A DNA stretch of 64,000 bases from Sneathiella limimaris (GTDB lineage: Bacteria > Pseudomonadota > Alphaproteobacteria > Sneathiellales > Sneathiellaceae). The notes beneath the pieces were generated by a model. That model saw nothing but the letters and a program-made list of their open reading frames with translations. It was not told the origin of the DNA and ran no database searches. The position numbers were made by a program, and so were the translations under genes. The stretch is taken from NCBI RefSeq assembly GCF_012932565.1, contig NZ_JABBYJ010000003.1, positions 1-64,000 of the forward strand. Direction: 5' to 3'. Each line of letters starts with the position of its first letter. Position 1 is the first letter of the stretch. Below, one piece after another: positions 1 through 64,000 of this stretch.

Positions 1-205
1 CCACATATTCACGCTGACAAATTACTTTCATAACTATCAAGATACGCTGCAACAACAAAAACTCGTCAACAAATTCACAAGCAATCGCCGCCCGCGCATC
101 TCTTCTTCTTATCAACAATGTAAAAGATCAACCGCCGAATAACTTCGACAAAAAAAACGCGCCGGACTTCCTGAAAACCAGAACCGTTCGACCGCGTCGT
201 TGCCA
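1..205 (-). other. rRNA operon leader (5' part of a leftward pre-16S transcript)
   Basis: Read on the minus strand, this stretch runs from just after a strong promoter toward the window edge without any credible reading frame. It contains a GACGCGGTCG block right after the promoter, a boxA-like segment reading about CTTTTACATTGTTGATAAG, then a purine-rich GAAGAAGAGATGCGCGGGCGG block. Such a layout is typical, as I remember it, of pre-16S leaders in Alphaproteobacteria. The 16S gene itself would lie left of position 1. No rRNA bases are present in the window, so this is inference from the leader alone. Confidence 0.55.
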
Positions 206-207
206 AG

Positions 208-237
208 CTTATATATTCCAGCTTGCAACCAAGTCAA
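208..237 (-). promoter_or_regulatory. Strong promoter, probably of an rRNA operon (leftward)
   Basis: On the minus strand TTGACT (237-232) is followed after 16 nt by TATATA (215-210), or after 18 nt by TATAAG (213-208). The sequence just downstream (GCAACGACGCGGTCG) resembles the initially transcribed region of alphaproteobacterial rrn operons. It points away from the patatin gene. Confidence 0.55.
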
Positions 238-477
238 CAGAAAAATTCAAATAAAAAGCGGAAACTTCAATATACCCAATTTGCAGTTTACGTACAACAA
301 AAAACGAATATTAAAACCGCAGAATTTTCTGCAGACCCCCACCGTGGCGGGAGGCGAAACATCTCCAAAAAAGGTGTTCCAGTCAAGCCCTGAAATTGAT
401 TTTTTTCTTTTTCCCCATTCGAGAGTGTTCTAAGGTCGCAGAAACCTTGGAAAATGACCATACAAGTGGAGATATAA

Positions 478-1380
478 ATGGCGGCACCAAGAATTGGTAT
501 AGCACTCGGAAGTGGCGTCGCAAGAGGCTGGGCCCATATTGGAGTGCTTCGCCGCCTAGAAAAAGAAGGAATCAAACCTGACCTCATTTGCGGAACCTCA
601 ATCGGTGCGGTGGTAGGTGGACTGTATTTAGCAGGTGAACTTGAACAGTTGGAAGAATGGGCCAGAAGCCTGGGACGAATCAGCCTGTTCCGTTTTCTGG
701 ATCTTCGTTTACGAGGTGGCAGTCTGATTTCGGGGCGTAAACTTTTTCGACTTATTGACGATGCTATTGGTGATACACAAATCGAAGATCTCCCGATCCC
801 CTTTGCCGCCATTACAACCGAACTTGGGACAGGTCACGAGATCTGGGTTCGAAAAGGGCACTTGGGAAGCGCCATCAACGCCTCTTATGCATTACCAGGA
901 CTGTTTGCGCCTGAACAGATAGATGGCCGCTGGCTAATTGACGGCGCTCTTACCAACCCGGTCCCAGTTTCAGTCTGCCGTGCTTTAGGAGCGAGACTGG
1001 TAATTGCTGTGAATTTGAACGCAGATGTCTTTGGAATGACAAATGTAGGTGAAAATGAAAGCTCTCTTGGTGCAGATGAATCTGACGAAGGGTTCCTCTC
1101 AGCAGTGTCACCGATAAACATCATGAAACATCGTTTCTTCGATAAAGAAGGAACCGAGCCAAGCATGTTTGGTGTGATGATGTCCGCGCTCAACATCGTT
1201 CAGGACCGCTTAAGTCGCTCTCGATTGGCTGGCGATCCCCCTGACGTTACAATCGCGCCAAGACTTGCCCATCGGGGTCTTTTGGAATTTGACAAAGCCG
1301 ACGAGATGATCAGAGAAGGTGAACACGCTGTGGAAAGATCCCTTCCCTTTCTCCACCACGCACTGAAAGTGCTGTCCTAA
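478..1380 (+). CDS. rssA: Patatin-like phospholipase (RssA/YchK family)
   Basis: A predicted cytoplasmic serine lipase or acyl hydrolase of 300 residues. The Ser-Asp dyad is visible: the nucleophile elbow GTSIG at residues 39-43 (Ser41) and the DGA motif at 155-157. The glycine-rich oxyanion motif GSGVARGWAH sits at 11-20. The length matches the bacterial RssA group (about 300 residues), which lacks signal peptides. GGAGATATAA in front of the ATG is a good ribosome binding site. The gene stands alone, between the leftward rRNA promoter and the convergent CBS gene. The physiological substrate in this family is not known. Confidence 0.9.
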   Translation: MAAPRIGIALGSGVARGWAHIGVLRRLEKEGIKPDLICGTSIGAVVGGLYLAGELEQLEEWARSLGRISLFRFLDLRLRGGSLISGRKLFRLIDDAIGDTQIEDLPIPFAAITTELGTGHEIWVRKGHLGSAINASYALPGLFAPEQIDGRWLIDGALTNPVPVSVCRALGARLVIAVNLNADVFGMTNVGENESSLGADESDEGFLSAVSPINIMKHRFFDKEGTEPSMFGVMMSALNIVQDRLSRSRLAGDPPDVTIAPRLAHRGLLEFDKADEMIREGEHAVERSLPFLHHALKVLS

Positions 1381-1386
1381 GGTGGA

Positions 1387-1818
1387 TTAGCCTGTCGCGA
1401 TATAGTCCCGCATAGCAGCTGCTTCGGTTTCAATTTCATCGATGCGACTTTTCACAACATCACCGATTGAGATGAACCCACTTAGCACACCTTCATCCAT
1501 AACAGGCAAATGTCGGATTCGACGTGTTGTCATAAGGGACATGACTTCATCGACTGTATCTGCAGGGGAACAGGTGATAACGTTTGATGTCATCAATTCT
1601 GATGCCTTTTTACCCAAACACCCAGACCCACTTTCAGCCAATCCACGAACAATATCTCGTTCAGAAATGACACCTTCAAGTGCTTGCCCCTCACCGACGA
1701 CTAAGACCGCACCGATACCATGCTCTTTCAGCAAGGCCGCAACTGCAGAGATCTCATCATCCGCCTTAGCTGTAATAATGTTTCCACCTTTTCCCTTCAA
1801 GATACTCGCAACGTTCAT
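1387..1818 (-). CDS. CBS-domain protein
   Basis: A 143-residue protein made of two CBS motifs (about residues 10-65 and 78-135). Recognisable pieces are GIGAVLVV, GVISERDIVRGL and RHLPVMD with GFISIGDVV. Stand-alone CBS pairs bind adenine nucleotides and sense energy state, usually by contacting a partner protein; no partner is adjacent. I start it at the ATG at 1818, because AGGAGG lies 6 nt upstream. An in-frame start 33 nt further upstream lacks such a site. It converges on the patatin gene with only 6 bp between stops. Confidence 0.88.
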   Translation of the reverse strand: MNVASILKGKGGNIITAKADDEISAVAALLKEHGIGAVLVVGEGQALEGVISERDIVRGLAESGSGCLGKKASELMTSNVITCSPADTVDEVMSLMTTRRIRHLPVMDEGVLSGFISIGDVVKSRIDEIETEAAAMRDYIATG

Positions 1819-1928
1819 TACCGGCCTCCTACCCATCGATGGAAGTAACACTTAATCAGAAATCCAGAATAGCACCATTATTCAGTTTTCTCAAATATAT
1901 GAGTTTTGCAATGATGTTCAAAATCGAA

Positions 1929-2660
1929 CTAGTCTTCTGCATCTTCCTCATCAGCGCGATCTTCAGGTGGACCAACGACGATGGTAACTTCTCCCTTTAT
2001 CTTCTGGCCTTCTAAATCCTGAATGACGTCTTCAATTGTCCCCCTGTGTATTTTTTCAAACTTCTTAGTCAATTCTACACAGACGGCTACTTTCCGATTG
2101 CCTAGCACTTCTTGCGCGATCTTCAAGATTTTACAAACCCGAAAAGGAGATTCAAAGAAAGCAATGGCCCCGGGCGTTTCAGCATATGCAGCAAAGGCTT
2201 TGCGCTGACGACCTGGACGCCTTGGAAGAAACCCTAGAAAACTGAACGCTGGGATCGGTAACCCAGAAACCATCAAAGCCGTGATCACAGCACTCGGTCC
2301 CGGCAAAGCTTCAACTCGAAACCCATTCTCAATACACGCGGTCGCCGCCCGCTGTCCCGGATCACTAATTCCTGGCGCTCCTGCATCTGAAGTGAGCCCA
2401 ACAGAGTATCCATCCCGTAAAAGCGAGAGGATGCGACCAACCGCTCGCTCTTCATTATGCGCATGACACGAAAAGATAATCTTCGGGCTATTCAACTCAT
2501 ACCGTTCAAAAATCTTCCGGGTATGTCGGGTATCTTCACAGGCAAGAGCGTCAACCCCTTGCAGTATCCTAACGGTTCGATAGGACAGATCTTCCAGATT
2601 TCCAATGGGCGTGGGGATTAAAAAGAGCGTAGGCTCGTCTGCAATATTCATATCTTCCAT
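1929..2660 (-). CDS. rsmI: 16S rRNA (cytidine1402-2'-O)-methyltransferase
   Basis: RsmI uses S-adenosylmethionine to 2'-O-methylate C1402 in the decoding centre of 16S rRNA. The tetrapyrrole-methylase fold is evident from the N-terminal LIPTPIGNLEDLSYR, the ACEDTRHTRK block, the glycine-rich SDAGAPGISDPG and the ALPGPSA segment. The length (243 residues from the ATG at 2660) is a little short of the usual 280, ending in an acidic tail. The start is uncertain between 2660 and 2651; no clear ribosome binding site decides it. It is divergent from the acetyltransferase gene. The common neighbour yraN is absent. Confidence 0.9.
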   Translation of the reverse strand: MEDMNIADEPTLFLIPTPIGNLEDLSYRTVRILQGVDALACEDTRHTRKIFERYELNSPKIIFSCHAHNEERAVGRILSLLRDGYSVGLTSDAGAPGISDPGQRAATACIENGFRVEALPGPSAVITALMVSGLPIPAFSFLGFLPRRPGRQRKAFAAYAETPGAIAFFESPFRVCKILKIAQEVLGNRKVAVCVELTKKFEKIHRGTIEDVIQDLEGQKIKGEVTIVVGPPEDRADEEDAED

Positions 2661-2739
2661 GCAGATGTGATACTCTTTTATGGGACAATGCTGCAACCAA
2701 AAGCGTGGGGGAACCTATTAATTGGATCAGAAAACCGGG

Positions 2740-3240
2740 ATGACTAATGATATCAAAATTTCAAACATTGAAAATGATCGCTCAGAGGAGATCTTCCAAC
2801 TCCATAAGCAGGAATTTCCAACCATTAGCGAAGCAAATTTGGTTCTCCAATTAGAAAACGATAAAGATGTCGTCCTTTCACTTGGCGCAACCAGGAACCA
2901 TCAGTTAATCGGTCATCTCGTACTCTCACGCATGCGAGCTCCGTTTCCGGCTTTAGGGATGGCCCCAATTTCTATCGATAAAAACAACCGAAGGCAGGGA
3001 ATTGCCAGCTTATTAATCCGTCACGCAATTAAATATTCACAAGCCCAAAACTGGAGTGGGATCTTTGTGCTGGGCGAGCCAAATTTCTATCAAAGATTTG
3101 GATTTTCAACGTCAGCAGCTAAAGACTTTATATGCCCTTTCAGCGGACCCTACTTTATGTATCTGCCTCTCACAGAACTTCCAAAAGGTTTGGAGCGAGC
3201 CAAAATCAACTATGCGAAAGCGTTTGATGGATTAGCTTAA
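2740..3240 (+). CDS. GNAT-family N-acetyltransferase (YhbS-like)
   Basis: An acetyl-CoA-dependent acyltransferase of 166 residues. The GNAT core is visible in the middle: LGMAPISIDKNNRRQGIASL carries the R/QxxGxG/A acetyl-CoA loop (NRRQGIA) and is followed by GIFVLGEPNFYQRFGF, a signature of the YhbS-type subgroup. The acceptor substrate cannot be told. I chose the ATG at 2740 over the TTG at 2722; neither has a strong ribosome binding site. The stop overlaps the convergent LysR gene by 4 bp. Confidence 0.85.
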   Translation: MTNDIKISNIENDRSEEIFQLHKQEFPTISEANLVLQLENDKDVVLSLGATRNHQLIGHLVLSRMRAPFPALGMAPISIDKNNRRQGIASLLIRHAIKYSQAQNWSGIFVLGEPNFYQRFGFSTSAAKDFICPFSGPYFMYLPLTELPKGLERAKINYAKAFDGLA

Positions 3241-4148
3241 CTTTCTTTCACCAAAATAGCTTCTGCCGCTGCAATCAACTGAGACTTAAGCCAAGCATGT
3301 AGCTTGGAATTTTCGGCGCGGGCATGCCAATAAAGCTGCAAGTCCAATGAAGGAGCAGGGAAAGGAAGTGGGAATATTTTGCAATTGTAAAGAGCCGCCA
3401 ACTTTGAAGGAGCTGCCAAAACCAGGTCTGTATTATCTAACATAGCAAACGCCGCTTGATGGTGTTGCAACCGAACCACCCGCTTTCGGATCTTCCCTAG
3501 CCTGCCAAGCCCAATATCCGCGACGCCGCCCCCTCTTCGCCGATAAGATACATGGATATGTTCACATGATAAGAAGTCATCAAGATCCAAAGACGTTTGG
3601 CTTGCCAGTGGATGATTATGAGATACAGCACAAACTTGATGATCCTGCATTAATGGAATTTGGTGAATATTTTCCTCTAGTGGCATTGGGATATCAATCG
3701 CAAAATCCACTTCATTGGCCGCAAGCTTCGTTGGAATACTGACACGTTCCAACTGAAAAACCTGAACCGACAAGTTTGGTGCCTCAGCTCTCAATCGCTT
3801 AACAAACTCTGGAACAATAATGGTTTCAGCGATATCACCAGCACTTAACCTGACTACTTTTTCTGCACGTATTGGGCTGAATTCCTGCTCTTCTCTTATT
3901 GAGCCCTGCATCAATTTCAAAGCACCTCGGATAGGCCCGATAAGCTCCTCGGCTCTAGCAGTGGGGTTCATCCTTTTATCAACATGAATAAAAAGAGGGT
4001 CATCGACCAGATCCCGAAGTCGCGCCAAAGCATTGCTGACGGCGGGCTGACTTTTATTTAATTGCTCTGCCGCTCGCGTGATGCTTCCGGTTTCATAAAT
4101 CACCTGAAAGACTGGAAACAAGTTCAAATCGATTTTCTGTAAATCCAT
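3237..4148 (-). CDS. LysR-family transcriptional regulator
   Basis: A 303-residue LysR regulator. The N-terminal winged helix is clear (SITRAAEQLNKSQPAVSNAL, about residues 22-41), followed by a linker helix and an effector-binding domain from about residue 90. It is transcribed divergently from an acyl-CoA dehydrogenase gene, and the 103-bp spacer contains a dyad with the LysR T-N11-A core. By the usual logic of the family it should control that gene and itself. The effector is probably a metabolite or acyl-CoA of the dehydrogenase pathway (inference). Confidence 0.9.
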   Translation of the reverse strand: MDLQKIDLNLFPVFQVIYETGSITRAAEQLNKSQPAVSNALARLRDLVDDPLFIHVDKRMNPTARAEELIGPIRGALKLMQGSIREEQEFSPIRAEKVVRLSAGDIAETIIVPEFVKRLRAEAPNLSVQVFQLERVSIPTKLAANEVDFAIDIPMPLEENIHQIPLMQDHQVCAVSHNHPLASQTSLDLDDFLSCEHIHVSYRRRGGGVADIGLGRLGKIRKRVVRLQHHQAAFAMLDNTDLVLAAPSKLAALYNCKIFPLPFPAPSLDLQLYWHARAENSKLHAWLKSQLIAAAEAILVKES

Positions 4149-4165
4149 AATTATTCACTTTATCA

Positions 4166-4186
4166 ATACTTATATATAACTAGTAT
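4166..4186. promoter_or_regulatory. LysR-type operator (ATACT-N11-AGTAT)
   Basis: The dyad ATACT (4166-4170) and AGTAT (4182-4186) is separated by 11 bp, giving the T-N11-A core of LysR boxes. It lies in the spacer between the divergent LysR and acyl-CoA dehydrogenase genes. The assignment rests on motif and position only. Confidence 0.5.
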
Positions 4187-4251
4187 AAATTTTATTTATG
4201 GATTTGACAGCAATATACTGCTCGCAATTTCAATTCCAAAAGAGGAACACG

Positions 4252-5451
4252 ATGAGCAGTAAAGCTGAAGACCTAAAATTACGTGTAGAAGCCTTTATGA
4301 ATGAACATGTTTATGCAGCTGAAGCTGCGTACCATGATCATGTTGAGAATTCCGGTGATCGGTGGAGCATCCCGCCAATTATGGAAGAGCTAAAAGAAAA
4401 AGCTAAATCCCAAGGCCTTTGGAATCTCTTTTTGGCTGAATTTGATGAGTATGGCTCAGGCCTCACCAATCGGGAATATGCGCCTCTCGCTGAACTTATG
4501 GGACGCTCACAGATTGGAGCCGAATGCTTTAACTGTAGCGCACCTGACACAGGAAATATGGAAGTGTTAGCGCGCTACGGTACGGAGGAACAAAAGGAAA
4601 AGTGGCTTATTCCACTTTTGAACGGTGAAATTCGCTCCGCCTTCGCAATGACCGAACCTGCTGTGGCTTCATCTGATGCTACCAATATTGAGTGCTCTAT
4701 TGTTCGTGATGGTGACGAATATGTCATCAACGGTCGCAAATGGTGGATCAGTGGTGCGCCCGATCCGAGATGTAAAATCTTTATCCTCATGGGGAAAACA
4801 AATCCTGATGCAGCTAGGCATCAACAACAATCCCAAATCCTTGTTCCCAGAGACACACCTGGTGTTACCATTATTCGTCCAATGAAAGTTTTTGGCTCTG
4901 ATGACGCGCCTCACGGGCATGCCGAAATAGACTTTAAAGATGTCCGCGTTCCTGTCAGTAATCTAATTGGGGAAGAAGGTGGCGGTTTTGCCATCGCTCA
5001 GGGAAGGTTAGGCCCTGGTCGAATTCATCATTGCATGCGACTGATTGGGTGTGCACAACGTGCGCTCGAACTCATGTGTCAGCGGGTTGAAAGCCGCGTC
5101 GCATTTGGCAAAAAGCTGAGTGAGCAAGGCTCAATTCGTGAAGATATTGCCAAATCTATATGCGAGATTGAGCAAGCCCGTCTCCTCACCTTCTCTGCAG
5201 CAGAGAAAATGGATCGCGGTACCTATAAAGATGCAAAAGACATCATCGCCATGATTAAAATCGTTGCTCCCACTATGGCTCAGACTGTCATTGATAGAGC
5301 CATGCAGGCTCACGGTGCAATGGGTCTTAGCCAAGACACATTTTTGGCAGAAGCGTTCGCTTACGCCCGTACCATTCGCTTTGCGGATGGACCTGATCAG
5401 GTTCACATGAACTCTCTTGGAAAACAGATCATTCAAAGATACGGTCAATAA
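4252..5451 (+). CDS. Acyl-CoA dehydrogenase (ACAD10/11-like)
   Basis: An FAD-dependent acyl-CoA dehydrogenase of 399 residues. The N-terminal helical domain carries [17 protein letters not shown], the middle beta domain [14 protein letters not shown], with GRKWWISGA, and the C-terminal helical domain SRVAFGKKL and [11 protein letters not shown]. The last motif is typical of the ACAD10/11-like subgroup, which handles branched or hydroxylated long acyl-CoAs; the actual substrate is unknown. The ATG at 4252 has AGAGGAA just upstream and is preferred to the in-frame ATG at 4198. A strong intrinsic terminator follows, so this is a single-gene transcript. Confidence 0.9.
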
Positions 5452-5484
5452 GACCCTCTGTTCCAAAAACATGATCCGATAAAA

Positions 5485-5507
5485 GGGCTCTTCGGAGCCC
5501 TTTTTTA
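5485..5507 (+). terminator. Intrinsic terminator of the acyl-CoA dehydrogenase gene
   Basis: GGGCTC-TTCG-GAGCCC followed by TTTTTT; a UUCG tetraloop makes this a very stable hairpin. Confidence 0.9.
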
Positions 5508-5527
5508 TTCTGCACAATAACAATAAA

Positions 5528-5560
5528 AGAAAAAACCCTTGTCCTAGTGGACAAGGGTTT
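5528..5560 (-). terminator. Intrinsic terminator for a leftward transcript
   Basis: A perfect 12-bp stem (AAACCCTTGTCC at 5533-5544, GGACAAGGGTTT at 5549-5560) is followed on the minus strand by TTTTTTCTTTT. No recognised gene is read into it from the right, which suggests a non-coding or very small leftward gene. Confidence 0.75.
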
Positions 5561-5805
5561 CCAGATCGTCAGGCCATTTTATTTTTATTTATGCCTAGGC
5601 CTTGGCATCTTATTATTTCAATCCGGAAACAGGTTCTGCTGATAATGCAGCACAGTTACGGATCTTTTTGGAAGATAAGGCATCGGACTGCTTGCCTCTG
5701 TCTTGCAACAAGACACCTTCCAAATCACTGACAGTTTCCTCTCAAAGAGAAATAGGAGACAGTTTTGACCAATCCCGAGTCTTTCCGCCCAGTTCGTTGA
5801 TCTGG
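5528..5805 (-). ncRNA. Candidate leftward small RNA (unassigned)
   Basis: A TTGTCA-N17-TAATAT promoter at 5839-5811 and the strong terminator at 5560-5528 define a leftward transcript of about 280 nt. No reading frame with a start codon and ribosome binding site resembles a known protein: the best 73-codon frame looks random in composition. Local hairpins such as GTCTTG-TTG-CAAGAC and TGCC...GGCA suggest a structured RNA. I do not recognise the family. This is inference from promoter and terminator only. Confidence 0.4.
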
Positions 5806-5810
5806 TTCCG

Positions 5811-5855
5811 ATATTAACAATGTTTTTTCGAAATGACAAATTGTCATTTTTGACA
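5811..5855. promoter_or_regulatory. Promoter with overlapping TGACA/TGTCA palindromes
   Basis: The 19-bp inverted repeat AAATGACAA-A-TTGTCATTT (5831-5849) overlaps the -35 box of the leftward promoter, and a third half-site TGACA follows at 5851-5855, 4 bp from the TGTCA at 5842-5846. This looks like an operator for a dimeric repressor. No regulator with this site is recognisable in the window. Confidence 0.45.
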
Positions 5856-6379
5856 TTTCATCATTTTTTAACCCTTCAAGCAATTCAATTACCGAAACAC
5901 TCTATTTTTCATACATTTAGTTACCCAAATCCAATTATAAATTTTCCAATAAATTCAAACCTGATTTTCTAACCATCTGGTCAATTTTTCTATATAAGAG
6001 GGATAAGAAATCTTATTTCACCACAATAAAGTGTATCTCAACATTCCAAAACTCAGCAAAACTGTACTTTTTCATTGATTCTATCATTCATGAATGTTTT
6101 TACTCTGATTTCTCGCCCTCCCCAACTTACATCTAACCGGCATAAACTTGCCGCGCGGCAAAATTGGCCTAGATAGATCAAGATAGTTTTTACCCACGTT
6201 ACTTTAGTTACAGATCCGTCTGCATCGTTTCCGTCGATCGGTCAGAGATAGAGAATCCCACTCAAATCTTTGAGTTCAAAAGGTTTCACCTACTTCCGAC
6301 AGCACAAACAAAGGAAAATGATGCAACCGGGCTACGATTGGCACGAAGACTGCAAAGAGTGTGGCATGTAATTTTATTC
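5856..6379. other. AT-rich intergenic region upstream of the PilZ gene
   Basis: About 520 bp without a credible gene in any frame. It is AT-rich up to about 6100 and more balanced after that. It holds the perfect 14-bp palindrome TTGCCGCGCGGCAA at 6148-6161, which could also place a -35 (TTGCCG) 16 nt before TAGATA. The remaining sequence gives no recognisable signal. Confidence 0.5.
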
Positions 6380-6742
6380 ATGGAGGAAGAAGTGCTTCAC
6401 ACACCCCAACTCAACCAATCAGTACCAAATCGTTTTGAGCAGCGGGACTCCTATCGGGTTTCCAACCCAGTCCTTCAGGTAGAGATTGATGGAACATATT
6501 ACACGACGGTAAACTGGTCTCTAAACGGTCTGCTCATTGACGGTTTGATCAAGGGTGTAGATCTAGATAGCGATGTGTCTGGAACTTTTGGTCCTAATCA
6601 ATCACCAGAAATCTGTCGCTTCGCAGGCCGCATAGTCCGTATCGATCTAAAGAGCAAACAAATGGCAATCGAGTTGGATGGCTGCAGCAAAGAAGTGGCC
6701 GCCTTACTTCCGTTTTGGGTTCTCAAATACGGCACTAAGTAG
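6380..6742 (+). CDS. PilZ-domain protein
   Basis: A protein of about 120 residues consisting of one PilZ domain, the usual c-di-GMP receptor. The RxxxR-type motif is seen as RDSYRV near residue 25 and the (D/N)xSxxG motif as NWSLNG about 22 residues later, so both ligand-binding motifs are kept. Such single-domain proteins link c-di-GMP to motility, exopolysaccharide or transport. The start is uncertain: the ATG at 6380 lacks a ribosome binding site, while the in-frame GTG at 6392 has GGAGG 5 nt upstream. It stands alone behind a long upstream region. Confidence 0.8.
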   Translation: MEEEVLHTPQLNQSVPNRFEQRDSYRVSNPVLQVEIDGTYYTTVNWSLNGLLIDGLIKGVDLDSDVSGTFGPNQSPEICRFAGRIVRIDLKSKQMAIELDGCSKEVAALLPFWVLKYGTK

Positions 6743-6759
6743 ATCAGCAGAGCTTGGCA

Positions 6760-6780
6760 ACGGTGGCAGTTCGCCACCGT
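6760..6780. terminator. Hairpin between convergent genes
   Basis: ACGGTGGC-AGTTC-GCCACCGT, an 8-bp stem between the stops of the PilZ and glycosyltransferase genes. It lacks a U-tract on either strand, so termination here is only a suggestion. Confidence 0.4.
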
Positions 6781-6785
6781 ATACG

Positions 6786-8012
6786 TCAGGTCATAAGACT
6801 GTTAACCTTCTCAATCACAGTTTGGCGTCCTTGTGTCCAATTGCCCATCGCTAACATCTCAGACACGCCCTTTGAATTCGCACGAGCCTGCTCATTCACC
6901 AATGCCTTTTCCAGAAGTTTTGTAAACTTTGCTTTTTCTATCGTTTGCTTAATTGCTAGCGCCACGCCATGGCGAGCCATAAGGAAACTGTTTAACGCGG
7001 TTTCCGAATGATTGGGGAACGTGATTTGCGGCCGCCCTGTCATCAAACATGAGGTCGAGAGACCAGCGCCCCCTGAATGAATGACCAAGGAACTGTTGGG
7101 CAAGATCTTCGTGAGATCCCCAGGCCTATCAAGCATAGTGATCTTATCGCTTTGATACTTTTGACGCACAGCTGAGGCCGCATCTCGCAGATATACCGTT
7201 GCCTTAACATGAAGGGACTTTAGCGACTCCAGTATAAAGTTATCCCTACCAGCCTCATGGGCCATGTAGAGAAAAACTTGAGGTTCAGAGGGAAAGGCAG
7301 CAGGTTTTAGACATTCCTCTAACGGCCCGACTTGAGGCTGTTGCCGAAAACGGTCATAGGGATCTAATTGCGGGACCGTGCACACAAACTGGCCGTCAGC
7401 ATCAAAAATTTCGGGCAAGACAGTCAACTGTTTGCATCCATTCTCTTTCAAGACAGAATTAAGGGAATCCATCAATGCTTTCTGAGAAACAATGGGTTTC
7501 CCTTTTGCGATTACTGCAGGAAATTCAGGAAGATGCGAAGGAGGAAGCGTGAATCCGTTTCCAATGTTTATAAGCGGATACCGGCCCCTGGCTGACATGC
7601 TCAGCGTTGGGCTATGATCAGCAATAATTACATCTGGTTTCACAAAATCTATAAGATCACACCAACCGCTTAGATAAGCAGCGAAAATCTCTCTGAAACC
7701 GAACCCTTGCCGCGCCATCACATCTGCATAAGATGGCGTTGCTAAATGCTTAATCTTTTCGGATGTCGGGTTACTCCAGAAGGGAGCTTGAACTACTTTA
7801 TAGGGCCTATCCCCAATCGCTTTTTTGGATTGAACCAGGTTTCGAACAGCAAAAACGATCTCATGCCCTTGTCTTTCTAACTGATCGGCCAATCGCAACA
7901 TCGGATATACATGGCCCAAATTTGCGCCAAACTCTGATCCAAACAGAACTAATCCCAAAATGCCCCCAAATTCTTGCCCAGTTAAGTCAAAGACTTTACC
8001 GAAGAGATTCAA
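6786..8012 (-). CDS. UGT/MGT-type glycosyltransferase (GT1 family)
   Basis: A GT-B-fold glycosyltransferase of about 400 residues related to macrolide and glucuronosyl transferases. The N-terminal GSEFGANLGHVYPMLRLADQ holds the acceptor-side motif with the catalytic-type His, and the C-terminal donor-binding motif is HSGGAGLSTSCLMTGRPQI. The sugar donor is probably a UDP-hexose and the acceptor is unknown. The first 18 residues before GILGLVLFG are atypical, so translation may begin at an internal TTG. It is divergent from the D-threonine aldolase-like gene with about 54 bp between. Confidence 0.8.
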   Translation of the reverse strand: MNLFGKVFDLTGQEFGGILGLVLFGSEFGANLGHVYPMLRLADQLERQGHEIVFAVRNLVQSKKAIGDRPYKVVQAPFWSNPTSEKIKHLATPSYADVMARQGFGFREIFAAYLSGWCDLIDFVKPDVIIADHSPTLSMSARGRYPLINIGNGFTLPPSHLPEFPAVIAKGKPIVSQKALMDSLNSVLKENGCKQLTVLPEIFDADGQFVCTVPQLDPYDRFRQQPQVGPLEECLKPAAFPSEPQVFLYMAHEAGRDNFILESLKSLHVKATVYLRDAASAVRQKYQSDKITMLDRPGDLTKILPNSSLVIHSGGAGLSTSCLMTGRPQITFPNHSETALNSFLMARHGVALAIKQTIEKAKFTKLLEKALVNEQARANSKGVSEMLAMGNWTQGRQTVIEKVNSLMT

Positions 8013-8066
8013 TCATTGATTATCGGGAAAAGCAAGAGACCTCCAAAGCCGAGAAAGTTATGTAAT

Positions 8067-9206
8067 ATGAAGAACCTGACTGAATTGGAAAGTCCAACCC
8101 TTCTGTTGGACCTGGAAAAAACAAAGCAAAATATCCAACGAATGCAACGGAAAATCGAGCCAATGGGAGTTTCGCTGCGGCCACATCTGAAAACCTGTAA
8201 ATCTATGGATGTCGCTCGGCTCGTTGCTGAGCCCGGCGACGATACGCCTATTACTGTTTCAACAGTAACTGAGGCAGAGTATTTTTTCGACGGCGGATAT
8301 CGAGATATTCTCTACGCCGTTTCAATTGTCCCCAATAAGTTACGACGACTTAAAGCCCTTCAGGATAAGGGGGCGAATATAGTTCTAATCACAAGTGATC
8401 TGGAAGGTGCAAAAACCACTGAGGCAGTTTGCCAAGAACTCCAATGCTCATTCCCTTGCCTCATTGAAATCGACTGTGATGGCAAGCGGGCGGGCCTCAA
8501 ACCAACCGATCCAAAGATTATAGATCTGGCTCAGCTACTAACTCAAATGAAAGGCTTGTCCTTTGCAGGTGTGATGACCCACGGTGGTGGCTCTTACGCC
8601 GCAAAATCAATTGAAGAACTTAAAGACTTTGCTGAAATCGAGAGAAGCGCAGTTGTTACAGCAGCAACACAAATCCGTTCAGCCGGGATAGACTGCTCAA
8701 TTGTCAGTATGGGATCCACCCCCTCTATTACTTTCGCCGAAAACCTGGAGGGAATAACAGAAGTCCGGGTTGGCGTGTTTGTGTTTCAAGACATGGTTAT
8801 GGAAGCGCTAAATGTCTGCGAGGTGTCAGACATTGCTGTCAGCGTTCTTGCCACTGTGATCAGTCATAATAGATCAGAAAACAGGGTTTTGATCGATGCA
8901 GGAAGTCTTGCGTTATCTGCAGACCCCGGAAAACCAAACCGTCATGGGAATGTCCATTTTGGTTTGGTATGTGATGGAAAAACAGGTGTCCCGTTCCCGG
9001 ATTTATTTGTGACCAGCTGCAATCAGGAGCATGGCCTTATTTCCTTGGACTTTACATCAGTATCATTTGACGATTTACCTATTGGGCATCAATTACGCAT
9101 TCTTCCTAACCACGCCTGCATTACAGCAGCGGCCTATCCAGGCTATCATGTGCTAGGGTCTGACCAGAAAATTGTGGATTATTGGACAAGATGTAACGGA
9201 TGGTAG
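8067..9206 (+). CDS. D-threonine aldolase / D-serine dehydratase-like PLP enzyme
   Basis: A fold-type III PLP enzyme of 379 residues. The alanine-racemase-like N-terminal barrel includes TLLLDLEKTKQNI and the PLP-lysine motif RPHLKTCK; the C-terminal domain ends in PNHACITAAAY, where His and Cys form the metal site of the DSD1/D-threonine aldolase family. Family members cleave D-3-hydroxyamino acids to glycine plus an aldehyde, or dehydrate D-serine. The specific activity cannot be told, but a glycine-responsive riboswitch and a serine dehydratase lie immediately downstream, consistent with glycine/serine metabolism. The ATG at 8067 is the natural start for the family. Confidence 0.82.
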   Translation: MKNLTELESPTLLLDLEKTKQNIQRMQRKIEPMGVSLRPHLKTCKSMDVARLVAEPGDDTPITVSTVTEAEYFFDGGYRDILYAVSIVPNKLRRLKALQDKGANIVLITSDLEGAKTTEAVCQELQCSFPCLIEIDCDGKRAGLKPTDPKIIDLAQLLTQMKGLSFAGVMTHGGGSYAAKSIEELKDFAEIERSAVVTAATQIRSAGIDCSIVSMGSTPSITFAENLEGITEVRVGVFVFQDMVMEALNVCEVSDIAVSVLATVISHNRSENRVLIDAGSLALSADPGKPNRHGNVHFGLVCDGKTGVPFPDLFVTSCNQEHGLISLDFTSVSFDDLPIGHQLRILPNHACITAAAYPGYHVLGSDQKIVDYWTRCNGW

Positions 9207-9274
9207 TTTTCGCATCGCGACACTGAAGTGTCGTTTCTGGAGCGAAAGGCCCCAGCTCTTCGAGTTATATTCAC

Positions 9275-9303
9275 TTGACTGCTTCCGAGGGGATGCATAG
9301 CCT
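9275..9303 (+). promoter_or_regulatory. Candidate promoter of the riboswitch-sdaA transcript
   Basis: TTGACT (9275-9280) and a weak -10 TAGCCT (9298-9303) with 17-bp spacing, about 30 bp before the first aptamer. Assigned by position only. Confidence 0.35.
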
Positions 9304-9335
9304 GATGCAAAGTCAATAATTGACAACCTGCATAT

Positions 9336-9510
9336 TTCTGGTGGGAGAGACCGGTTTGATCCGGCGCCGAAGGAGCAACCGCCCCGGAAACTCTCAGGCA
9401 AATGTACGGCCAGGAATTCAGGACTCTGGAGAGAGAGCTTTATGGGAATAAGCTCCACCGAAGAGGTACCCGGCTCGCCGGTAATCTTTCAGGTCCATGG
9501 ACAGAGGGGG
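9336..9510 (+). ncRNA. Tandem glycine riboswitch
   Basis: Two consecutive aptamers of the gcvT type are visible. The first (about 9338-9413) has GGGAGAGACC, the GCGCCGAAGGAGCAA core and AACTCTCAGGCAAA. The second (about 9423-9510) has CTGGAGAGAG, CACCGAAGAGG, TCTTTCAGG and closes with GGACAGAGGGGG. These are the hallmark conserved segments of the class. It sits about 50 nt upstream of the L-serine dehydratase start. No U-tract terminator follows, which suggests control at translation, or an ON switch of another type. Confidence 0.93.
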
Positions 9511-9559
9511 CATCTAAACCGAAGCACATATCGTGCTGCGAGCTGGAAGGGATGCCTTG

Positions 9560-11035
9560 ATGACGAAGATTAAAAAAACTGGCCTTGGAAATGTAACACC
9601 CGTTGTACCAAGACAGTTCCGGGATCCAACACCGGTTCCAACCTCTCAGCTTGAAGTCAATATCAGTGTTACTGATCTTTACACAATAGGAATAGGTCCG
9701 TCATCTTCCCACACAGTCGGACCTATGCGCGCGGGCAGACGCTTCGCTGATCTATTAATTGCATCAAACCTGATAAACGATTGTTCGCGCATTATCGTTG
9801 AACTCTACGGCTCTCTCGCCTTAACCGGTCATGGCCATGGGACGGATATCGCCATTCTTCTTGGATTGAGTGGTGAAGCACCTTCAAAAATTGATCCTGA
9901 GAGCATTGATACCAAAATCAATGCAATTCGCACCAATCATCTGCTCCCTTTGGGTGGCCAGAAAGAAATTACCTTTTACGAAGCGGATCACCTTCTCTTC
10001 CTGAAAGATCAAATTCTGGAAGAACATTCAAATGGAATGCGCTTTTATGCCTATTCAGAGGCTGGCGAACTGCTCGCAGAGAAAGACTATTTCTCTGTAG
10101 GTGGCGGATATGTGGTCTCTCATGATGAAGGAGATAGATCCGAAACTCGCGGCCACAACATTCAACTCCCCCATCCGTTCACTTCAGCCGCTGAGCTTTT
10201 GAAAATCGGGAAAGAAAAAAATCTGACCATAGCAGAGATCATGAAAGAAAATGAAACCGCTTGGCGCAGTGAAGATGAGACAAACGAGTTTCTAGATCGT
10301 GTATCTTCGGCAATGATCAACTGCATTCAGAGAGGGTGCGACACTGAAGGCATTTTGCCTGGCGGGCTGGATGTCAAAAGGCGCGCATCGTCTCTTTACA
10401 AAGAGCTCATGGCAAACCCTGAACGGGCCTCACGAGATCCGCTAACTGTATTAGATTGGGTCAACCTCTATGCGTTAGCTGTGAACGAGGAAAACGCGGC
10501 CGGCGGCCGTGTTGTTACAGCACCAACCAATGGGGCGGCTGGCGTTATCCCCGCCGTGCTTAAATATTACCAACGATTTTGCCCCGGCGTCACAGAAGAC
10601 GGTACCCGTAACTTCCTTTTAACTGCGGCTGCGATCGGCTCAATTTATAAAAAACGGGCCTCAATTTCTGCAGCTGAAGTTGGATGCCAGGGGGAAGTTG
10701 GTGTAGCCTGTTCCATGGCGGCAGGTGCATTGACGGCTGTACTTGGCGGCACCAATGAGCAGGTCGAGAATGCGGCTGAAATCGGCATGGAACATAACTT
10801 AGGTTTGACCTGTGATCCAATCGGTGGCCTGGTCCAGATACCGTGTATTGAAAGAAACACCATGGGCGCAATGAAAGCTATTAATGCTGCGCGCTTGGCA
10901 CTAGCGGGGGATGGAACACATGTCGTGTCTCTTGATGAAGTGATCGAAACAATGCGGCAAACCGGAATAGACATGCTCAGCAAGTATAAAGAGACCTCTC
11001 AAGGTGGGCTCGCCGTAAACGTCGTGGAGTGCTAG
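9560..11035 (+). CDS. sdaA: L-serine dehydratase (iron-sulfur type, single chain)
   Basis: Converts L-serine to pyruvate and ammonia with a [4Fe-4S] cluster. The 491-residue chain has the N-terminal beta domain ([20 protein letters not shown] variant, near residue 45) and the C-terminal alpha domain with the [15 protein letters not shown] block and clustered cysteines ([26 protein letters not shown]). I prefer the ATG at 9560, with AAGG about 9 nt upstream, to the GTG at 9533. The gene is under a glycine riboswitch, so surplus glycine, after conversion to serine by GlyA, can be burnt to pyruvate (inference). Confidence 0.93.
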
Positions 11036-11038
11036 CGT

Positions 11039-11896
11039 CTAATCTTTTTCGGCCGTAAGAATTTTTTGAACGAAATAGGGAAGCACGAAAGCAGCCTGAT
11101 GAATTTCTGGACTGTAGTATCCCGTTTCTATATCCGCATCCAAAAATCTTTCCGCTAATTTACCGGTTTCGATTTTTCTAAGATCCTTATTATCCGTTGC
11201 CCAGCCAAAAGCAAGTGCGCCACCAACATAGCTGGGAATTGCGGCCATGTAGAAACTCACATCTGCAAACAGGGCACCCAACCGGTCATAGCTATTGCGA
11301 AGTTCCTCTCCTTGCACAAAAGGAACCCCATTTTGAGTCACAATCACACCACCATCAGTCAGGCAGGTTTTACAATCTGCATAAAACTCGGCTGAGTACA
11401 GAACTTCACCCGGACCGTGAGGGTCTGTGGAGTCAATAATGATCACGTCCCATTTCTGATCCGTATCCTTCACAAATTGGCAGCCATCCGCCACGATAAT
11501 CTCAAGGCGGGGGTCATCAAAAGCACCATCACTGACCGTCGGCATGTATTTAGCTGATAGATCAATAACTGTTCGGTCAATATCAACTAGAGTAGCTTTA
11601 ACGGTCTTATGCTTCAGCACTTGGCAAGCTGCACCGCCATCTCCACCACCGATGATGAGGACCCTTTCCACTTTCCCATGAGCAAGCATCGGGACATGGG
11701 CGAACATCTCATGATAAATAAACTCGTCATGCTCTGTCGTTTGAACAGCGCCATCCAAAGACATCACCCGGCCGAACCGATTATTTTCAAAAATCATGAG
11801 ATCTTGGTGCTCAGTCTTTTCCCGATAAAGAATTTCTCCTACTTCGAGGGCCAGATTGACACCTGCGTGCAGGTCTTCGTCAAAAACTTCAATCAT
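11039..11896 (-). CDS. speE: Spermidine synthase
   Basis: Transfers the aminopropyl group of decarboxylated SAM to putrescine. The 285-residue protein shows the Rossmann-type motif IIGGGDGGAACQVLKH (near residue 80), the catalytic-loop IIIDSTDPHGPGE and the N-terminal LFREKTEHQDLMIF-type segment (here LYREKTEHQDLMIF). It forms an operon with speD, whose stop overlaps this start by 4 bp, giving translational coupling. Confidence 0.95.
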   Translation of the reverse strand: MIEVFDEDLHAGVNLALEVGEILYREKTEHQDLMIFENNRFGRVMSLDGAVQTTEHDEFIYHEMFAHVPMLAHGKVERVLIIGGGDGGAACQVLKHKTVKATLVDIDRTVIDLSAKYMPTVSDGAFDDPRLEIIVADGCQFVKDTDQKWDVIIIDSTDPHGPGEVLYSAEFYADCKTCLTDGGVIVTQNGVPFVQGEELRNSYDRLGALFADVSFYMAAIPSYVGGALAFGWATDNKDLRKIETGKLAERFLDADIETGYYSPEIHQAAFVLPYFVQKILTAEKD

Positions 11897-12318
11897 CCCA
11901 CGACCCCTCTTTTCAGATCACTGATCTGAACTGATCCCGGATTGAAAGCGGCTTTTAGGATCGGAATACATTTATGAGGTTCAGCCTTACCGCACATAAA
12001 AATATCCAGTGCCATGTAACCCTGATCTGGCCAGCTGTGGAATGTGATATGGCTCTCAGCCAAGACCGCAACGCCCGACAAGCCATTAGGCTCGAAAGCA
12101 TGAATGTGAAAATGCAGCAGCGTTGCATTAGCGGCACTGATACAATTTCGCAAAGTTTTTTCGATCAATGCAGAGTCATTAAGATGCTCAGCCTGCCATA
12201 GATCCACAATCAAATGAGTGCCGGCAAAAACCAGGCCATCCCGCTCGACAAAGTAGTCCGGCTTATCATCCCGGCTTACAGGCTGGGCAAGAGGGGTAAA
12301 TTCTGTAATTTTGGACAT
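11893..12318 (-). CDS. speD: S-adenosylmethionine decarboxylase proenzyme
   Basis: A pyruvoyl-dependent enzyme that makes decarboxylated SAM for SpeE. The 141-residue proenzyme carries the self-cleavage site in LAESHITFHSWP (cleavage between Glu and Ser) and the conserved ALDIFMCG with the active-site Cys. Length fits the small bacterial (class 1B) type. It is the first gene of speDE; a TATACT -10 element lies about 30 bp upstream of the ATG and a short AGG ribosome binding site precedes it. Confidence 0.95.
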   Translation of the reverse strand: MSKITEFTPLAQPVSRDDKPDYFVERDGLVFAGTHLIVDLWQAEHLNDSALIEKTLRNCISAANATLLHFHIHAFEPNGLSGVAVLAESHITFHSWPDQGYMALDIFMCGKAEPHKCIPILKAAFNPGSVQISDLKRGVVG

Positions 12319-12490
12319 CCTGACCTCGCCCCTGGCGTTATTGCTCAGTATAGATTTGTGGGCGCGTTATGACGAAAAACAACCTTAAACTCAAGGGAAA
12401 AAGTCATCTCATACGGAGCCGACCTTGACCGTCAGGTCCTTAGACCTCACATTAGAGTGGGGTGAGAGTAGAAAAAGGACACACAAGAAT

Positions 12491-12967
12491 ATGATCAAGG
12501 GACTACATCACAACGCCTATCGCTGTCGAAGCTCAGAGGAAACCCGAAAGTTCTACGAAGACTTCCTGGGTCTACCGCTCGTTCGGGCTTTCGAAATTAA
12601 AGAGAGTAAAACTGGCAGAGAAACAAAGGCATTGCACAGTTTTTATCAACTGGATGATGGGTCAGCACTTGCCTTTTTTGAAGTCCCACACAGTCCGTTC
12701 GAATTTAAAGATCAGCATGATTATGACCTGCATATCGCTCTGGAAGTCACAATGGATGACATGATGGCTATGTTTGAAAAAGGTAAAGCCGCCGGAATTG
12801 AAACCCGCGGAGTTGCCGATCATGGTTTTATCAAGTCAATTTATTTCCGTGATCCCAATGGCTACGTTATTGAGCTGACAGCCCCCGTGGAGCCACAACA
12901 TTCAGAGGATAAAAAAGCTGAAGCCAAAGATGTGTTGGCTGCCTGGACAGCTGAACAAGCGGGATAA
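12491..12967 (+). CDS. VOC-family (glyoxalase/dioxygenase-fold) protein
   Basis: A 158-residue protein with the vicinal-oxygen-chelate fold. GLHHNAYRC at the N-terminus supplies the first metal His, HIALEV the second and DPNGYVIELT the C-terminal Glu, so the 2-His-1-Glu metal site is intact. Substrate unknown; the family includes glyoxalases, extradiol dioxygenases and thiol transferases. The ATG at 12491 is preferred because the conserved fold begins there; upstream in-frame codons look unrelated. Confidence 0.82.
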   Translation: MIKGLHHNAYRCRSSEETRKFYEDFLGLPLVRAFEIKESKTGRETKALHSFYQLDDGSALAFFEVPHSPFEFKDQHDYDLHIALEVTMDDMMAMFEKGKAAGIETRGVADHGFIKSIYFRDPNGYVIELTAPVEPQHSEDKKAEAKDVLAAWTAEQAG

Positions 12968-12986
12968 GACAATGCGTCTTATTTTG
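12964..12986. terminator. Hairpin between convergent VOC and bioN genes
   Basis: ATAAGAC-AATGC-GTCTTAT followed by TTTG on the plus strand. A modest 7-bp stem that overlaps both gene ends. Confidence 0.4.
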
Positions 12987-13596
12987 TGACGCGGTGAGTT
13001 GCCTTAGCGCCAAACGATCTTGCATCTAACGCTTCGGCAACTTCTGTCGCCATTTTCAGCGTCCTGACAATGACGGGCACCAAAATGGCCAACATATTGC
13101 GGTCGTTACCACGCACTTTTTGAGCTGCCCTCACCTCTTCAGTGATAGACGCCAGTAAGGGTATAAACCGGATTGCCAGCGTAATGGCCATACTCACTTT
13201 TTCAGGAGAGACCCATTTGCGAAATGGCCTTAAGACAGTTTCGATCGCTGCGACCAGGTCTGAGACCTTTGTCGTTACTGTGACAATTCCAGCCGCCAAA
13301 ATTAGAACAGCAAATCTGAGAACAATGAAGGTCGCGACTTCCCACCCGATCATCAAAAACTGAATTGCAAAAATAAACGCCAACACCCAGATAGCTGGTT
13401 TCAACTGACGCCATACAATTTTCAGGGGGAGCTTGGCAGCAATTACCAGCAAAGCGATCACCCCGAGCAACCCGATCAGAACGTCAAGGCGCTCGACCTG
13501 GAATATCAGAGTTCCCAACACCACAAGAAAAACTAATTTTAATCCTGCAGGTAATTTATGGATGATCGAATTTGCGGGGTAAAAAAATCCTGTCAT
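12979..13596 (-). CDS. bioN: Energy-coupling-factor transporter T component for biotin
   Basis: The membrane coupling subunit of the BioMNY biotin transporter. The 205-residue protein has four or five predicted membrane helices and the cytoplasmic coupling motif AQKVRGND (Ala-Arg-Gly type) near residue 160 with a second EALDARSFG at the C-terminus, both typical of EcfT proteins that dock on the ATPase. Start overlaps the bioM stop by 4 bp. Confidence 0.92.
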   Translation of the reverse strand: MTGFFYPANSIIHKLPAGLKLVFLVVLGTLIFQVERLDVLIGLLGVIALLVIAAKLPLKIVWRQLKPAIWVLAFIFAIQFLMIGWEVATFIVLRFAVLILAAGIVTVTTKVSDLVAAIETVLRPFRKWVSPEKVSMAITLAIRFIPLLASITEEVRAAQKVRGNDRNMLAILVPVIVRTLKMATEVAEALDARSFGAKATHRVTK

Positions 13597-14270
13597 TGAG
13601 CGCAGAGCTCCTCGTAGGCTCCAAGAACCACCTCAGGGGGCCCATCTGCGTAAATGCCGCCTTCATGAATACAGATTACCCGATCAAAACTTTCCAACAG
13701 CTCAAGATCGTGAGTTACCATAATCACTCGCTGAGAAAGTTCTTGCACATGTTCCATGAGACGTTTCTTATTTCTCAAATCCAGGAGCGTCGTGGGCTCA
13801 TCCAGCACAAGATAATTTGGCCTCATGACCAACACACCCAAAAGGGCAATCATCTGTTTTTCGCCGCCACTTAACTGATGGGTTAGCCGGTCAGCTAGAT
13901 GCTCAAGCTTATAGTCCCTCAAAGTCTGATCTATTAAACTTTGGGCTTCAGTTTTGGAAAGGCCAATATTCTTCAAGCCAAAAGCCAAATCTTCCCGAAC
14001 GATTGGATACACAATCTGATTGTCTGGATTTTGAAAGACAAAACCTACTCTGGCTCGGGCTCGATTTCCCTGCTGCCTTGTATCAAATCCATCAACAGAA
14101 ACAGTGCCCAAGGAAGGAAGTTGTAAGCCATTTAGTAAACGGGCGAAGGTACTCTTGCCGGATCCATTGAGGCCGATAATCCCGATCCGCTGCTCCTGCA
14201 AATCAGTTGTTATTGAGTGCAAAATGTCCCGTCCATCTAGCGAGACATTTACATTCTCAAGTTTAATCAT
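13593..14270 (-). CDS. bioM: Energy-coupling-factor ATPase for biotin
   Basis: ABC-type ATPase of the biotin ECF transporter, 225 residues. Walker A is GLNGSGKST (near residue 33), the signature LSGGEKQMIALLG, Walker B YLVLDEPTTLLD and the switch His in VTHDLEL. The Q-loop lies in VFQNPDNQIV, a sequence typical of ECF ATPases. Sits between bioY and bioN in the order Y-M-N. Confidence 0.94.
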   Translation of the reverse strand: MIKLENVNVSLDGRDILHSITTDLQEQRIGIIGLNGSGKSTFARLLNGLQLPSLGTVSVDGFDTRQQGNRARARVGFVFQNPDNQIVYPIVREDLAFGLKNIGLSKTEAQSLIDQTLRDYKLEHLADRLTHQLSGGEKQMIALLGVLVMRPNYLVLDEPTTLLDLRNKKRLMEHVQELSQRVIMVTHDLELLESFDRVICIHEGGIYADGPPEVVLGAYEELCAQ

Positions 14271-14293
14271 AGATCTGAATTACCTATCGGGCT

Positions 14294-14842
14294 TTAGGCA
14301 ACTTTAGTAATCAACGGATAGGATTTTTTGGTCACCAGGATAATAGCTGTAGCTAGACCCGCTTTAATCAAATCACCCGGGATAAAGACCATGGATCCTT
14401 TTAAGACATCAAGCATTGGAACCTGAGCTGAAATTGACCACCAGGGCACGCCAAAACCGTAGAGCACAATGATGCCACCTATCACTGAAGCAAAAGCCAC
14501 ATGAACCATATTCAAGTTTTGCCAGAACCGTTCGACAATGATTCCAACAACAAATGATGCAGCAATAAACCCAATAACGAAACCACCGCTCGCACCAGCG
14601 AATACGGCTAGTCCGCCACGACCACCGGATAGAAGGGGTAATCCAACCGCAACCAACACGACAAATAACAGCATAGAAAGGCCGCCTCGCTTCGCCCCTA
14701 GGATACCACCAGCCAACATTGGACCCAATGACTGAGCAGTAATGGGAACACCAAATGCAGAAGCGGGAACAGGTGGGACAACACCGAGTGCCGCCATTAG
14801 CGCAGCAAAAAGTGCGATATAAACAATATCTTTGGTTGTCAT
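14294..14842 (-). CDS. bioY: Biotin-binding S component of the ECF transporter
   Basis: A 182-residue membrane protein with about six helices that captures biotin. The AQSLGPMLAGGILGAKRG and GASGGFVIGFIAA segments are characteristic of BioY, and TTKDIVYIALFAALMAALG starts helix 1. First gene of bioYMN. It lies 130 bp downstream of an operon encoding a biotin-dependent carboxylase, a sensible neighbourhood. A BioR-like site is found just upstream. Confidence 0.93.
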   Translation of the reverse strand: MTTKDIVYIALFAALMAALGVVPPVPASAFGVPITAQSLGPMLAGGILGAKRGGLSMLLFVVLVAVGLPLLSGGRGGLAVFAGASGGFVIGFIAASFVVGIIVERFWQNLNMVHVAFASVIGGIIVLYGFGVPWWSISAQVPMLDVLKGSMVFIPGDLIKAGLATAIILVTKKSYPLITKVA

Positions 14843-14882
14843 TGAAACGACGCCTTTATTCTTTTGCGGTAAATTACCGGGG

Positions 14883-14892
14883 GTATAAATAA
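14883..14892. promoter_or_regulatory. Possible BioR operator upstream of bioY
   Basis: GTATAAATAA matches the known alphaproteobacterial BioR site (TTATAGATAA) at 8 of 10 positions, 40 bp upstream of the bioY start. AT-rich ten-mers match by chance fairly often, so this is tentative. No bioR gene is in the window. Confidence 0.3.
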
Positions 14893-14973
14893 AATATGGC
14901 CGGTTTTAAACGCCCATTCCCCGGAATGTCCAGCTTGTTTTCGGTTTTTTTGTGACGGCTGAAGTTCAAGAAG

Positions 14974-16119
14974 CTAGGACCGCTTGGCAATCTCTTCCAA
15001 CATAACCTCCGTCGCCCCGCCACCAATAGACTGAACCCGGGCATCCCTCACCATACGTTCAATAGCAGCTTCCCGCATATAGCCAAATCCACCATGAAAC
15101 TGCTGGCAATCATACATAACCTTGTTTACCAACTCTCCGCAATAAGCTTTAACCATGGAAACTTCTTTAACGCACTCTATCCCTTGAGCATCCATCCATG
15201 CTGCATGATAAAGGAGCTGCTGCCCCGCCGCGACCTCAGCCTGACGCATCGATAATCGCTGACGAATTGCTTCCTTATCCCACAACGTTTTACCGAAGGC
15301 TTTGCGGTCTTTCACATATTGCAAAGTTATTTCCAACGCCTTTTGACATTCACCCAAGGCTTGAGCTCCCAAGACTGTCCGCTCATTCTGGAAATTTTGC
15401 ATGATCGCATAAAAGCCCCGATTAACTTCCCCAAGGATATTATCCTTGTGAATGCGGACATTATCGAATACTAGCTCCGCTGTGTCAGAAGATCGCCATC
15501 CCATCTTGTTCAGAGACCTCCCGACAGTGAACCCCTCGGTTCCTTTTTCAATGATGAAAATTGTAATCCCGCGCGATCCTTTTGCCTGCAGGTCTGTTTT
15601 TGCTGCGACAAAATAAAGATCTGCGTGAACGCCGTTTGTGATAAACATCTTGGTTCCGTTTAGAACCCAATAATCTCCATCTTGCGTCGCCCTGGTTTTG
15701 ATACCAGCTACATCTGAGCCCGCATCAGGTTCTGTCACCGCAACAGCTGTCACAATGTTTCCCGCAATAATATCGGGCATATATTTAGCCTTTTGGTCTT
15801 CAGTACCTGCATTCGCCAGATGGGGAGAAGCCATGTCCGTATGAACAAGGGCTGTTATTGCAAAGCCACCATAAGAAGACTTTCCAAGCTCTTCCGCGTA
15901 AATCGCACTCGCCAAGACATCAAGGCCTGCTCCCCCATATTCAGGGTCATACTGAATACCAAGAAACCCAAGTTCCCCCATCTTCTTAATGACAGATCTC
16001 GGTGTTACCCCATCGACTTCCCATTGATCGCCATAAGGTAAAACCTCTTCAGTCACAAATCGTCGCACTTGATCCCGAAGCATTAAGTGTTCTTCACTGA
16101 AATACGCACCTTTTGTCAT
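14974..16119 (-). CDS. Acyl-CoA dehydrogenase (IVD/LCAD-type)
   Basis: FAD enzyme of 381 residues, last gene of the carboxylase operon. Features: AVAVTEPDAGSDVAGI flavin-binding segment, FITNGVHADLY, KMGWRSSDTAELVFDNVR and the C-terminal GFGYMREAAIERMVRDARV. The MCAD-type C-terminal catalytic Glu is missing (IGGGATEVM stands there); instead a Glu in NFQNERTVLGAQ fits the position used by isovaleryl- and long-chain acyl-CoA dehydrogenases. It probably makes the enoyl-CoA that the adjacent carboxylase uses, or processes a related branched acyl-CoA. AAGGA lies upstream of the ATG; 15-bp gap to the preceding gene. Confidence 0.88.
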   Translation of the reverse strand: MTKGAYFSEEHLMLRDQVRRFVTEEVLPYGDQWEVDGVTPRSVIKKMGELGFLGIQYDPEYGGAGLDVLASAIYAEELGKSSYGGFAITALVHTDMASPHLANAGTEDQKAKYMPDIIAGNIVTAVAVTEPDAGSDVAGIKTRATQDGDYWVLNGTKMFITNGVHADLYFVAAKTDLQAKGSRGITIFIIEKGTEGFTVGRSLNKMGWRSSDTAELVFDNVRIHKDNILGEVNRGFYAIMQNFQNERTVLGAQALGECQKALEITLQYVKDRKAFGKTLWDKEAIRQRLSMRQAEVAAGQQLLYHAAWMDAQGIECVKEVSMVKAYCGELVNKVMYDCQQFHGGFGYMREAAIERMVRDARVQSIGGGATEVMLEEIAKRS

Positions 16120-16134
16120 TTTTTTATATCCTTA

Positions 16135-18138
16135 TTAGTCTTCGACCGGCTTTATGGAAACCAACAGCTTCCCTTTTTCCGGCGTATCTCCCTGTTGAAT
16201 TGAGACGGTATCGACAGTGCCCGATACCGGTGCAGTAAGTTTCTGCATTAGCTTCATGGCCTCCAGGACAACCAGTGTCTGTCCTGCCTCTACTTGATCG
16301 CCAGCTGTCGCCAGCACATCAATGATCAACCCAGGCATGGGAGCTATGATCTGGTTTCCGCCTGCAAGCACATCTTCTTTCTGGCCAAGGAAGTGGCTTT
16401 CCATACTTTCAAATTGAAACCCAAAAGACTTGTCTCTCAACCGCAATTGTAGAAAATTGTCCTTCGCCTCAAACTCCAACGTTTTTCGGTTTTGATCACT
16501 TTCCACAACGAGAAAGTTTGGTGCAGACTTTAAAATTGAGCCTTCTAAGACTTGCACCCCGTTAAGCTCGATAGAAAATTCATTATTGACACTTTCAATC
16601 CGATAGCAGGTCGCTGCTCCACTTTTTCCTTTCAAGTAATAATATGACGCGCCACCAACACCTATTCTGTCTGTCAAACGCCAGCTTCCCAGATTTTTCC
16701 AGACTTCCGGAGCCTCAGTCTGTTTTTGGGATATGTGAAAACAAAGTGCGGCTAAACTTGAAACAGCTGGATCCAGCTCCGCCAATTCCCAACCTTTCGG
16801 AAAGAGCTCCACTATTGTTTTGGTTTGGTGACTTCCAGCTTCAAATGGAGCGGACCTAACCAACTCCTGTAAAAACTCAAGATTGGTTACCACCCCGCCA
16901 ATTTCGTACTCATTTAAGCTACGGCTAAGTTTCCGCAATGCTGCCTGCCTTGTCTCCCCACATGCAATCAACTTCGCCAGCATACTGTCAAAATGATGCG
17001 TGACTTCACTGCCCTTTTGAACACCACTATCAACCCGAACACCTTCTCCGATGGGTTCTCTGTAGTGTTCGATGATACCAGTTTGAGGCAGGTATTCTTC
17101 TGCTGGATTTTCTGCAGCAAGACGCGCCTCTATCGCCCATCCGGAGACAGAAATATCTGATTGTTGAAAGGTCAGTCGCTCACCTGCAGCAACCCGAATT
17201 TGCCATTCAACGAGATCAATACCGGTAACCTTCTCAGTCACTGGATGCTCAACCTGAAGCCGGGTATTCATTTCCAGGAAATAAAAATCTTCCTTTTGAC
17301 AGTCGTAAATAAATTCAATTGTTCCCGCATTGTGATACGAAACAGCCTGGGCCAATTTCACGGCTGCTTCATACATTGCTTCCCGTATATGAGTTGGAAG
17401 ATTAGGCGCAGGAGCCTCCTCAATTACTTTTTGATTGTTTCGCTGCAAAGAACAGTCTCTCTCATGCAGATGCACCACATTTCCGTGTTGATCGCCAAGG
17501 ACCTGCACCTCAATGTGGCGAGCTGTTTCCACATACCGCTCCAACAAAATAGAATGATCCCCAAATGCAGCTTGAGCTTCTTGCTGAGCAATGGCGAGTT
17601 CTAGATCCAACTCTTTAAGGTTTTGAACAAGGCGCATTCCCCGCCCACCTCCACCAGCGCTCGCCTTGATCATTAAGGGAAAACCGATTTCTTGTGCTGC
17701 TAGGTATAGGCTTTCCTCAGATTGGTCATCCGACTGATACCCCGGCACAACAGGGACACCAACCTCCTCAGCTTTGTTTTTTGCTGCTATTTTTGAGCCC
17801 ATCAGTTGAATAACTGTAGATTTCGGACCAATGAAGACAAGGCCTGCCTCTTTAACAGCGGCCGCAAAGGCGGCATTCTCAGATAAAAATCCATAACCCG
17901 GATGAATAGCTTCAGCACCACTTAACTTTGCAACTTCAATAATTTTCTTGATGTTCAAATAAGTTGAGGTAGCGTCCCCTTCCCCCAATGCATAAGCCAA
18001 ATCAGCACTTTCCACGAAAAGTGAATTTCGATCTGCATGAGAGTATACGGCAACACTCTCAATCTCCAGCTTTTGGCATGCTTTTATGATCCGACAAGCG
18101 ATCTCACCCCGATTGGCGATTAGGATACGATTAAACAT
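16135..18138 (-). CDS. Acyl-CoA carboxylase biotin-carboxylase/BCCP subunit (MCC alpha-like)
   Basis: A 667-residue fusion: biotin carboxylase from MFNRILIANRGEIACRI, with the ATP-grasp GGGGRGM loop and LQRNNQKVIEEAPA near residue 240, then a BT/linker region and a C-terminal biotinyl domain with LEAMKLMQ (lysine to be biotinylated). Size and architecture fit the alpha subunit of 3-methylcrotonyl- or geranyl-CoA carboxylase. I start at 18138, which has AGGAG upstream and a 10-bp gap to the carboxyltransferase gene; the longer frame to 18246 would overlap it by 98 bp. Confidence 0.92.
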   Translation of the reverse strand: MFNRILIANRGEIACRIIKACQKLEIESVAVYSHADRNSLFVESADLAYALGEGDATSTYLNIKKIIEVAKLSGAEAIHPGYGFLSENAAFAAAVKEAGLVFIGPKSTVIQLMGSKIAAKNKAEEVGVPVVPGYQSDDQSEESLYLAAQEIGFPLMIKASAGGGGRGMRLVQNLKELDLELAIAQQEAQAAFGDHSILLERYVETARHIEVQVLGDQHGNVVHLHERDCSLQRNNQKVIEEAPAPNLPTHIREAMYEAAVKLAQAVSYHNAGTIEFIYDCQKEDFYFLEMNTRLQVEHPVTEKVTGIDLVEWQIRVAAGERLTFQQSDISVSGWAIEARLAAENPAEEYLPQTGIIEHYREPIGEGVRVDSGVQKGSEVTHHFDSMLAKLIACGETRQAALRKLSRSLNEYEIGGVVTNLEFLQELVRSAPFEAGSHQTKTIVELFPKGWELAELDPAVSSLAALCFHISQKQTEAPEVWKNLGSWRLTDRIGVGGASYYYLKGKSGAATCYRIESVNNEFSIELNGVQVLEGSILKSAPNFLVVESDQNRKTLEFEAKDNFLQLRLRDKSFGFQFESMESHFLGQKEDVLAGGNQIIAPMPGLIIDVLATAGDQVEAGQTLVVLEAMKLMQKLTAPVSGTVDTVSIQQGDTPEKGKLLVSIKPVED

Positions 18139-18148
18139 GAAACGACTC

Positions 18149-19750
18149 CTACATTCGATAAACAGGTGAGAATTGATCAATTTTTGGGGTGCTACAGACG
18201 ATATCAAGACACAAGCCAAAAACTGTTCGTGTTTGATCCGGAGCAATTATTCCATCATCCCAAAGCCTGGAGGTCGCATAGTATGGATCACTCTGCTCGC
18301 CATATTGCTGGCGAACAGCCTGCTCAATCGAGTCTAGTTCCTCTTGAGATGCAGCGGCACTACCGTGTTTTCCCCGCCGAAGTTCCAACATGACATTAGC
18401 TGCAATATCTGCAGACATGGTGGCTACCTCTGCTGTAGGCCATGCAAATAAGAAATCCGGACGAAAACCACGGCCGCACATGCCATAATTTCCAGCTCCA
18501 TAAGATCCGCCAACAATTAATGACAGCCTTGGAACTCTGGCGACAGACATAGCGTAAACCATCTTGGCCGAATTCTTGGCAATGCCCCCCTGCTCCGCCT
18601 CAGTGCCCACCATAAAACCTGTGATATTGTGCAGAAATACCAAAGGAATATTCCTCTGATCGCAAAGCTGAATAAACTGCGCCCCTTTCAGCGAGCTTTC
18701 TGAAAACAGCGCGCCATTATTTCCAAGCAGTCCCACGGGCATGCCAAAAATTTCCGCAAACCCACACACAAGACTACTTCCCCAGTCTGGCTTAAACTCC
18801 TGGATATCACTGCCATCAACGAGCCGGATCATAATCTCCCTTATGTCATAAGGGATTTTACGATCATGGCTGACAATTCCCGTCAGCTCTTGCTCACTAA
18901 ATTTAGGTTCCAGAAAATCGCTTTTCCGATATCCACTTTTTCGTTTCATGTTCAATTTGGAAACAATATCGCGAAGCTTAGCCAGCCCATCTTCTTCTGT
19001 CGAAGCGAGATGATCACTTACCCCAGATACTTCTGTATGCATGCGGGCACCCCCGAGGGTTTCACCGTCCACTTCCTCATTAATCGCAACCTTCACAATA
19101 GAAGGACCACCCAAATGAATTCGGGCATTTCCCTCCACCATAATCACTTGATCAGAAAGAGCCGGAATATAGGCGCCGCCTGCAGTGCATCCCCCGAAAA
19201 CAATTGAGATTTGCGGTATTCCTTTTGATGACAACTGACATTGTCTAAAGAAGGTATTCCCAAAATGATCTCGATCGGGAAAAACCCGGTCTTGTTCGGG
19301 AAGGTATGCGCCACCACAATCCACAAGATAAAGACACGGCAAACAGTGTTTTTCAGCTATTTCCTGCGCGCGAATATGCTTTTTGACTGTCTCAGCAAAG
19401 AAGGAGCCTCCCTTAACAGTCGCGTCGTTCGCAATTAGCATACAAGGCGTTCCGCTCACCCATCCAATTCCAGTTACAATACCTGCTGATGAGAGGTCGC
19501 CGCCATATTGCGCCCATGCTGCAAGTGGTGAGAGCTCTAGAAAAGCTGTACCTGGATCTACAAGCCGGTCGATCCGATCACGAACAAGAAGTTTCCCCCG
19601 AGCACGATGTCGTTCCTTCAAACTCTCCCGTCCGCTGGATGTTGCCTTTTGCATCCGCTCCTTCCAGATATCGAGCAACCCATCAAAATGTTTCTGATTT
19701 TCCTTAAACTGATCCGATCCAGGATCAATGGCACTTTGCATCACAACCAT
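18149..19750 (-). CDS. Acyl-CoA carboxylase carboxyltransferase subunit (MCC beta-like)
   Basis: A crotonase-fold carboxyltransferase of 533 residues, partner of the downstream alpha subunit. The N half has VDCGGAYLPEQDRVFPDRDHF and FGGCTAGGAYIPALSDQ; the C half has GSYGAGNYGMCGRGFRPDF and FAWPTAEVA, with the oxyanion-forming glycines. Against the methylcrotonyl- and geranyl-CoA enzymes I remember, IHLGGPSIVKVAINEEVDG replaces the usual FLAGPPLVKAATGE, so the acyl substrate may differ. No HMG-CoA lyase or enoyl hydratase of the leucine route is adjacent. The ATG starts 1 nt after the tetR stop. Confidence 0.9.
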   Translation of the reverse strand: MVVMQSAIDPGSDQFKENQKHFDGLLDIWKERMQKATSSGRESLKERHRARGKLLVRDRIDRLVDPGTAFLELSPLAAWAQYGGDLSSAGIVTGIGWVSGTPCMLIANDATVKGGSFFAETVKKHIRAQEIAEKHCLPCLYLVDCGGAYLPEQDRVFPDRDHFGNTFFRQCQLSSKGIPQISIVFGGCTAGGAYIPALSDQVIMVEGNARIHLGGPSIVKVAINEEVDGETLGGARMHTEVSGVSDHLASTEEDGLAKLRDIVSKLNMKRKSGYRKSDFLEPKFSEQELTGIVSHDRKIPYDIREIMIRLVDGSDIQEFKPDWGSSLVCGFAEIFGMPVGLLGNNGALFSESSLKGAQFIQLCDQRNIPLVFLHNITGFMVGTEAEQGGIAKNSAKMVYAMSVARVPRLSLIVGGSYGAGNYGMCGRGFRPDFLFAWPTAEVATMSADIAANVMLELRRGKHGSAAASQEELDSIEQAVRQQYGEQSDPYYATSRLWDDGIIAPDQTRTVFGLCLDIVCSTPKIDQFSPVYRM

Positions 19751-19751
19751 A

Positions 19752-20369
19752 TTAGTTTCTCATTATTCCGTTCAGCAGAATCTGGCTGTAACCTTCAGCC
19801 AGGTTATCTATGTCTCCCTGTTCAGGATCAAACCATTCCAAAGTCGCATTTAGCGATCCGATTAGAGCTAATCTGAAAAGCTTTGGATTCACCTCAGGCC
19901 TGAGTGCATTATTGACTGCAACTTGCTTTAAAAGCTGGTCCCATAATCCCTCGTAATCACGACGAACTTTTAGCGCCTGGTTTTGAATTTCATCAGGAAC
20001 TTGGCCATATATACGGACATTGGCGGAGGTATAGTCGGAATGAGATAACAATGCCTCCAGATGTGCTTTTATACAGCTTTTCATCAGCTCCTCAGGCGTC
20101 TTAAGTTCTTTACCTGTTTGGAAAGCTTCTTCGACAGCTAAATGAACTTTTTTAATCCCTTGGTCCAACACCTCCAGAACGATGTCATCCTTACTATTGA
20201 AATGATAATAAACGCTGCCAGCCTTCATATCTGCAGCATCAGCAATTCCCCGAAGAGAAACAGCGGCATACCCTTTTTCTCGAAACAAACGGGCCGCTTG
20301 ATCAAGAATTCGGGAGCGTGTCTTTTGCGCGATCGACAATTTCTCTTCCGACAAAGATCTAACCTCCAT
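19752..20369 (-). CDS. TetR-family regulator of the acyl-CoA carboxylase operon
   Basis: A regulator of about 205 residues with a TetR helix-turn-helix at residues 15-60 (ILDQAARLFREKGYAAVSLR, then ADMKAGSVYYHFNSKDD) and a ligand domain resembling those of FadR/LiuR-type repressors. First gene of tetR-CT-BC-acyl-CoA dehydrogenase. A dyad lies 3-19 bp upstream of the ATG at 20369, so autoregulation is likely. GGAGG within the first codons also offers a TTG start at 20354. The inducer is probably an acyl-CoA of the pathway (inference). Confidence 0.88.
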   Translation of the reverse strand: MEVRSLSEEKLSIAQKTRSRILDQAARLFREKGYAAVSLRGIADAADMKAGSVYYHFNSKDDIVLEVLDQGIKKVHLAVEEAFQTGKELKTPEELMKSCIKAHLEALLSHSDYTSANVRIYGQVPDEIQNQALKVRRDYEGLWDQLLKQVAVNNALRPEVNPKLFRLALIGSLNATLEWFDPEQGDIDNLAEGYSQILLNGIMRN

Positions 20370-20372
20370 TTT

Positions 20373-20411
20373 TCTAACTAACGTTAGACAATTACGCAAA
20401 AGAGTCAAATC
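20373..20411 (-). promoter_or_regulatory. Promoter and TetR-type operator of the carboxylase operon
   Basis: The dyad TCTAAC-TAAC-GTTAGA spans 20373-20388 and contains the perfect palindrome CTAACGTTAG. On the minus strand TTGACT (about 20411-20406) lies 16 nt before TAACGT, so the dyad would cover the -10 region. A classic repressor arrangement. Confidence 0.6.
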
Positions 20412-20412
20412 C

Positions 20413-20440
20413 AAAAAAAATGCCGACTGAAAAGTCGGCA
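20413..20440 (-). terminator. Intrinsic terminator of the ThDP-enzyme gene
   Basis: On the minus strand TGCCGACT-TTTC-AGTCGGCA is followed by eight T. It ends the leftward 20472-22118 gene immediately before the tetR promoter. Confidence 0.88.
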
Positions 20441-20471
20441 TTTAAAGCACTGCTTGTTTTGCAATTAACTC

Positions 20472-22118
20472 TTATTGAACTCCAGTTCCTCTCAGCTTGG
20501 TCAGGGTGGTTGCAGGCGTGATCGCTTCTGGGTCCGTTTTAATATGAATTAGAGCTGCCTTGCCACTTGCCAATGATCGCTCCAATGCTCCCTCGAATTC
20601 TTCCGTTTTCACAACAGTTTCTGCATGCGCACCATACGCCAAGGCAATAGCTGCAAAATCAGGGTTCTTGAGCTCCGTAGCACTAACCCGGTCAGGATAG
20701 TCCCTTTCTTGGTGCATTCTGATCGTCCCATAAGCCCCGTTATCTACCAAAATTGTCAGAAAATTCGCACCTGACTGCACGGCCGTGCCAAATTCCTGCA
20801 TCGTCATTTGGAAACAGCCATCTCCTGCGAAACAAATTAATGGTCTTTCTGGTTGGCGAAGTTTCCCAGCGACTGCGGCAGGTAATCCATACCCCATTGA
20901 GCCTGAGGTCGCGGCAAGTTGGGATCCATAGTTCCGAAACCGCCAAAACCGATGAACCCAAATTGCATAATTTCCCGCCCCATTTGCGATAACTGCGTCT
21001 GGCAACTGGTCACGGAGCAGGTTCATAATGGGGCCCATCTCAGCATCGCCAGGTGTATTTGGCAGCTCACCTGTCCATTCTAGATAAGCTTTGTGAGCCT
21101 CTTCCGCTAATCCGCCGAAAGGAGTAGGCGTTAGTTTATTCGCTTTTGCCAGGAAAGTTCCCGGGGTTGCATTTATTGCCAGATCAGGCGTGTAAATACG
21201 TCCAATCTCTTCTGCACCCGGATGGATTTGCACAACACGTTGCTTGGGCTTTGGAATATCAAAAAGGCTGAACCCCTGACTAGGGTTTTCACTAAAGCGA
21301 GCGCCGAGCAAAATAACCAAGTCACTCTTCACCAGTCGCTCTTTTAGTTTCGGGTTGATGCCCAGTCCAACGTCACCTGCATAATTTGGATGAAGATGAT
21401 CGAACAGCTGTTGACGACGGAACGAGCATCCTACTGGAAGGCCCCATTTTTCAGCAAATTCATGAACATTCTGAACGGCAGTTTCATTCCAACGGCTTCC
21501 GCCGAGTAAAAGAAAAGGAGATTGCGCTGACCCCAACAGTTTCCCTAAGGCCATCATCGCTTCATCAGTCGGTGCTGGTTCCGGCACTTCAACCTTGGGG
21601 CCGATATTTGCCTCGCAAGTGTCTCGCAGCATATCCTCTGGCAAAGATATCACAACAGGTCCGGGTCGGCCGCTCATAGCAACGTGGAAAGCATGCGCCA
21701 TTACCTCAGGGATCCGGTCTGCGTGATCGATTTCAGTTACCCATTTCGCCAAATCACCGAAAGTCTGACGGTAGTCCACTTCCTGAAACGCTTCACGGCC
21801 CTTCATCCGACGACCAATTTGACCGACCAATAAGATCATGGGCGTGGAGTCTTGTTTGGCGACATGCACACCAGAAGCCGCGTTGGTTGCTCCTGGCCCG
21901 CGGGTCACCATGCAAACACCCGGGCGTCCTGTGAGCTTCCCATCGGCTTCCGCCATCATGGCCGCACCACCTTCTTGACGGGCAAGAACTGTTTCGATCG
22001 AACTATCATGTAGGGCGTCTAAAACCGCCAGGTAGCTCTCTCCCGGGACGCAAAAAATCCGGTCCACACCTTGGGTTTCCAAACACTCAACAATTAACTG
22101 CCCACCTGTTTTTTGCAT
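20472..22118 (-). CDS. Thiamine-diphosphate enzyme, acetolactate-synthase-like
   Basis: A 548-residue three-domain ThDP enzyme. The activating Glu lies in LARQEGGAAMMAEADG (near residue 48), the middle domain has LLGARFSENPSQGF, and the cofactor motif is GDGCFQMTMQEFGTAVQSGA ending in ILVDN. It groups by look with AHAS-like proteins of unknown substrate (as in benzoylformate, oxalyl or sulfopyruvate decarboxylase families). It lacks a neighbouring small regulatory ilvH subunit, so it is unlikely to be the biosynthetic acetolactate synthase. I chose the ATG at 22118 because GGGATGTGGAAG precedes it and the fold begins there. Confidence 0.82.
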   Translation of the reverse strand: MQKTGGQLIVECLETQGVDRIFCVPGESYLAVLDALHDSSIETVLARQEGGAAMMAEADGKLTGRPGVCMVTRGPGATNAASGVHVAKQDSTPMILLVGQIGRRMKGREAFQEVDYRQTFGDLAKWVTEIDHADRIPEVMAHAFHVAMSGRPGPVVISLPEDMLRDTCEANIGPKVEVPEPAPTDEAMMALGKLLGSAQSPFLLLGGSRWNETAVQNVHEFAEKWGLPVGCSFRRQQLFDHLHPNYAGDVGLGINPKLKERLVKSDLVILLGARFSENPSQGFSLFDIPKPKQRVVQIHPGAEEIGRIYTPDLAINATPGTFLAKANKLTPTPFGGLAEEAHKAYLEWTGELPNTPGDAEMGPIMNLLRDQLPDAVIANGAGNYAIWVHRFWRFRNYGSQLAATSGSMGYGLPAAVAGKLRQPERPLICFAGDGCFQMTMQEFGTAVQSGANFLTILVDNGAYGTIRMHQERDYPDRVSATELKNPDFAAIALAYGAHAETVVKTEEFEGALERSLASGKAALIHIKTDPEAITPATTLTKLRGTGVQ

Positions 22119-22286
22119 GGCTTCCACATCCCTCATTAGGAGCAACCCTTCTAATTTATCGGGCGTATCCTAGTCACAAGAGAAGAGAATGAACAGTCTC
22201 AAATCAGAGAAAATCTCGTGAATGAATTTTGAGTCAACGGCTTTAATAAGCTTGGGTGCTACCAACGCCGTAACAAAGAAATTCCG

Positions 22287-22604
22287 TTATTCTGCGCACT
22301 CAACACAGTTTGTCGCAAAAGGTAAGGCTTCCAATCGTTTTTCACCGATTGGCTCACCACACCCCATGCAGGTTCCATAGGATCCTTGATCCAAACGATC
22401 CAAGGCTTGTTTGATTTGAACGATCTCATCCAAGGCGTCTTTTTCAAGGCGCTCCATCACCTCTTCATCTTCGCGCTCAGTAGCCTGTTCGGAAAAATTA
22501 CTGCTATGCTCAGCGCGCAAACTCTTCTCATATTCCTGTACGCGAGCCTCCAGAACAGCTAAACGACTGTAAAGCTCATCCTTTAATTTTGTCAGATCCT
22601 GCAT
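22287..22604 (-). CDS. DksA/TraR-family zinc-finger protein
   Basis: A short (105-residue) member of the DksA/TraR family, which binds in the RNA polymerase secondary channel. A coiled-coil of about 70 residues (acidic TEREDEEVMERLEKDALDEI) precedes a C4 zinc finger CMGC...CVEC. It is shorter than DksA (about 150). AGGAG lies 8 nt upstream of the ATG at 22604. A dyad matching the Fnr/FixK consensus lies 67 bp upstream, so oxygen-dependent expression is likely (inference). Confidence 0.85.
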   Translation of the reverse strand: MQDLTKLKDELYSRLAVLEARVQEYEKSLRAEHSSNFSEQATEREDEEVMERLEKDALDEIVQIKQALDRLDQGSYGTCMGCGEPIGEKRLEALPFATNCVECAE

Positions 22605-22670
22605 CACCTTCACTCCTGATTTTAATCATCCTTTTCACAACTTTTCTAATACAGACTCCAAGCTATAGCA

Positions 22671-22684
22671 TTGACCCGGATCAA
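22671..22684. promoter_or_regulatory. Fnr/FixK-type box
   Basis: TTGAC-CCGG-ATCAA fits the TTGAT-N4-ATCAA consensus of alphaproteobacterial FnrL/FixK with one deviation. It lies between the DksA-like gene (leftward) and the GAPDH gene (rightward), closer to the former. Confidence 0.5.
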
Positions 22685-22833
22685 TAGATTAAAGCGCGTT
22701 CATTCCCTGAATGTAGAGAACCCGACGCCGCGCGAGAGTTTCATTTTTTGCTTCAGTCAAAAAACTGCAATAAAAAAGGATTACCTGCTCTTCAAGTCAC
22801 ACTCTTAATCAAATGTGAGGAACCTTTTCAGTC

Positions 22834-23841
22834 ATGACGATAAAAGTTGGGATAAACGGCTTTGGCCGAATGGGACGCTTATCCATGAGAGCTGGCTGGT
22901 CCATACCTGATCTTGAATTCATTAAGATCAATGATCCAGCGGGATCACCCGAAACCTTTGCCCATTTATTGGAGTTCGACTCTGTACACGGTCGTTGGGA
23001 CGAGGCCATTTCGTCAACCAATAACGCGCTTTATGTCGGTAACTCTTCCCTTCAATTCACTAACAACGCGGACATTACCGCAACTGACTGGTCAGAGTGC
23101 GATGTTGTGATTGAAGCATCTGGGAATTTCAAATCTCAAGCGACCCTGCAACCCTATCTTGACCAAGGCGTGAAGAGGGTTGTTGTCACGGCTCCAGTAA
23201 AAGAGGAAGGGGTTCTTAACATTGTCAGGGGTGTAAACGATGACTTGTTTGACCCAAACCGCCATCCCATTGTAACCGCGGCATCCTGTACAACCAATTG
23301 CCTTGCCCCGATTGTCAAAGTCATTCATGAAAAACTCGGTATCGTTCACGGGTCCATGACAACAATCCATGATCTGACTAACACCCAATCAATTCTAGAC
23401 ACGCCCCATAAAGACTTAAGACGTGCCAGAGCCTGCAGCACAAGCCTTATTCCGACAACAACCGGGTCTGCCACGGCGATTAGCCATATATTTCCAGAAT
23501 TAAAGGGCAAGTTGAACGGTCATGCGATAAGAGTGCCCCTCACCAACGCGTCTCTCACCGATTGCGTTTTTGAAGTTTCCCGAAAGACTTCTGCCGAAGA
23601 AATCAACTCACTCCTGAAAGAGGCTTCAGAAACTTACTTGAAAGACATACTTGGCTATGAAACGAGGCCGCTAGTGTCGATTGACTATAAAACTGATCCC
23701 AGATCCAGTATTGTCGATGCCCTGTCCACATTGGTAGTTAACGGCACGCAAGTGAAGATATTTTCCTGGTATGACAATGAATGGGGTTACTCCAATCGGA
23801 CCGCAGAAATTGCACAAATGGTTGGATTAGCTGATCAATGA
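22834..23841 (+). CDS. Glyceraldehyde-3-phosphate dehydrogenase of the ArsJ arsenate-efflux system
   Basis: A 335-residue GAPDH with the Rossmann start [13 protein letters not shown], the catalytic ASCTTNC (Cys at about 153), and [11 protein letters not shown] at the C-terminus. Its stop overlaps the arsJ start by 4 bp. In known arsJ operons this GAPDH uses arsenate in place of phosphate to make 1-arseno-3-phosphoglycerate, which ArsJ exports. A role in central glycolysis cannot be excluded, but the tight pairing favours the arsenic function. GTGAGGAACC precedes the ATG. Confidence 0.9.
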
Positions 23842-25064
23842 GTGAAGTTTCTGTCAAAGGCCTTAAGTCCCCATTGGGACAGTATATAGTCATCACAGGG
23901 AACTATTGGGCATTTACTTTGACGGACGGCGCCCTCCGAATGCTGGTTGTTTTGCATTTTCACCAGCTCGGATATAGCCCCTTTGAAATTGCAATGCTGT
24001 TCCTGTTCTATGAGGTTTTTGGGGTCATCACCAACCTGATTGGGGGGTGGCTTGGCGCTCGCATTGGTCTTAATCGAACAATGAACCTGGGTCTTTCCTT
24101 ACAGGTTATTGCGCTCGGGATGCTATTGGCACCAACAGTCTATTTAACTGTTCCTTTGGTAATGGGCGCTCAAGCTCTCTCCGGTATCGCAAAAGACCTC
24201 AATAAAATGAGCGCCAAGAGCGCGATAAAAACATTGGTGCCGGCAAATGCTGATAACGCACTCTACAGATGGGTCGCCTTATTGACTGGCTCAAAAAATG
24301 CGTTGAAAGGAATAGGTTTCTTTATGGGCGGCGTCCTCCTCGCACTTGCAGGGTTTCAAGGGGCGATCCTCATTATGCTCATAATGTTAGTGGTTGTGTT
24401 TATACTCAGTCTATTTTTCCTTAAAGAGGATTTGGGTATCGCTAAAAACAAACCCAAATTTCGGGAAATCTTTTCCAAGAGCAGAGCAATAAATACCTTG
24501 TCTGCCGCGCGGCTTTTTCTTTTCGGCTCCCGCGATGTTTGGTTTGTTGTTGCCCTGCCTGTTTATTTCTCTGCCCAACTGAACTGGGATCATTCAACTG
24601 TGGGCACCTTTTTCGCTGTTTGGGTAATCGGTTATGGCTTCATTCAGACTTTAGCCCCTGCCCTCACTGGTACCAAAAAAGGAGAAAACCCAAATGGCAA
24701 CACGGCGTTATCCCTTGTTATCCCACTTGCCATCACCCCAGCGATCATATCCCTGCTCCTGATCAATGGTTGGCATATTGAAGAAACACTTGTAGCTGGC
24801 CTCTTGGTGTTTGGCGCCCTGTTTGCCCTAAACTCATCTGTCCACAGTTTCCTTATCGTGAGTTACGCAAAATCTGATGGCGTTTCAATGGATGTGGGAT
24901 TTTATTACATGGCAAATGCAATGGGCCGTCTAGTTGGAACAGTATTATCTGGTTGGGTTTATCAGAATTGGGGACTGGAAATGTGCCTGTTCATTTCCAC
25001 AGGATTTCTAATTCTGACCGCAGGTATCTCTTTAGCACTAACAGACAAAACAACCGCCAACTAA
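23838..25064 (+). CDS. arsJ: Organoarsenical efflux permease ArsJ
   Basis: An MFS permease of 408 residues with about 11-12 membrane helices. The N-terminal [20 protein letters not shown] and the [16 protein letters not shown] block are highly characteristic of ArsJ. It exports 1-arseno-3-phosphoglycerate made by the upstream GAPDH, giving resistance to arsenate; the exported product decays to arsenate outside. The usual arsR repressor, arsC or arsB genes are not present nearby. Confidence 0.92.
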
Positions 25065-25235
25065 TTTTCGGCCTAGTCCTATGTAATGTTTCGCCGCCAG
25101 GCAGTGTGCTTTCACTATCACAGTCACCAAAAAGATAAAGTTAGGAAAGAAATAAAGGGTTACCCAGTTAAGAATGACTATTATTATTAATTGCATCTTA
25201 ATTTTGTAATATTTACCAAATCAACGAGCATCTAG

Positions 25236-26288
25236 ATGAAAAAAATTGCTTACGGCGTCTTACCTTTCCTGCTTTTATCTTCACCTGCAATCGCAGAGGA
25301 TACCAGTTACCCCAATATATCTGGGGAAATTTCGATTGAGATTGAAAACGACTGGACACATGATTCTGATGATGAAGCGGCTGAAATTAATGATCTTTAT
25401 CCAACTGTTGATTTGGTGACGACATTTGCCTTCACTCCAGAGTTGTCAGCAAACCTTGAAGCAACCCTGGAATCCATTGACGAGACATCCGAAGATCGGG
25501 AATTTGATGATCTGGGTGCCTATATCAGCGTCTTGACTGTGAACTATGATACGGACGCTTTTTCAGTCTATGCCGGTAAGTTTGGAGCAAATTTCGGCAT
25601 TGCCTGGGATGCAGCACCAGGCCTCGGGTGGGGAAATCTTGCTGATGATTATGAAATTGCTGAAGTCATCGGCTTTGGGGGTGCTGTCAATTTCAATCTG
25701 TCTGGCGAACACTCACTTTCTGGTAGTGTATTCTTTGCTGATACCTCGTTCTTGAGTGATTCCCTTGGTGATAGCCGAGGTCCACTTGAAAAATCAGATG
25801 GTGGTCCAGCCAACACGGAAAGCTTAGAGTCTTTTGCTCTCGCACTTGATGGTGGCTTTGACGCCTTAGAAGGCTTCCGTTACCACATTGGCTTTGCTTC
25901 ACTCGAAGAGGGTGAAGATGGAGATACTAACCAACTGGGTTACGCTTTAGGCGCTGAATACGAAATCCAGCTCAATGACGAATTTACGCTAACACCAATT
26001 GGTGAAATCGCGTTCCTTGAAGATGCTGGCGGCGTAAGTGGCGACGACATCTTTTATGGGACAGCGGGCGCAACGCTTGGCTACAACAACTGGTCCTTCA
26101 CAACCAGCTACCACTACCGTGACACAGATAGTGGCGGCACCAGTGTCGAGGATTACTATGCCGACGCAACAATCGGCTATGAATTCGATTTTGGTCTATT
26201 TGTCGCCGCAGGTTATCGCTTTGCGGAAGAAGATGACGTAGACAGCCGTATCTTGGGCGTATTGATTAATTACACGTTCGAATTCTAA
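25236..26288 (+). CDS. Outer-membrane porin-like beta-barrel protein
   Basis: A 350-residue secreted protein with a clear signal peptide (MKKIAYGVLPFLLL..., cut after AIA at about residue 20). The mature chain alternates hydrophobic and polar residues in amphipathic strands, is rich in Asp, Glu and Gly, and ends in NYTFEF, the aromatic C-terminus recognised by the Bam complex. It resembles general porins or the DUF-type barrels of Alphaproteobacteria; substrate unknown. It is a single gene with its own terminator; the 170 bp upstream are AT-rich and likely hold its promoter. Confidence 0.8.
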   Translation: MKKIAYGVLPFLLLSSPAIAEDTSYPNISGEISIEIENDWTHDSDDEAAEINDLYPTVDLVTTFAFTPELSANLEATLESIDETSEDREFDDLGAYISVLTVNYDTDAFSVYAGKFGANFGIAWDAAPGLGWGNLADDYEIAEVIGFGGAVNFNLSGEHSLSGSVFFADTSFLSDSLGDSRGPLEKSDGGPANTESLESFALALDGGFDALEGFRYHIGFASLEEGEDGDTNQLGYALGAEYEIQLNDEFTLTPIGEIAFLEDAGGVSGDDIFYGTAGATLGYNNWSFTTSYHYRDTDSGGTSVEDYYADATIGYEFDFGLFVAAGYRFAEEDDVDSRILGVLINYTFEF

Positions 26289-26308
26289 TTCCCATAGATC
26301 AATCAAAA

Positions 26309-26338
26309 GAAAAGCCCGGTTTATTGCCGGGCTTTTTA
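26309..26338. terminator. Bidirectional terminator between porin and enoyl-CoA hydratase genes
   Basis: AAAGCCCGG-TTTATTG-CCGGGCTTT with T-runs on the plus strand and a partial run (CTTTTCTTTT) on the minus strand. Confidence 0.9.
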
Positions 26339-26342
26339 GTTT

Positions 26343-27206
26343 TCAGGACCACTCTGGTTCCTCAGACCAATCAAACCCGCTGGGGGCACCATTAGATATT
26401 TTATCTGCAAACTCTGGAGGACGTTTTTCCAAAAAGGACATAACCCCCTCTTTTCCATCACGCGTGCTTGTATGGTACATAGTCCGGCTTTCCAGCTTAT
26501 GAGCCTCCATCGGATGATCAGCTCCCATCATTCGCCACAATAGCTGCCGGTTGATGGCTACAGACATTGCGCTTGTATTGCCAATGAAAGATTCTGCAAT
26601 TTCATTGGCCCTATCCAACAACTTCTCACCCTCAACAATTTCGCTAATTAAACCTCCACTCAAAGCTTCTTCTGCCCCGAACACCTTCCCACTAAAGGAC
26701 CATTCCAACGCTTTTGGCAGGCCAACTAGGCGCGGCAAAAACCAACTCGCACAGCTTTCAAGGCTGACACCCCGCTGCGAAAAAACAAACCCGAAACGGG
26801 ATCGATCAGTGCCAATCCGAACATCCATTGGCAATTGCATGGTTGAACCAACACCGACTGACGCACCGTTAATTGCTCCGATGAGTGGCTTCTTCATTCG
26901 AAACATGCGAAGTGTCAGAATACCACCAACATCGCGGTTGCGTTCCATTTCGGGTGAGTTTGGATCTACTGTTTCATCAAGGCCAAAAACATTTCCTTCA
27001 CTTGAAAGATCCATTCCTGCGCAAAAGGCGCTACCATTACCAGTAAAGATGATCGCGCGAACAGTATCGTCTTGATCTGCGCGATCCAGTTCAGCAATCA
27101 AGTCCTCTCCCATCTGAATGGTAAACGCATTCATTTGATCGGGACGGTTAAGGCGAATAGTTAGAATATTTCCAGTTTGTTCTGTTTGAATATGCTGCTC
27201 ACTCAT
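26343..27206 (-). CDS. Enoyl-CoA hydratase/isomerase family protein
   Basis: A crotonase-fold protein of 287 residues. The oxyanion segments are FTGNGSAFCAGMDLSS (near residue 55-70) and INGASVGVGSTMQLPMDVRI; the SLESCASWFLPRLVG block is typical of the family, where it often carries the second catalytic Glu (here Glu in SLESC). It probably hydrates or isomerises an enoyl-CoA. The gene is cut off from the TRAP operon upstream by a terminator, so it has its own promoter in the 60-bp gap. Confidence 0.87.
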   Translation of the reverse strand: MSEQHIQTEQTGNILTIRLNRPDQMNAFTIQMGEDLIAELDRADQDDTVRAIIFTGNGSAFCAGMDLSSEGNVFGLDETVDPNSPEMERNRDVGGILTLRMFRMKKPLIGAINGASVGVGSTMQLPMDVRIGTDRSRFGFVFSQRGVSLESCASWFLPRLVGLPKALEWSFSGKVFGAEEALSGGLISEIVEGEKLLDRANEIAESFIGNTSAMSVAINRQLLWRMMGADHPMEAHKLESRTMYHTSTRDGKEGVMSFLEKRPPEFADKISNGAPSGFDWSEEPEWS

Positions 27207-27274
27207 CAGATGGGCTCCTTATTTTTATTTTGCAAAACGATAAGCAAAGCCAGCGGAGAGGTAAAGCAACAAGC

Positions 27275-27306
27275 ATAAAAAAAGCATGCTCCGAAGAGCA
27301 TGCTTT
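27275..27306 (-). terminator. Intrinsic terminator of the TRAP operon
   Basis: On the minus strand AAAGCATGCTC-TTCG-GAGCATGCTTT continues into TTTTATGC. An 11-bp stem with UUCG loop directly after the dctP-like gene. Confidence 0.9.
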
Positions 27307-27329
27307 CAAACATCGTAATCTGCAAAATC

Positions 27330-28373
27330 TTAGGAGTAACGGTAAGGCCGGCCCGCTTTTTCCATAGCTGCGTTATAATCTTTGAAGATTTGAACGACTT
27401 TTGCTTTCGTCTCTGACTCTGCTGCAATTTCATCCCAGAACTTCACTGCAGCTTTCTCAACCTGCGCCCATTCATTATCCGGAATAGATGTCAGCTCCAT
27501 CTTAGTACCTTTAGTTCTCAAATGAGCTTCTCCGCCCCAATACCACCACTGGCGATAATAATGAGAGCTATCCATTGTCAACTTCAACAGTTCTTTCAAG
27601 TGATCTGGAAGTTCATTGTAGCGATCCATATTAGCAAAGAATGAACCGGCCCAAGCACCAGAGATATTGTTTGTCAGGAAGTAGTTTGTAACATCTGCCC
27701 AACCAACAGTGTAGTCTTCTGTGATACCAGACCAGGCAACACCATCCAACTCACCTGTCTGAACAGCGACCTCAATGTCTTCCCACGGAAGTGTAACAGG
27801 AACAACACCGAACTGAGCCAGGAAACGACCAGCAGTTGGGAATGTGAAGACGCGCTTACCCTTCAGATCTTCCAAGGAACGGATTGGATCTTTGGTCGCG
27901 AAATGACATGGATCCCATGCACCTGCAGACAACCACTTGACGCCAACTTTAGAATATTCTGCATCCCAAATTTCGCCGAGACCGTACTGATTAAAGAGAA
28001 CTGGAACGTCCAAAGAATAACGGCTGGCAAATGGGAAGTAACCGCCAAACACAGTTACCTCTGTTGGAGATGCCATGGAGTCGTCATCAGATTGCACAGC
28101 GTCGATTGTGCCTTTCTGCATGGCCCGGAAAAGTTCTCCTGTTGGAACGATCTGATCCGCGAAGAAAAGCTGGATTTCCATTTCATCGCCAGCAACTTTG
28201 TTAAAGCTGTCGATTGCAGGCTTGATTACGTGCTCAGCCAGAGCTGCACCTGCATATGTCTGCATCCGCCAGACAATCTTTTTCTGCGCATGAACGGCTG
28301 GAGCAGCAAAGGATGTTGCACCAGCCACACCGGCAGCACCAACACCTGTTAAAAACTTACGCCTATTCGTCAT
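27330..28373 (-). CDS. dctP: TRAP transporter substrate-binding protein (DctP family)
   Basis: Periplasmic binding protein of 347 residues with a twin-arginine-type signal (TNRRKFLTGVGAAGVAG...VHAQ). The body has IKPAIDSFNKVAGDEMEIQL and LKGKRVFTFPTAGRFLAQFG with the conserved Arg region that binds a carboxylate, and the WADVTNYFLTNNISGAW segment of the 2-oxoacid (TakP-like) subgroup. The likely ligand is an organic acid. Last gene of the amidohydrolase-dctQ-dctM-dctP operon. Confidence 0.9.
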   Translation of the reverse strand: MTNRRKFLTGVGAAGVAGATSFAAPAVHAQKKIVWRMQTYAGAALAEHVIKPAIDSFNKVAGDEMEIQLFFADQIVPTGELFRAMQKGTIDAVQSDDDSMASPTEVTVFGGYFPFASRYSLDVPVLFNQYGLGEIWDAEYSKVGVKWLSAGAWDPCHFATKDPIRSLEDLKGKRVFTFPTAGRFLAQFGVVPVTLPWEDIEVAVQTGELDGVAWSGITEDYTVGWADVTNYFLTNNISGAWAGSFFANMDRYNELPDHLKELLKLTMDSSHYYRQWWYWGGEAHLRTKGTKMELTSIPDNEWAQVEKAAVKFWDEIAAESETKAKVVQIFKDYNAAMEKAGRPYRYS

Positions 28374-28425
28374 GAGAAACCCTCCTTCATTAAGATCTCA
28401 TACCCTGTTAACAACTTTATACTTA

Positions 28426-29748
28426 TTACTTTGAATAAACATATTCCGGCAGCCACAAGGCAATTTCCGGGAAGATCATCACAACAGCTAGCGCCAGCGC
28501 CATAACCAACACAAACGGGAGAATAGATCCGTATATGTCTTTCAAAGTTATTTCTGGCGGTGCCATCGCCCGCATCAGAAACAGATTATACCCAAATGGG
28601 GGTGTCATGTAAGCGATCTGTGTAGTGATCGTGTAAAGCACCCCATACCAGATCAAATCGAAGCCAAGAGCATTGACCAGTGGCACGTAAAGAGGAGCCA
28701 CAATCACCAACATTGCTGTGTCGTCCAAAAACGTTCCCATCACGATGAAAGACAGCTGCATCAAGATTAAGATCATCCAAGGTGACAAACCCAATTGCTC
28801 TGTAAACAGTCCCTCAATCGCTCTGACCGCTCCCAAGCCATCAAATACTGCCCCAAATCCAAGTGCCGCTAAAATAATCCACATGAACATGCATGAAATT
28901 GCCAGTGTTTGCCGCACAGAGGTTTCAAACACCTCTTTTGTCATGCGCCCTTTTAAGATAGCCGCCACAAATGCTGCCATTGCTCCGATCGCAGAACTTT
29001 CCACAAGGCTTGTCCAACCATTGACAAACGGGACCATCATTGTTGCAAAGATTATAATAGGAAGAAGCCCTGCTCGAAGGAGACGCAACTTCTCAGACAT
29101 GGGAATATTGCGCTCTTCCTTTGGCAAAACAGGCCCCAACTCCGGCTGGAAGCGACAGCGAATGACAATATAAAGAATAAACAAAGCGGCCATCATTAGG
29201 CCAGGGAGCACCCCTGCGAGCCAAAGCTGCCCGACCGGTTGCCGCGCAATCATTGCGTAAAGCACCAGCACGACAGACGGCGGCACAAGAATACCAAGGG
29301 ATGAGCCAGCCTGAATCACTCCGGTGACCATTTTTTTATCATAACCGCGACGTAAAAGTTCAGGTAGGGCAATAGTGGCGCCAATCGCCATCCCTGCAAC
29401 AGATAGACCGTTCATTGCCGAAACCAGAACCATCAATAGGATAGTGCCAATTGCGAGCCCACCCCGAACGGGCCCCATCCAAACATGGAACATTTTGTAA
29501 AGGTCATCTGCAATTTTGGATTCCGAGAGCACATACCCCATGAAGATGAACATGGGCAGCGTCAACAAAGGATACCATTTCATCAACTTCATCGCCGCAG
29601 AGAAACCCAGGTCATATCCACCTGTCCCCCAAAGCAGAAGCGCTGCAGCCACCCCGACAAATCCAATGGCACCAAAAACTCGCTGTCCCGTCATGAGCAT
29701 CAGCATCATGGTGGAGAACATTAAAATCGCAATCAACTCATAGGACAT
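28426..29748 (-). CDS. dctM: TRAP transporter large permease (DctM family)
   Basis: A 440-residue membrane protein with about 12 helices. The motifs GMAIGATIALPELLRRGYDKK, GSSLGILVPPSVVLVLYA and GTFLDDTAMLVIVAPLY are typical of DctM/SiaM. It uses the Na+ gradient to import the ligand brought by the DctP partner. Its ATG coincides with the dctQ stop (1-bp overlap). Confidence 0.93.
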   Translation of the reverse strand: MSYELIAILMFSTMMLMLMTGQRVFGAIGFVGVAAALLLWGTGGYDLGFSAAMKLMKWYPLLTLPMFIFMGYVLSESKIADDLYKMFHVWMGPVRGGLAIGTILLMVLVSAMNGLSVAGMAIGATIALPELLRRGYDKKMVTGVIQAGSSLGILVPPSVVLVLYAMIARQPVGQLWLAGVLPGLMMAALFILYIVIRCRFQPELGPVLPKEERNIPMSEKLRLLRAGLLPIIIFATMMVPFVNGWTSLVESSAIGAMAAFVAAILKGRMTKEVFETSVRQTLAISCMFMWIILAALGFGAVFDGLGAVRAIEGLFTEQLGLSPWMILILMQLSFIVMGTFLDDTAMLVIVAPLYVPLVNALGFDLIWYGVLYTITTQIAYMTPPFGYNLFLMRAMAPPEITLKDIYGSILPFVLVMALALAVVMIFPEIALWLPEYVYSK

Positions 29749-30254
29749 CAGAGCTCAACTCCCCGAATACGGGCAATATCCTTAAAAAATTCAGAAATGG
29801 ACTGAAGGATCATCATAAATATGCCAAAGCACATGATCGCCTTAATAGGCCACATATATGGGCGCCAGGGTGTTCGGCTTCTTTCCCCATATTCAATGGC
29901 ATAAACCGTACTATCAATTCCGCCATACAGCAGCACGCCCAGGAAGAAGATCAAAAACATGACAGTAAAAGCATCAACCCAGGCTTTTTGCTTCGTGGTC
30001 CAACTGCCATAGAAAAGATCCATTCGAACATTGCTACCCAGTTGGATCGAGTAAGGCCCGCCAATAATATAATAGGCTACCATGGCAAACTGGGCCATTT
30101 CCAACGTCCAAAGAGAAGGAAGAAAAAACGTTTTGGAGATAGAAGACCAGAGCAGAATTCCAGCCAGAACGAAAATAAAATACATGATAAATCGTCCGAT
30201 CCCACGATTTACCATATCAACGTAATGTACATACTTTCTAATCAGCCAAGGCAT
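29748..30254 (-). CDS. dctQ: TRAP transporter small permease (DctQ family)
   Basis: A membrane protein of about 168 residues with four helices, the small subunit that scaffolds DctM. Recognisable are VMFLIFFLGVLLYGG and the terminal WPIKAIMCFGIFMMILQSI. I start at the ATG at 30254 (GAGAG 8 nt upstream), 2 nt after the stop of the amidohydrolase; an earlier in-frame ATG at 30284 would overlap that gene by 29 bp. Confidence 0.87.
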   Translation of the reverse strand: MPWLIRKYVHYVDMVNRGIGRFIMYFIFVLAGILLWSSISKTFFLPSLWTLEMAQFAMVAYYIIGGPYSIQLGSNVRMDLFYGSWTTKQKAWVDAFTVMFLIFFLGVLLYGGIDSTVYAIEYGERSRTPWRPYMWPIKAIMCFGIFMMILQSISEFFKDIARIRGVEL

Positions 30255-30255
30255 T

Positions 30256-31044
30256 TCATTGCTCTCTAAATTCCTGGACTCCAATGTTGGCCATAGCCAT
30301 TTTTATTGATGAGCTTAAGAGTTCAGCAATCGATGAGACATCCTCTTGCGTCTTTAAGAGATCATTCTTCACCTCGATCATCGCGCTTTCCAGCCCCCGC
30401 TTCGTTCCATGCGTCTTCAACGTATGTGTAACACCATCTCTGGAACTGTATGGCTCGTTCAATCTGATTACCAAGTTCGAGGATGCCTGAGAAGCCTCTC
30501 TTATTGCAACTGCGAAATCGTCTTTTTTGTCATGCAGCAATCCAATCTCAACGTCACGCTTGTGCCCAAGATAGACAGGTGTAAAGCTGTGAACAGTTAC
30601 AATTGCTTTAATGTTAGGATGTTTGTTCAAGACATCTTCAACCAGGTTTTCAAACGGCAGATATATACGCTCGAAACGGTCCTTCTTTTCTGAGCTTGAT
30701 AAATTTCGATTGCCCGGAATTGAATATTTTTCGCTTGTTTCAGGGATTGCATCAATTGCGTTTGCATCACGATTGCAGTCAAACAGTAATCTGGATACAC
30801 CGGCAACAACCAATTGAGCGTTCAAATTTAGAGCAATCTGCGTCGCAAGATCAATTGCACCGGGATCCCAGGCTATGTGGCTGAACAATATGTTTTCATC
30901 TAATCCCAGGTCTGCAAATTCATCCGGGATATAGTTCGTCGCATGTTCGCAAATCAGTAGCACCGAACTATCGCCACCCGCATTTAACAATCGCGGGAGA
31001 TACCCCTCGGCGGCGTTCAGTTTCTGATTTTCCACAAGCACCAT
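30256..31044 (-). CDS. N-formylglutamate amidohydrolase-family enzyme
   Basis: A 262-residue zinc amidohydrolase of the FGase family. The metal-site segments are LLICEHATNYIP, LFSHIAWDPGAIDLA, DCNRDA and VTVHSFTPVYLG. Family members remove formyl or similar groups from N-acyl amino acids. Because it is the first gene of a TRAP-transporter operon, it probably cleaves the imported compound. It differs from the second copy in this window (46586-47404), which sits with hutF and is the likely histidine-pathway enzyme. Confidence 0.87.
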   Translation of the reverse strand: MVLVENQKLNAAEGYLPRLLNAGGDSSVLLICEHATNYIPDEFADLGLDENILFSHIAWDPGAIDLATQIALNLNAQLVVAGVSRLLFDCNRDANAIDAIPETSEKYSIPGNRNLSSSEKKDRFERIYLPFENLVEDVLNKHPNIKAIVTVHSFTPVYLGHKRDVEIGLLHDKKDDFAVAIREASQASSNLVIRLNEPYSSRDGVTHTLKTHGTKRGLESAMIEVKNDLLKTQEDVSSIAELLSSSIKMAMANIGVQEFREQ

Positions 31045-31174
31045 AACACAACAACATCCAAAAATGTAGAAATCATTACAGAACTATCCACACTGTCAAG
31101 AAATATTCTGAATAAATTGCTTCATATAATTTTTTTCTGTTGATATTCTTTCATAATAGAAAGTTACAAATATT

Positions 31175-32044
31175 ATGCCTGATCCTAAACCTACAATTGC
31201 TGAGCTTCTCAAGCTCTTGCAACCGGAGCTGACCAAATCCGAAAGGCAGCTCGCAGACACACTATTAACCAATTACCCACTCTCCGGGCTTGTGAGCGTA
31301 ACCGCCGTGGCTGCAAATGCTGGTGTTTCGACACCAACTGTAATTCGTATGGTTAGAAAACTTGGCTTTGAAGGCTTCCCCCAGTTTCAGGAGGAATTGC
31401 GAAAGGAGTTGGAGGCAACTTTCACCAACCCCATCGCGAAGCATGAAAAATGGGCCGTAAATGTTCCTGAAAAACACATTCTGAATGAGTTCACCAATGC
31501 GGTAATCAGCAACATTCATCAGACACTCTCGCAAATTTCTCCAGACGAATTTGATCAGGCTTGCGAACTTTTGTCGGATCAGAAGCGAGAAGTCTATATC
31601 ACGGGTGGTCGCGTTTCACGTTCAATGGCTGACTATCTTTTTATTCATTTACAAATGATCAGAAAGGCTGTCCAAAACATGGAGAGCCGATCCAGTTCCT
31701 GGCCCCATTTTGTCCTTGATATGGAGAAAGGGGACGTTCTGGTCATTTTCGACCTCAGACGATACGAAAATAGTACGATCAAGCTTGCTGAACTTGCAGC
31801 AGCAAAAGGAATAAAGATAATTCTGTTTACAGATCAATGGCGCTCTCCTGTCTCGAACTACGCCGATTTTACTTTCAGCGCTCGCATCTCAGTCCCTTCA
31901 GCCTGGGACTCTTCGGTCGCGGTGTTGCTCTTGTTGGAAGCAATGATTGCAAAAATCCAACAAACTGATTGGAAACAAACAAAAAAACGGATTAGTGACC
32001 TAGAAGATCTTTTTGACAGAACAACCTTTTTTAGAAAATTCTAA
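31175..32044 (+). CDS. RpiR/MurR-family regulator with SIS domain
   Basis: A 289-residue regulator: N-terminal RpiR helix-turn-helix (about residues 10-80; AANAGVSTPTVIRMVRKLGF is the recognition helix) and a C-terminal SIS domain (VYITGGRVSRSMADYLFIHL; VLVIFDLRRYENSTIKLAEL), which usually binds a phosphosugar but here may bind another acid. It is divergent from the amidohydrolase-TRAP operon with 130 bp between and is its likely regulator (inference from position). The ribosome binding site is weak. Confidence 0.88.
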   Translation: MPDPKPTIAELLKLLQPELTKSERQLADTLLTNYPLSGLVSVTAVAANAGVSTPTVIRMVRKLGFEGFPQFQEELRKELEATFTNPIAKHEKWAVNVPEKHILNEFTNAVISNIHQTLSQISPDEFDQACELLSDQKREVYITGGRVSRSMADYLFIHLQMIRKAVQNMESRSSSWPHFVLDMEKGDVLVIFDLRRYENSTIKLAELAAAKGIKIILFTDQWRSPVSNYADFTFSARISVPSAWDSSVAVLLLLEAMIAKIQQTDWKQTKKRISDLEDLFDRTTFFRKF

Positions 32045-32095
32045 ACTTTGACGGGAGCCCCTCAAAACTGCTAACATCCTGTCAGTGTTTGCCGT

Positions 32096-32899
32096 ATGAG
32101 AAGGTTCATGAGATCCTCCCTAATTACCGTATTTTTTATATTTTTCGCTTTTACCTTGGAGGCAAAGGCGCAACAAACGATACCCTCTCCCGTCAAACTT
32201 GCCACCACGGACTGGTGCCCTTACTCGTGTGACCCAAAGGGTGAAAAGCCCGGTATAGTTCAAGAGTATATCCGAAATTTATTCGCCAAGAATGAGTTAA
32301 GCTTGGAGATCTCCAGTCTTCCTTGGAACCGGGCAATTGAAACAGCACATAGCGGAGATCAGGCACATGGCCTCTTAACTGCCGTCCGTTCAGAAGCACC
32401 CAGCTTTCTTTTTTCAAACAACCCGATTATGAGTTATCAGGTCTGCTTCTATGGCCCAGAAGAAACGGAATGGCGTTATAGGAACAGCGCAGACCTGTCC
32501 TCCTTCCCTGGAAAATTAGGGTTCATTGCCAGCTATGGATATGGAAAACCCTTAGATGAATTTTTATCATCGCCATCCAACAAGTCAAAAATTCTAGAGG
32601 TTAGAGGATTAACCGCACTCAACAGACTAATGAAAATGCTGAGTGCCGATCGTATTCAGTTATTGGTGGCCGACCGGAATATAATTAGCTGGTTAAAAGT
32701 CTCCAAGCCTCACCCGGAAGTGTTGGCGCTACGGGAAAAAGGATGTCTGACGGAGCGTCCTTTCTATATTGCTTTTAACAGCACACTTCCCTGGGCTAGT
32801 GAAATCATTTCAATACTCGACCGGGAGCTTGCGGCACCTGAAAATCAAAAGATCCGCGCAGAAATCTCAGAGGCGTATCTGGGACCCGCTCTGAATTAG
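32096..32899 (+). CDS. Periplasmic solute-binding-like protein (family 3)
   Basis: A 267-residue secreted protein. The signal peptide runs to AKA at about residue 24; the mature part begins with VKLATTDWCPYSCDPKGEKPG, typical of type II binding-protein-like (PBPb) domains, followed by EYIRNLFAKNELSLEI and PWNRAIETAHSGD. No amino-acid ABC permease genes are adjacent, so it may be a stand-alone sensor or orphan protein. Three or four cysteines in the mature part (two within 4 residues) suggest a disulfide. Start could also be the ATG at 32108. Confidence 0.75.
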   Translation: MRRFMRSSLITVFFIFFAFTLEAKAQQTIPSPVKLATTDWCPYSCDPKGEKPGIVQEYIRNLFAKNELSLEISSLPWNRAIETAHSGDQAHGLLTAVRSEAPSFLFSNNPIMSYQVCFYGPEETEWRYRNSADLSSFPGKLGFIASYGYGKPLDEFLSSPSNKSKILEVRGLTALNRLMKMLSADRIQLLVADRNIISWLKVSKPHPEVLALREKGCLTERPFYIAFNSTLPWASEIISILDRELAAPENQKIRAEISEAYLGPALN

Positions 32900-33037
32900 A
32901 AAAGCATCACTCAGAGATTTCTGGCACTTCAAAACAACAAAATTATTTAAAAATTTTAATTCCAAACATTCTCACTGACTTCGTAATAAAACATGTGTTA
33001 GCCTCATGCTTAATTTTTGCAACGCGAACAGGGGAAG

Positions 33038-33044
33038 TGAGGGG
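33038..33044 (+). promoter_or_regulatory. Ribosome binding site of the autotransporter gene, possible sRNA target
   Basis: TGAGGGG lies 10 nt before the ATG at 33055 and is fully complementary to CCCCUCA in the loop of the candidate sigma-E small RNA at 37848-37954. Extending upstream through AG, the duplex would be 9 pairs with one G-U. Inference only. Confidence 0.35.
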
Positions 33045-33054
33045 CTAACACACG

Positions 33055-36000
33055 ATGCGCGATCAAAAGTATCAGAGTTTTAGGCGCAAACTGTACAGCC
33101 AAATTTCATTTCTCGCATTAGTAAGCCTGATTGCTTCGAATACAACAGCGAGCGCAGATGTTAATGATGCTGATGCAACAACAGACACTGCTGCGAGCTC
33201 GACTGTTACCGCCTCCGACACCAACGGAATACTGGATGATAACGGGGCCGACCACACAATCACCATAGATTCCAATAGTGGCGCTTTAACTTTTGGCACA
33301 CTGCAAACCATTGATGGTATTACGTTTTTATCTCAGTCAGGCGATATAACTGCGACGATAAACATTACCAGTTCCGGAACTAACAATCTTGTTACCTTTG
33401 CCGGTGATGTTCAGGTAAAAGGGACTGAATCCCTTATTCTGAATGCGACGAATACAGATATTCTACTTCAGGGTGACGCTCCCTTCGGTACGGGTTCTTC
33501 TACTCTCAATCTAGGAGATGGTTCTAGCAGCGTTTCGGCTACATTCGACACCGCGCTAAATGCTGATAACACTATTGAAATGGTCATCAACGCGGCCTCC
33601 GCGGCGGACACAGTCACCCTCTCTGTTACAAATACAGATGGAACTTCGGGTAACGAGATAATTTTCACACAAGCAATCGGTGGAGCAAGTTCGGCCACCG
33701 AAATAGACGTCATTGAAATCGCAAGTGGCGCCAAAGCGACTTTTAACGGGGCTGTCAGGGCTGGAACTATTGAAATTCGAACGTCAGAAGCGATTACCTT
33801 TGACGATAGCATCACCGCTGATATTGATCTTTACAACGATTATACACTTTCTTTGAAAGATGGCTTTCCCCTTAACGGTTCTATTGACAACCAAACAGGT
33901 TCAGACAATGCAGGGACCCTAAACGTTGTCGATCAAACAGGAGGGGCAACGACTATCGTTTCAGGCGATATTGGATCGACAAACTCCTTAAAAGCCGTCA
34001 CTGCTGAAAGCTCATCAAATACAATCACATTTGGTGGCAACATTAATGCCACTACAATCACCTTGACCGGCACTGACGATACAGACGAAACAATTTTTCA
34101 AGGTAATGTAACTGGATCCGTCGTTATCGATACTGCAGGCCTCCTCACCTTCACCGCAAACAAATATGTTGATGGACCGGTGACTTCAAATACCGATGGC
34201 GCCGGTATTTTGGAGTTTGAAACCCAAACAGCGGACACCACTCTCGTTTCTGGTAACGTAGGAACAGGCGGTGGCAATTCGTTGAAAGAACTTATTGTCA
34301 ACACTGGCGCCGGTGTCACATCCACTTTTGGTGGCACCGTGGATGCAAACACAATCACAGTAGCTGGCTCTGGTACTGTCAGAATTCAAGATACGATCAA
34401 TACGACGACCCTATCTTTTTCAAGCGACGCGACAGTAAACATTGCCGCAAACAAAGCTATCTCTGGCGCAGTCGATGCAGGCGGTACTTTTGGTAATCTC
34501 GTGTTTGATGAAAGCACCACAAATACGACATTGGTTAGCGGGTCTGTCGGTGCGACAAATGCCCTAAGCTCTATCGACACAACCATTGCCTCCGGTGTCA
34601 CATCCACATTTGCTGGCACCGTGGCCGCAGATACTATTTCGGTAAATGGATCAGGAACTATTGCGTTTTCTGACGATGTTACAGGCGACATAGAGATTGG
34701 AGATGGAGGTAAAGTTTCCCTATCTGCTGGCAAAAAGATTATAGGTAACATTGATAATTCTAGTGGCTCAGACGGATCCGGAACTGCCAGTTTTGGTGCT
34801 ATTGGCGGCAATTTAACACTCGTGTCTGGCTCAATAGGAGCCTCAAACTCTCTTGGCTCAGTGACAGTAGACACCACCGGGGGTATCGCGACTTTCTCTG
34901 GATCTGTGAATGCAGAAGATTTTACAGCAACTGGGAGCGGTTCTATCCAGTTCGGTAATGGGGGATCACTTGGATCTCTTTCATCTACCGGAAACATAAA
35001 TACGGGCAATACGCTTCTGACAATTTCAGGTGATACATCCTTCACTGGCGGAAGCTCACTCAATGTTGGTTCAGGCGGGCTAGAATTTAATGGAAGTTCT
35101 GCTCAAACGGTATCCGCACCGATAAATAACACCAACAATCTGTCAATCAGCAATACCAGTAGCTCAGGTGTTACATTTGAAAGTGCCTTGGGTGCCACGA
35201 CTCCCTTGGGAATGGTAACACTAAATTCAAACACCAAGACCACTTTCAATAACACTGTTCAGGCAACTTCTCTTTCCAGCAACGGAAATCTGGTAGTCGA
35301 AAACACAATTACCTTGTCTGGTACTGCGACATTTAATGGTGGAACCCTCACGATCGGAGATAGCTTCACTCCGGGTGACACGATTTTCAGTGTCAATGAT
35401 GTCAGTGCGTCAGGCAGTCCAACCGTTCAGATTGCAGGTGATATACAAACCGGTACCTATACGCTGTTTGACAGTGTAACCGACGCATCAGATGAAGTTG
35501 CAAATTTTGCGCCCTCGACCAGTATCCTGAGAAGTACAGAATTACAAGTAAATGGCTCAGATATTGAGCTGGTGGTGACCACACGAACAGCGGATAGCCT
35601 TGCCACGGAGTTCAGTGTTACAAACAATCAGGCTAACATCCTAATAATCGCAAATGATGCAATCGCAACTGGCAACGATGCATTGCTGAGTGATCTTATC
35701 GCTTCCGTTAATGCAGGTGGTTCTACAGCCCAAAATGCCATCAAAAGCCTTGCTGTTCAGAGTGAAAGCATGGACGCAGCAATCAGCGTCGCTTCCGGAC
35801 TTCAAAACCAGGTTTTTCTATTCACTTCTGACAGGCTATCAGCTGTCCGGAATCCAGAAACTGCTTCTCGCCAGGTTATCGCTGACACCTCAACTGATCG
35901 GCCTGATGCGAAGAAATCTGCCTGGATCAAGGCATTCGGCTTTCTGGCTGACCAAGACAGAACATCAGATGGAGAAAGCTATGATGCGGGTACAGCTGGC

Positions 36001-36738
36001 TCGACTTTTGGCTACGACGCCGCCATTACAGATAAGAGCCGCCTAGGAGCCTCATTTACTTATGCTTACACCGATGTTGATGGTGGTGGAGCTGGCAATG
36101 TCAGCACTCAGCTGAACAGCTATCAAGGCAACCTATACGCAGATTACTCAACAAAAGAATTCTTCATAGAAGGCTCAGTGGGTTACGCATTTAACAGTAT
36201 AAAAAGTAGCAGGGTAATAGACTTTCTGGGTTCGGATACAACGGCGCGCGCAGACTACGACTCCAATCAATATATGGCAGCCGTTCAATTCGGCGTTCCC
36301 CTTACCGCAGGCGATTATCAAATAACTCCTATGGCAGGCGTATCTTATACATATTTGACAACCGATGATTATAGAGAAACGGGGGCTGGTGGACTTAATC
36401 AGCAAGTCAAAACGGACAATCTACAGCTGTTGACTACTTCAGTAGGTGCACAGATATCAACCCAGATCAGAGCAGGGTCAGGATATTTCATACCTCATTT
36501 AAGAGGCGGTGTGCGGTATGAGTTGCTTGGTGAAAATGCAACGGCGACTTCGCAATTTACGGGCGGAGGATCTACTTTCACAGTAGAGGGTCAGGATCCT
36601 GAACAGTTTGGCGCTCAGCTTGGCCTTGGGTTTGCCTATGATGTAGGTGAGTGGATTTTGGGTGCAAATTATGACGCAGAATTTAAAAACAACTACTTGT
36701 CGCACTCCGGTAGTCTGAAGGCTAAGTTACGCTTCTAA
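33055..36738 (+). CDS. Autotransporter with repetitive passenger domain
   Basis: A 1227-residue type Va-secreted protein. The N-terminus has an extended signal (RRKLYSQISFLALVSLIAS, cut about residue 33). The passenger (about 35-930) is Thr/Ser/Gly/Asn-rich, Cys-free beta-helix-like sequence with at least four repeats of about 96 residues. The C-terminal autotransporter beta domain (about 960-1227) includes AWIKAFGFLADQD, GSTFGYDAAITDKSRLGASF and ends in AKLRF, the Bam-recognition aromatic end. Function is probably adhesion or surface structure. Its G-rich ribosome binding site is noted separately. It is convergent with the IalB-like gene, 3 bp apart. Confidence 0.88.
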   Translation: MRDQKYQSFRRKLYSQISFLALVSLIASNTTASADVNDADATTDTAASSTVTASDTNGILDDNGADHTITIDSNSGALTFGTLQTIDGITFLSQSGDITATINITSSGTNNLVTFAGDVQVKGTESLILNATNTDILLQGDAPFGTGSSTLNLGDGSSSVSATFDTALNADNTIEMVINAASAADTVTLSVTNTDGTSGNEIIFTQAIGGASSATEIDVIEIASGAKATFNGAVRAGTIEIRTSEAITFDDSITADIDLYNDYTLSLKDGFPLNGSIDNQTGSDNAGTLNVVDQTGGATTIVSGDIGSTNSLKAVTAESSSNTITFGGNINATTITLTGTDDTDETIFQGNVTGSVVIDTAGLLTFTANKYVDGPVTSNTDGAGILEFETQTADTTLVSGNVGTGGGNSLKELIVNTGAGVTSTFGGTVDANTITVAGSGTVRIQDTINTTTLSFSSDATVNIAANKAISGAVDAGGTFGNLVFDESTTNTTLVSGSVGATNALSSIDTTIASGVTSTFAGTVAADTISVNGSGTIAFSDDVTGDIEIGDGGKVSLSAGKKIIGNIDNSSGSDGSGTASFGAIGGNLTLVSGSIGASNSLGSVTVDTTGGIATFSGSVNAEDFTATGSGSIQFGNGGSLGSLSSTGNINTGNTLLTISGDTSFTGGSSLNVGSGGLEFNGSSAQTVSAPINNTNNLSISNTSSSGVTFESALGATTPLGMVTLNSNTKTTFNNTVQATSLSSNGNLVVENTITLSGTATFNGGTLTIGDSFTPGDTIFSVNDVSASGSPTVQIAGDIQTGTYTLFDSVTDASDEVANFAPSTSILRSTELQVNGSDIELVVTTRTADSLATEFSVTNNQANILIIANDAIATGNDALLSDLIASVNAGGSTAQNAIKSLAVQSESMDAAISVASGLQNQVFLFTSDRLSAVRNPETASRQVIADTSTDRPDAKKSAWIKAFGFLADQDRTSDGESYDAGTAGSTFGYDAAITDKSRLGASFTYAYTDVDGGGAGNVSTQLNSYQGNLYADYSTKEFFIEGSVGYAFNSIKSSRVIDFLGSDTTARADYDSNQYMAAVQFGVPLTAGDYQITPMAGVSYTYLTTDDYRETGAGGLNQQVKTDNLQLLTTSVGAQISTQIRAGSGYFIPHLRGGVRYELLGENATATSQFTGGGSTFTVEGQDPEQFGAQLGLGFAYDVGEWILGANYDAEFKNNYLSHSGSLKAKLRF
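33880..34975 (+). repeat. Four degenerate ~288-bp repeats in the autotransporter passenger
   Basis: The motif (T)TxVSGxxGxxNxLxxV...TFxGxxxAxTITVxGSG recurs with starts at about 33949, 34237, 34528 and 34813, that is spacing of 285-291 bp (about 96 codons). Examples are TTIVSGDIGSTNSL, TTLVSGNVGTGGGNSL, TTLVSGSVGATNAL and LTLVSGSIGASNSL. Protein identity between units is moderate, so they are ancient rather than fresh duplications. Confidence 0.75.
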
Positions 36739-36741
36739 AGG

Positions 36742-37269
36742 CTAGTTGAGCCAGCTAAATGATCTTGTGAAACCAATCAAACTGGCCTGAACCACTATTG
36801 TTTGTTTACTACCATAGGGCCGAAATCCAACTTTCATAGCGGTCCCAGCTTTCATTTTTGCGAGCATGTCTGTTGGTAAAAGAGAACGCATCTCGCATCC
36901 AATCTTACTGCAAATGGAATAAGGCGCTTTAACCTCTTGGTTCTCATCGATTTTCATGAGCAAACCAGCTTGTAAATCAACACCTAAGGGGAGTTGCATG
37001 ACGATATAGGGTTTTCGGCTTTCTTTACCTACATAAAAAATTTTTATATTCAGGATCTGCCCAACTTGCCCGGTACCCTCTTCTTTCTGTTGCCGCAGGA
37101 CAAGTTTCTGTTCGATCAAACAACTTTGTGGATCGTCTTTTGCCTGACAAACAAGTTTCCAGGCATCTGCATTCTCTTCAGCTTTAAGAGCACATGGAAC
37201 AAGCAATAGAGTACAGACTAGTGGACGAATGGTATAAAATTGGGAACGTAAGGTAGGAAACCAAGTCAT
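36742..37269 (-). CDS. Invasion-associated locus B (IalB)-family protein
   Basis: A 175-residue secreted protein of the IalB family. After a signal sequence (about residues 1-31, ending ...CALKAEE) come WKLVCQ..PQSCLIEQKLV, LPLGVDLQAGLLMKIDE and YSICSKIGCEMRSLL, with the paired cysteines typical of the family. Periplasmic role unknown despite the name, which comes from Bartonella. The ATG at 37269 is preferred to the upstream TTG at 37290. A perfect 11-bp inverted repeat lies directly upstream. Convergent with the autotransporter. Confidence 0.82.
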   Translation of the reverse strand: MTWFPTLRSQFYTIRPLVCTLLLVPCALKAEENADAWKLVCQAKDDPQSCLIEQKLVLRQQKEEGTGQVGQILNIKIFYVGKESRKPYIVMQLPLGVDLQAGLLMKIDENQEVKAPYSICSKIGCEMRSLLPTDMLAKMKAGTAMKVGFRPYGSKQTIVVQASLIGFTRSFSWLN

Positions 37270-37280
37270 GATGTCTACAA

Positions 37281-37314
37281 TTTCGATCAAATCAATAAGG
37301 TATTTTGATCGAAA
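37281..37314. promoter_or_regulatory. 11-bp inverted repeat upstream of the IalB gene
   Basis: TTTCGATCAAA (37281-37291) and TTTGATCGAAA (37304-37314) are perfect reverse complements separated by 12 bp, just before the ATG at 37269. It could be an operator or a leader hairpin that controls translation. Confidence 0.5.
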
Positions 37315-37349
37315 CTAGGAAGGTTGTGGTGCAACTGTCAAGGAATGCC

Positions 37350-37781
37350 TCAAGCACCAGCGGCTTTTACCAAAAACAGACGAACTCCCGAGATTTTCCA
37401 TTCCCCACTCACATTCTCAAACTGATAGATCGCTTTCCAGATCTTACCTTCCGGCCCTTGAATAAGGACAGCTTGCAATGGACGCCCTCTTATCTCTTGG
37501 AATTCATCAAATTGATACCAGGCAGGGTTAAATACTGGAGAATAATACTCGCGAACCATGTCGACAAACTTGTCAGAGGTCTCGTACTGCAACCGAATAA
37601 CAGGCGCTGCAAAACTGTAGGCTCGCTCATTTCTCCCCGATTGAAATGCCTCTATCTGACTGTCAATAATCTGCTCAAAAACCGAGAGAGACTTTTCTTT
37701 GGCAAATGTATACCCAGCACACAGGATAGTGCTAGCCATTGCTAAAGCTATGAGTAGGTAGCGATTGGAGATATGACTCAT
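37350..37781 (-). CDS. DUF4864-domain secreted protein
   Basis: A 143-residue protein with a signal peptide (ISNRYLLIALAMASTILCAG, cut near residue 27) and a DUF4864 body: IIDSQIEAFQSGRNERAYSFAAP near residues 37-60 and YQFENVSGEWKISGVRL at the end. The fold is NTF2-like by appearance. Function unknown. No partner is clear; it lies between the IalB gene and the sigma-E promoter region. Confidence 0.75.
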   Translation of the reverse strand: MSHISNRYLLIALAMASTILCAGYTFAKEKSLSVFEQIIDSQIEAFQSGRNERAYSFAAPVIRLQYETSDKFVDMVREYYSPVFNPAWYQFDEFQEIRGRPLQAVLIQGPEGKIWKAIYQFENVSGEWKISGVRLFLVKAAGA

Positions 37782-37847
37782 GACTGGACACCCTTCCCAA
37801 AATTACACCCATGCTGACCAAATAGAAGTACTTGACTGGAGCCATTT

Positions 37848-37954
37848 TTAAAAAAAGACGTGCCTGCCGCAAATCAATGAGGGGGGGGTTCGCGGCAGGC
37901 ACGTAGGCTATCCACTCAGCGGTAGTAGATAGCCCCAGCAGTTAAACTTTTTAT
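37848..37954 (-). ncRNA. Candidate sigma-E-dependent small RNA with C8 anti-Shine-Dalgarno loop
   Basis: A leftward transcript of about 105 nt is predicted from a TGATCC-N18-TAAATC promoter (37990-37961) and a strong terminator. After an AU-rich 5' end there are two hairpins: GGCTATC...GATAGCC (about 37935-37911) and a perfect 13-bp GC-rich stem (37904-37892 with 37870-37858) followed by CTTTTTTT. The 21-nt loop of the second contains CCCCCCCCUCA, exposed for pairing with Shine-Dalgarno sequences. No credible reading frame lies inside. It has the build of an Hfq-type regulatory RNA; no family is recognised. Inference from sequence only. Confidence 0.55.
37849..37904 (-). terminator. Intrinsic terminator with 13-bp GC-rich stem and C8 loop
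   Basis: ACGTGCCTGCCGC and GCGGCAGGCACGT are perfect complements around a 21-nt loop; on the minus strand the stem is followed by CTTTTTTT. It is the 3' end of the predicted small RNA. Confidence 0.8.
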
Positions 37955-37960
37955 TTATCT

Positions 37961-37990
37961 GATTTACGCCTGCCGACTCTTTTTGGATCA
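37961..37990 (-). promoter_or_regulatory. Sigma-E (RpoE/ChrR) promoter, leftward
   Basis: On the minus strand TGATCC (37990-37985) is followed by exactly 18 nt and TAAATC (37966-37961). TGATCC at -35 with an 18-nt spacer is the known form of RpoE promoters in Rhodobacter-type RpoE-ChrR systems. It faces the small-RNA candidate. Confidence 0.6.
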
Positions 37991-38004
37991 CAGGGCCCTT
38001 GAAT

Positions 38005-38034
38005 TGATCCAAAAAAAGTTTTTTCTCGTAGATC
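38005..38034 (+). promoter_or_regulatory. Sigma-E (RpoE/ChrR) promoter of the DUF6134 operon
   Basis: TGATCC (38005-38010), 18 nt, then TAGATC (38029-38034). The predicted start at about 38041 gives a 24-nt leader before the ATG at 38065. It is back to back with the leftward copy, so the two -35 boxes form the 11-bp inverted repeat TTTTTGGATCA/TGATCCAAAAA. Confidence 0.65.
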
Positions 38035-38064
38035 ATAACAGTCAAAGCAACGAGCGGTGTAGAG

Positions 38065-38772
38065 ATGATCAAACTTGAAAAGTCGTATAAAACTGCCAAA
38101 AGATGCTTAGTTCTAGCTTTATTTACGGTGCTTGTATCGCCGATGATTTCTTTTGCTGGCCCAATTGTCGATCCGTTGACCATTTATGGGCAGAAGCATG
38201 AGTTTCTTGTCAAAAGAAATGGTAGCGTCGTCGGGAAACATCTTCTTCAGTTTGAAAAAGACGAGAGTAGCCTTATTGCCAAAACCGACTTTAATGTAGC
38301 CGTTTCACTACTCGGCATCCCGCTTTACAAGTTTTATTACAAAAGCGAAGGCATATGGGAAGAAGGCAAGCTTAAAAGCTTGGAAGTTAATGTGGACGAG
38401 CAAGGTGAAAAGAAATCGATACGCCTGATATCTTCAGAAAACGGTTTTCTCGTAAATGGTCAAACCTTGCCATCAAGTTCCGATCTATTGCTTCCGACAA
38501 ATCATTGGAACCCAGCTGTGCTACAACAAAACCAGGTCTTCAACACTATTTTGGGCAAATTGAATAGGGTTGAGATCGCAAACAAAGGGCAGGAAATAGT
38601 TGAAGTGAGGAACGGTTCCATCTTGGCGACCAGATACGAATATTCCGGTGAGCTAAATCTTGAAGCTTGGTATGACCGTGACGGCCGCTGGGTCAAGCTG
38701 CGCTTTCTCGCAGAAGATGACTCGGTAATTGAATATTTCTGTTTGACCTGCAAAGCTTCCGTAAATTCATGA
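38065..38772 (+). CDS. DUF6134-family secreted protein
   Basis: A 235-residue exported protein with a signal peptide (CLVLALFTVLVSPMISFAG, cut near residue 32). The body has YGQKHEFLVKRNGSVVGKHLLQFE, EVEGIWEEGKLKSLE-like and SDLLLPTNHWNPAVL, the pattern of DUF6134, a family regularly found with RpoE-ChrR clusters, in my recollection. Its function is unknown; a beta-rich envelope protein is likely. First gene of the rightward sigma-E operon; the next gene overlaps by 4 bp. Confidence 0.82.
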   Translation: MIKLEKSYKTAKRCLVLALFTVLVSPMISFAGPIVDPLTIYGQKHEFLVKRNGSVVGKHLLQFEKDESSLIAKTDFNVAVSLLGIPLYKFYYKSEGIWEEGKLKSLEVNVDEQGEKKSIRLISSENGFLVNGQTLPSSSDLLLPTNHWNPAVLQQNQVFNTILGKLNRVEIANKGQEIVEVRNGSILATRYEYSGELNLEAWYDRDGRWVKLRFLAEDDSVIEYFCLTCKASVNS

Positions 38773-39512
38773 GTGAACATTATTGGATAATTGGTGCAAG
38801 CACCGGAATTGGTGCTGATCTCGCACTCCAGTTAGGAGCTGAAGGACATACCGTAACAATCAGTGCCAGAAATGAGGCTAAGCTGGAGGAGGTCGCCTCT
38901 AAATATCCAAAACAGATCTCCTGTCTTCCTATGGATATCTGCAATGAGCTCAGTATTGAAAGCGCGTTTTCCAAATTTGAAGCTTTAGATAAACTACCAG
39001 ACTGTGTCGTTATTTCAGCGGGGACTTACTCCCCCCAAACAGTAAGTCATTTTTCCTTGGAAAATGCTGAAAAGACTATGGCCCTAAACTACATCGGGAC
39101 ATGCCGAATTTTAGAACGACTTCTGCCTATCTTTCAAAGTCGAGATAAAGGTCATATAGCTTTGATCGCCTCAGTTGCTGGATATCAGGGCCTTCCAAAA
39201 TCCCTGGCCTATGGACCTACAAAAGCCGCCCTGATTAATCTCGCCGAAGGTCTACAGATTGAGCTGATGAATTCAAATGTCAAGGTTCAGGTCATTAACC
39301 CTGGTTTTGTAAAAACGCCGCTGACGGCACAGAATAAATTTAATATGCCGTTCTTGATGGAACCCGAGGAGGCAGCTCGAAAAATTGCACAAGGACTAAA
39401 AAAAGATCAGTTTGAAATAGCCTTCCCGCTACCATTTGTGCTTATTCTTAAGACAATCAGATTGCTGCCTTATTGGCTGTCTCTTAAACTCATTGCCAAA
39501 CTGACTTCATGA
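38769..39512 (+). CDS. Short-chain dehydrogenase/reductase
   Basis: An SDR oxidoreductase of 247 residues. The cofactor loop GASTGIGADLALQL is at residues 9-22, the catalytic Ser lies in IALIASVAGYQG and the YxxxK motif is AYGPTKAAL. NADP preference is suggested by the Ser/Arg pattern (SARNEAKL). It is translationally coupled to both neighbours (4-bp overlaps). In sigma-E clusters such enzymes may act on oxidised lipids (inference). Confidence 0.9.
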   Translation: MSEHYWIIGASTGIGADLALQLGAEGHTVTISARNEAKLEEVASKYPKQISCLPMDICNELSIESAFSKFEALDKLPDCVVISAGTYSPQTVSHFSLENAEKTMALNYIGTCRILERLLPIFQSRDKGHIALIASVAGYQGLPKSLAYGPTKAALINLAEGLQIELMNSNVKVQVINPGFVKTPLTAQNKFNMPFLMEPEEAARKIAQGLKKDQFEIAFPLPFVLILKTIRLLPYWLSLKLIAKLTS

Positions 39513-39958
39513 CTATTTCAGAACAAGATTTTAGATCCAGCTGTCAAAACTATGCTGATTTCTTTGAAAGGATTTCACCTGCAAGCCTTTCAGAACTAGA
39601 GGATTTTTGTGATCCGAACATTATTTTTCAGGATCCATTCAATCGCATCGTAGGGATTGAAACTTTGAAAGTACTCTTTCAGGATATGTTTGATCAAAGC
39701 AAGTCGGTTCACTTCTCCATTATTTCTATATATCCGGACTTTGAATCTAGGAGAGCTATTCTAAAATGGCGTTTTATTTCGGAGACCCACAAAATTGGAA
39801 CACTGGATTTCGAAGGCCTCTCAGAAATACGGATTAACGACAATGGAAGGGTTTCCGAGCATATTGATTACTGGGATTCTGGAAGTCATTTCTATTCGAA
39901 AATTCCCATTCTAGGGAGTTTGATCCGGCTGATCAGGAAGCGGCTCACTATTTCTTGA
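39509..39958 (+). CDS. NTF2-like (SnoaL-type) protein
   Basis: A 149-residue protein with the NTF2 fold: LEDFCDPNIIFQDPFNRIVGIE, RAILKWRFIS and SEHIDYWDSGSHFYSKIPILG, the last being typical of the group found beside ChrR genes. It may bind or isomerise a lipid-derived ligand. Last gene of the rightward operon, overlapping the convergent DUF3833 gene by 11 bp. Confidence 0.85.
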   Translation: MTISEQDFRSSCQNYADFFERISPASLSELEDFCDPNIIFQDPFNRIVGIETLKVLFQDMFDQSKSVHFSIISIYPDFESRRAILKWRFISETHKIGTLDFEGLSEIRINDNGRVSEHIDYWDSGSHFYSKIPILGSLIRLIRKRLTIS

Positions 39959-40478
39959 AAAATAGAGTAACGGTCCCAATCTTCACCCCCCACCGTGTCA
40001 CAGTAGCCTTGTTGATAACCACATCTCCAGGCTGCCGGAATAACCAATCATCAAATTTTACTCGCCAAGTGCTTTCTCCAACCTGCAAATCCATTTCATA
40101 GATCCAATTGAAAGCGTTACCATACATAACGCCAGACGCTTCCCCGACAATGTCATCCGCCCGCCCCTCATATTTGTGCGGTGCGGTCCGTCGGATTTTC
40201 CAAACACGACGATCAACTTCTCCATCTGCGTAAATGAAATTTTCGTCTAGCGTCAACTCATCGCCATCAACGACGCCATCAATATCTACCGTAAACTGTC
40301 GCCTAAGGTTCCCAAATCGATCTTCGAAAATGCCCCAGGCACTGACGTTCCCTTCAAAAAACCCAAATAGATCAAATGCAGGTTCGGTTCCTTCAAACTG
40401 CTCTGGTTTCATCGTATTACAGCCCACCAAAACCAACAGGCCCGCCAAGAGAAAGATTTTTTTATTGAAACTACTCAT
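39948..40478 (-). CDS. DUF3833 lipoprotein
   Basis: A 176-residue lipoprotein: KIFLLAGLLVLVGC forms a signal peptide with lipobox LVGC (Cys at about 20). The body has FDLFGFFEGNVSAWGIFEDRFGN, the hallmark of DUF3833, with KYEGRADDIVGEASGVMYGN, WRVKFDDWLF and a lysine tail. Calycin-like barrel by appearance. Last gene of the leftward sigma-E operon. Function unknown; members occur in photooxidative-stress operons together with CFA-like enzymes. Confidence 0.88.
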   Translation of the reverse strand: MSSFNKKIFLLAGLLVLVGCNTMKPEQFEGTEPAFDLFGFFEGNVSAWGIFEDRFGNLRRQFTVDIDGVVDGDELTLDENFIYADGEVDRRVWKIRRTAPHKYEGRADDIVGEASGVMYGNAFNWIYEMDLQVGESTWRVKFDDWLFRQPGDVVINKATVTRWGVKIGTVTLFFKK

Positions 40479-40487
40479 TTTATCGGC

Positions 40488-41792
40488 TCAATTCTTGTTG
40501 CGGTAGGCCAGTCTCCTCCTCAAAGCCGCATGTCTCTGTGGCGAGAGCGGGAAATTCCAGACGAGGCCAACAGCTCCTAGTTTTAGTACGGCTGGAACCA
40601 ACCCATAGATCAGTGCAACAAGAGTTGGATCGATCTGACTGTTCGTTCCCTCTCCCGCGTCAATTATCCAGAATGCCGTGCCAATTCCGATCCCAAGGGA
40701 CAGCTTCGTTATCATGCTCCAAAGCGCATATAGAAGGGTGCTCCTTGGAATTCTGTTTTTGTAATAATCCCAGTCAACAACATCAGATTGAAGTGACGGC
40801 GGCAATGCCAAATCAGACCCCAAAGCAATACCCGTCACCACGCAAGCAAATGCGAAAACCAGATAATCACCTTCCCCGAGGAAAGGCACCAACAGAAATA
40901 CAATACTGGCAATTCCCATCATCACACCCCAGGCACGATGCTTTGAAAATCGCTTACTCAGCCAAACGCAAACCGGAATTCCTATGACGCCGCAAACAAA
41001 ATACAGTCCCAGAAGCTTGGCCCTAATTTCTGTAGTTCCTCCAAGGACGTGCTCAACGAATAAAGGGAAACAAGCCGTTGCGACCCCAATGGATAATCCG
41101 CTCAAAAACCAGGCGAATGAAAGACGCCAGTAAAGCCGGTTTTCAAACAAACCTTTGAGCCTTGACCATTCAAAATTCCCACTAGATCGAATTGGCTGAT
41201 CTTTTAAAAACAACAATGCAGGAAAGACCAGAAGCCCGGCGATCAAAATTAGCGTCGAGCTGTTTGACATTTGTTCAAAAGCATCCATCTCAGCCCACAA
41301 AAACAAGAGGCCTGCTAGGATTAGAATACCAATTAAACCGGACAGTTCCCGACCAGAATTCAGTTGTGTTCGGCGGTTATAATCAGGGGAGAGATCAACG
41401 ACCCAAGCCAAATAAGGAATTTGAACTGCCGACCATCCAAACAACATCAGTGCGCACCAGACGAACAAATGGATTGGTCCAGAAGTCGCCTCAGGATTAA
41501 AAAGAAAATGGATTGATACGCCAGCGAGTAAGGCACCAACTATAATCTGTAGTCGGCGCCCCCATGTGAACATTCTGAGTTTTTCAGAAACCCAACCGAT
41601 TATAGGATCACTGATCACATCTGTAATCCGCACGAGCAGCAAGACGGTTCCAGTCGCGGCCAAGCCGATACCCACACTTTCTGCATAGAAAACCGGCAGC
41701 AGTACAAATGCCGGAATTAATGGCATCGCCATTACTGCTCCCGGCAGGGAGTAGAAGAACAGAGTAAGGTTTTGGTTCTTAGGCAAGCTCAA
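40488..41792 (-). CDS. MFS transporter (GPH-like)
   Basis: A 434-residue permease of about 12 helices. DVISDPIIGWVSEKLR (near residue 58) and a SPDYNRRTQLNSGRE loop are the signatures of the glycoside-pentoside-hexuronide branch of the MFS. Its start overlaps the CFA-like gene by 14 bp. In RpoE-ChrR operons the cargo is unknown; a lipid or sugar lipid is possible. Confidence 0.88.
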   Translation of the reverse strand: MSLPKNQNLTLFFYSLPGAVMAMPLIPAFVLLPVFYAESVGIGLAATGTVLLLVRITDVISDPIIGWVSEKLRMFTWGRRLQIIVGALLAGVSIHFLFNPEATSGPIHLFVWCALMLFGWSAVQIPYLAWVVDLSPDYNRRTQLNSGRELSGLIGILILAGLLFLWAEMDAFEQMSNSSTLILIAGLLVFPALLFLKDQPIRSSGNFEWSRLKGLFENRLYWRLSFAWFLSGLSIGVATACFPLFVEHVLGGTTEIRAKLLGLYFVCGVIGIPVCVWLSKRFSKHRAWGVMMGIASIVFLLVPFLGEGDYLVFAFACVVTGIALGSDLALPPSLQSDVVDWDYYKNRIPRSTLLYALWSMITKLSLGIGIGTAFWIIDAGEGTNSQIDPTLVALIYGLVPAVLKLGAVGLVWNFPLSPQRHAALRRRLAYRNKN

Positions 41793-43023
41793 AAATTACG
41801 ACATCAAGAGTTTTCTGCCGGAATCCCGCTTCACAATACTTGAGATAAAAATCCCACATTCGTCTGAACCGTTTATCAAAGCCGAGAGGCTCTATATCGC
41901 TCCAGCGTTTTTGAAAGCTTTCTGCCCATATCCGCAAGGTCGTAGCGTAATCCAATCCAAATTCCTTACGGATAGTTGTCTTAAATCCGTATTCGGAGGC
42001 AGCTTTTGCAAATGCTGTTTTGCTGGGAAGAAAGCCGCCCGGGAAAATATACTTCTGAATAAAATCGGGTGTTTTCCGATAGGCCTCATAACGACTTTCA
42101 TCAATCGTGATAACTTGGATTGCAGCTTTCCCGCCAGCTTTTAGATTACGCCTCAACGCCTTAAAATACTGGGGCCAGTTGTTTTCACCTACTGCTTCGA
42201 ACATCTCGATAGACACGATCGCATCATACCGAGAGGCATGGTCCCTGTAGTCTTGTAGATCAAAAGTCGCCCGCTTTTCATGTCCCAGGGTTTTTAATCT
42301 TACTTTCGCATAAGCGAGTTGCTCTTCCGAGAGAGTGAGGCCATGCACCGATGCGTTCGAATTTTGCGTGGCATATTCCGCAAAACCACCCCAACCGCAG
42401 CCAATTTCTAGTATTTTCCCCTCGTCTGGAACTTCTGCAGTGTCAAAAACAAGCTTATATTTATTTTCCTGAGCTTTTGAGAGTGGAACAGTCTCCCCAT
42501 CGAACAACGCAGAAGAATAGGTCATACTCTCATCAAGCCATTGCTCATAAAACCTGTTTCCAAGGTCATAATGGTATGAGATATTCCGCCGACTTCCCCG
42601 TTTGGTGTTAGCATTCAGCAGACAACGAACAAAATCAACCGTTCGGGACATCCAACTACCGGATATTACCTCCGAAATAGATTTTTCATTTAGGATCGCA
42701 AGTTCCAGCAATTGGCAAAGGTCCGGACTGGACCAATACCCCGCCATGTAAGCTTCACCCAATCCGATATCGCCACCCTTTAAAACACTTCTGGCAAAGG
42801 AAAGATCGAGAATATCCAGCGCTGCAGTTTTTTCTTCTTGCTCTTGGCCGACGAATTCCAGAATTTCTCCACCGGGCAATGTTACCCTGAGACGGCCCAC
42901 TGAAATCTTCCGAAGCCCTTTCAATAAAATTTTCAGCCATACGTTTCCGTATTCACTGATTATTTTTTTATAGTCTTGGCTCTGAACAAGAACAGAACTT
43001 GATGCTGAAACCGCCGTTTCCAT
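41779..43023 (-). CDS. Cyclopropane-fatty-acyl-phospholipid-synthase-family methyltransferase
   Basis: A SAM-dependent lipid methyltransferase of 414 residues. The N-terminal lipid-binding part holds GDIGLGEAYMAGYWSSPDL; the catalytic part has SYHYDLGNRFYEQWLDESMTY-type sequence, SAM motif LEIGCGWGGFAEYA and the SIEMFEAVGENNWPQYF loop with the conserved Glu. Family members put a methylene or methyl group on unsaturated phospholipid chains; in Rhodobacter a sigma-E-controlled homologue serves furan-fatty-acid synthesis. The exact product here is not decidable. Confidence 0.92.
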   Translation of the reverse strand: METAVSASSSVLVQSQDYKKIISEYGNVWLKILLKGLRKISVGRLRVTLPGGEILEFVGQEQEEKTAALDILDLSFARSVLKGGDIGLGEAYMAGYWSSPDLCQLLELAILNEKSISEVISGSWMSRTVDFVRCLLNANTKRGSRRNISYHYDLGNRFYEQWLDESMTYSSALFDGETVPLSKAQENKYKLVFDTAEVPDEGKILEIGCGWGGFAEYATQNSNASVHGLTLSEEQLAYAKVRLKTLGHEKRATFDLQDYRDHASRYDAIVSIEMFEAVGENNWPQYFKALRRNLKAGGKAAIQVITIDESRYEAYRKTPDFIQKYIFPGGFLPSKTAFAKAASEYGFKTTIRKEFGLDYATTLRIWAESFQKRWSDIEPLGFDKRFRRMWDFYLKYCEAGFRQKTLDVVIFELA

Positions 43024-43046
43024 TAGTAACTCCCTAACTATTCCTG

Positions 43047-43826
43047 CTACTTCCCTGCCTGCAAGCCAGTGGGCAAATCCGATTTACGGACATGCTTTAT
43101 AACAGGCACTTTCTTCAACCATAATAACAAGGCTTCCCAGTGAATTCCTGCGATGACTTTTACGCTGTTCAGTGGGAAAGCGATCAACTGCCGGTTCAAA
43201 TTTTTCTTTGTTAATTCAAGTCTATTCCCCGAAAAAGAGGCATTTAATACCGGCAAGTCATCTTCGGTTTGCCGTATGGCAAGCGTGAGCTGATCAGAAG
43301 GTTTGTTAATCGAGAAAAAATATCGGCAGTTCATCCCAATGAAGGGAGAGACAAACATTTCTTTCCTGCAATCATGCTTAACAATTAACTGGGGATCGTC
43401 TTGTTCAACAGAAACGATGTAATGATGCTTTTCACCAAAAGTGTTCCGAACCTCATAGACAATAGCATTGAGGTTTTCATTGCCATCAAAAGAATAAAAA
43501 ACACTTATCGGGTTGAAGGCATATCCAAAAAGGCGGGGAATAGAGAGAAGTTTGATCCTCCTGACCTCTTTACCCGGCAACTCTGATAGCACCAAAGTTT
43601 TCATCGCTTCAAAAAGGGAGTTTTCTTCTGTCTTTTCAGATCCAAAATCTTTCTGAAAAAGAGACATTACGTTCTTCTTGTCGATAGAAAACCAGCGACA
43701 GATACGTCCCACCTCATCAAGCTCTTGCAAATCGATCAGCAGGTAGAACACCTTGTATTTGAGCAGATGGCCCCTTGGCCTCAAACGCCTGTGAACCACT
43801 GTACCGCTGTAAATTGCCGAATTCAT
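43047..43826 (-). CDS. DUF1365 protein
   Basis: A 259-residue protein of DUF1365, starting with the typical AIYSGTVVHRRLRPRGHLLKY and containing RLFGYAFNPISVFYSF (near residue 100) and EVRNTFGEKHHY. Function unknown; it nearly always sits between the FAD oxidoreductase and the CFA-like gene, and the three presumably act on the same acyl chains. 5-bp gap from the upstream gene. Confidence 0.93.
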   Translation of the reverse strand: MNSAIYSGTVVHRRLRPRGHLLKYKVFYLLIDLQELDEVGRICRWFSIDKKNVMSLFQKDFGSEKTEENSLFEAMKTLVLSELPGKEVRRIKLLSIPRLFGYAFNPISVFYSFDGNENLNAIVYEVRNTFGEKHHYIVSVEQDDPQLIVKHDCRKEMFVSPFIGMNCRYFFSINKPSDQLTLAIRQTEDDLPVLNASFSGNRLELTKKNLNRQLIAFPLNSVKVIAGIHWEALLLWLKKVPVIKHVRKSDLPTGLQAGK

Positions 43827-43831
43827 AACTG

Positions 43832-45157
43832 TTACGCTACATTAGTCAGAACTGGTTTAACAGATTTTGTTGGGACATGTATTCTGGACCTACTCAAATC
43901 AAAATCCCAAGGTCGCGTGAGATCTCCCAACTGTTCGGCAACAGCCAAACCGGATTGCAGGCCATCTTCATGGAAGCCATAACCAAAATAACTACCGCAA
44001 AACCACATTCTGTTTTGCCCTTGGAGCTCCCACAATCTCTTTTGGGCTTCAATTGCAGCAGTATCAAACAAAGGATGTTCGTAGGGGAAACTCCGATGAA
44101 CCGCCCCCTCTTCAGGCGCTTCAAGCGGATTAAGTGTGACAAAATAGTTTTTTCTGGTCTCAAGCCGATGAAGTCTGTTCATCCAATAAGACAGGCATAG
44201 CTCCTGCCCCTCGCCTTCATTCTGACTTTGACTTATATAATTCCAGCTAGCCCAGGCAGATTTGCGCTTAGGCATAAGTTTAGGATCAGAATGAAGAATG
44301 GCCAGGTTCTTGGAATAATTGAACTTTCCTAATAACTCTGTCTGCAGCTCTGTTGGCTCTGCAATCATCTTTAAAGCCTGATCGGCATGGGTTGCAAATA
44401 CTACATCATCAAATGTATCAACAAAGCCGTCTCGACATTCAATCATCACACCACTGGCACCACTGGTTACTGCGCGCACTGAGCTATTCAGCCGAACACG
44501 TCCGATAAGCTGTTCAGCTATCTTGGAAACGTAAGATTGACTGCCATCAACAACTGTACGCCATTGCGGCCGATTACTCAGTTGTAAAAGACCATGATTT
44601 TGACAAAAACGCACAAAAGTCGCGGCAGGATAATCCAGCATCTGCTGTGCTGGTGTCGACCAAATGGCGGCTCCCATCGGGATCAAGTGATCATGAATGA
44701 AGCGATGCCCAAACTTCTTTTCTGTAAGATACTGTCCAAGCGATAATTGCTCCGCATCTTTCCTTTCCAACAGCTGAGGGGCTTCGTTGTAAAACTGCAC
44801 AATGTCTGCCAGCATCCCCCAATAAGATGGAGATAAAAGGTTTGATTTCTGCGCGAACATTCCGAGCGCGGACTGCCCATTATATTCCAAGCGGCCCTTG
44901 TCTTTGGAGAGACTAAAGGACATATCCGTCGGCTGAGTTTCTACACCAAGGTGATGAAAAAACCGAATTAGATTTGGGTAGCTTTTCACGTTATAAACAA
45001 TGAAACCCGTATCAATATGAAGCCCATCGACTAAAGTCGTATTGCTGTGCCCACCAAGCCGGTCATCTTTTTCAAGTAAGGTCACATGGTGCTTCTGGGA
45101 TAATAGCCAGGCAGCTGACAGCCCCGAAATACCACTACCAATAACAGCAATTTTTTT
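43832..45157 (-). CDS. FAD-dependent amine-oxidase-fold oxidoreductase
   Basis: A flavoprotein of 441 residues. The dinucleotide fold opens at KKIAVIGSGISGLSAAWLLS and continues with LLEKDDRLGGHSNT; the C-terminal FAD motif is MWFCGSYFGYGFHEDGLQSG. Such NAD(P)-binding FAD proteins in ChrR clusters are proposed desaturase or dehydrogenase partners of the CFA-like enzyme. I start at the ATG at 45157; a longer frame to 45217 would run through the sigma-E promoter. First gene of the leftward sigma-E operon. Confidence 0.9.
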   Translation of the reverse strand, partial: KKIAVIGSGISGLSAAWLLSQKHHVTLLEKDDRLGGHSNTTLVDGLHIDTGFIVYNVKSYPNLIRFFHHLGVETQPTDMSFSLSKDKGRLEYNGQSALGMFAQKSNLLSPSYWGMLADIVQFYNEAPQLLERKDAEQLSLGQYLTEKKFGHRFIHDHLIPMGAAIWSTPAQQMLDYPAATFVRFCQNHGLLQLSNRPQWRTVVDGSQSYVSKIAEQLIGRVRLNSSVRAVTSGASGVMIECRDGFVDTFDDVVFATHADQALKMIAEPTELQTELLGKFNYSKNLAILHSDPKLMPKRKSAWASWNYISQSQNEGEGQELCLSYWMNRLHRLETRKNYFVTLNPLEAPEEGAVHRSFPYEHPLFDTAAIEAQKRLWELQGQNRMWFCGSYFGYGFHEDGLQSGLAVAEQLGDLTRPWDFDLSRSRIHVPTKSVKPVLTNVA

Positions 45158-45186
45158 CATCAAAAGCCTCTTTAAATTGATACTGA

Positions 45187-45216
45187 CTTTTACGGTAAAA
45201 CCAAATCGTTGGATCA
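45187..45216 (-). promoter_or_regulatory. Sigma-E (RpoE/ChrR) promoter of the leftward lipid operon
   Basis: On the minus strand TGATCC (45216-45211), 18 nt, then TAAAAG (45192-45187). A start near 45180 leaves a leader of about 23 nt before the ATG at 45157. Spacing and leader length are the same as for the DUF6134 operon. Confidence 0.68.
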
Positions 45217-45255
45217 AATTATTTTTTTCAAAACAAGAAATCCAGACATGCCCTT

Positions 45256-45283
45256 TGATCGTAGGATAGTTAGATGGTAAAAA
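45256..45283 (+). promoter_or_regulatory. Possible autoregulated sigma-E promoter of rpoE
   Basis: TGATCG (45256-45261) and TAAAAA (45278-45283) with only 16 nt between, compared with 18 in the other two cases. Autoregulation is usual for these systems, but this match is weaker. Confidence 0.4.
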
Positions 45284-45316
45284 GCAGAGGGTTTTATTTT
45301 GAGATTGGGTCAGCTA

Positions 45317-45907
45317 ATGGCATCATCCGACAGTCAAGGCGACTGCTCTCCTTCCACGCAATCAGATGCTTTTGATCTGAATGTGGATCTGGTTCGGGTG
45401 GCTGAGCATGCTGACCGCGCAGCTTATCGCAGAATTTTTTTACACATGGCTCCGAAGGTGAAAACCTTTCTCTTAAAAAGCGGGTTGTCTCCTGCGGAGT
45501 GTGAAGAAGTTTTACAAGACACCATGATGAAGGTTTGGAGAAAAGCTGCCTTATTCGATCGCTCTAAATCGGCCGCTTCGACTTGGATATATTCGATTGC
45601 TCGAAATGCCAGGATAGATCGGATACGAAAAGAATACAGACCACTTCCCGATCCGGAAGATCCTTCCTTTGTTCCAGATCCACCTGAAACAGGTGAAGAA
45701 GCTGTATCTCGGGAGCAAAATCGAGAAATGATTCAAGAGGCCCTCAGCTCATTACCATCAGAACAAATTGAGATCATCACCATGTCTTTTTTCGAAGAGA
45801 AATCACATGCTGAGATTTCAGAGGCACTGAACTTACCATTGGGAACCGTGAAGTCACGGATCAGGCTGGCATTCGGGAAAATCCGTGCCAGGTTGGAGGC
45901 TATGTAA
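45317..45907 (+). CDS. rpoE: ECF sigma factor RpoE (ChrR-controlled, ECF11-type)
   Basis: An ECF sigma factor of about 196 residues. Region 2 (LQDTMMKVWRKAALFD...ASTWIYSIARNARIDRIRK) and region 4 (LSSLPSEQIEIITMSFFEEKSH, EALNLPLGTVKSRIRLAF) are complete. Together with the ChrR-type gene that starts inside its stop region (TAATG), it is the singlet-oxygen/photooxidative-stress sigma of the Rhodobacter type. The ATG at 45317 fits a promoter at 45278; a TTG at 45299 with AGAGGG upstream is the alternative. It controls the neighbouring lipid operons by the promoters noted. Confidence 0.93.
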   Translation: MASSDSQGDCSPSTQSDAFDLNVDLVRVAEHADRAAYRRIFLHMAPKVKTFLLKSGLSPAECEEVLQDTMMKVWRKAALFDRSKSAASTWIYSIARNARIDRIRKEYRPLPDPEDPSFVPDPPETGEEAVSREQNREMIQEALSSLPSEQIEIITMSFFEEKSHAEISEALNLPLGTVKSRIRLAFGKIRARLEAM

Positions 45908-46599
45908 TGAGTAACATGCAAAATTCGATCAATCATCATATTAACGATGATACATTGTTGGGTTATGCGAACGCTACTTTGGCAGGGACTCTGTCACTTG
46001 TTGTCGCTACTCATCTATCAGTCTGCCCAAAATGCCGGAAACAGCTGGATTTGGTTTTATCCGTTGGCTCAACCTTCTTAGATCAAGCTGACAATAATGA
46101 CCTTTCATCGAAAGAAATGTCGTTTTTGGATGAGATTGTTGCAACTCCTCAGGACGCTCCTCAGGCTCATGAGGAAGATATAACAGCTGAAAAGCTCACG
46201 AAGGCTATAACAGTACCTGGTCCGCTGAACAATTTTATACCCTGCGAGCTTGATGAGATCCCATGGAAACGTTTGGTTCCTGGCGTATCTCACTACCCCC
46301 TGCAGGGTATAAAGAATGGTGATGGTAAAGGAGCCTTGCGCTTACTCAAAATCGATCCCGGAACCACACTGCCAGAACATACCCACAGTGGTCAGGAGCT
46401 TACCCTTATTCTAAAAGGTTCCTATATCGATGAAGTCGGACGTTTTGCCGAAGGGGACATAGCAGACCTTGATGATAGCATCCATCATCAGCCGGTAGCT
46501 GATACAAGTGTGGAATGCATTTGCTTAATCGCAACAGATGCCCCGCTCAAGTTCAAGGGCTTCTTTAGTCGGTTGCTGCAGCCAATTATCGGGATTTAG
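45907..46599 (+). CDS. chrR: Anti-sigma factor ChrR with cupin domain
   Basis: A 230-residue zinc anti-sigma factor. The N-terminal domain has His in NHHINDD and the HLSVCPKC (HxxxCxxC) zinc motif, which binds RpoE; the C-terminal half is a cupin (EHTHSGQELTLILKGSY... with the later HHQPVAD His), which in Rhodobacter is needed to respond to singlet oxygen. Translationally coupled to rpoE. Its end overlaps the convergent hutG gene by 14 bp. Confidence 0.93.
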   Translation: MSNMQNSINHHINDDTLLGYANATLAGTLSLVVATHLSVCPKCRKQLDLVLSVGSTFLDQADNNDLSSKEMSFLDEIVATPQDAPQAHEEDITAEKLTKAITVPGPLNNFIPCELDEIPWKRLVPGVSHYPLQGIKNGDGKGALRLLKIDPGTTLPEHTHSGQELTLILKGSYIDEVGRFAEGDIADLDDSIHHQPVADTSVECICLIATDAPLKFKGFFSRLLQPIIGI

Positions 46600-47404
46600 T
46601 CCGAGAAGGCCCAAGTTTCCGGATCGCAATATCCTCAAGACCTACCAATATAGATTTAAGAACTGGACGGAGCTTTTCTGCCTTTACGTCAATGTAGTCC
46701 CATGGGTCAGTCTCCATACAGTAGGTCGATTGAGCGAGTTCCATCTGGATAACATGAACATCTTCTGCAGGATTTGCATAATGTCGCGTAGTCCAACCAC
46801 CCTTAAAACGGCCATTTAGAACATGGGAATAGTCTGTTGCAGCAGCGCAAGTTGAAAGGACATGCGCCTCAAGCTCCGGTGCACAAGTTGTTCCGCCATT
46901 CGTGCCAATGTTAAAATCAGGAAGCTTGCCGTCAAAAAGATACGCAATCTCTGATCTAATGGAATGGCAATCATATAAAACTGCAAAACCATGAAGCTCT
47001 TTGACACGATTTATCTCAGCCGCAAGTGCTTTATGATAAGGTGCGTGAAAAGCCACGCGACGCTCTTCAATGTCACTTTTGGTCGGCTCATGCCCCTCCT
47101 GCCAAATTGGCTGTCCATCAAAATCGGTCGTCGGGACAAGGGTTGTCGTGTTTTGACCAGGATATAAACTGACCCCTGAAGGATCCCGATTTGCATCGAT
47201 GACATATCGATGAAAGCCAGCAACAACCATTGTCGCTTCTGGAAGTAATCCATCATAGAGCCGATCCACATGCCAATCTGTATCCGAGAGTTTTTTTCCC
47301 ACGGCGCTGAGTTGATTAAAAATTTGGTCCGGGACGTGAGTTCCAACATGGGGGAACGCAAGAACAATAGGTGACTTTCCAGACCTTACAGTTACGGGTT
47401 TCAT
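46586..47404 (-). CDS. hutG: N-formylglutamate deformylase
   Basis: A zinc amidohydrolase of 272 residues. LAFPHVGTHVPDQI, DTDWHVDRLYDGL, DANRDPSG and YDCHSIRSE supply the metal and catalytic residues typical of HutG of the five-step histidine pathway (N-formyl-L-glutamate to glutamate and formate). It is divergent from hutF, which makes its substrate, and shares the 106-bp control region with a HutC-like site. hutH, hutU and hutI are not in the window. Confidence 0.92.
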   Translation of the reverse strand: MKPVTVRSGKSPIVLAFPHVGTHVPDQIFNQLSAVGKKLSDTDWHVDRLYDGLLPEATMVVAGFHRYVIDANRDPSGVSLYPGQNTTTLVPTTDFDGQPIWQEGHEPTKSDIEERRVAFHAPYHKALAAEINRVKELHGFAVLYDCHSIRSEIAYLFDGKLPDFNIGTNGGTTCAPELEAHVLSTCAAATDYSHVLNGRFKGGWTTRHYANPAEDVHVIQMELAQSTYCMETDPWDYIDVKAEKLRPVLKSILVGLEDIAIRKLGPSRTKSR

Positions 47405-47465
47405 TTTGCTCTACCTTCGACTGATTGCTAATCAATGGCTTGTATCTGTTTTTCCGACAGCTTAT

Positions 47466-47479
47466 TATGTATATACATA
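47466..47479. promoter_or_regulatory. HutC-like operator between hutG and hutF
   Basis: TATGTATATACATA is a perfect 14-bp palindrome with the TGTATATACA core of HutC/GntR-type operators, placed in the shared spacer of two hut genes. No hutC gene is in the window. Confidence 0.6.
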
Positions 47480-47510
47480 TTATGTCAAAAATCTACGGAT
47501 CAATCTGGTC

Positions 47511-48887
47511 ATGAAATCATATTTTGTGGAAATTGCCCTACTCAACCAGGGTTGGGCGAAAAATGTACGTGTTTCAGTCTCTGAAAACGGAATTATCCAG
47601 GATGTAGAAACTGACCAGGCGCTTTCAGCTGATGATATTTGTCTCTCGGACAAGGTATTACTTCCAGCGCCGACCAATTTACATAGCCACGGTTTCCAAA
47701 GAGCGCTTGCCGGGTTAACAGAATATCGAAGTGGCTCTTCTAATGACAGCTTTTGGACTTGGCGGACGCTGATGTATAAGTTTCTGGAACAACTCACTCC
47801 GGAACAATTTACAGCGATTAATGCCTATGCTCAGATGGAAATGTTGGAAGCAGGTTATGCATCTCTTGCAGAGTTTCACTATGTGCATAATCAAAAGGAT
47901 GGCACCAAATATGATAATCCTGCTGAGCTTTCTGACTGTGTCATAGAAGCTGCTAGTAAATCAGGTATCGGGCTCACACTGCTACCTGTCTACTATGCTC
48001 AGGGTGGTGTAGATGGACGCCCTCTACAAGGTGGACAACTCCGTTTTAAAAATAACTTAGAAAGTTATGAACAAATCTGGGGGCATGCCAGTCAAACGGC
48101 CAAATATGCCCGTGAGGACTTCAAACTTGGTATCGCACCACACTCATTAAGAGCCTTATCAGAAACCGACCTAGTTGCACTTGCCCAAACCTACTCGGAT
48201 GTTCCAAAACATATACATATTGCAGAACAGCTGGCAGAAATTGACGAAATCAAAGCAGCTTACGGCAAGCGTCCAGTTGAATGGTTACTTGAAAAAGTCG
48301 ACGTAGGTCCAGATTGGTGCCTCGTCCATGCCACGCACCTTACTGAAACAGAGAACAGTGATCTGGCAAAATCTGGAGCGATTGCAGGACTGTGTCCAAT
48401 CACGGAAGCCAACCTCGGCGATGGGATTTTTCCAGCTGTATCCTTCCTTAAGGCAAATGGGAAAATCGGTGTAGGAACAGATAGCAATGTGTCCATTAGC
48501 TTAGTCCATGAACTGCGGATGCTGGAGTATTCCCAGCGTCTACAGCTAAAAGGTAGAGCACTTCTGTGTGATGCAAACAAATCGACTGGTCGTACCCTCT
48601 TTGACAAAACACTAGAGGGAGGGGCTCAGGCTGCGGGAAGATATTGCGGCAAAATTGCGCCCGGATTTCAGGCTGATTTCATGACACTTAATATGAAGTC
48701 TGATGATCTTGCCGATCTACAAGGGGATTATCTGCTCGACAGTTGGATCTTTGCATCCAAGGACAATCTCGTTGAAGATGTATTTTCTGCCGGACATCAT
48801 GTAGTCCAGAACGGACAGCACATTGAGGCAGAAAAAATAATAAGTGACTTTCGCACAGTCATGAAAGAGTTGCGATCCACCCTCTGA
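47511..48887 (+). CDS. hutF: Formimidoylglutamate deiminase
   Basis: Hydrolyses N-formimidoyl-L-glutamate to N-formylglutamate and ammonia. The 458-residue amidohydrolase has the metal-ligand block NLHSHGFQRALAGLTEYR, the EFHYVHN segment, PHSLRALSETDL and GTDSNVSISLVHELRMLEY with the C-terminal Asp. The ATG at 47511 gives the usual length (about 450); the longer frame from 47406 runs through the control region. Product feeds the divergent hutG enzyme. Confidence 0.94.
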   Translation: MKSYFVEIALLNQGWAKNVRVSVSENGIIQDVETDQALSADDICLSDKVLLPAPTNLHSHGFQRALAGLTEYRSGSSNDSFWTWRTLMYKFLEQLTPEQFTAINAYAQMEMLEAGYASLAEFHYVHNQKDGTKYDNPAELSDCVIEAASKSGIGLTLLPVYYAQGGVDGRPLQGGQLRFKNNLESYEQIWGHASQTAKYAREDFKLGIAPHSLRALSETDLVALAQTYSDVPKHIHIAEQLAEIDEIKAAYGKRPVEWLLEKVDVGPDWCLVHATHLTETENSDLAKSGAIAGLCPITEANLGDGIFPAVSFLKANGKIGVGTDSNVSISLVHELRMLEYSQRLQLKGRALLCDANKSTGRTLFDKTLEGGAQAAGRYCGKIAPGFQADFMTLNMKSDDLADLQGDYLLDSWIFASKDNLVEDVFSAGHHVVQNGQHIEAEKIISDFRTVMKELRSTL

Positions 48888-48888
48888 A

Positions 48889-48920
48889 AAAATCAGCCTA
48901 CTCTGCAGTAGGCTGATTTT
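48889..48920. terminator. Bidirectional terminator between hutF and the fasciclin gene
   Basis: AAAATCAGCCTAC-TCTGCA-GTAGGCTGATTTT, a perfect 13-bp stem with A/T flanks on both sides, between convergent genes. Confidence 0.9.
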
Positions 48921-48930
48921 AAAGTTCAAA

Positions 48931-49494
48931 TTATGAAGAGGGCAGTAACACAGTATCAATAACGTGAATAACACCGTTGGACTGCTTTACGTCCTCGATG
49001 GTGACATTTGCAATATTACCTTGGCCATCCTTGATCATAATTTTATCTTTGTCGTACATTGCGGTAAATTGGCAGCCACCAACAGTCTTCACAGCAAGAG
49101 TTCCACCATCATTATCAACCATCTGCTTGATTGGATCAGACAAGGCCTTTGCAGCCAGTACGTGACAGGTCAGGATTTTTGTAAGTGTTTCTTTATTTTC
49201 TGGCTTCAGCAGATTTTCAACAGTACCTTCTGGAAGCTTGGCAAAAGCAGCATTTGTTGGGGCAAACACTGTGTATGGCCCATCTCCCTGCAAAGTGTCC
49301 ACCAAACCAGCTGCTTTCACGGCAGCAACTAACGTCGTGTGATCGTCGGAGTTCATCGCATTTTCGACAATCGTTTTACTCTCATACATGGGGGCACCGC
49401 CAACTTCCGGATTGTCTGCTACAGCAGTACAAGCGCCGAGTGCAAGCATAGAGACGGCAGCTACAGGAAGAACAGCTTGTTTTAAGAGTTTCAT
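48931..49494 (-). CDS. Fasciclin-domain lipoprotein
   Basis: A 187-residue protein with lipoprotein signal (LPVAAVSMLALGAC, Cys about 21) and one fasciclin (FAS1) domain: TTLVAAVKAAGLVDTLQGDG, PYTVFAPTNAAFAKLPEG and the C-terminal NGVIHVIDTVLLP. Probably an envelope adhesion or stress protein; homologues are sometimes in sigma-E regulons, but I see no such promoter here. I start at the ATG at 49494, with GAGGAG upstream; the ORF continues to 49572 without a good site. Confidence 0.9.
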   Translation of the reverse strand: MKLLKQAVLPVAAVSMLALGACTAVADNPEVGGAPMYESKTIVENAMNSDDHTTLVAAVKAAGLVDTLQGDGPYTVFAPTNAAFAKLPEGTVENLLKPENKETLTKILTCHVLAAKALSDPIKQMVDNDGGTLAVKTVGGCQFTAMYDKDKIMIKDGQGNIANVTIEDVKQSNGVIHVIDTVLLPSS

Positions 49495-49670
49495 TTTAAT
49501 CTCCTCGTTAGACCCCACCCTTCGTGGATGGTTGCAAGGAGATACGGAGATCCCATAAATTAGGATTACCAAAACTATGTGACAGACATCACAAAGTTGT
49601 AAACTACCAAGATTAAAAATTATCTAAACGGTGACAGGAACCTTCAAAGGCTCCTGCCAACCTTCAATTA

Positions 49671-50030
49671 TTATCTAGAAAATCCAGCGGCAGATGTCAT
49701 AAGAACCGCCCCTAAGGGAGCCATTGCTTTCTTCACTTTTTCATCTGGGTTTCCATAGAGTGTTGTTCTTTTAGGCTTCAACACTGACATGAAACGCTTC
49801 GCAAATTTGGAACCGAAATTGCCCATATGGATCATCGTGGTTTCACAATTGGAATAGCGTTCAAAGATATGACATTCCGTTTCGTCTGCGCTCAACGACC
49901 ATTCATAATTCAAAGCACCAGGTTCATCTGCCTGCGTTGCTTCTGACATTTCCTGCATAAGAGCTTTCAACTCTTCCAGTTTCCCGTCGACAACATCGGC
50001 TTCTATTATCCAGTAAACGTGGTCTGACAT
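49671..50030 (-). CDS. Antibiotic-biosynthesis-monooxygenase-fold protein
   Basis: A 119-residue protein with the dimeric alpha-beta ABM/YgiN fold: VYWIIEADVVDGKLEELKAL, EPGALNYEWSLSADE (the EPGxLxY motif) and ECHIFERYSN. Most such proteins are small monooxygenases or stress-linked quinol-type enzymes; the substrate is unknown. Start at 50030 by typical position. The next leftward gene, for the fasciclin protein, is not coupled. Confidence 0.85.
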   Translation of the reverse strand: MSDHVYWIIEADVVDGKLEELKALMQEMSEATQADEPGALNYEWSLSADETECHIFERYSNCETTMIHMGNFGSKFAKRFMSVLKPKRTTLYGNPDEKVKKAMAPLGAVLMTSAAGFSR

Positions 50031-50098
50031 CTTCTTCCCCATAATACTTGTTATATTTAGCGCACTATAACAAAACTGTTCAGGGAACCCAGAGCTTA

Positions 50099-50596
50099 TT
50101 AATTATTTTTTTCTTCAGCGACAACCGGAACACTTGGCGTAATCTTGGAGTCTTCAATAATCTGCGCACCCCACTCCTCAATCAGTCGGCTTCGCCGTTT
50201 ATCCAAACGTTTTACATGTTGTTTTGCTTGAATTTCATATGCCGACTGCACAAGAATTGGGACCCCCCAAAGTAACACTGCAGCCAGTCCGGCGCCGCCA
50301 TACATTAACAACCAGTTGTAAACATCAGCCAGCAATCTGAACGCTTGATCAAGGGTATGCCCTTTCTGATACAAAAAACCCAATACAGGGATAACACCTG
50401 CCAGATTAAATGCTGCCATCGCCGCGATTGTTCCTCGTAATTCATTTGGATTTGCAAAACGGGCTGCAATTGTTGGTGTTAGTCCAATACCGAGAATAAT
50501 GAGGGTTGGCGGTGCGAAAACAGCTCCCAAAGCAACAAACAAAAGGAGTGAGACAACATTACTGGATTTTTTCTTAGCTTTTACTGTTTTTGCCAT
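50099..50596 (-). CDS. Membrane protein paired with pseudokinase (unknown)
   Basis: A 165-residue protein I do not recognise. Three predicted membrane segments (about residues 14-34, 58-75 and 88-115), a lysine-rich N-terminus (AKTVKAKKKSS), and a charged C-terminal cytoplasmic tail (KQHVKRLDKRRSRLIEEWG). Its start follows the pseudokinase stop without a gap (TAA/ATG adjacency), so the two are made together and may form one membrane complex. The ATG has a weak upstream site inside the preceding gene. Confidence 0.7.
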   Translation of the reverse strand: MAKTVKAKKKSSNVVSLLLFVALGAVFAPPTLIILGIGLTPTIAARFANPNELRGTIAAMAAFNLAGVIPVLGFLYQKGHTLDQAFRLLADVYNWLLMYGGAGLAAVLLWGVPILVQSAYEIQAKQHVKRLDKRRSRLIEEWGAQIIEDSKITPSVPVVAEEKNN

Positions 50597-52615
50597 TTAG
50601 GACCCCAAAAAGTAAAGATAAGAAAAGCCCATGCTACTCAGTAGGGCTGCAATCGAGATAACAGAGGCTATCCATTGGCCATATTTCTTTGCCGCCAATT
50701 CACGAGCCTTGCCCCCGTTTTCTAGCAAACTGATGCTCTCCGATACGTACTTAAACTCTTTGATCGCCTGCTCATATTCATCCGCATCGCGACGGATGTT
50801 GTTCATCAAATCGATTTCGCCAAGAATTTTCTCGATGTTGCCACTCTCAATAGCCTTCTCGAGCTTTTTCTTCACAAACTCACGTCTTATTTCCGAATGA
50901 ATTTTACCGATTACGGGATTGAGCAATCTCTTCACCCACAGACAAAGCCCAGGTTTCGGAGAAGGGCTTAATTGCGATTGCATTCGCCCAAACATGGTGA
51001 TTAGCAATAGGGTATACTCAATACCACCCTGTGGCAGGTTCCCAAGCTTCTGAAAATTTTTAGAAAGAAATTTTGTCCGAGAAGCTATGAATGCGGCTAT
51101 ATGGCGATCAAATGGATTAATCTTGCCATCTGTTTTAAATGCTCTCTCTTCAAGTACATCCAACAGATTTTCGACTTTTCGCACATAACTTCCCTGAAGG
51201 GTCGTACTCATGCAGCCAAGGGAGGGATTTAGCTCATACAGGCAACGCTCTATTCCGTAGCCCATCTTTTCCCTTTTTTCCATATATTCAAAACAGTCGG
51301 TTGCCTTTCCCAGGGCAATCCAACTGTTGTCTTTGCGTCGCCCAGCCTCAACTTGATCAAGATCACTATAAACTGCATCAAGCAGGACACCGGATTCCAA
51401 CATTTCGGCAATTGCAGACTTTAAAGGGCCATCGCTCCTGAAAGCAGACGCCAACAGCGAGCCCAGCCCCCGTCTTGAAAATGTCGCTTCACGATACCAG
51501 AATGCTCCTCGATTATCGAGGATAGCGCTTACTCGTGATACACATTGCAATTCAATCCGCTTACTACCTCCACCGCCACGCATTTTATTGCGTACAGCGT
51601 CACCAACTCGCCGGCTTGCTTCTTTATCATTCAGTGAGTTACGAACCCAACTCTCAACCTTTCCACTTTCAAGCAGCGTATATGCCTGAGCTGGCCTACG
51701 TGTCATTGCGAGCGCCAATAAACGAGGGGAAAGATAGTCTTTGCCTTCAAAAATAATCGGACCTGGTGCTTGGCGATCCCCAAAACCAGGACGTGGACGT
51801 TCGTAAACGCCATCCCGCCAACGAATGAGCACCTCGATATTCCAGCGCCGATAGGGGTCATCGTTCAGCAAACCTGCTAACAAAAAACTGACCCGCGAGG
51901 ACGCTGGGATTTTAGGAACTAAAACTGCATAGGTACCATGCTGGAGTTTTGCGGCATAAAGCTCGTTTGCAGACTTTCCTTGACCAGGAACGATACCCCC
52001 CAGCATATGCACTATCAACACGCCGAGTGCATAAATATCAGCCATGATATTGCCATCGCCTCGACCATCGGGCAACGAATTAGCACTCTCAACAGGTTCA
52101 TACACAGCGGGTTGAAGAGTAGCGGGCGGTAAAGAGACACAGTCTCCAAGCGCTATCCCCGCCTTTTCATTTTCCAGGAAATATATATTGTCGGCACGAA
52201 TATTCCGATGCGTAATCTCTCGAGAAGAAAAGTTGATGATTAAATCAACAAGCTTTGGAACGATAACGTTCAAAACTTGCTGCTCATTCAGAGGCCGTCC
52301 CTCTGTGAAAACAGGTCCGCCACTGGGAAATTCGAAAATAAAAACGTACCGAAAATCAGAGCTATCGAATTGAACAACGCCATGGGAATGCAGGTCTATA
52401 ATACCTGGCAAGCTTTTCCCTGTCAGGGCTTCAACTACCTTTTCGCGAAAGGGAATACCTGGAGCCAAAACCAGTGCAAAAACCACATTATTAGGGTCGC
52501 GGATATCCTCAGCTCTATAAGCGAGATTTTCTCCACTGTTTAAGTGAGGTAGCGCTTGCTGTAACAGAACTCTGTACCGCCCCCTGAGTATACCAAGTTC
52601 CTGCTGGTTATCCAT
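50597..52615 (-). CDS. Serine/threonine pseudokinase with C-terminal membrane anchor
   Basis: A 672-residue protein whose first ~290 residues follow a protein kinase fold. The catalytic loop reads HRNIRADN (136-143), with Asn in place of the catalytic Asp, DFG is replaced by GDC (near ALGDCVSLPP), and no Gly-rich loop or VAIK lysine is visible. The kinase landmark DIYALGVLIVHMLGG (about 193-207) is intact, so the fold is kept but catalysis is unlikely. The middle ~300 residues are helical with no known domain; the C-terminus is one membrane helix (SVISIAALLSSMGFSYLYF). The adjacent small membrane gene follows directly. Confidence 0.75.
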   Translation of the reverse strand: MDNQQELGILRGRYRVLLQQALPHLNSGENLAYRAEDIRDPNNVVFALVLAPGIPFREKVVEALTGKSLPGIIDLHSHGVVQFDSSDFRYVFIFEFPSGGPVFTEGRPLNEQQVLNVIVPKLVDLIINFSSREITHRNIRADNIYFLENEKAGIALGDCVSLPPATLQPAVYEPVESANSLPDGRGDGNIMADIYALGVLIVHMLGGIVPGQGKSANELYAAKLQHGTYAVLVPKIPASSRVSFLLAGLLNDDPYRRWNIEVLIRWRDGVYERPRPGFGDRQAPGPIIFEGKDYLSPRLLALAMTRRPAQAYTLLESGKVESWVRNSLNDKEASRRVGDAVRNKMRGGGGSKRIELQCVSRVSAILDNRGAFWYREATFSRRGLGSLLASAFRSDGPLKSAIAEMLESGVLLDAVYSDLDQVEAGRRKDNSWIALGKATDCFEYMEKREKMGYGIERCLYELNPSLGCMSTTLQGSYVRKVENLLDVLEERAFKTDGKINPFDRHIAAFIASRTKFLSKNFQKLGNLPQGGIEYTLLLITMFGRMQSQLSPSPKPGLCLWVKRLLNPVIGKIHSEIRREFVKKKLEKAIESGNIEKILGEIDLMNNIRRDADEYEQAIKEFKYVSESISLLENGGKARELAAKKYGQWIASVISIAALLSSMGFSYLYFLGS

Positions 52616-52736
52616 TGTCTGTGTCTAAACCGGGAGGTCGTCCCAACCTAATCAAAATTCTTAACTGATCCAATATTCTGCAAAGATGGTCAACTACAGT
52701 TAAGATGGCGTTAAATCGATCTAATTATCAAACAAA

Positions 52737-52764
52737 AAAAGGTGGCTATTTTAAGCCACCTTTT
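52737..52764. terminator. Terminator downstream of purA
   Basis: AAAAGGTGGCT-ATTTTA-AGCCACCTTTT: 7-bp GC stem extended by A/T flanks; T-run on the minus strand (CCTTTTTTTGTTTG). Ends the leftward purA transcript. Confidence 0.85.
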
Positions 52765-52785
52765 ATTTATCTCTTATTCAATCCA

Positions 52786-54078
52786 TTAATCTGAGAATGG
52801 ATCCTTCACCAAGATCGTATCTTCACGCTCTGGACTTGTAGATACCAAAGCAATTGGCGCTTCGATTAACTCTTCAATCCGGCGGATATATTTTACCGCA
52901 GTTGCAGGAAGTTGATCCCAGCTTCGAGCACCAAATGTGCTGTCCTGCCAACCTTCAAGTGTCTCATAAACAGGCTCAACCTTGGCCTGATCTGTCATGT
53001 TTGATGGATAATAATCCAGAACTTCATCACCAAGCTTGTATCCTACGCAAACTTTAAGCTCATCCATCCCGTCAAGCACATCAAGTTTTGTAAGGGCGAT
53101 ACCACTAATTCCACCAGTTTTAACAGCTTGGCGAACCATCACTGCATCAAACCAACCACAGCGCCTTTTCCGGCCTGTCACAACACCAAATTCACGACCT
53201 CGTTCTCCAAGTCCCTGCCCGACTTCATCGAACAACTCCGTTGGAAAAGGCCCTTCCCCAACGCGAGTTGTATAAGCCTTCGTAATGCCAAGGACATAAT
53301 TGATCGAACTTGGGCCCATGCCACTACCGACCGCGGCCTGACCTGCAACTGTGTTTGAAGAAGTGACAAATGGATATGTGCCATGGTCATTATCGAGCAT
53401 GGTGCCTTGTGCCCCTTCAAACAGGATAAGCTTGCGTTCGCGTTTAGCCTCATCTAGGCGTCTCCAAACAATGTCTGAAAATTCCAGAATTTTAGGGGCA
53501 ATGTCCAGAAGCTGCTGAAGCAATTGATCGCCATCAATAGGTTCAGCATCCAGCCCTTTGCGGAGTGCATTATGATGGGTCAGCAAAGTTGCGATTTTCT
53601 TTTTCAGCAACTCTTCATCCGTTAGATCGCTCACCCGGATAGCGCGACGGGCAACCTTGTCCTCATAGGCAGGTCCAATGCCTCGTCTGGTTGTTCCGAT
53701 CTTGACACCTGTAGTGGCGTCTTCACGCAAAGCGTCCAGTTCACCATGGCAAGGCAGGATCAACGTCGCATTTTCTGCAATCTTGAAATTTTCCGGGGTA
53801 ACCGTGACACCCTGCCCTTTCAAAGTTTCAATTTCTTTCAGCAATGCCCATGGATCGACAACAACACCATTGCCAATGACTGACATTTTACCACCACGAA
53901 CAATTCCAGATGGCAACAAGCTCAACTTATAGACTTTTCCATCAATGACGAGCGTATGACCCGCGTTATGACCGCCCTGAAAACGGACAACTACATCCGC
54001 ACGCTCAGAAAGCCAATCCACAAGCTTACCCTTGCCTTCATCTCCCCATTGGGAGCCGACCACAGCAACATTTGCCAT
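52786..54078 (-). CDS. purA: Adenylosuccinate synthetase
   Basis: Ligates IMP and aspartate using GTP in AMP synthesis. The 430-residue chain has [20 protein letters not shown] with the P-loop, [26 protein letters not shown] and the [12 protein letters not shown]-containing C-terminus. The length is as expected. An 18-bp gap separates it from the preceding hisZ stop, so hisZ-purA is probably one operon. Confidence 0.97.
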
Positions 54079-54096
54079 ACTTAATAGTCCTCGATT

Positions 54097-55242
54097 TTAT
54101 GAACTTGTATTCAATACCTGAATTTCACTGGCCAAAAGAATATGGCTACATCCCATACGTTTGGCATCTTCTTCAGCGGTTAGATCACTGGATAGACCTC
54201 TAACAGTCACCCAGCCTTCATTCCTGAAACCAGCAGCTTCTGCTTCAGAAGTTCCAAGTGGAATGTAGAGCCGTTTGGCTTTTTGCGTTGCTGGGACCGC
54301 TCTCAGTAGGCTGTCTAGAAACAGAGTGAAGCCCGTCGCTGTTTCACCATCCAGGAGATGGTAACGACCGCCGCGGCCCAACTCACCCCGAACATTCCGG
54401 GCAAATAGTGTAAAACTAATCCCTGTCTGATATTCGAAACCTCTATATTCACCCGGATCAATCGTCAGAACCAAATCTGGCTCGGATGCAGACAGCATAC
54501 TTACAAGGCGTCTTAAATCCTCAACTTGATCAGTCGCTTTTGGCGGCAGATCCAGTTTCGAAAGTTGGTCCAGTGATTTCTTGGCCGGCCCCGCAGCTTT
54601 CAATAAGCTCTCCAGAATAGGGGCTAAATCCCCAAAATCCTCTAATACCGCAGCATCCTTGTGATCCAATGCTTCCCTTGCAGCATCTGCAGTTTCAGCA
54701 TCAATTCCAAGTTCCTCACAAATTGTTGGCAAGAGCGTTGGGAGGGTCAAGTCGATGGAGTATCGCTTAATTCCAAGTGATTTAAGTCCCTCACTCGCGA
54801 GCAAAATTAGCTCTGCATCGGCTTCGATCCCTTCATGACCGATCAATTCAACACCAGCTTGCGTGAATTGCCGTTCAGGGCGCAGTTGACTACCAAACAC
54901 CCGAAGCACTTGACCACAATAGGAGAGCCGGAGCGGACGCGCTTCCTGTTTCAAACGGGTTGTTGCAACACGAGCAACTTGCGGCGTCATATCTGTTCGA
55001 ATCCCCATCATTCGATGGGACGCTGGATCCATGACTCTGAACATTTTAGACGAAAGGGCTGCGCCTGCACCTTCAAGCAAATGCTCTTCAAACTCAATTA
55101 AGGGGGGGCTGACCTTCATGTACCCGTTCAGGGTAAAAACCTTCATAAGGTTTTCACTGACTGCGGCTTCAGCGGCAGCTTCCGGGGGCAACATATCTGC
55201 TAAACCCGCAGGCAGCAGACCTTTTTCAGAGTAACTATTCAT
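54097..55242 (-). CDS. hisZ: ATP phosphoribosyltransferase regulatory subunit HisZ
   Basis: A HisRS-like regulatory subunit of 381 residues that activates the short HisG enzyme in histidine synthesis. It shows LPAGLADMLPPEAAAE at the N-terminus, motif 2-type RMMGIRTDMTPQVARVATTRL, and FTQAGVELIGHEGIEADAE; the class-II synthetase arginine and histidine residues for tRNA charging are incomplete. hisG is not adjacent. First gene of hisZ-purA. Confidence 0.93.
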   Translation of the reverse strand: MNSYSEKGLLPAGLADMLPPEAAAEAAVSENLMKVFTLNGYMKVSPPLIEFEEHLLEGAGAALSSKMFRVMDPASHRMMGIRTDMTPQVARVATTRLKQEARPLRLSYCGQVLRVFGSQLRPERQFTQAGVELIGHEGIEADAELILLASEGLKSLGIKRYSIDLTLPTLLPTICEELGIDAETADAAREALDHKDAAVLEDFGDLAPILESLLKAAGPAKKSLDQLSKLDLPPKATDQVEDLRRLVSMLSASEPDLVLTIDPGEYRGFEYQTGISFTLFARNVRGELGRGGRYHLLDGETATGFTLFLDSLLRAVPATQKAKRLYIPLGTSEAEAAGFRNEGWVTVRGLSSDLTAEEDAKRMGCSHILLASEIQVLNTSS

Positions 55243-55293
55243 AACATGCGCTTATAAAGCATATTTCCGAGCTAGACGCCAACAAGAACAGTA

Positions 55294-55323
55294 AAAAAGC
55301 GGCACTTTTTCAGTGCCGCTTTA
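55294..55323 (-). terminator. Intrinsic terminator of the serC-serA operon
   Basis: AAAGCGGCACT-TTTTC-AGTGCCGCTTT with a run of T's on the minus strand (TTTTTTAC), 40 bp after serA. Confidence 0.9.
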
Positions 55324-55363
55324 TCTTTTCACCTATCAAGGTGGCTAAACCGAAAGTTCCAGC

Positions 55364-56941
55364 TTAGAATTTGAGCGTTTTCACCTGTTCCACATGTGGT
55401 AGCGCCTGAACTTCAGTCAGTGTTTCTGGACTCAATTCCGAATCTACCTCGATCAGTGCGATAGCCTCACCCTGCTCTTCGTTCCGACCCAGATGGAAGG
55501 TTGCAATGTTGATATCGTTCTTACCAAGGAGCGTTCCAAGAGCACCAATAAAGCCTGGTTTATCCTGGTTAGTAACATAGAGCATATGTGGACCCATTTG
55601 AGCCTCCATGCTGATCCCCTTGATATTTACGATACGAGGGCTCTTGTCCCCGTAAAGTGTACCGGCAATATCACGGCTCCGTTTTTGGGTAGTAACGGTC
55701 ACGCGGATCAAAGTCTGGTAGTCCTCTGCCTTGTCATTAATGCTTTCTGTCACATCAATTCCCCGCTCTTTGGCAACCACAGGAGCGTTGACCATATTCA
55801 CGGTATCCAACAATGGCCCCAAAATTCCCTGAAGGATAATGGAAGTCAGTGGCTTAATGTTAAGGCCGGCAGCCGCACCTTCATATTCGATATGAACTTT
55901 TTTAATGCCGGTTTCAGTAACCTGACCGATAAAGCCACCCAGTTGCTTCGCAAGCTCCATATATGGTTTTAGCTTAGGAGCTTCTTCCGCTGTTACGGAT
56001 GGCATATTCAGCGCATTTGTTACTGAACCAACGAGCAAGAAATCGGCCATCTGTTCAGCCACCTGAATGGCCACATTGACCTGAGCTTCATCCGTTGAGG
56101 CGCCAAGATGCGGTGTACATACAACATTTTCCATACCAAAGAGAATGTTGTCGGTTGCTGGTTCCACCTGAAACACATCGAGAGCTGCACCCGCGACTTT
56201 ACCGCTTTCAAGTGCCGCCTTCAGATCTTCCTCAACAACCAATCCGCCACGGGCGCAGTTAATCAACCGCACGCCGTCTTTCATCTTGGCAATATTACCA
56301 GCATTGATGATGTTACGAGTGCTATCGGTAATTGGAGTATGCAGAGAAATATAATCCGCACGGGCCAGCAAATCATCCAACTCAACTTTTTCGACGCCAA
56401 TCTCAATCGCCCGCTCGGGAGATAGGAAAGGGTCAAACGCAATGACCTTCATTTTCAGGCCAAGCGCACGGTCAGCAACAATGGATCCAATATTACCGCA
56501 CCCGATCACACCGAGAACCTTGCCATAAAGTTCAACACCCATAAATTTGGATTTTTCCCATTTGCCGGCATGTGTCGATGCGCTTGCAGCAGGAATATGA
56601 CGGGACAGCGAAAACATCATTGCGATGGCATGCTCAGCCGTCGTGATCGCATTACCAAAAGGTGTGTTCATCACGCAAACACCAGCAGCAGTCGCAGCTG
56701 GAATGTCTACGTTATCAACTCCAATACCGGCCCGGCCAATCACTTTCAGATTGTCAGCCGCCGCAATAATTTCAGCAGTTGCTTTGGTTGAAGAGCGAAC
56801 CGCAAGACCGTCATATTGGCCAATGCAGGCTTTAAGCTCTTCCGGTGTCATACCGGTAATTTCGTCAACTTCTACGCCACGCTCACGGAAAATTTCAGCC
56901 GCTTTGGGGCTCATCTTGTCAGAGATAAGGACTTTAACCAT
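55364..56941 (-). CDS. serA: D-3-phosphoglycerate dehydrogenase
   Basis: First step of serine synthesis (3-phosphoglycerate to 3-phosphohydroxypyruvate, NAD+). A 525-residue long-form enzyme: substrate domain SSTKATAEIIAAADNLKVIGR, NAD domain GVIGCGNIGSIVADRALGL, catalytic His in HTPITDSTRN and CTPHLGASTDEAQ, an intervening domain, and a C-terminal ACT domain (QDKPGFIGALGTLLG) for serine feedback. Lies 29 bp downstream of serC in one operon. Confidence 0.97.
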   Translation of the reverse strand: MVKVLISDKMSPKAAEIFRERGVEVDEITGMTPEELKACIGQYDGLAVRSSTKATAEIIAAADNLKVIGRAGIGVDNVDIPAATAAGVCVMNTPFGNAITTAEHAIAMMFSLSRHIPAASASTHAGKWEKSKFMGVELYGKVLGVIGCGNIGSIVADRALGLKMKVIAFDPFLSPERAIEIGVEKVELDDLLARADYISLHTPITDSTRNIINAGNIAKMKDGVRLINCARGGLVVEEDLKAALESGKVAGAALDVFQVEPATDNILFGMENVVCTPHLGASTDEAQVNVAIQVAEQMADFLLVGSVTNALNMPSVTAEEAPKLKPYMELAKQLGGFIGQVTETGIKKVHIEYEGAAAGLNIKPLTSIILQGILGPLLDTVNMVNAPVVAKERGIDVTESINDKAEDYQTLIRVTVTTQKRSRDIAGTLYGDKSPRIVNIKGISMEAQMGPHMLYVTNQDKPGFIGALGTLLGKNDINIATFHLGRNEEQGEAIALIEVDSELSPETLTEVQALPHVEQVKTLKF

Positions 56942-56970
56942 TTTTCAGATCCTCTTTAATTAAGGATGAA

Positions 56971-58137
56971 TTACTTGAATGTCTTTTTAAGTTCGGCGTA
57001 ACCCCAGTCGAGCCAGGGCATCAATGCAGCGAGGTCTTCAGCTTCAACAGTTCCGCCTGCCCAGATCCGAAGGCCCGCTGGGGCATCACGATAGGCACCG
57101 ATATCCAAAGCAGCTCCTTCTTTCGCCAAAAGGGAAACCAGCGCTTTCGCCGCTTTCGCCTGATCATCGACAGAAAGATCGGTAAACCAGCTATCCGTAA
57201 TCTTCAGACAAACAGAGGTTGGACTTCTGCTTTCTTCATCATTCGCCAGATAATCCAGCCAATCAGAAGATTGAACAAAATCGGAGATGACTTTGGCGTT
57301 GGCATTTGTCCGGCCAATCATCCCTTGAAGTCCGCCAATTTCCTTTACCCAGTTTAGGGCGTCCAGGACATCTTCGACAGCAAGCATGGAGGGCGTATTG
57401 ATTGTTTCTCCCTTGAAGATACCTTCAATCAATTTACCGCCCTTGGTCATACGGAAGACCTTTGGCATTGGCCAGGATGGCGTGTAACTTTCTAACCGCT
57501 CGACTGCGCGCGGGCTCAGCACCAGCATACCGTGAGCGGCTTCACCGCCAAGCACCTTCTGCCAGGACCAGGTCACGACATCCAGTTTTTCCCATGGCAT
57601 ATCCATCGCGAAAACGGCTGAAGTCGCATCGCAAATCGCAAGTCCTTCACGATCATCAGCGATCCAGTCGCCATTTGGAACACGAACACCAGAGGTTGTT
57701 CCGTTCCAGGTAAAGACAACGTCACGCTTCCAGTCAACCGCGTTCAGATCAGGCAGATCACCATACTCCGCAGTAACTACCTCTGCATCTGCGAGCTTCA
57801 GTTGCTTGACGACATCTGTTGCCCAGCCAGAGCCAAAGCTTTCCCAAGCAAGAATTGTCGACGGGCGTGCACCCAGAAGTGACCACAAAGCCATTTCCAC
57901 GGCGCCAGTATCCGATCCAGGAACGATGCCAATTTTATAGTCGGCAGGAATGCCAAGGATCTCGCGGTGCTGTTCGATCACAGCAAGCAAGCGTTCCTTG
58001 CCTTCAGCCGCACGATGAGAACGACCCAGGAATGCATTTTCAAGAGCTTGAGGGGTCCATCCGGGGCGCTTCGCGCAAGGGCCGGATGAAAACAAAGGAG
58101 AGTTAGGGCGTCTCTCCGGACGCATTTGTTCTGTCAT
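56971..58137 (-). CDS. serC: Phosphoserine aminotransferase
   Basis: Second step of serine synthesis. A 388-residue class-V fold-type I PLP enzyme: the PLP Lys lies in [18 protein letters not shown], the N-terminal [20 protein letters not shown] and [16 protein letters not shown] are typical of the alphaproteobacterial (archaeal/Methanosarcina-type) SerC. Its leader carries a predicted serC RNA motif. First gene of serC-serA. Confidence 0.95.
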
Positions 58138-58141
58138 GTTG

Positions 58142-58200
58142 TACTAAACCTTCCAGTCTAGAGCATCCCGGTGGGGGGATGTGGCCCACCGCCCTTATTG
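58142..58200 (-). ncRNA. serC RNA motif (candidate 5' leader element)
   Basis: On the minus strand, directly before the serC ATG, GGGCGGTGGGCCACATCCCC can pair through GCGGTGGG with CCCACCGG, while CATCCC...GGGATG offers an exclusive alternative stem; GATGCTCTAGACTGG follows. A 'serC motif' is known to me as an alphaproteobacterial leader element in front of serC-serA operons. The detailed consensus match is unchecked. Confidence 0.5.
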
Positions 58201-58332
58201 TGGATTAACCATGACCTGTCAAATGGTTTTTTGTGCGCTGCGACAAAATTGCACAACGGTTTCCGGATAGTATTGTTTGAACTTAAACAGCTATCTGATT
58301 TGCCTCAAAACAATTGAAATTAAGGCAACCAA

Positions 58333-58809
58333 ATGAAAAATCTAATGTTCCGTCCGATACCTACAGAAAAAGTTCGTGCATTGCAAAAGGGAGAACCGGA
58401 CGCTCAAAACAATATTCCTGAAAAACATATTTCTGACGGAGATGGGCTTCCTTGTCGTCATTGCCTCTCTCATATCGCTATAGGTGACGAATATTTGATC
58501 CTCTCCTACAAACCCTTTGAATCGGAACAACCCTATGCCGAACAAGGACCAATTTTTCTTCATGCTGAGGAATGTCCCGCCTATGAAACCGCAGAGCAGC
58601 TTCCGGCGATGTATTTGCCAGAGGGTCAAATTCTATTGCGCGGGTATTCCAAAGATGAGCGAATTGTTTACGGAACAGGTCAGGTCATCAAAAATGCAGA
58701 CATCGAAAGCATAGCAGAAGATATTTTCAGACATCCCGGTGTTAGCTTTATCCATGCGCGATCTGCGAGTAACAATTGCTACCAATATAGAATCGAAAAA
58801 CGGTCCTGA
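58333..58809 (+). CDS. DUF1203 protein
   Basis: A 158-residue cytoplasmic protein of the DUF1203 family: MFRPIPTEKVRALQKGEPDA at the start, CRHCLSHIAIGDEYLILSY with two cysteines that could bind metal, GPIFLHAEECPAY and YGTGQVI. Function unknown. A stem-loop just after its stop may end the transcript. It could be cotranscribed with the two downstream aminotransferase-like genes, 80 bp away. Confidence 0.85.
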   Translation: MKNLMFRPIPTEKVRALQKGEPDAQNNIPEKHISDGDGLPCRHCLSHIAIGDEYLILSYKPFESEQPYAEQGPIFLHAEECPAYETAEQLPAMYLPEGQILLRGYSKDERIVYGTGQVIKNADIESIAEDIFRHPGVSFIHARSASNNCYQYRIEKRS

Positions 58810-58810
58810 A

Positions 58811-58838
58811 AAACTTTGTCCTGATGACAAAGTTTCGC
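58811..58838. terminator. Stem-loop after the DUF1203 gene
   Basis: AAACTTTGTC-CTGAT-GACAAAGTTT, a perfect 10-bp stem ending in TTT on the plus strand, with no longer T-run. Termination is uncertain; an operator or processing site is possible. Confidence 0.45.
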
Positions 58839-58892
58839 TGGAAATATGATTGAGAACAACCAAAATGATCCCTTGGAAACAAGGGGTCATTC

Positions 58893-60026
58893 ATGCTTGA
58901 GAATAAACGACATCTGTTCGATATCCCCAACGATATCGTCTATCTGAACTGCGCCTATATGTCGCCGCTATCACGCTCTGTTCAAGACGCGGGAGAGAGA
59001 GCGATCCAGCAGAAAATGCATCCATGGACCACATCCTCTGAAGATTTTTTCGGTAATAGCGAAAAAGCAAAATCCATGTTTGCAAAACTGATCAATGGGA
59101 ATACACCTGATATCGCGATCATTCCCTCTGCGTCTTATGGCCTAGCTATTGCCGCAAAAAATATTGAGATTCAAAGAGGGCAAAAAATCCTTGTTCTTGA
59201 GGAGCAGTTCCCAAGCAACATTTATTGTTGGCAGGAACGAGCTAACGAAACAGGCGCTGTTGTAGCAACCGTTTCAGCGCCTGAAGATAAAGACTGGACT
59301 GCTGCTATTCTTGAAAATATTGACGATACTGTGGCTGTTGCAGCCCTTCCAAACAACCATTGGGCTGACGGTGGGCTACTTGATCTGGAAAAAATTGGCA
59401 ATCAGCTCCGTAAAGTGGGGGCAAAGCTCGTTTTGGATGTCACTCAGTCCCTTGGGGTTCTTCCGTTTGACATTGAGAAAGTCCGACCCGATTTTCTGGT
59501 TGCGGCAGCCTATAAATGGTTGATGGGTCCCTACAGCATTGGGTTCATGTATGTGGCCCCCTCCTTTCAAAATGGTGACCCGATTGAGTATAACTGGTTA
59601 AACAGAGCAGGATCTGAGGATTTTTCTGGGCTGGTACGATATCAGGAAGCCTATCAACCGGGCGCCGTCCGATTTGATATGGGGCAACGTGCAAATTTCC
59701 AGCTTTTACCAATGGCTATTGCCGCCTTGGAACAACTTCTAGACTGGCAGCCCCATAAAATATACGAAACTATCGCTCAGATGAACCGAACCATCGCGAC
59801 TGCCGCTAATGAAATCGGCTTGCAATCCATACCTGAGGCTTTACGAGCCCAACATTTCCTGGGTCTTGAGAAAAAAGGCGGCTTTGATCCAGATTTATTA
59901 AAAAAGCTGGCATCACGAAACATATACCTTTCAATGAGAGGGAATTCACTACGGGTTACACCGCATGTCTACAATACGCCCGAAGACACAGAAAAACTGA
60001 TCACTGCACTGAGGGAACTAGTATGA
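58893..60026 (+). CDS. Class-V aminotransferase-fold PLP enzyme (first of pair)
   Basis: A fold-type I PLP enzyme of 377 residues. YLNCAYMSPLSRSVQDAGER at the N-terminus, LVLDVTQSLGVLPFDIE with the PLP-binding Asp, and the PLP Lys in AAYKWLMGPYSIGFMY. The cysteine of NifS/SufS-type desulfurases is not obvious, so a transaminase, epimerase, or C-S lyase is more likely. Overlaps the next, homologous gene by 4 bp. Confidence 0.85.
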   Translation: MLENKRHLFDIPNDIVYLNCAYMSPLSRSVQDAGERAIQQKMHPWTTSSEDFFGNSEKAKSMFAKLINGNTPDIAIIPSASYGLAIAAKNIEIQRGQKILVLEEQFPSNIYCWQERANETGAVVATVSAPEDKDWTAAILENIDDTVAVAALPNNHWADGGLLDLEKIGNQLRKVGAKLVLDVTQSLGVLPFDIEKVRPDFLVAAAYKWLMGPYSIGFMYVAPSFQNGDPIEYNWLNRAGSEDFSGLVRYQEAYQPGAVRFDMGQRANFQLLPMAIAALEQLLDWQPHKIYETIAQMNRTIATAANEIGLQSIPEALRAQHFLGLEKKGGFDPDLLKKLASRNIYLSMRGNSLRVTPHVYNTPEDTEKLITALRELV

Positions 60027-61195
60027 CTTTGGATATCCAAAAACTGCGCGAAGATACCCCCGGAACAAAAACCCGTATTCATTTGAACAATGCAGGCTCT
60101 TCTCTCATGCCCTTGCCGGTTTATCAGGCAGTCGTCGATCATCTGGATCTTGAGATGCAAATTGGCGGTTATGAAGCACATAACCGGGCAATGGCTGCGT
60201 TTGAGCGCACTTATGATGCTATTGCCGAGCTCATTAAATGCGATCGGAACGAAATTGCTCTCGTAGAAAATGCGACAGCGGGTTGGATGATGGGCTTTCA
60301 TGGTCTGAACTTAACCAAAGGGGATCGTATCCTGACAGCAGAGGCTGAATATGCCAGTAACGTTATTACTTACCTGCAAGCCGCAAAGAACAAGGGCATC
60401 ATAATTGATGTTGTTCCTTCCGATGAGTTTGGACAGATTGATATTGGTGAGTTGGAAAATCGAATTGATAAAGACGTGAAGCTGATTTCGATCAGCCATA
60501 TTCCAACAAATGGGGGATTGATAAATCCTGCTTCAGAGGTTGGAAAAATCGCTAAAAAATATTCAATCCCTTACCTGTTAGATGCCTGCCAATCAGTAGG
60601 ACAAATCCCAATCGACGTAAACGAAATCGGGTGCGACATGCTATCGGCAACAGGTCGAAAATATATGCGCGGACCTCGCGGAACGGGTTTCCTATACGTC
60701 CACAAAAACTTTATGGATAAACTGGAACCACCTTTTCTTGATTTACATAGTGCTGTCTGGACTAGCCGCGATAGTTACACGATGCGTGACGATGCACGGC
60801 GCTTTGAAAACTGGGAATTCAATATTGCGGCCATCATTGGGCTCGGGGTAGCAACAGATTACTTATTGAACATCGGTGAACAAGAGGCTTCTCAGAGGCT
60901 CTGTAGTTTAGCCGAAAAAGCAAGATTGAGATTATCGGAACTGCCCAACATTACAGTTCATGATCTTGGGCGGAAAAAAGGTGGAATGGTCACTTTTAGT
61001 CACTCTCAGATCCCGACGCCAGAAATCAAAGAAAGTTTAGCCAATGCGGGAATAAACGTTTCGACCTCATCCACCTCATCTACACGATACGATATGGAAA
61101 AAAGGCACCTCGACCTGATCGTTAGAGCCTCGTTCCACTATTACAATTCGGAGGAAGAATTAGAGCAATTTATCGCCGAAGTCGCAAAAATGTGA
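60023..61195 (+). CDS. Class-V aminotransferase-fold PLP enzyme (second of pair)
   Basis: A 390-residue homologue of the preceding gene. HLNNAGSSLMPLPVYQAVVD begins it; PYLLDACQSVGQIPIDVNEIGC holds the PLP-ring residues and the PLP Lys is in SATGRKYMRGPRGTGFLYV, a block shared with isopenicillin-epimerase- and EgtE-type enzymes. Substrate unknown. The tight coupling suggests that the two work in one pathway or as a heterodimer (inference). Confidence 0.87.
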   Translation: MTLDIQKLREDTPGTKTRIHLNNAGSSLMPLPVYQAVVDHLDLEMQIGGYEAHNRAMAAFERTYDAIAELIKCDRNEIALVENATAGWMMGFHGLNLTKGDRILTAEAEYASNVITYLQAAKNKGIIIDVVPSDEFGQIDIGELENRIDKDVKLISISHIPTNGGLINPASEVGKIAKKYSIPYLLDACQSVGQIPIDVNEIGCDMLSATGRKYMRGPRGTGFLYVHKNFMDKLEPPFLDLHSAVWTSRDSYTMRDDARRFENWEFNIAAIIGLGVATDYLLNIGEQEASQRLCSLAEKARLRLSELPNITVHDLGRKKGGMVTFSHSQIPTPEIKESLANAGINVSTSSTSSTRYDMEKRHLDLIVRASFHYYNSEEELEQFIAEVAKM

Positions 61196-61320
61196 ACGAG
61201 AAATGGCCGATTTCGGTCCCGTTAACCATCTTTGTTAAAGCAGTGTTAAGAATTAGTGATTAGAAATGTGAGCGTGGACCAAAAGGTCCTTACCGGTATA
61301 GAAATCCGAAAGGATACGTA

Positions 61321-61767
61321 ATGTTATCTGCATCAATTGGCGCACAATCCGCCGCTGCCCAATATCAGGCTCCTGAGACAAAGCCAGCGGGTATTCAGGA
61401 AGAACTCTCCAATGTCGAGGGCACCAACCCTGAAGTGACCTCAGAAAATTCGGCCCCTGCCGTTCCCGCAACCAATAGTGCGCCGATTTCTGTCGATGCT
61501 GTAACAGCCCTTCAACAAGTTGAGGCCGAAGCGGCTCCAGAAACCCAACGAGGTGCTGATCCAGCGACAGCCGCAACAACTGGTCCTACTGAAGTGGGAA
61601 CACCACCTGCAGAAGAAGCAGGTGTTGAAGCCGCAGCTCAACAAGTTCAGCAACTTGAAGAAGAAGGTAACCAATCCCGGGCAAATTCTGAAAATACAGT
61701 GGCAGCTTCTGAGGATACAGACACTGCCGGAAGGTCTGCACGGAACCCTATTGACCTTCAAATTTAA
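61321..61767 (+). CDS. Ala/Glu-rich low-complexity protein
   Basis: A 148-residue protein of unusual composition: largely Ala, Glu, Gln, Thr and Pro, with EAAPETQRGADPATAATTGP-like stretches and no signal peptide or membrane helix. It looks disordered and shares its general style, including a QAPET/AQ-rich start, with the N-terminal half of the following gene. I do not recognise the family. Start ATG at 61321 after AAAGGA. Pairs with the downstream SprA-like gene across 14 bp. Confidence 0.6.
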   Translation: MLSASIGAQSAAAQYQAPETKPAGIQEELSNVEGTNPEVTSENSAPAVPATNSAPISVDAVTALQQVEAEAAPETQRGADPATAATTGPTEVGTPPAEEAGVEAAAQQVQQLEEEGNQSRANSENTVAASEDTDTAGRSARNPIDLQI

Positions 61768-61781
61768 GGCAAACTTGTCTC

Positions 61782-62534
61782 GTGTTAGCAGCAGTTTCAC
61801 ATACTTCTTATGCAGTTTATGCACAAAGTTCGTTTGTGCTGGCTGATGGTATGAGCACGGGAAACGAGAAGAAATCTCACTCTCACGAGCAAACTGTCGA
61901 TGCAGTGCATGCCAATACTTCCGCGCCCAAAACATCAGATGAACCTGCTCCATCTAGCAATGGACAACTCTCGAAAGAGATTGTGACAGCTCTTCAGGGC
62001 GAAGCAGGTCAAACCGAGACGACTGAGACGCAAGAAGATCAAAAGCCCGAAAGTCGTGACAATCTAGCTTCTCCAGAAGCTGGGCTTAGTGATGCAGAAC
62101 TAGAACAAGTTGAAGACCTTAAAGCCCGAGATCGTGAAGTCAGAGCTCATGAGCAGGCTCATGCAGCTGTTGGTGGTCAATATGCGGGTTCACCGACCTA
62201 TGAATATCAAACTGGCCCTGATCGCGTCCGGTACGCTGTTGGAGGTGAAGTAAAAATCGACGTCGCCCCTGTTCCTGGGGACCCATCTGCAACAATAACC
62301 AAAATGGACATCGTCATAAAAGCAGCTTTGGCACCTGCAGAACCGTCCAGTCAGGATCGTAAAGTTGCCGCCACCGCATCGAAGCAACGTGCTGAAGCTC
62401 AGGCTGAATTAAACGCCCAAAGGCAGGCAGAACTCGCGGGCGACGACCCGACAGAAACTGAAATTCCAGATGCAGCCACTATTTCTGGTTCTGGGTCGGC
62501 TCCGGCCAGCCCAATTATCAATCTATTCGCCTAA
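61782..62534 (+). CDS. SprA-related putative metalloprotease
   Basis: A 250-residue protein with a low-complexity Glu/Thr-rich N-terminal part (to about residue 105) and a C-terminal SprA-type domain. The latter carries LKARDREVRAHEQAHAAVGG, where HEQAH fits the HExxH zinc-protease motif, then QYAGSPTYEYQTGPDRVRYA and GGEVKIDVAPVPGDP, which mark the family, and a coiled basic/Ala tail. Known relatives are annotated as putative metalloproteases of unknown target. The start is GTG at 61782, or ATG at 61851. Confidence 0.8.
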   Translation: MLAAVSHTSYAVYAQSSFVLADGMSTGNEKKSHSHEQTVDAVHANTSAPKTSDEPAPSSNGQLSKEIVTALQGEAGQTETTETQEDQKPESRDNLASPEAGLSDAELEQVEDLKARDREVRAHEQAHAAVGGQYAGSPTYEYQTGPDRVRYAVGGEVKIDVAPVPGDPSATITKMDIVIKAALAPAEPSSQDRKVAATASKQRAEAQAELNAQRQAELAGDDPTETEIPDAATISGSGSAPASPIINLFA

Positions 62535-62538
62535 GCCG

Positions 62539-63351
62539 TTATTCGATAAATTCAAAGTGTGAGATAGTATGGCCGTGGTTCAACGGGCCATGTCCCTGCC
62601 CAAGACCGGGAGCAGTTTGAATCGCTTTTTCAACATATTGTATGGCACGCGCCACGCTCACACTCAAACCAAGGTTCTGAGCAAGGCCAGTTGCGATGGC
62701 AGATGAGAGTGTACAGCCTGTCCCATGTGTATGCTCAGTCCGAATGCGCGGATGCTCAAAATAATGAACATCTTCCTTGGTCATCAAGATATCAATCACG
62801 AGTTCACTATCTAAGTGCCCGCCTTTTACCAAAACAGCTTCACACCCCATTTTCAAAAGATCCGATGCCGCTCTTTTCATATCGTCGACAGTCGTAATTT
62901 CATAACCCACCAGCTTTTCAGCTTCTGGAATGTTTGGGGTCAACAATGTTGTATGACGCTTCAGCAACCGGTCTTTGATTGCAATCTCGGCATCTGAGGT
63001 GAGTAGCTCGGCTCCGCCTTTGGCGATCATAACCGGGTCCAAGACAACTGGCGGCAAGTCAGTGCAACCATCAAAATAGTCTGCAATCGCGTTAATCACT
63101 TCAACCCGATGAAGCATCCCTATTTTAATCGCATCGAGGCCGATATCCTCCTTGACCACACGAATTTGCTCAACGACGAAATCCGGTTCGACAGCCAAGA
63201 CAGCACTGACGCCCATTGTATTTTGCGCAGTCAGAGCAGTGATAGCTGTCGCGCCATAACCTTTAAGGGCGGTAATGGCCTTGAGATCAGCCTGAATACC
63301 GGCTCCACCACCACTGTCTGAGCCCGCAATTGACAAGACACGTCCCTGCAT
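62539..63351 (-). CDS. thiD: Bifunctional hydroxymethylpyrimidine/phosphomethylpyrimidine kinase
   Basis: Phosphorylates HMP and then HMP-P in thiamine synthesis. The 270-residue ribokinase-fold protein has SIAGSDSGGGAGIQADLKAI, LDPVMIAKGG, LLTPNIPEAEKLVG, VLVKGGH and the anion-hole HGTGCTLSSAIAT. The convergent SprA-like stop is only 4 bp away. No thiamine riboswitch is present: the 30 bp to glmM are too short. Confidence 0.95.
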   Translation of the reverse strand: MQGRVLSIAGSDSGGGAGIQADLKAITALKGYGATAITALTAQNTMGVSAVLAVEPDFVVEQIRVVKEDIGLDAIKIGMLHRVEVINAIADYFDGCTDLPPVVLDPVMIAKGGAELLTSDAEIAIKDRLLKRHTTLLTPNIPEAEKLVGYEITTVDDMKRAASDLLKMGCEAVLVKGGHLDSELVIDILMTKEDVHYFEHPRIRTEHTHGTGCTLSSAIATGLAQNLGLSVSVARAIQYVEKAIQTAPGLGQGHGPLNHGHTISHFEFIE

Positions 63352-63381
63352 CGGACTAGCTTCCTCTACTAAAAAATATGA

Positions 63382-64000
63382 TTACGAAGCGGCTTTCTGA
63401 ACTTCTTCCACAATATCATCAACAACCTGATTGACGAGATCCGTGTCCTCTCCTTCGCCCATCACTCGAATAAGAGGTTCCGTACCTGATTTCCGAATGA
63501 GCAAACGACCCGTAGATGCCAGCTTCTCTTCTCCATTTTTAATCGCACTTTGCACTGATGCAAGGCTTAAGGGATCAGTTGACCCATATCGAACATTCTT
63601 CAGAATTTGAGGGAAGGGTTCAAAACTGCGAGCAATTTCGCTTACCGGTTTTTGTTGCTCTACAATCACTGACAGGACCTGAAGCGCCGCAACCAATCCA
63701 TCACCAGTCGTTGCGAAGTCACTCATGACCATATGACCAGACTGCTCGCCCCCAAGGTTATAGCCATGATTACGCATATGCTCGACGACATAGCGATCAC
63801 CTACGGCAGTCCGAACCAAATCAAGCCCCTTACCTTTTAGGAATTTTTCCAATCCCATGTTTGACATGACAGTTGCAACCAAGCCGCCGCCTTTCAAGAG
63901 GTCACGTTCCGCCCAGCTTGCCGCAATCAGAGCCATTAATTGATCCCCATCAATCAAGTGCCCATTTTCGTCGCACATAATCAGACGATCAGCATCTCCA
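63382..64000 (-). CDS. glmM: Phosphoglucosamine mutase, C-terminal part (cut by window end)
   Basis: Converts glucosamine-6-phosphate to glucosamine-1-phosphate for peptidoglycan and LPS. Only the C-terminal 205 residues are inside: [20 protein letters not shown] with the Mg-binding DxDxDR loop, [11 protein letters not shown] with the substrate-binding GEQSG, and [15 protein letters not shown] with the phosphate-binding motif of domain 4. The start lies beyond position 64000. It is followed by thiD on the same strand with a 30-bp gap. Confidence 0.94.

Follow-up and report, generated by a model that had tools for sequence, protein, structure and literature searches.

A probable sigma-E-controlled leader RNA ahead of the DUF4864 and ialB genes of Sneathiella limimaris

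The rpoE-chrR island and its promoters

The window analysed here is a stretch of 64,000 nucleotides from Sneathiella limimaris (contig NZ_JABBYJ010000003.1, positions 1 to 64,000). It harbors the sigma-E/anti-sigma pair rpoE and chrR (45299-46599, plus strand; chrR scores above the cut-off of TIGR02451), which defines the island described below. Within this island the exact motif TGATCC-N16-CGTA is found three times. One copy (37965-37990, minus strand) precedes a predicted RNA of ~110 nt (37850-37959, minus strand), a second (38005-38030, plus strand) stands back to back with the first and precedes a DUF6134-SDR-SnoaL operon, and the third (45191-45216, minus strand) lies before a FAD-DUF1365-CFA-MFS-DUF3833 operon. 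The RNA is followed on its own strand by a gene assigned to the DUF4864 family (37350-37781) and a gene of the IalB family (36742-37290, listed from TTG 37290, with an ATG at 37269).

The exact motif occurs only six times in the whole 3.66-Mb genome, including the three copies in the island, and the reversed control pattern does not occur at all. The promoter of the RNA, TGATCC-AAAAAGAGTCGGCAGG-CGTA (37990-37965, minus strand), can also be read as TGATCC-N15-GCGTA and is then identical to the RpoE promoter published for the RpoE-dependent small RNA Pos19 from Rhodobacter sphaeroides (PMC5036791). The motif counts and this identity mark it as an ECF11-type sigma-E promoter, of the form TGATCC-N15/16-(G)CGTA known from RpoE-ChrR regulons, and the same motif is present at the corresponding island promoters across relatives. 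A sequence-only reading of the region had described a leftward TGATCC-N18-TAAATC element, which is indeed present (37990-37961, minus strand); the window has two copies of TGATCC-N18-TARATC, where 0.03 would be expected. However, since the -10 element is CGTA, the RNA start is expected nearer 37959 than the 37954 proposed in that reading, giving an RNA of ~110 nt instead of ~105 nt. Its placement inside the sigma-E island was confirmed, and its claim of sigma-E control can be upheld as a strong inference: both sequence and comparison speak strongly for transcription of the RNA under this sigma factor. The -35 elements of both back-to-back promoters lie within an inverted repeat (37980-38015; 11-bp arms).

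A two-hairpin RNA ahead of DUF4864 and ialB

The 5' end of the predicted RNA follows from the -10 element and its 3' end from an intrinsic terminator. After an AU-rich start, noted already in the sequence-only reading, fold prediction yields two hairpins. Hairpin 1 (37905-37935, minus strand) has 12 pairs and a 7-nt loop, ACCGCUG, and is thus bigger than the small hairpin described before. Hairpin 2 (37858-37904, minus strand) is the terminator stem; it contains the 13 Watson-Crick pairs of the perfect stem reported earlier, which A-U and G-U pairs lengthen to 16 (-28.6 kcal/mol), and it is followed by a U-tract (U7; CUUUUUUU, 37850-37857, minus strand). Its exposed 15-nt loop CCCCCCCCUCAUUGA (37874-37888, minus strand; predicted unpaired probability mostly near 1) holds C8UCA, as had been seen. 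Runs of at least eight C or G are found only twice in the 458 kb of the genome searched. The predicted fold of 37954-37849 reaches -48.0 kcal/mol. Dinucleotide shuffles averaged -25.1 +/- 2.9 kcal/mol (z -7.9), and none of 200 folded as stably. Within 37959-37849 no ATG reading frame is present and only short GTG frames occur, which agrees with the absence of a reading frame claimed before.

Fold prediction revealed no alternative fold or antiterminator within the RNA that would break the terminator, because its disruption costs 27-29 kcal/mol. Given this strong terminator and the lack of a replacing fold, most transcripts should end near 37850. A terminated transcript of ~110 nt would be the natural product of such a promoter and terminator, slightly longer than the RNA proposed earlier. 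Very probably, as judged from the DNA, a stress-activated promoter here makes a short, tightly folded RNA that heads a small operon for envelope proteins.

The first gene of this operon, DUF4864, starts with ATG at 37781, 67 nt past the U-tract, and the IalB-family gene is second in the probable operon, an order conserved in one congener (G009). Upstream of DUF4864, the motif TGATCY-N15-17-CGTA was found in 8 of 67 other loci (4/31 and 4/36), whereas shuffles preserving base composition only gave means of 0.03 and 0.04 (~0.07 expected), and on the reverse strand upstream of these loci it was never found. Since sigma-E-type promoters are present at 8 of the 67 other alphaproteobacterial loci, DUF4864 looks like a member of an extended sigma-E regulon. 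For the same reason, DUF4864 is most likely the gene served by the promoter at 37990, with the RNA as its leader. The RNA is therefore probably the 5' leader of a sigma-E operon DUF4864-ialB. It is probably not the free-standing small RNA gene put forward in the sequence-only reading, in view of the sigma-E-type promoters before DUF4864 in other families and of a two-hairpin leader kept in G009.

At most other DUF4864 loci with a sigma-E-type promoter the leaders are ~20-60 nt long and carry no hairpins like those of the window, and one (L132) is ~99 nt long with other hairpins. That sigma-E recurrently targets DUF4864 across Alphaproteobacteria is a proposition, drawn from the window and loci L063-L139, that lends itself to direct testing. 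If the RNA is transcribed as predicted, DUF4864 and IalB, two poorly studied envelope-type proteins, would be tied to the singlet-oxygen response. In three loci from other families (L073, L091, L041), the neighbour of DUF4864 or DUF6134 encodes a second ChrR-like protein, which has diverged.

Relatives of the leader and turnover at the divergent promoter

G009 is the one syntenic congener; at its locus L053 the rpoE-chrR pair, DUF4864-IalB and the autotransporter gene are arranged as in the window. Its leader promoter is TGATCT-N16-CGTA at 14320. Hairpin 1 equals that of the window in the length of its arms (12 positions) and loop (7 nt) but has a different sequence, and hairpin 2 shares GUGCCUGC ... 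UUGYGGCAGG with the window, its loop holding UCCCCCC (C6). Searched with a covariance model built from the window RNA alone, 423 kb of G009 gave a single match, at this leader, with 15.7 bits (E 0.73); on the leader region by itself the E-value was 2.8e-4, both E-values being rough. The sequence-only score between the two leaders was reached by 8 of 2000 shuffles. As two sequences are compared, no proven covariation is claimed for the hairpins.

The leader of G009 differs from that of the window behind hairpin 2. Here the U-tract is absent and UUGGGGGGAGGGG, complementary to the loop, stands in its place just before the ribosome site. Because the U-tract is missing, a terminator is not evident in the G009 element, and a short RNA is not predicted there. 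Its loop UCCCCCCAA is complementary to UUGGGGGGA, a G-run just before the DUF4864 ribosome site, and both are paired in the predicted fold of the full leader; among 406 called genes, this ribosome site ranks second for the loop. The anatomy of the G009 leader points to action in cis. A purely cis-acting leader, in which the hairpins tune DUF4864-IalB alone, either through partial termination or through a loop that pairs with G-runs at the ribosome site of this gene, would also explain why the RNA is found only together with DUF4864. On the other hand, the window loop pairs weakly with the site of its own gene (-12.0 kcal/mol, compared with -22.3 kcal/mol in G009) and the window RNA holds no antiterminator, so that we regard such a leader as rather unlikely.

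Including the window genome, six genomes carry a divergent sigma-E promoter at the SDR/DUF6134 operon, either back to back with it or pointing away from it, and in the remaining congeners with the island no divergent sigma-E promoter was found at that place. What this promoter drives varies: a leader with DUF4864 in the window and G009, a terminated RNA in G011 and a fasciclin gene in G008, G012 and G015. One divergent sigma-E promoter with a cargo that varies within a genus is a tractable case of regulon turnover. The RNA of G011 (L055:3574-3701, minus strand) is terminated and non-coding, ~128 nt long, has a perfect sigma-E promoter and lies before a cation antiporter-like gene. It scores 15.1 bits with the model of the window RNA, and the loop of its 5' hairpin, UUUCCUUCCCUCUUU, is rich in C and U; we take it to be a different, analogous RNA in the same place. 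If the window RNA were a free-standing small RNA gene, with DUF4864 using a separate promoter in the 67-nt gap, both its strong terminator and this G011 RNA ahead of an unrelated gene would fit. Nevertheless, a consensus scan limited to sigma-70-type promoters finds none in the gap, sigma-E promoters are present at DUF4864 elsewhere, and no clear terminator lies between promoter and gene in G009, which makes this arrangement unlikely.

In the three congeners with a fasciclin-domain gene (L043, L048, L056), the divergent sigma-E promoter drives that gene. The fasciclin gene of the window is located elsewhere (48931-49572), past chrR and hut-like genes, and its upstream region showed no sigma-E promoter. 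The terminator at the 3' end of the G012 fasciclin gene (L048:10743-10814) reaches 22.3 bits with the window-RNA model and its loop AUCCCCUCG contains CCCCUC. It was not counted as a homologue, because the fasciclin genes of G008 and G015 are without such a terminator.

Wide conservation of the RNA was rejected, as 60 other genomes gave no DNA match and 24 congeners no model match at E <= 1. Among the 12 same-genus genomes found to have the island, a recognisable homologue is present only in G009 (15.7 bits) and an analogue in G011, so that the stem is conserved in only part of the island-bearing relatives, which by the sequence-only reading's own standard counts partly against it. A model search with stricter filters in a class sample of 190 genomes gave no match; since the weak homologue of G009 also falls below these limits, distant members could be missed. 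The RNA occurs at one place in the genome, which speaks against a repeated element, and no Rfam 15 family matches the RNA at gathering score; a search of 37760-38060 gave none with an E-value of 5 or below either. Elsewhere in the window, a glycine riboswitch (9332-9419, plus strand) and a serC leader (58140-58191, minus strand) lie above the Rfam gathering score. Taken together, the RNA is probably a new sigma-E leader RNA confined to a narrow lineage.

Known regulatory RNAs and possible roles of the C-rich loop

A precedent for a terminated leader RNA with read-through is UpsM from R. sphaeroides, a 5'-UTR-derived small RNA of 206 nt ahead of mraZ and the dcw genes, for which ~1% read-through has been reported and an alternative fold proposed (PMC5089854). 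As in UpsM, which is likewise alphaproteobacterial, an intrinsic terminator lies inside the leader, downstream of the promoter and ahead of the co-oriented gene that follows, and read-through into that gene would be expected. Unlike UpsM, the window RNA has a sigma-E-type promoter, leads into DUF4864 and shows no alternative fold. Pos19 (RSs0019) from R. sphaeroides, a 219-nt RNA located between cxp and fadB and coding for a small protein (PMC5036791), shares the promoter TGATCC-N15-GCGTA and an intrinsic terminator with the window RNA. The latter differs in its length of ~110 nt, in leading into DUF4864 and in having no ATG frame, and thus no small reading frame of 45-50 codons.

GsrN from Caulobacter crescentus, ~106 nt long, depends on the EcfG-type sigma-T, its homologues often lie near a sigma-factor locus, and its active C-rich loop belongs to a 5' hairpin and not to the terminator (PMC5869019). 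By analogy, it serves as a precedent for an RNA under a stress sigma factor with an exposed C-rich loop, and its length is similar. In contrast to GsrN, the C8 run of the window RNA lies in the terminator loop instead of a 5' hairpin, and the promoter is TGATCC-N16-CGTA and not one of the EcfG (sigma-T) type. The CcsR or cuckoo RNAs are stress-linked alphaproteobacterial RNAs with C-rich loops that resemble anti-Shine-Dalgarno sequences and carry the motif CCUCCUCCC. This motif is absent from the window RNA, which also has no DUF1127 neighbour and a promoter of a different class. That the window RNA is a new regulatory RNA is plausible, and its transcription, if it takes place in the predicted way, would add a leader RNA under sigma-E control from outside the Rhodobacter models.

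Our favoured, albeit tentative, reading is a small RNA encoded in a leader that doubles as the 5' UTR of a sigma-E operon. On release of sigma-E from ChrR, brought about by singlet oxygen or a related stress, RNA polymerase would start near 37959 and copy the two-hairpin leader. The 16-bp hairpin and U7 would terminate most transcripts at ~110 nt, and the short RNA could pair in trans through its exposed C8UCA loop with G-rich Shine-Dalgarno regions, while a minority of read-through transcripts would express DUF4864 and IalB. This course of events builds on the promoter, the terminator, the position ahead of a gene with sigma-E promoters elsewhere and the related leader in one relative, all seen in the DNA; the transcript, its termination efficiency, the read-through and any action in trans are what we infer from them. 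Against it count the missing U-tract in G009, the little conservation elsewhere in the genus and a loop that could match very many ribosome sites.

An action of the C-rich loop in trans on Shine-Dalgarno sites may occur and is only plausible. The anti-Shine-Dalgarno loop of the sequence-only reading is predicted to be unpaired, yet it fits many G-rich ribosome sites, and no convincing target emerged when all 405 called genes in ~0.4 Mb of the genome were ranked. The top-ranked sites (amidase, glyoxalase-like protein, coproporphyrinogen oxidase and cytochrome b) are not claimed on ranking alone. Furthermore, the idea that C-rich loops generally mark sigma-E transcripts found no support: such loops occur in 1 of 10 strong hairpins near sigma-E promoters, compared with 28 of 833 overall. 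This lack of enrichment, together with loop and hairpin-1 sequences that differ between the window and G009, would suit a 5' UTR without any regulatory role, that is, stabilising hairpins, a leaky terminator and an incidental C-run. We consider this improbable, as both leaders have two hairpins of similar size with a C-run in the second loop and C8 is rare in the window genome.

Immediately before 33055 stands the ribosome site of the gene for an autotransporter of 1227 aa (33055-36738); this site, AGUGAGGGG, is rich in G and complementary to the loop. Here the window loop forms 9 contiguous pairs (rank 23 of 405 called genes), and the G009 loop forms 12 interrupted pairs with the G-rich ribosome site of its own autotransporter gene (rank 9 of 406 called genes, likewise in ~0.4 Mb). 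Since the autotransporter was picked after the fact, it is only suggestive as a target of the loop. A dual-function RNA, whose loop would repress envelope proteins including the adjoining autotransporter in trans and which would tune DUF4864-ialB in cis, appears very unlikely; if it were true, ECF11 sigma-E would have independently gained a branch from small RNA to envelope like that of enterobacterial sigma-E.

Follow-up and report, generated by a model that had tools for sequence, protein, structure and literature searches.

In the window analyzed here, a 64,000-nucleotide stretch of Sneathiella limimaris DNA, two adjoining minus-strand genes encode a degraded protein kinase (KIN) and a small membrane protein (MEM), which form a conserved and apparently unstudied two-protein unit in a large part of the Alphaproteobacteria. 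From sequence comparisons and structure models we infer, with slightly better than even confidence, a complex and its topology, a client, a scaffold role and a mechanism: KIN would be a pseudokinase scaffold, anchored by its tail and bound to MEM in an obligate complex of the inner membrane. The pair and its conserved surroundings are laid out as follows.

50597-52615, minus strand: KIN, putative tail-anchored pseudokinase of 672 aa (open reading frame, Pfam, model, alignment), with a predicted kinase fold at ~5-270, two hairpin-plus-helix units at ~287-420, helices to 601 and a long helix at 603-671, the end of which is the membrane anchor
50099-50596, minus strand: MEM, small membrane protein of 165 aa (open reading frame, model), with a basic N-terminus, a broken hydrophobic helix at 11-48 with a conserved Pro-Thr, a helix at 54-78 and a long helix at 92-151 with invariant Trp142 and Gly143
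52737-52764, minus strand: intrinsic-terminator-like stem of 11 pairs plus a T run (consensus match), after purA and before KIN
52786-54078, minus strand: purA (adenylosuccinate synthetase), conserved upstream neighbor, not counted in the system
54097-55242, minus strand: hisZ-like gene with a tRNA-synt_His domain, conserved neighbor

MEM begins immediately after the stop codon of KIN, with 0 intergenic bases, so that the description given by an earlier, sequence-only reading of this DNA (two open reading frames without a gap, the second encoding a membrane protein) agrees with the coordinates, lengths and junction found here.

KIN matches the Pfam Pkinase family with an E-value of 7e-6 and 26.1 bits, just below the curated cut-off of 31.7, and all 68 KIN relatives scanned match this family at E-values up to 1. 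The AlphaFold2 model, built with an alignment of 68 sequences, has a pLDDT of 91.2 and a pTM of 0.85. Residues 5-270, the only part of the model covered by the fold-search results, superimpose on the solved WNK1 kinase structure 6cn9 with a Z-score of 23.3 and an rmsd of 2.9 over 249 residues at 16% identity, and a Hanks-type bilobal kinase fold is confidently predicted for this region. The sequence-only reading had recognized kinase fold landmarks in the 672-residue protein and had named in advance a predicted structure lacking that fold as the result that would speak against it; the model does show the fold.

The active site within this fold has been largely dismantled. Across 115 aligned KIN relatives, counted as rows without de-duplication by species, the Asp of the HRD motif is replaced in every sequence (A 50, S 22, G 18, N 9, others), the window KIN reading HRN; a Lys at the beta-3 (VAIK) position occurs in 0/115, and the Gly-rich loop is lost throughout. 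These three losses had been read from the window sequence alone and hold for the whole family. Residues important to the architecture are kept (D193 and G207 in 115/115, E173 and R257 in 114/115), as are R57 (112/115), R140 (105/115) and N143 (111/115) in the pocket. The absence of a DFG motif, also claimed earlier, is literally true, but the position of its Asp is probably occupied by D158, judging from an alignment and from strands in the model: position 158 aligns to the DFG Asp of L153, an active relative, and is acidic in 105/115 sequences (E 55, D 50), the spacing from the catalytic loop to 158 is equal in KIN and L153, and residues 154-156 form the preceding strand in the KIN model. A pairwise HMMER alignment of KIN with MELK sets DFG three residues earlier. 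If the placement of 158 is right, the Mg-binding pair of N143 and an acidic residue may survive in KIN while the Lys and the catalytic Asp are gone, and the stripping of the active site, although real for Asp, Lys and Gly-rich loop, would be less complete than the sequence-only reading supposed. The best reading of alignment and model together is a kinase fold without kinase chemistry, with catalysis lost; use of a nucleotide or metal via N143 and acidic 158 is possible.

Beyond the kinase domain, the KIN model contains beta-hairpin-plus-helix units at ~287-366 and ~372-420, more helices, and a 69-residue helix at 603-671. The C-terminal membrane helix proposed earlier is present in 68/68 KIN relatives, where the anchor is followed by a median of 3 residues, while no Pfam family is common to the C-terminal regions of the 68 relatives scanned. 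Positions 22-435 of the KIN family profile match L153 with an E-value of 2.4e-29, so that the kinase domain and the first C-terminal units are common to both. Because these parts are shared, the comparison points to an active kinase built like L153 as the ancestor of KIN.

The MEM model (pLDDT 90.9) contains helices at 11-27, 29-38, 40-48, 54-78, 82-90 and 92-151, and all of 55 MEM sequences share P41, N64, P70, W142 and G143. Mean charges over these 55 sequences (K+R versus D+E) are 4.1/0.75 in the N-terminus, 2.2/1.15 in loop 1, 0.4/2.05 in loop 2 and 5.95/4.9 in the tail. Positively charged segments of membrane proteins tend to face the cytoplasm (the positive-inside rule), and given this charge bias the N-terminus, loop 1 and tail would be cytoplasmic. 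In such a topology the first hydrophobic stretch would be a broken or re-entrant hairpin. The earlier description of MEM as a three-helix protein with a basic tail thus stands as regards three hydrophobic stretches and the basic tail, but the first helix is broken and the N-terminus is basic too. MEM matches no Pfam, NCBIfam or PADLOC family, and its model has no fold match (best Foldseek E-value 1.5).

KIN is found in 23/25 genomes of the window's order, the two without it being 66% and 56% complete, and in 100/289 alphaproteobacterial genomes by single-sequence search and by profile search alike. The MEM profile finds the same 100/289 genomes, as confirmed by a check of set equality; the two class-wide profiles were built from sequences of the very families that they detect, and the 289 genomes are related, so this 100/100 co-occurrence does not represent 100 independent events. 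KIN and MEM are adjacent in 98/100 genomes, with both genes present but apart in the two exceptions (G209 and G279). Counted by gene, 105/117 KIN hits are followed immediately by MEM on the same strand and 12/117 have no detectable adjoining MEM, three of these being fragments and one lying at a contig end, while 9/114 MEM hits stand alone. The profile co-occurrence search therefore speaks against the pair being separated in most genomes, the second outcome that the sequence-only reading had held would count against it. The pair is kept even in genomes of 1.4-2 Mb. That about one in three of the alphaproteobacterial genomes sampled keeps the dead kinase together with its small membrane partner points to a basic role at the membrane.

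A sample of 397 genomes from the phylum outside the class yielded, among the matches listed, only partial, kinase-domain ones, the best being L153. A scan of GTDB genomes returned 392 KIN relatives, the best 80 of which come from genera including Sneathiella, Magnetospirillum, Thalassospira, Rhodospira and Terasakiella, from alphaproteobacterial MAGs and from a few oddly labelled MAGs; culturable genera with the pair include Thalassospira, Magnetospirillum and Azospirillum. Alphaproteobacterial KIN-MEM loci also occur in public MAG records under the names Stygiobacter, Paceibacterota and Methylocystaceae (L080, L094, L098, L114), probably through binning or labelling errors. The KIN of L022/L024 (G011:C18:390293-392279, Sneathiella-like) is divided into two open frames at about residue 349/350 by a frameshift or assembly error, and G036 and G150, from one genus, each have three extra MEM copies far from a single KIN (L160-L162, L164-L166). 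Alignments A1 and A2 exclude L010, L019 and L021-L025 as fragments or split genes, and A2 also excludes a few MEM rows with long or short frames; A4 holds 68 of the 80 named loci, the window being counted among the 68, and A5 has 55 rows.

The usual gene order, taken from the 80 named loci and the window, is serC-serA-hisZ-purA-KIN-MEM, followed on the opposite strand by rpoH and rluD (neighbors were named by eye; public annotation confirms purA, hisZ, serC and rpoH). The terminator-like stem in the purA-KIN gap of the window suggests that KIN and MEM are transcribed there as a separate unit; in the 6-kb stretch, 13 terminator-like consensus sites were found versus 5.8 expected. A stricter stem search gave hits in 12/71 purA-KIN gaps, versus 0.5 expected in shuffled sequences, and in 0/65 KIN-MEM gaps. 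Co-transcription of purA and KIN is possible in other genera, where the gaps are 50-90 bp. In some Sneathiella genomes (L067, L069-L072) this gap is ~1.3 kb instead of 0.1-0.3 kb.

Among 90 further KIN neighborhoods, 53 contain at least one usual neighbor, 28 contain none within at least 3 kb on each side, and nine are too short to classify. MEM stays alongside KIN in 21 of the 28 relocated loci, from 15 families, and tandem KIN-MEM-KIN-MEM duplications copy both genes. Because relocated pairs stay together and duplications copy both, KIN-MEM, and not the purA locus, is the unit under selection. The purA operon was considered as a functional clue and rejected, since the terminator-like stems and relocations make purA a neighbor and not a partner. 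No third gene was found to be common to the relocated pairs when 92 neighborhoods were labelled (90 with a KIN match) and 25 loci, mostly relocated, were viewed by eye; type VI secretion, flagellar and GT41 genes each neighbor KIN in only one or two lineages. GT41 glycosyltransferases lie near an extra KIN lacking MEM (L150) and near a KIN-MEM pair (L146). In the window, MEM is followed on the minus strand by genes for an ABM-domain protein (49671-50042) and a fasciclin-domain protein (48931-49572); besides the window, 11 of the 80 named loci, each of them Sneathiella-like, have the ABM gene adjoining the pair (12 loci together). On the plus strand at 45299-46599, a sigma-70 family factor gene is followed directly by a ChrR-type cupin gene, an arrangement like that of an ECF sigma and anti-sigma pair.

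The statement that no kinase or phosphatase lies nearby holds for the ten neighbors of the pair that were scanned, and extends to the whole genome (G000) for Hanks-type kinases, where the sole Pkinase match is KIN itself. Across the genus, 13/17 genomes have no Pkinase match outside the KIN locus. Since the genome contains no other Pkinase match for which KIN could be a regulator or decoy, regulation of a partner Hanks kinase is unlikely here, making this genome a clean case of a pseudokinase role without a kinase to regulate.

The sequence-only reading had suggested a membrane scaffold or sensor, and both are candidate roles. In the scaffold mechanism that we favor, KIN would be cytoplasmic and held by its C-terminal helix, with MEM beside it in the inner membrane and the long third helix of MEM reaching into the cytoplasm. 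The kinase fold, having lost catalysis, would serve as a binding platform, either a scaffold or an allosteric switch, by which KIN would bring a cytosolic client to the membrane or pass on a state sensed through MEM. This reading is favored by the retention of structural residues alongside loss of the HRD Asp, the anchor in 68/68 relatives, perfect co-occurrence with near-perfect adjacency, pairs staying together after relocation in 15 families, tandem duplication of both genes, and the lack of another Pkinase match in the genome for KIN to regulate or decoy. Against it stand the unpaired copies of both genes (12/117 and 9/114), the lack of a third gene common to relocated pairs, and the retained N143 and acidic 158, with which KIN might use a nucleotide or metal. 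Covariation between KIN and MEM columns (113 pairs) did not enrich the KIN tail, which contributed 7 of the top 60 column pairs versus 6.3 expected.

The conserved pocket allows other functions to be envisaged. KIN might be a nucleotide- or metal-gated sensor that binds its ligand with N143, acidic 158, R57 and R140 and reports an energy or stress state via MEM with no phosphorylation, and the conservation of these four positions, together with conserved arginines contacting nucleotide in models of DLHK pseudokinases (PMC12599244, available portion), keeps this in consideration. We nevertheless regard it as unlikely, as the whole family lacks the Gly-rich loop and beta-3 Lys and the assignment of 158 to the metal site depends on the alignment and model strands, from which the MELK alignment departs by three residues. 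A broader version, to which we give somewhat less credence still, makes KIN-MEM a core, ancient alphaproteobacterial membrane switch, in which non-catalytic binding of nucleotide or metal by the same four residues would be relayed through MEM to a membrane process; if true, it would be a two-protein signalling system without any phosphotransfer. The conserved polar set could instead mark a new enzyme, the altered pocket catalyzing a transfer reaction other than a kinase's, like SelO and SidJ. This seems improbable, because those precedents are listed in the available portion of PMC12599244 with the ATP-motif Lys and a D at the DFG position, whereas KIN has no such Lys and often a Glu.

A role as an EssB-like assembly scaffold for a particular envelope machine, such as the flagellum or type VI secretion, is improbable to a similar degree. 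One genome carries a KIN-MEM-KIN-MEM array followed immediately, on the same strand, by flhA- and motA-like genes that were named by eye (L144, G137:C2:120000-138000), and in one genus extra KIN copies without MEM sit directly beside the type VI secretion genes TssA and TssM (L147, G139:C35; L149, G221:C5). Such settings are rare, however: of 81 classifiable neighborhoods, two have TssA/TssM and one has flhA/motA, while 53 lie by purA, rpoH or their neighbors, and genomes of only 1.4-2 Mb keep the pair. Finally, public records name KIN a serine/threonine protein kinase, and an ordinary active enzyme with unusual motifs would fit that label; with neither the catalytic Asp nor the beta-3 Lys in any of 115 sequences, we consider this very improbable. 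It is apparently because of this annotation that the function of KIN-MEM seems to have been overlooked.

The earlier suggestion that the pseudokinase-membrane pair falls outside named families is upheld, as neither protein matches one beyond the weak kinase domain. Against PADLOC, KIN has only weak matches at E-values of 0.05 or less, all of them within or close to the kinase domain, with the furthest ending at residue 303; the only match elsewhere is to SIR2 (E-value 0.058), and no PADLOC match supports a known anti-phage defence kinase beyond the kinase domain of KIN. Judged by title or the start of the abstract, none of the open-access papers listed in literature searches is recognizable as dealing with the pair. 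A review of bacterial pseudokinases (PMC12599244) names seven pseudokinase-rich families in its available portion, and the KIN family is not recognizable among the families described there; it may be one of the 42 classes of the bacterial kinase atlas under another name. As described in that portion, the GLW family resembles KIN in being proteobacterial and in having a pseudokinase domain followed by a membrane segment, but its HRD is replaced by GLW and it carries a poly-Leu motif; KIN has HR[A/S/G/N] with the Asn kept, and the GLW motif occurs in 0/115 KIN sequences. The pseudokinase domain of MviN (ActPs3) is likewise a degraded kinase domain on a membrane protein, but is primarily actinobacterial, with an activation-loop deletion and other motifs (PMC12599244, same portion). 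DLHK keeps the HRD Asp, which KIN does not.

L153 (G317:C21, 5988-8627), from another class of the same phylum, shares with KIN the kinase domain and first C-terminal units and, by eye, hydrophobic C-terminal stretches. It differs in its length of 879 aa and in keeping HRD, DFG and Lys, and is apparently an active kinase judging from these motifs. Its neighbors are an NrdG-like radical SAM gene, a Clp-type ATPase gene and Cas3, with no MEM match in the 16-kb stretch around it; a similar ATPase and radical-activating operon is described for the DLHK pseudokinase of Pseudomonas in the available portion of PMC12599244.

The nearest functional precedent found for KIN as a scaffold is EssB/YukC of the T7SSb system, as described in the available portion of PMC12599244. 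No secretion gene set goes regularly with KIN-MEM, and no T7SSb genes were recognized by eye in the KIN neighborhoods. EssB/YukC is described from Firmicutes and for T7SSb, while KIN is an alphaproteobacterial protein of 672 aa with its anchor at the very C-terminus. Like KIN, EssB/YukC has an anchored cytoplasmic pseudokinase domain; its three catalytic motifs are degraded, it has membrane partners, and its membrane-anchored pseudokinase domain acts non-catalytically in recruitment and homodimerization (PMC12599244, same portion).
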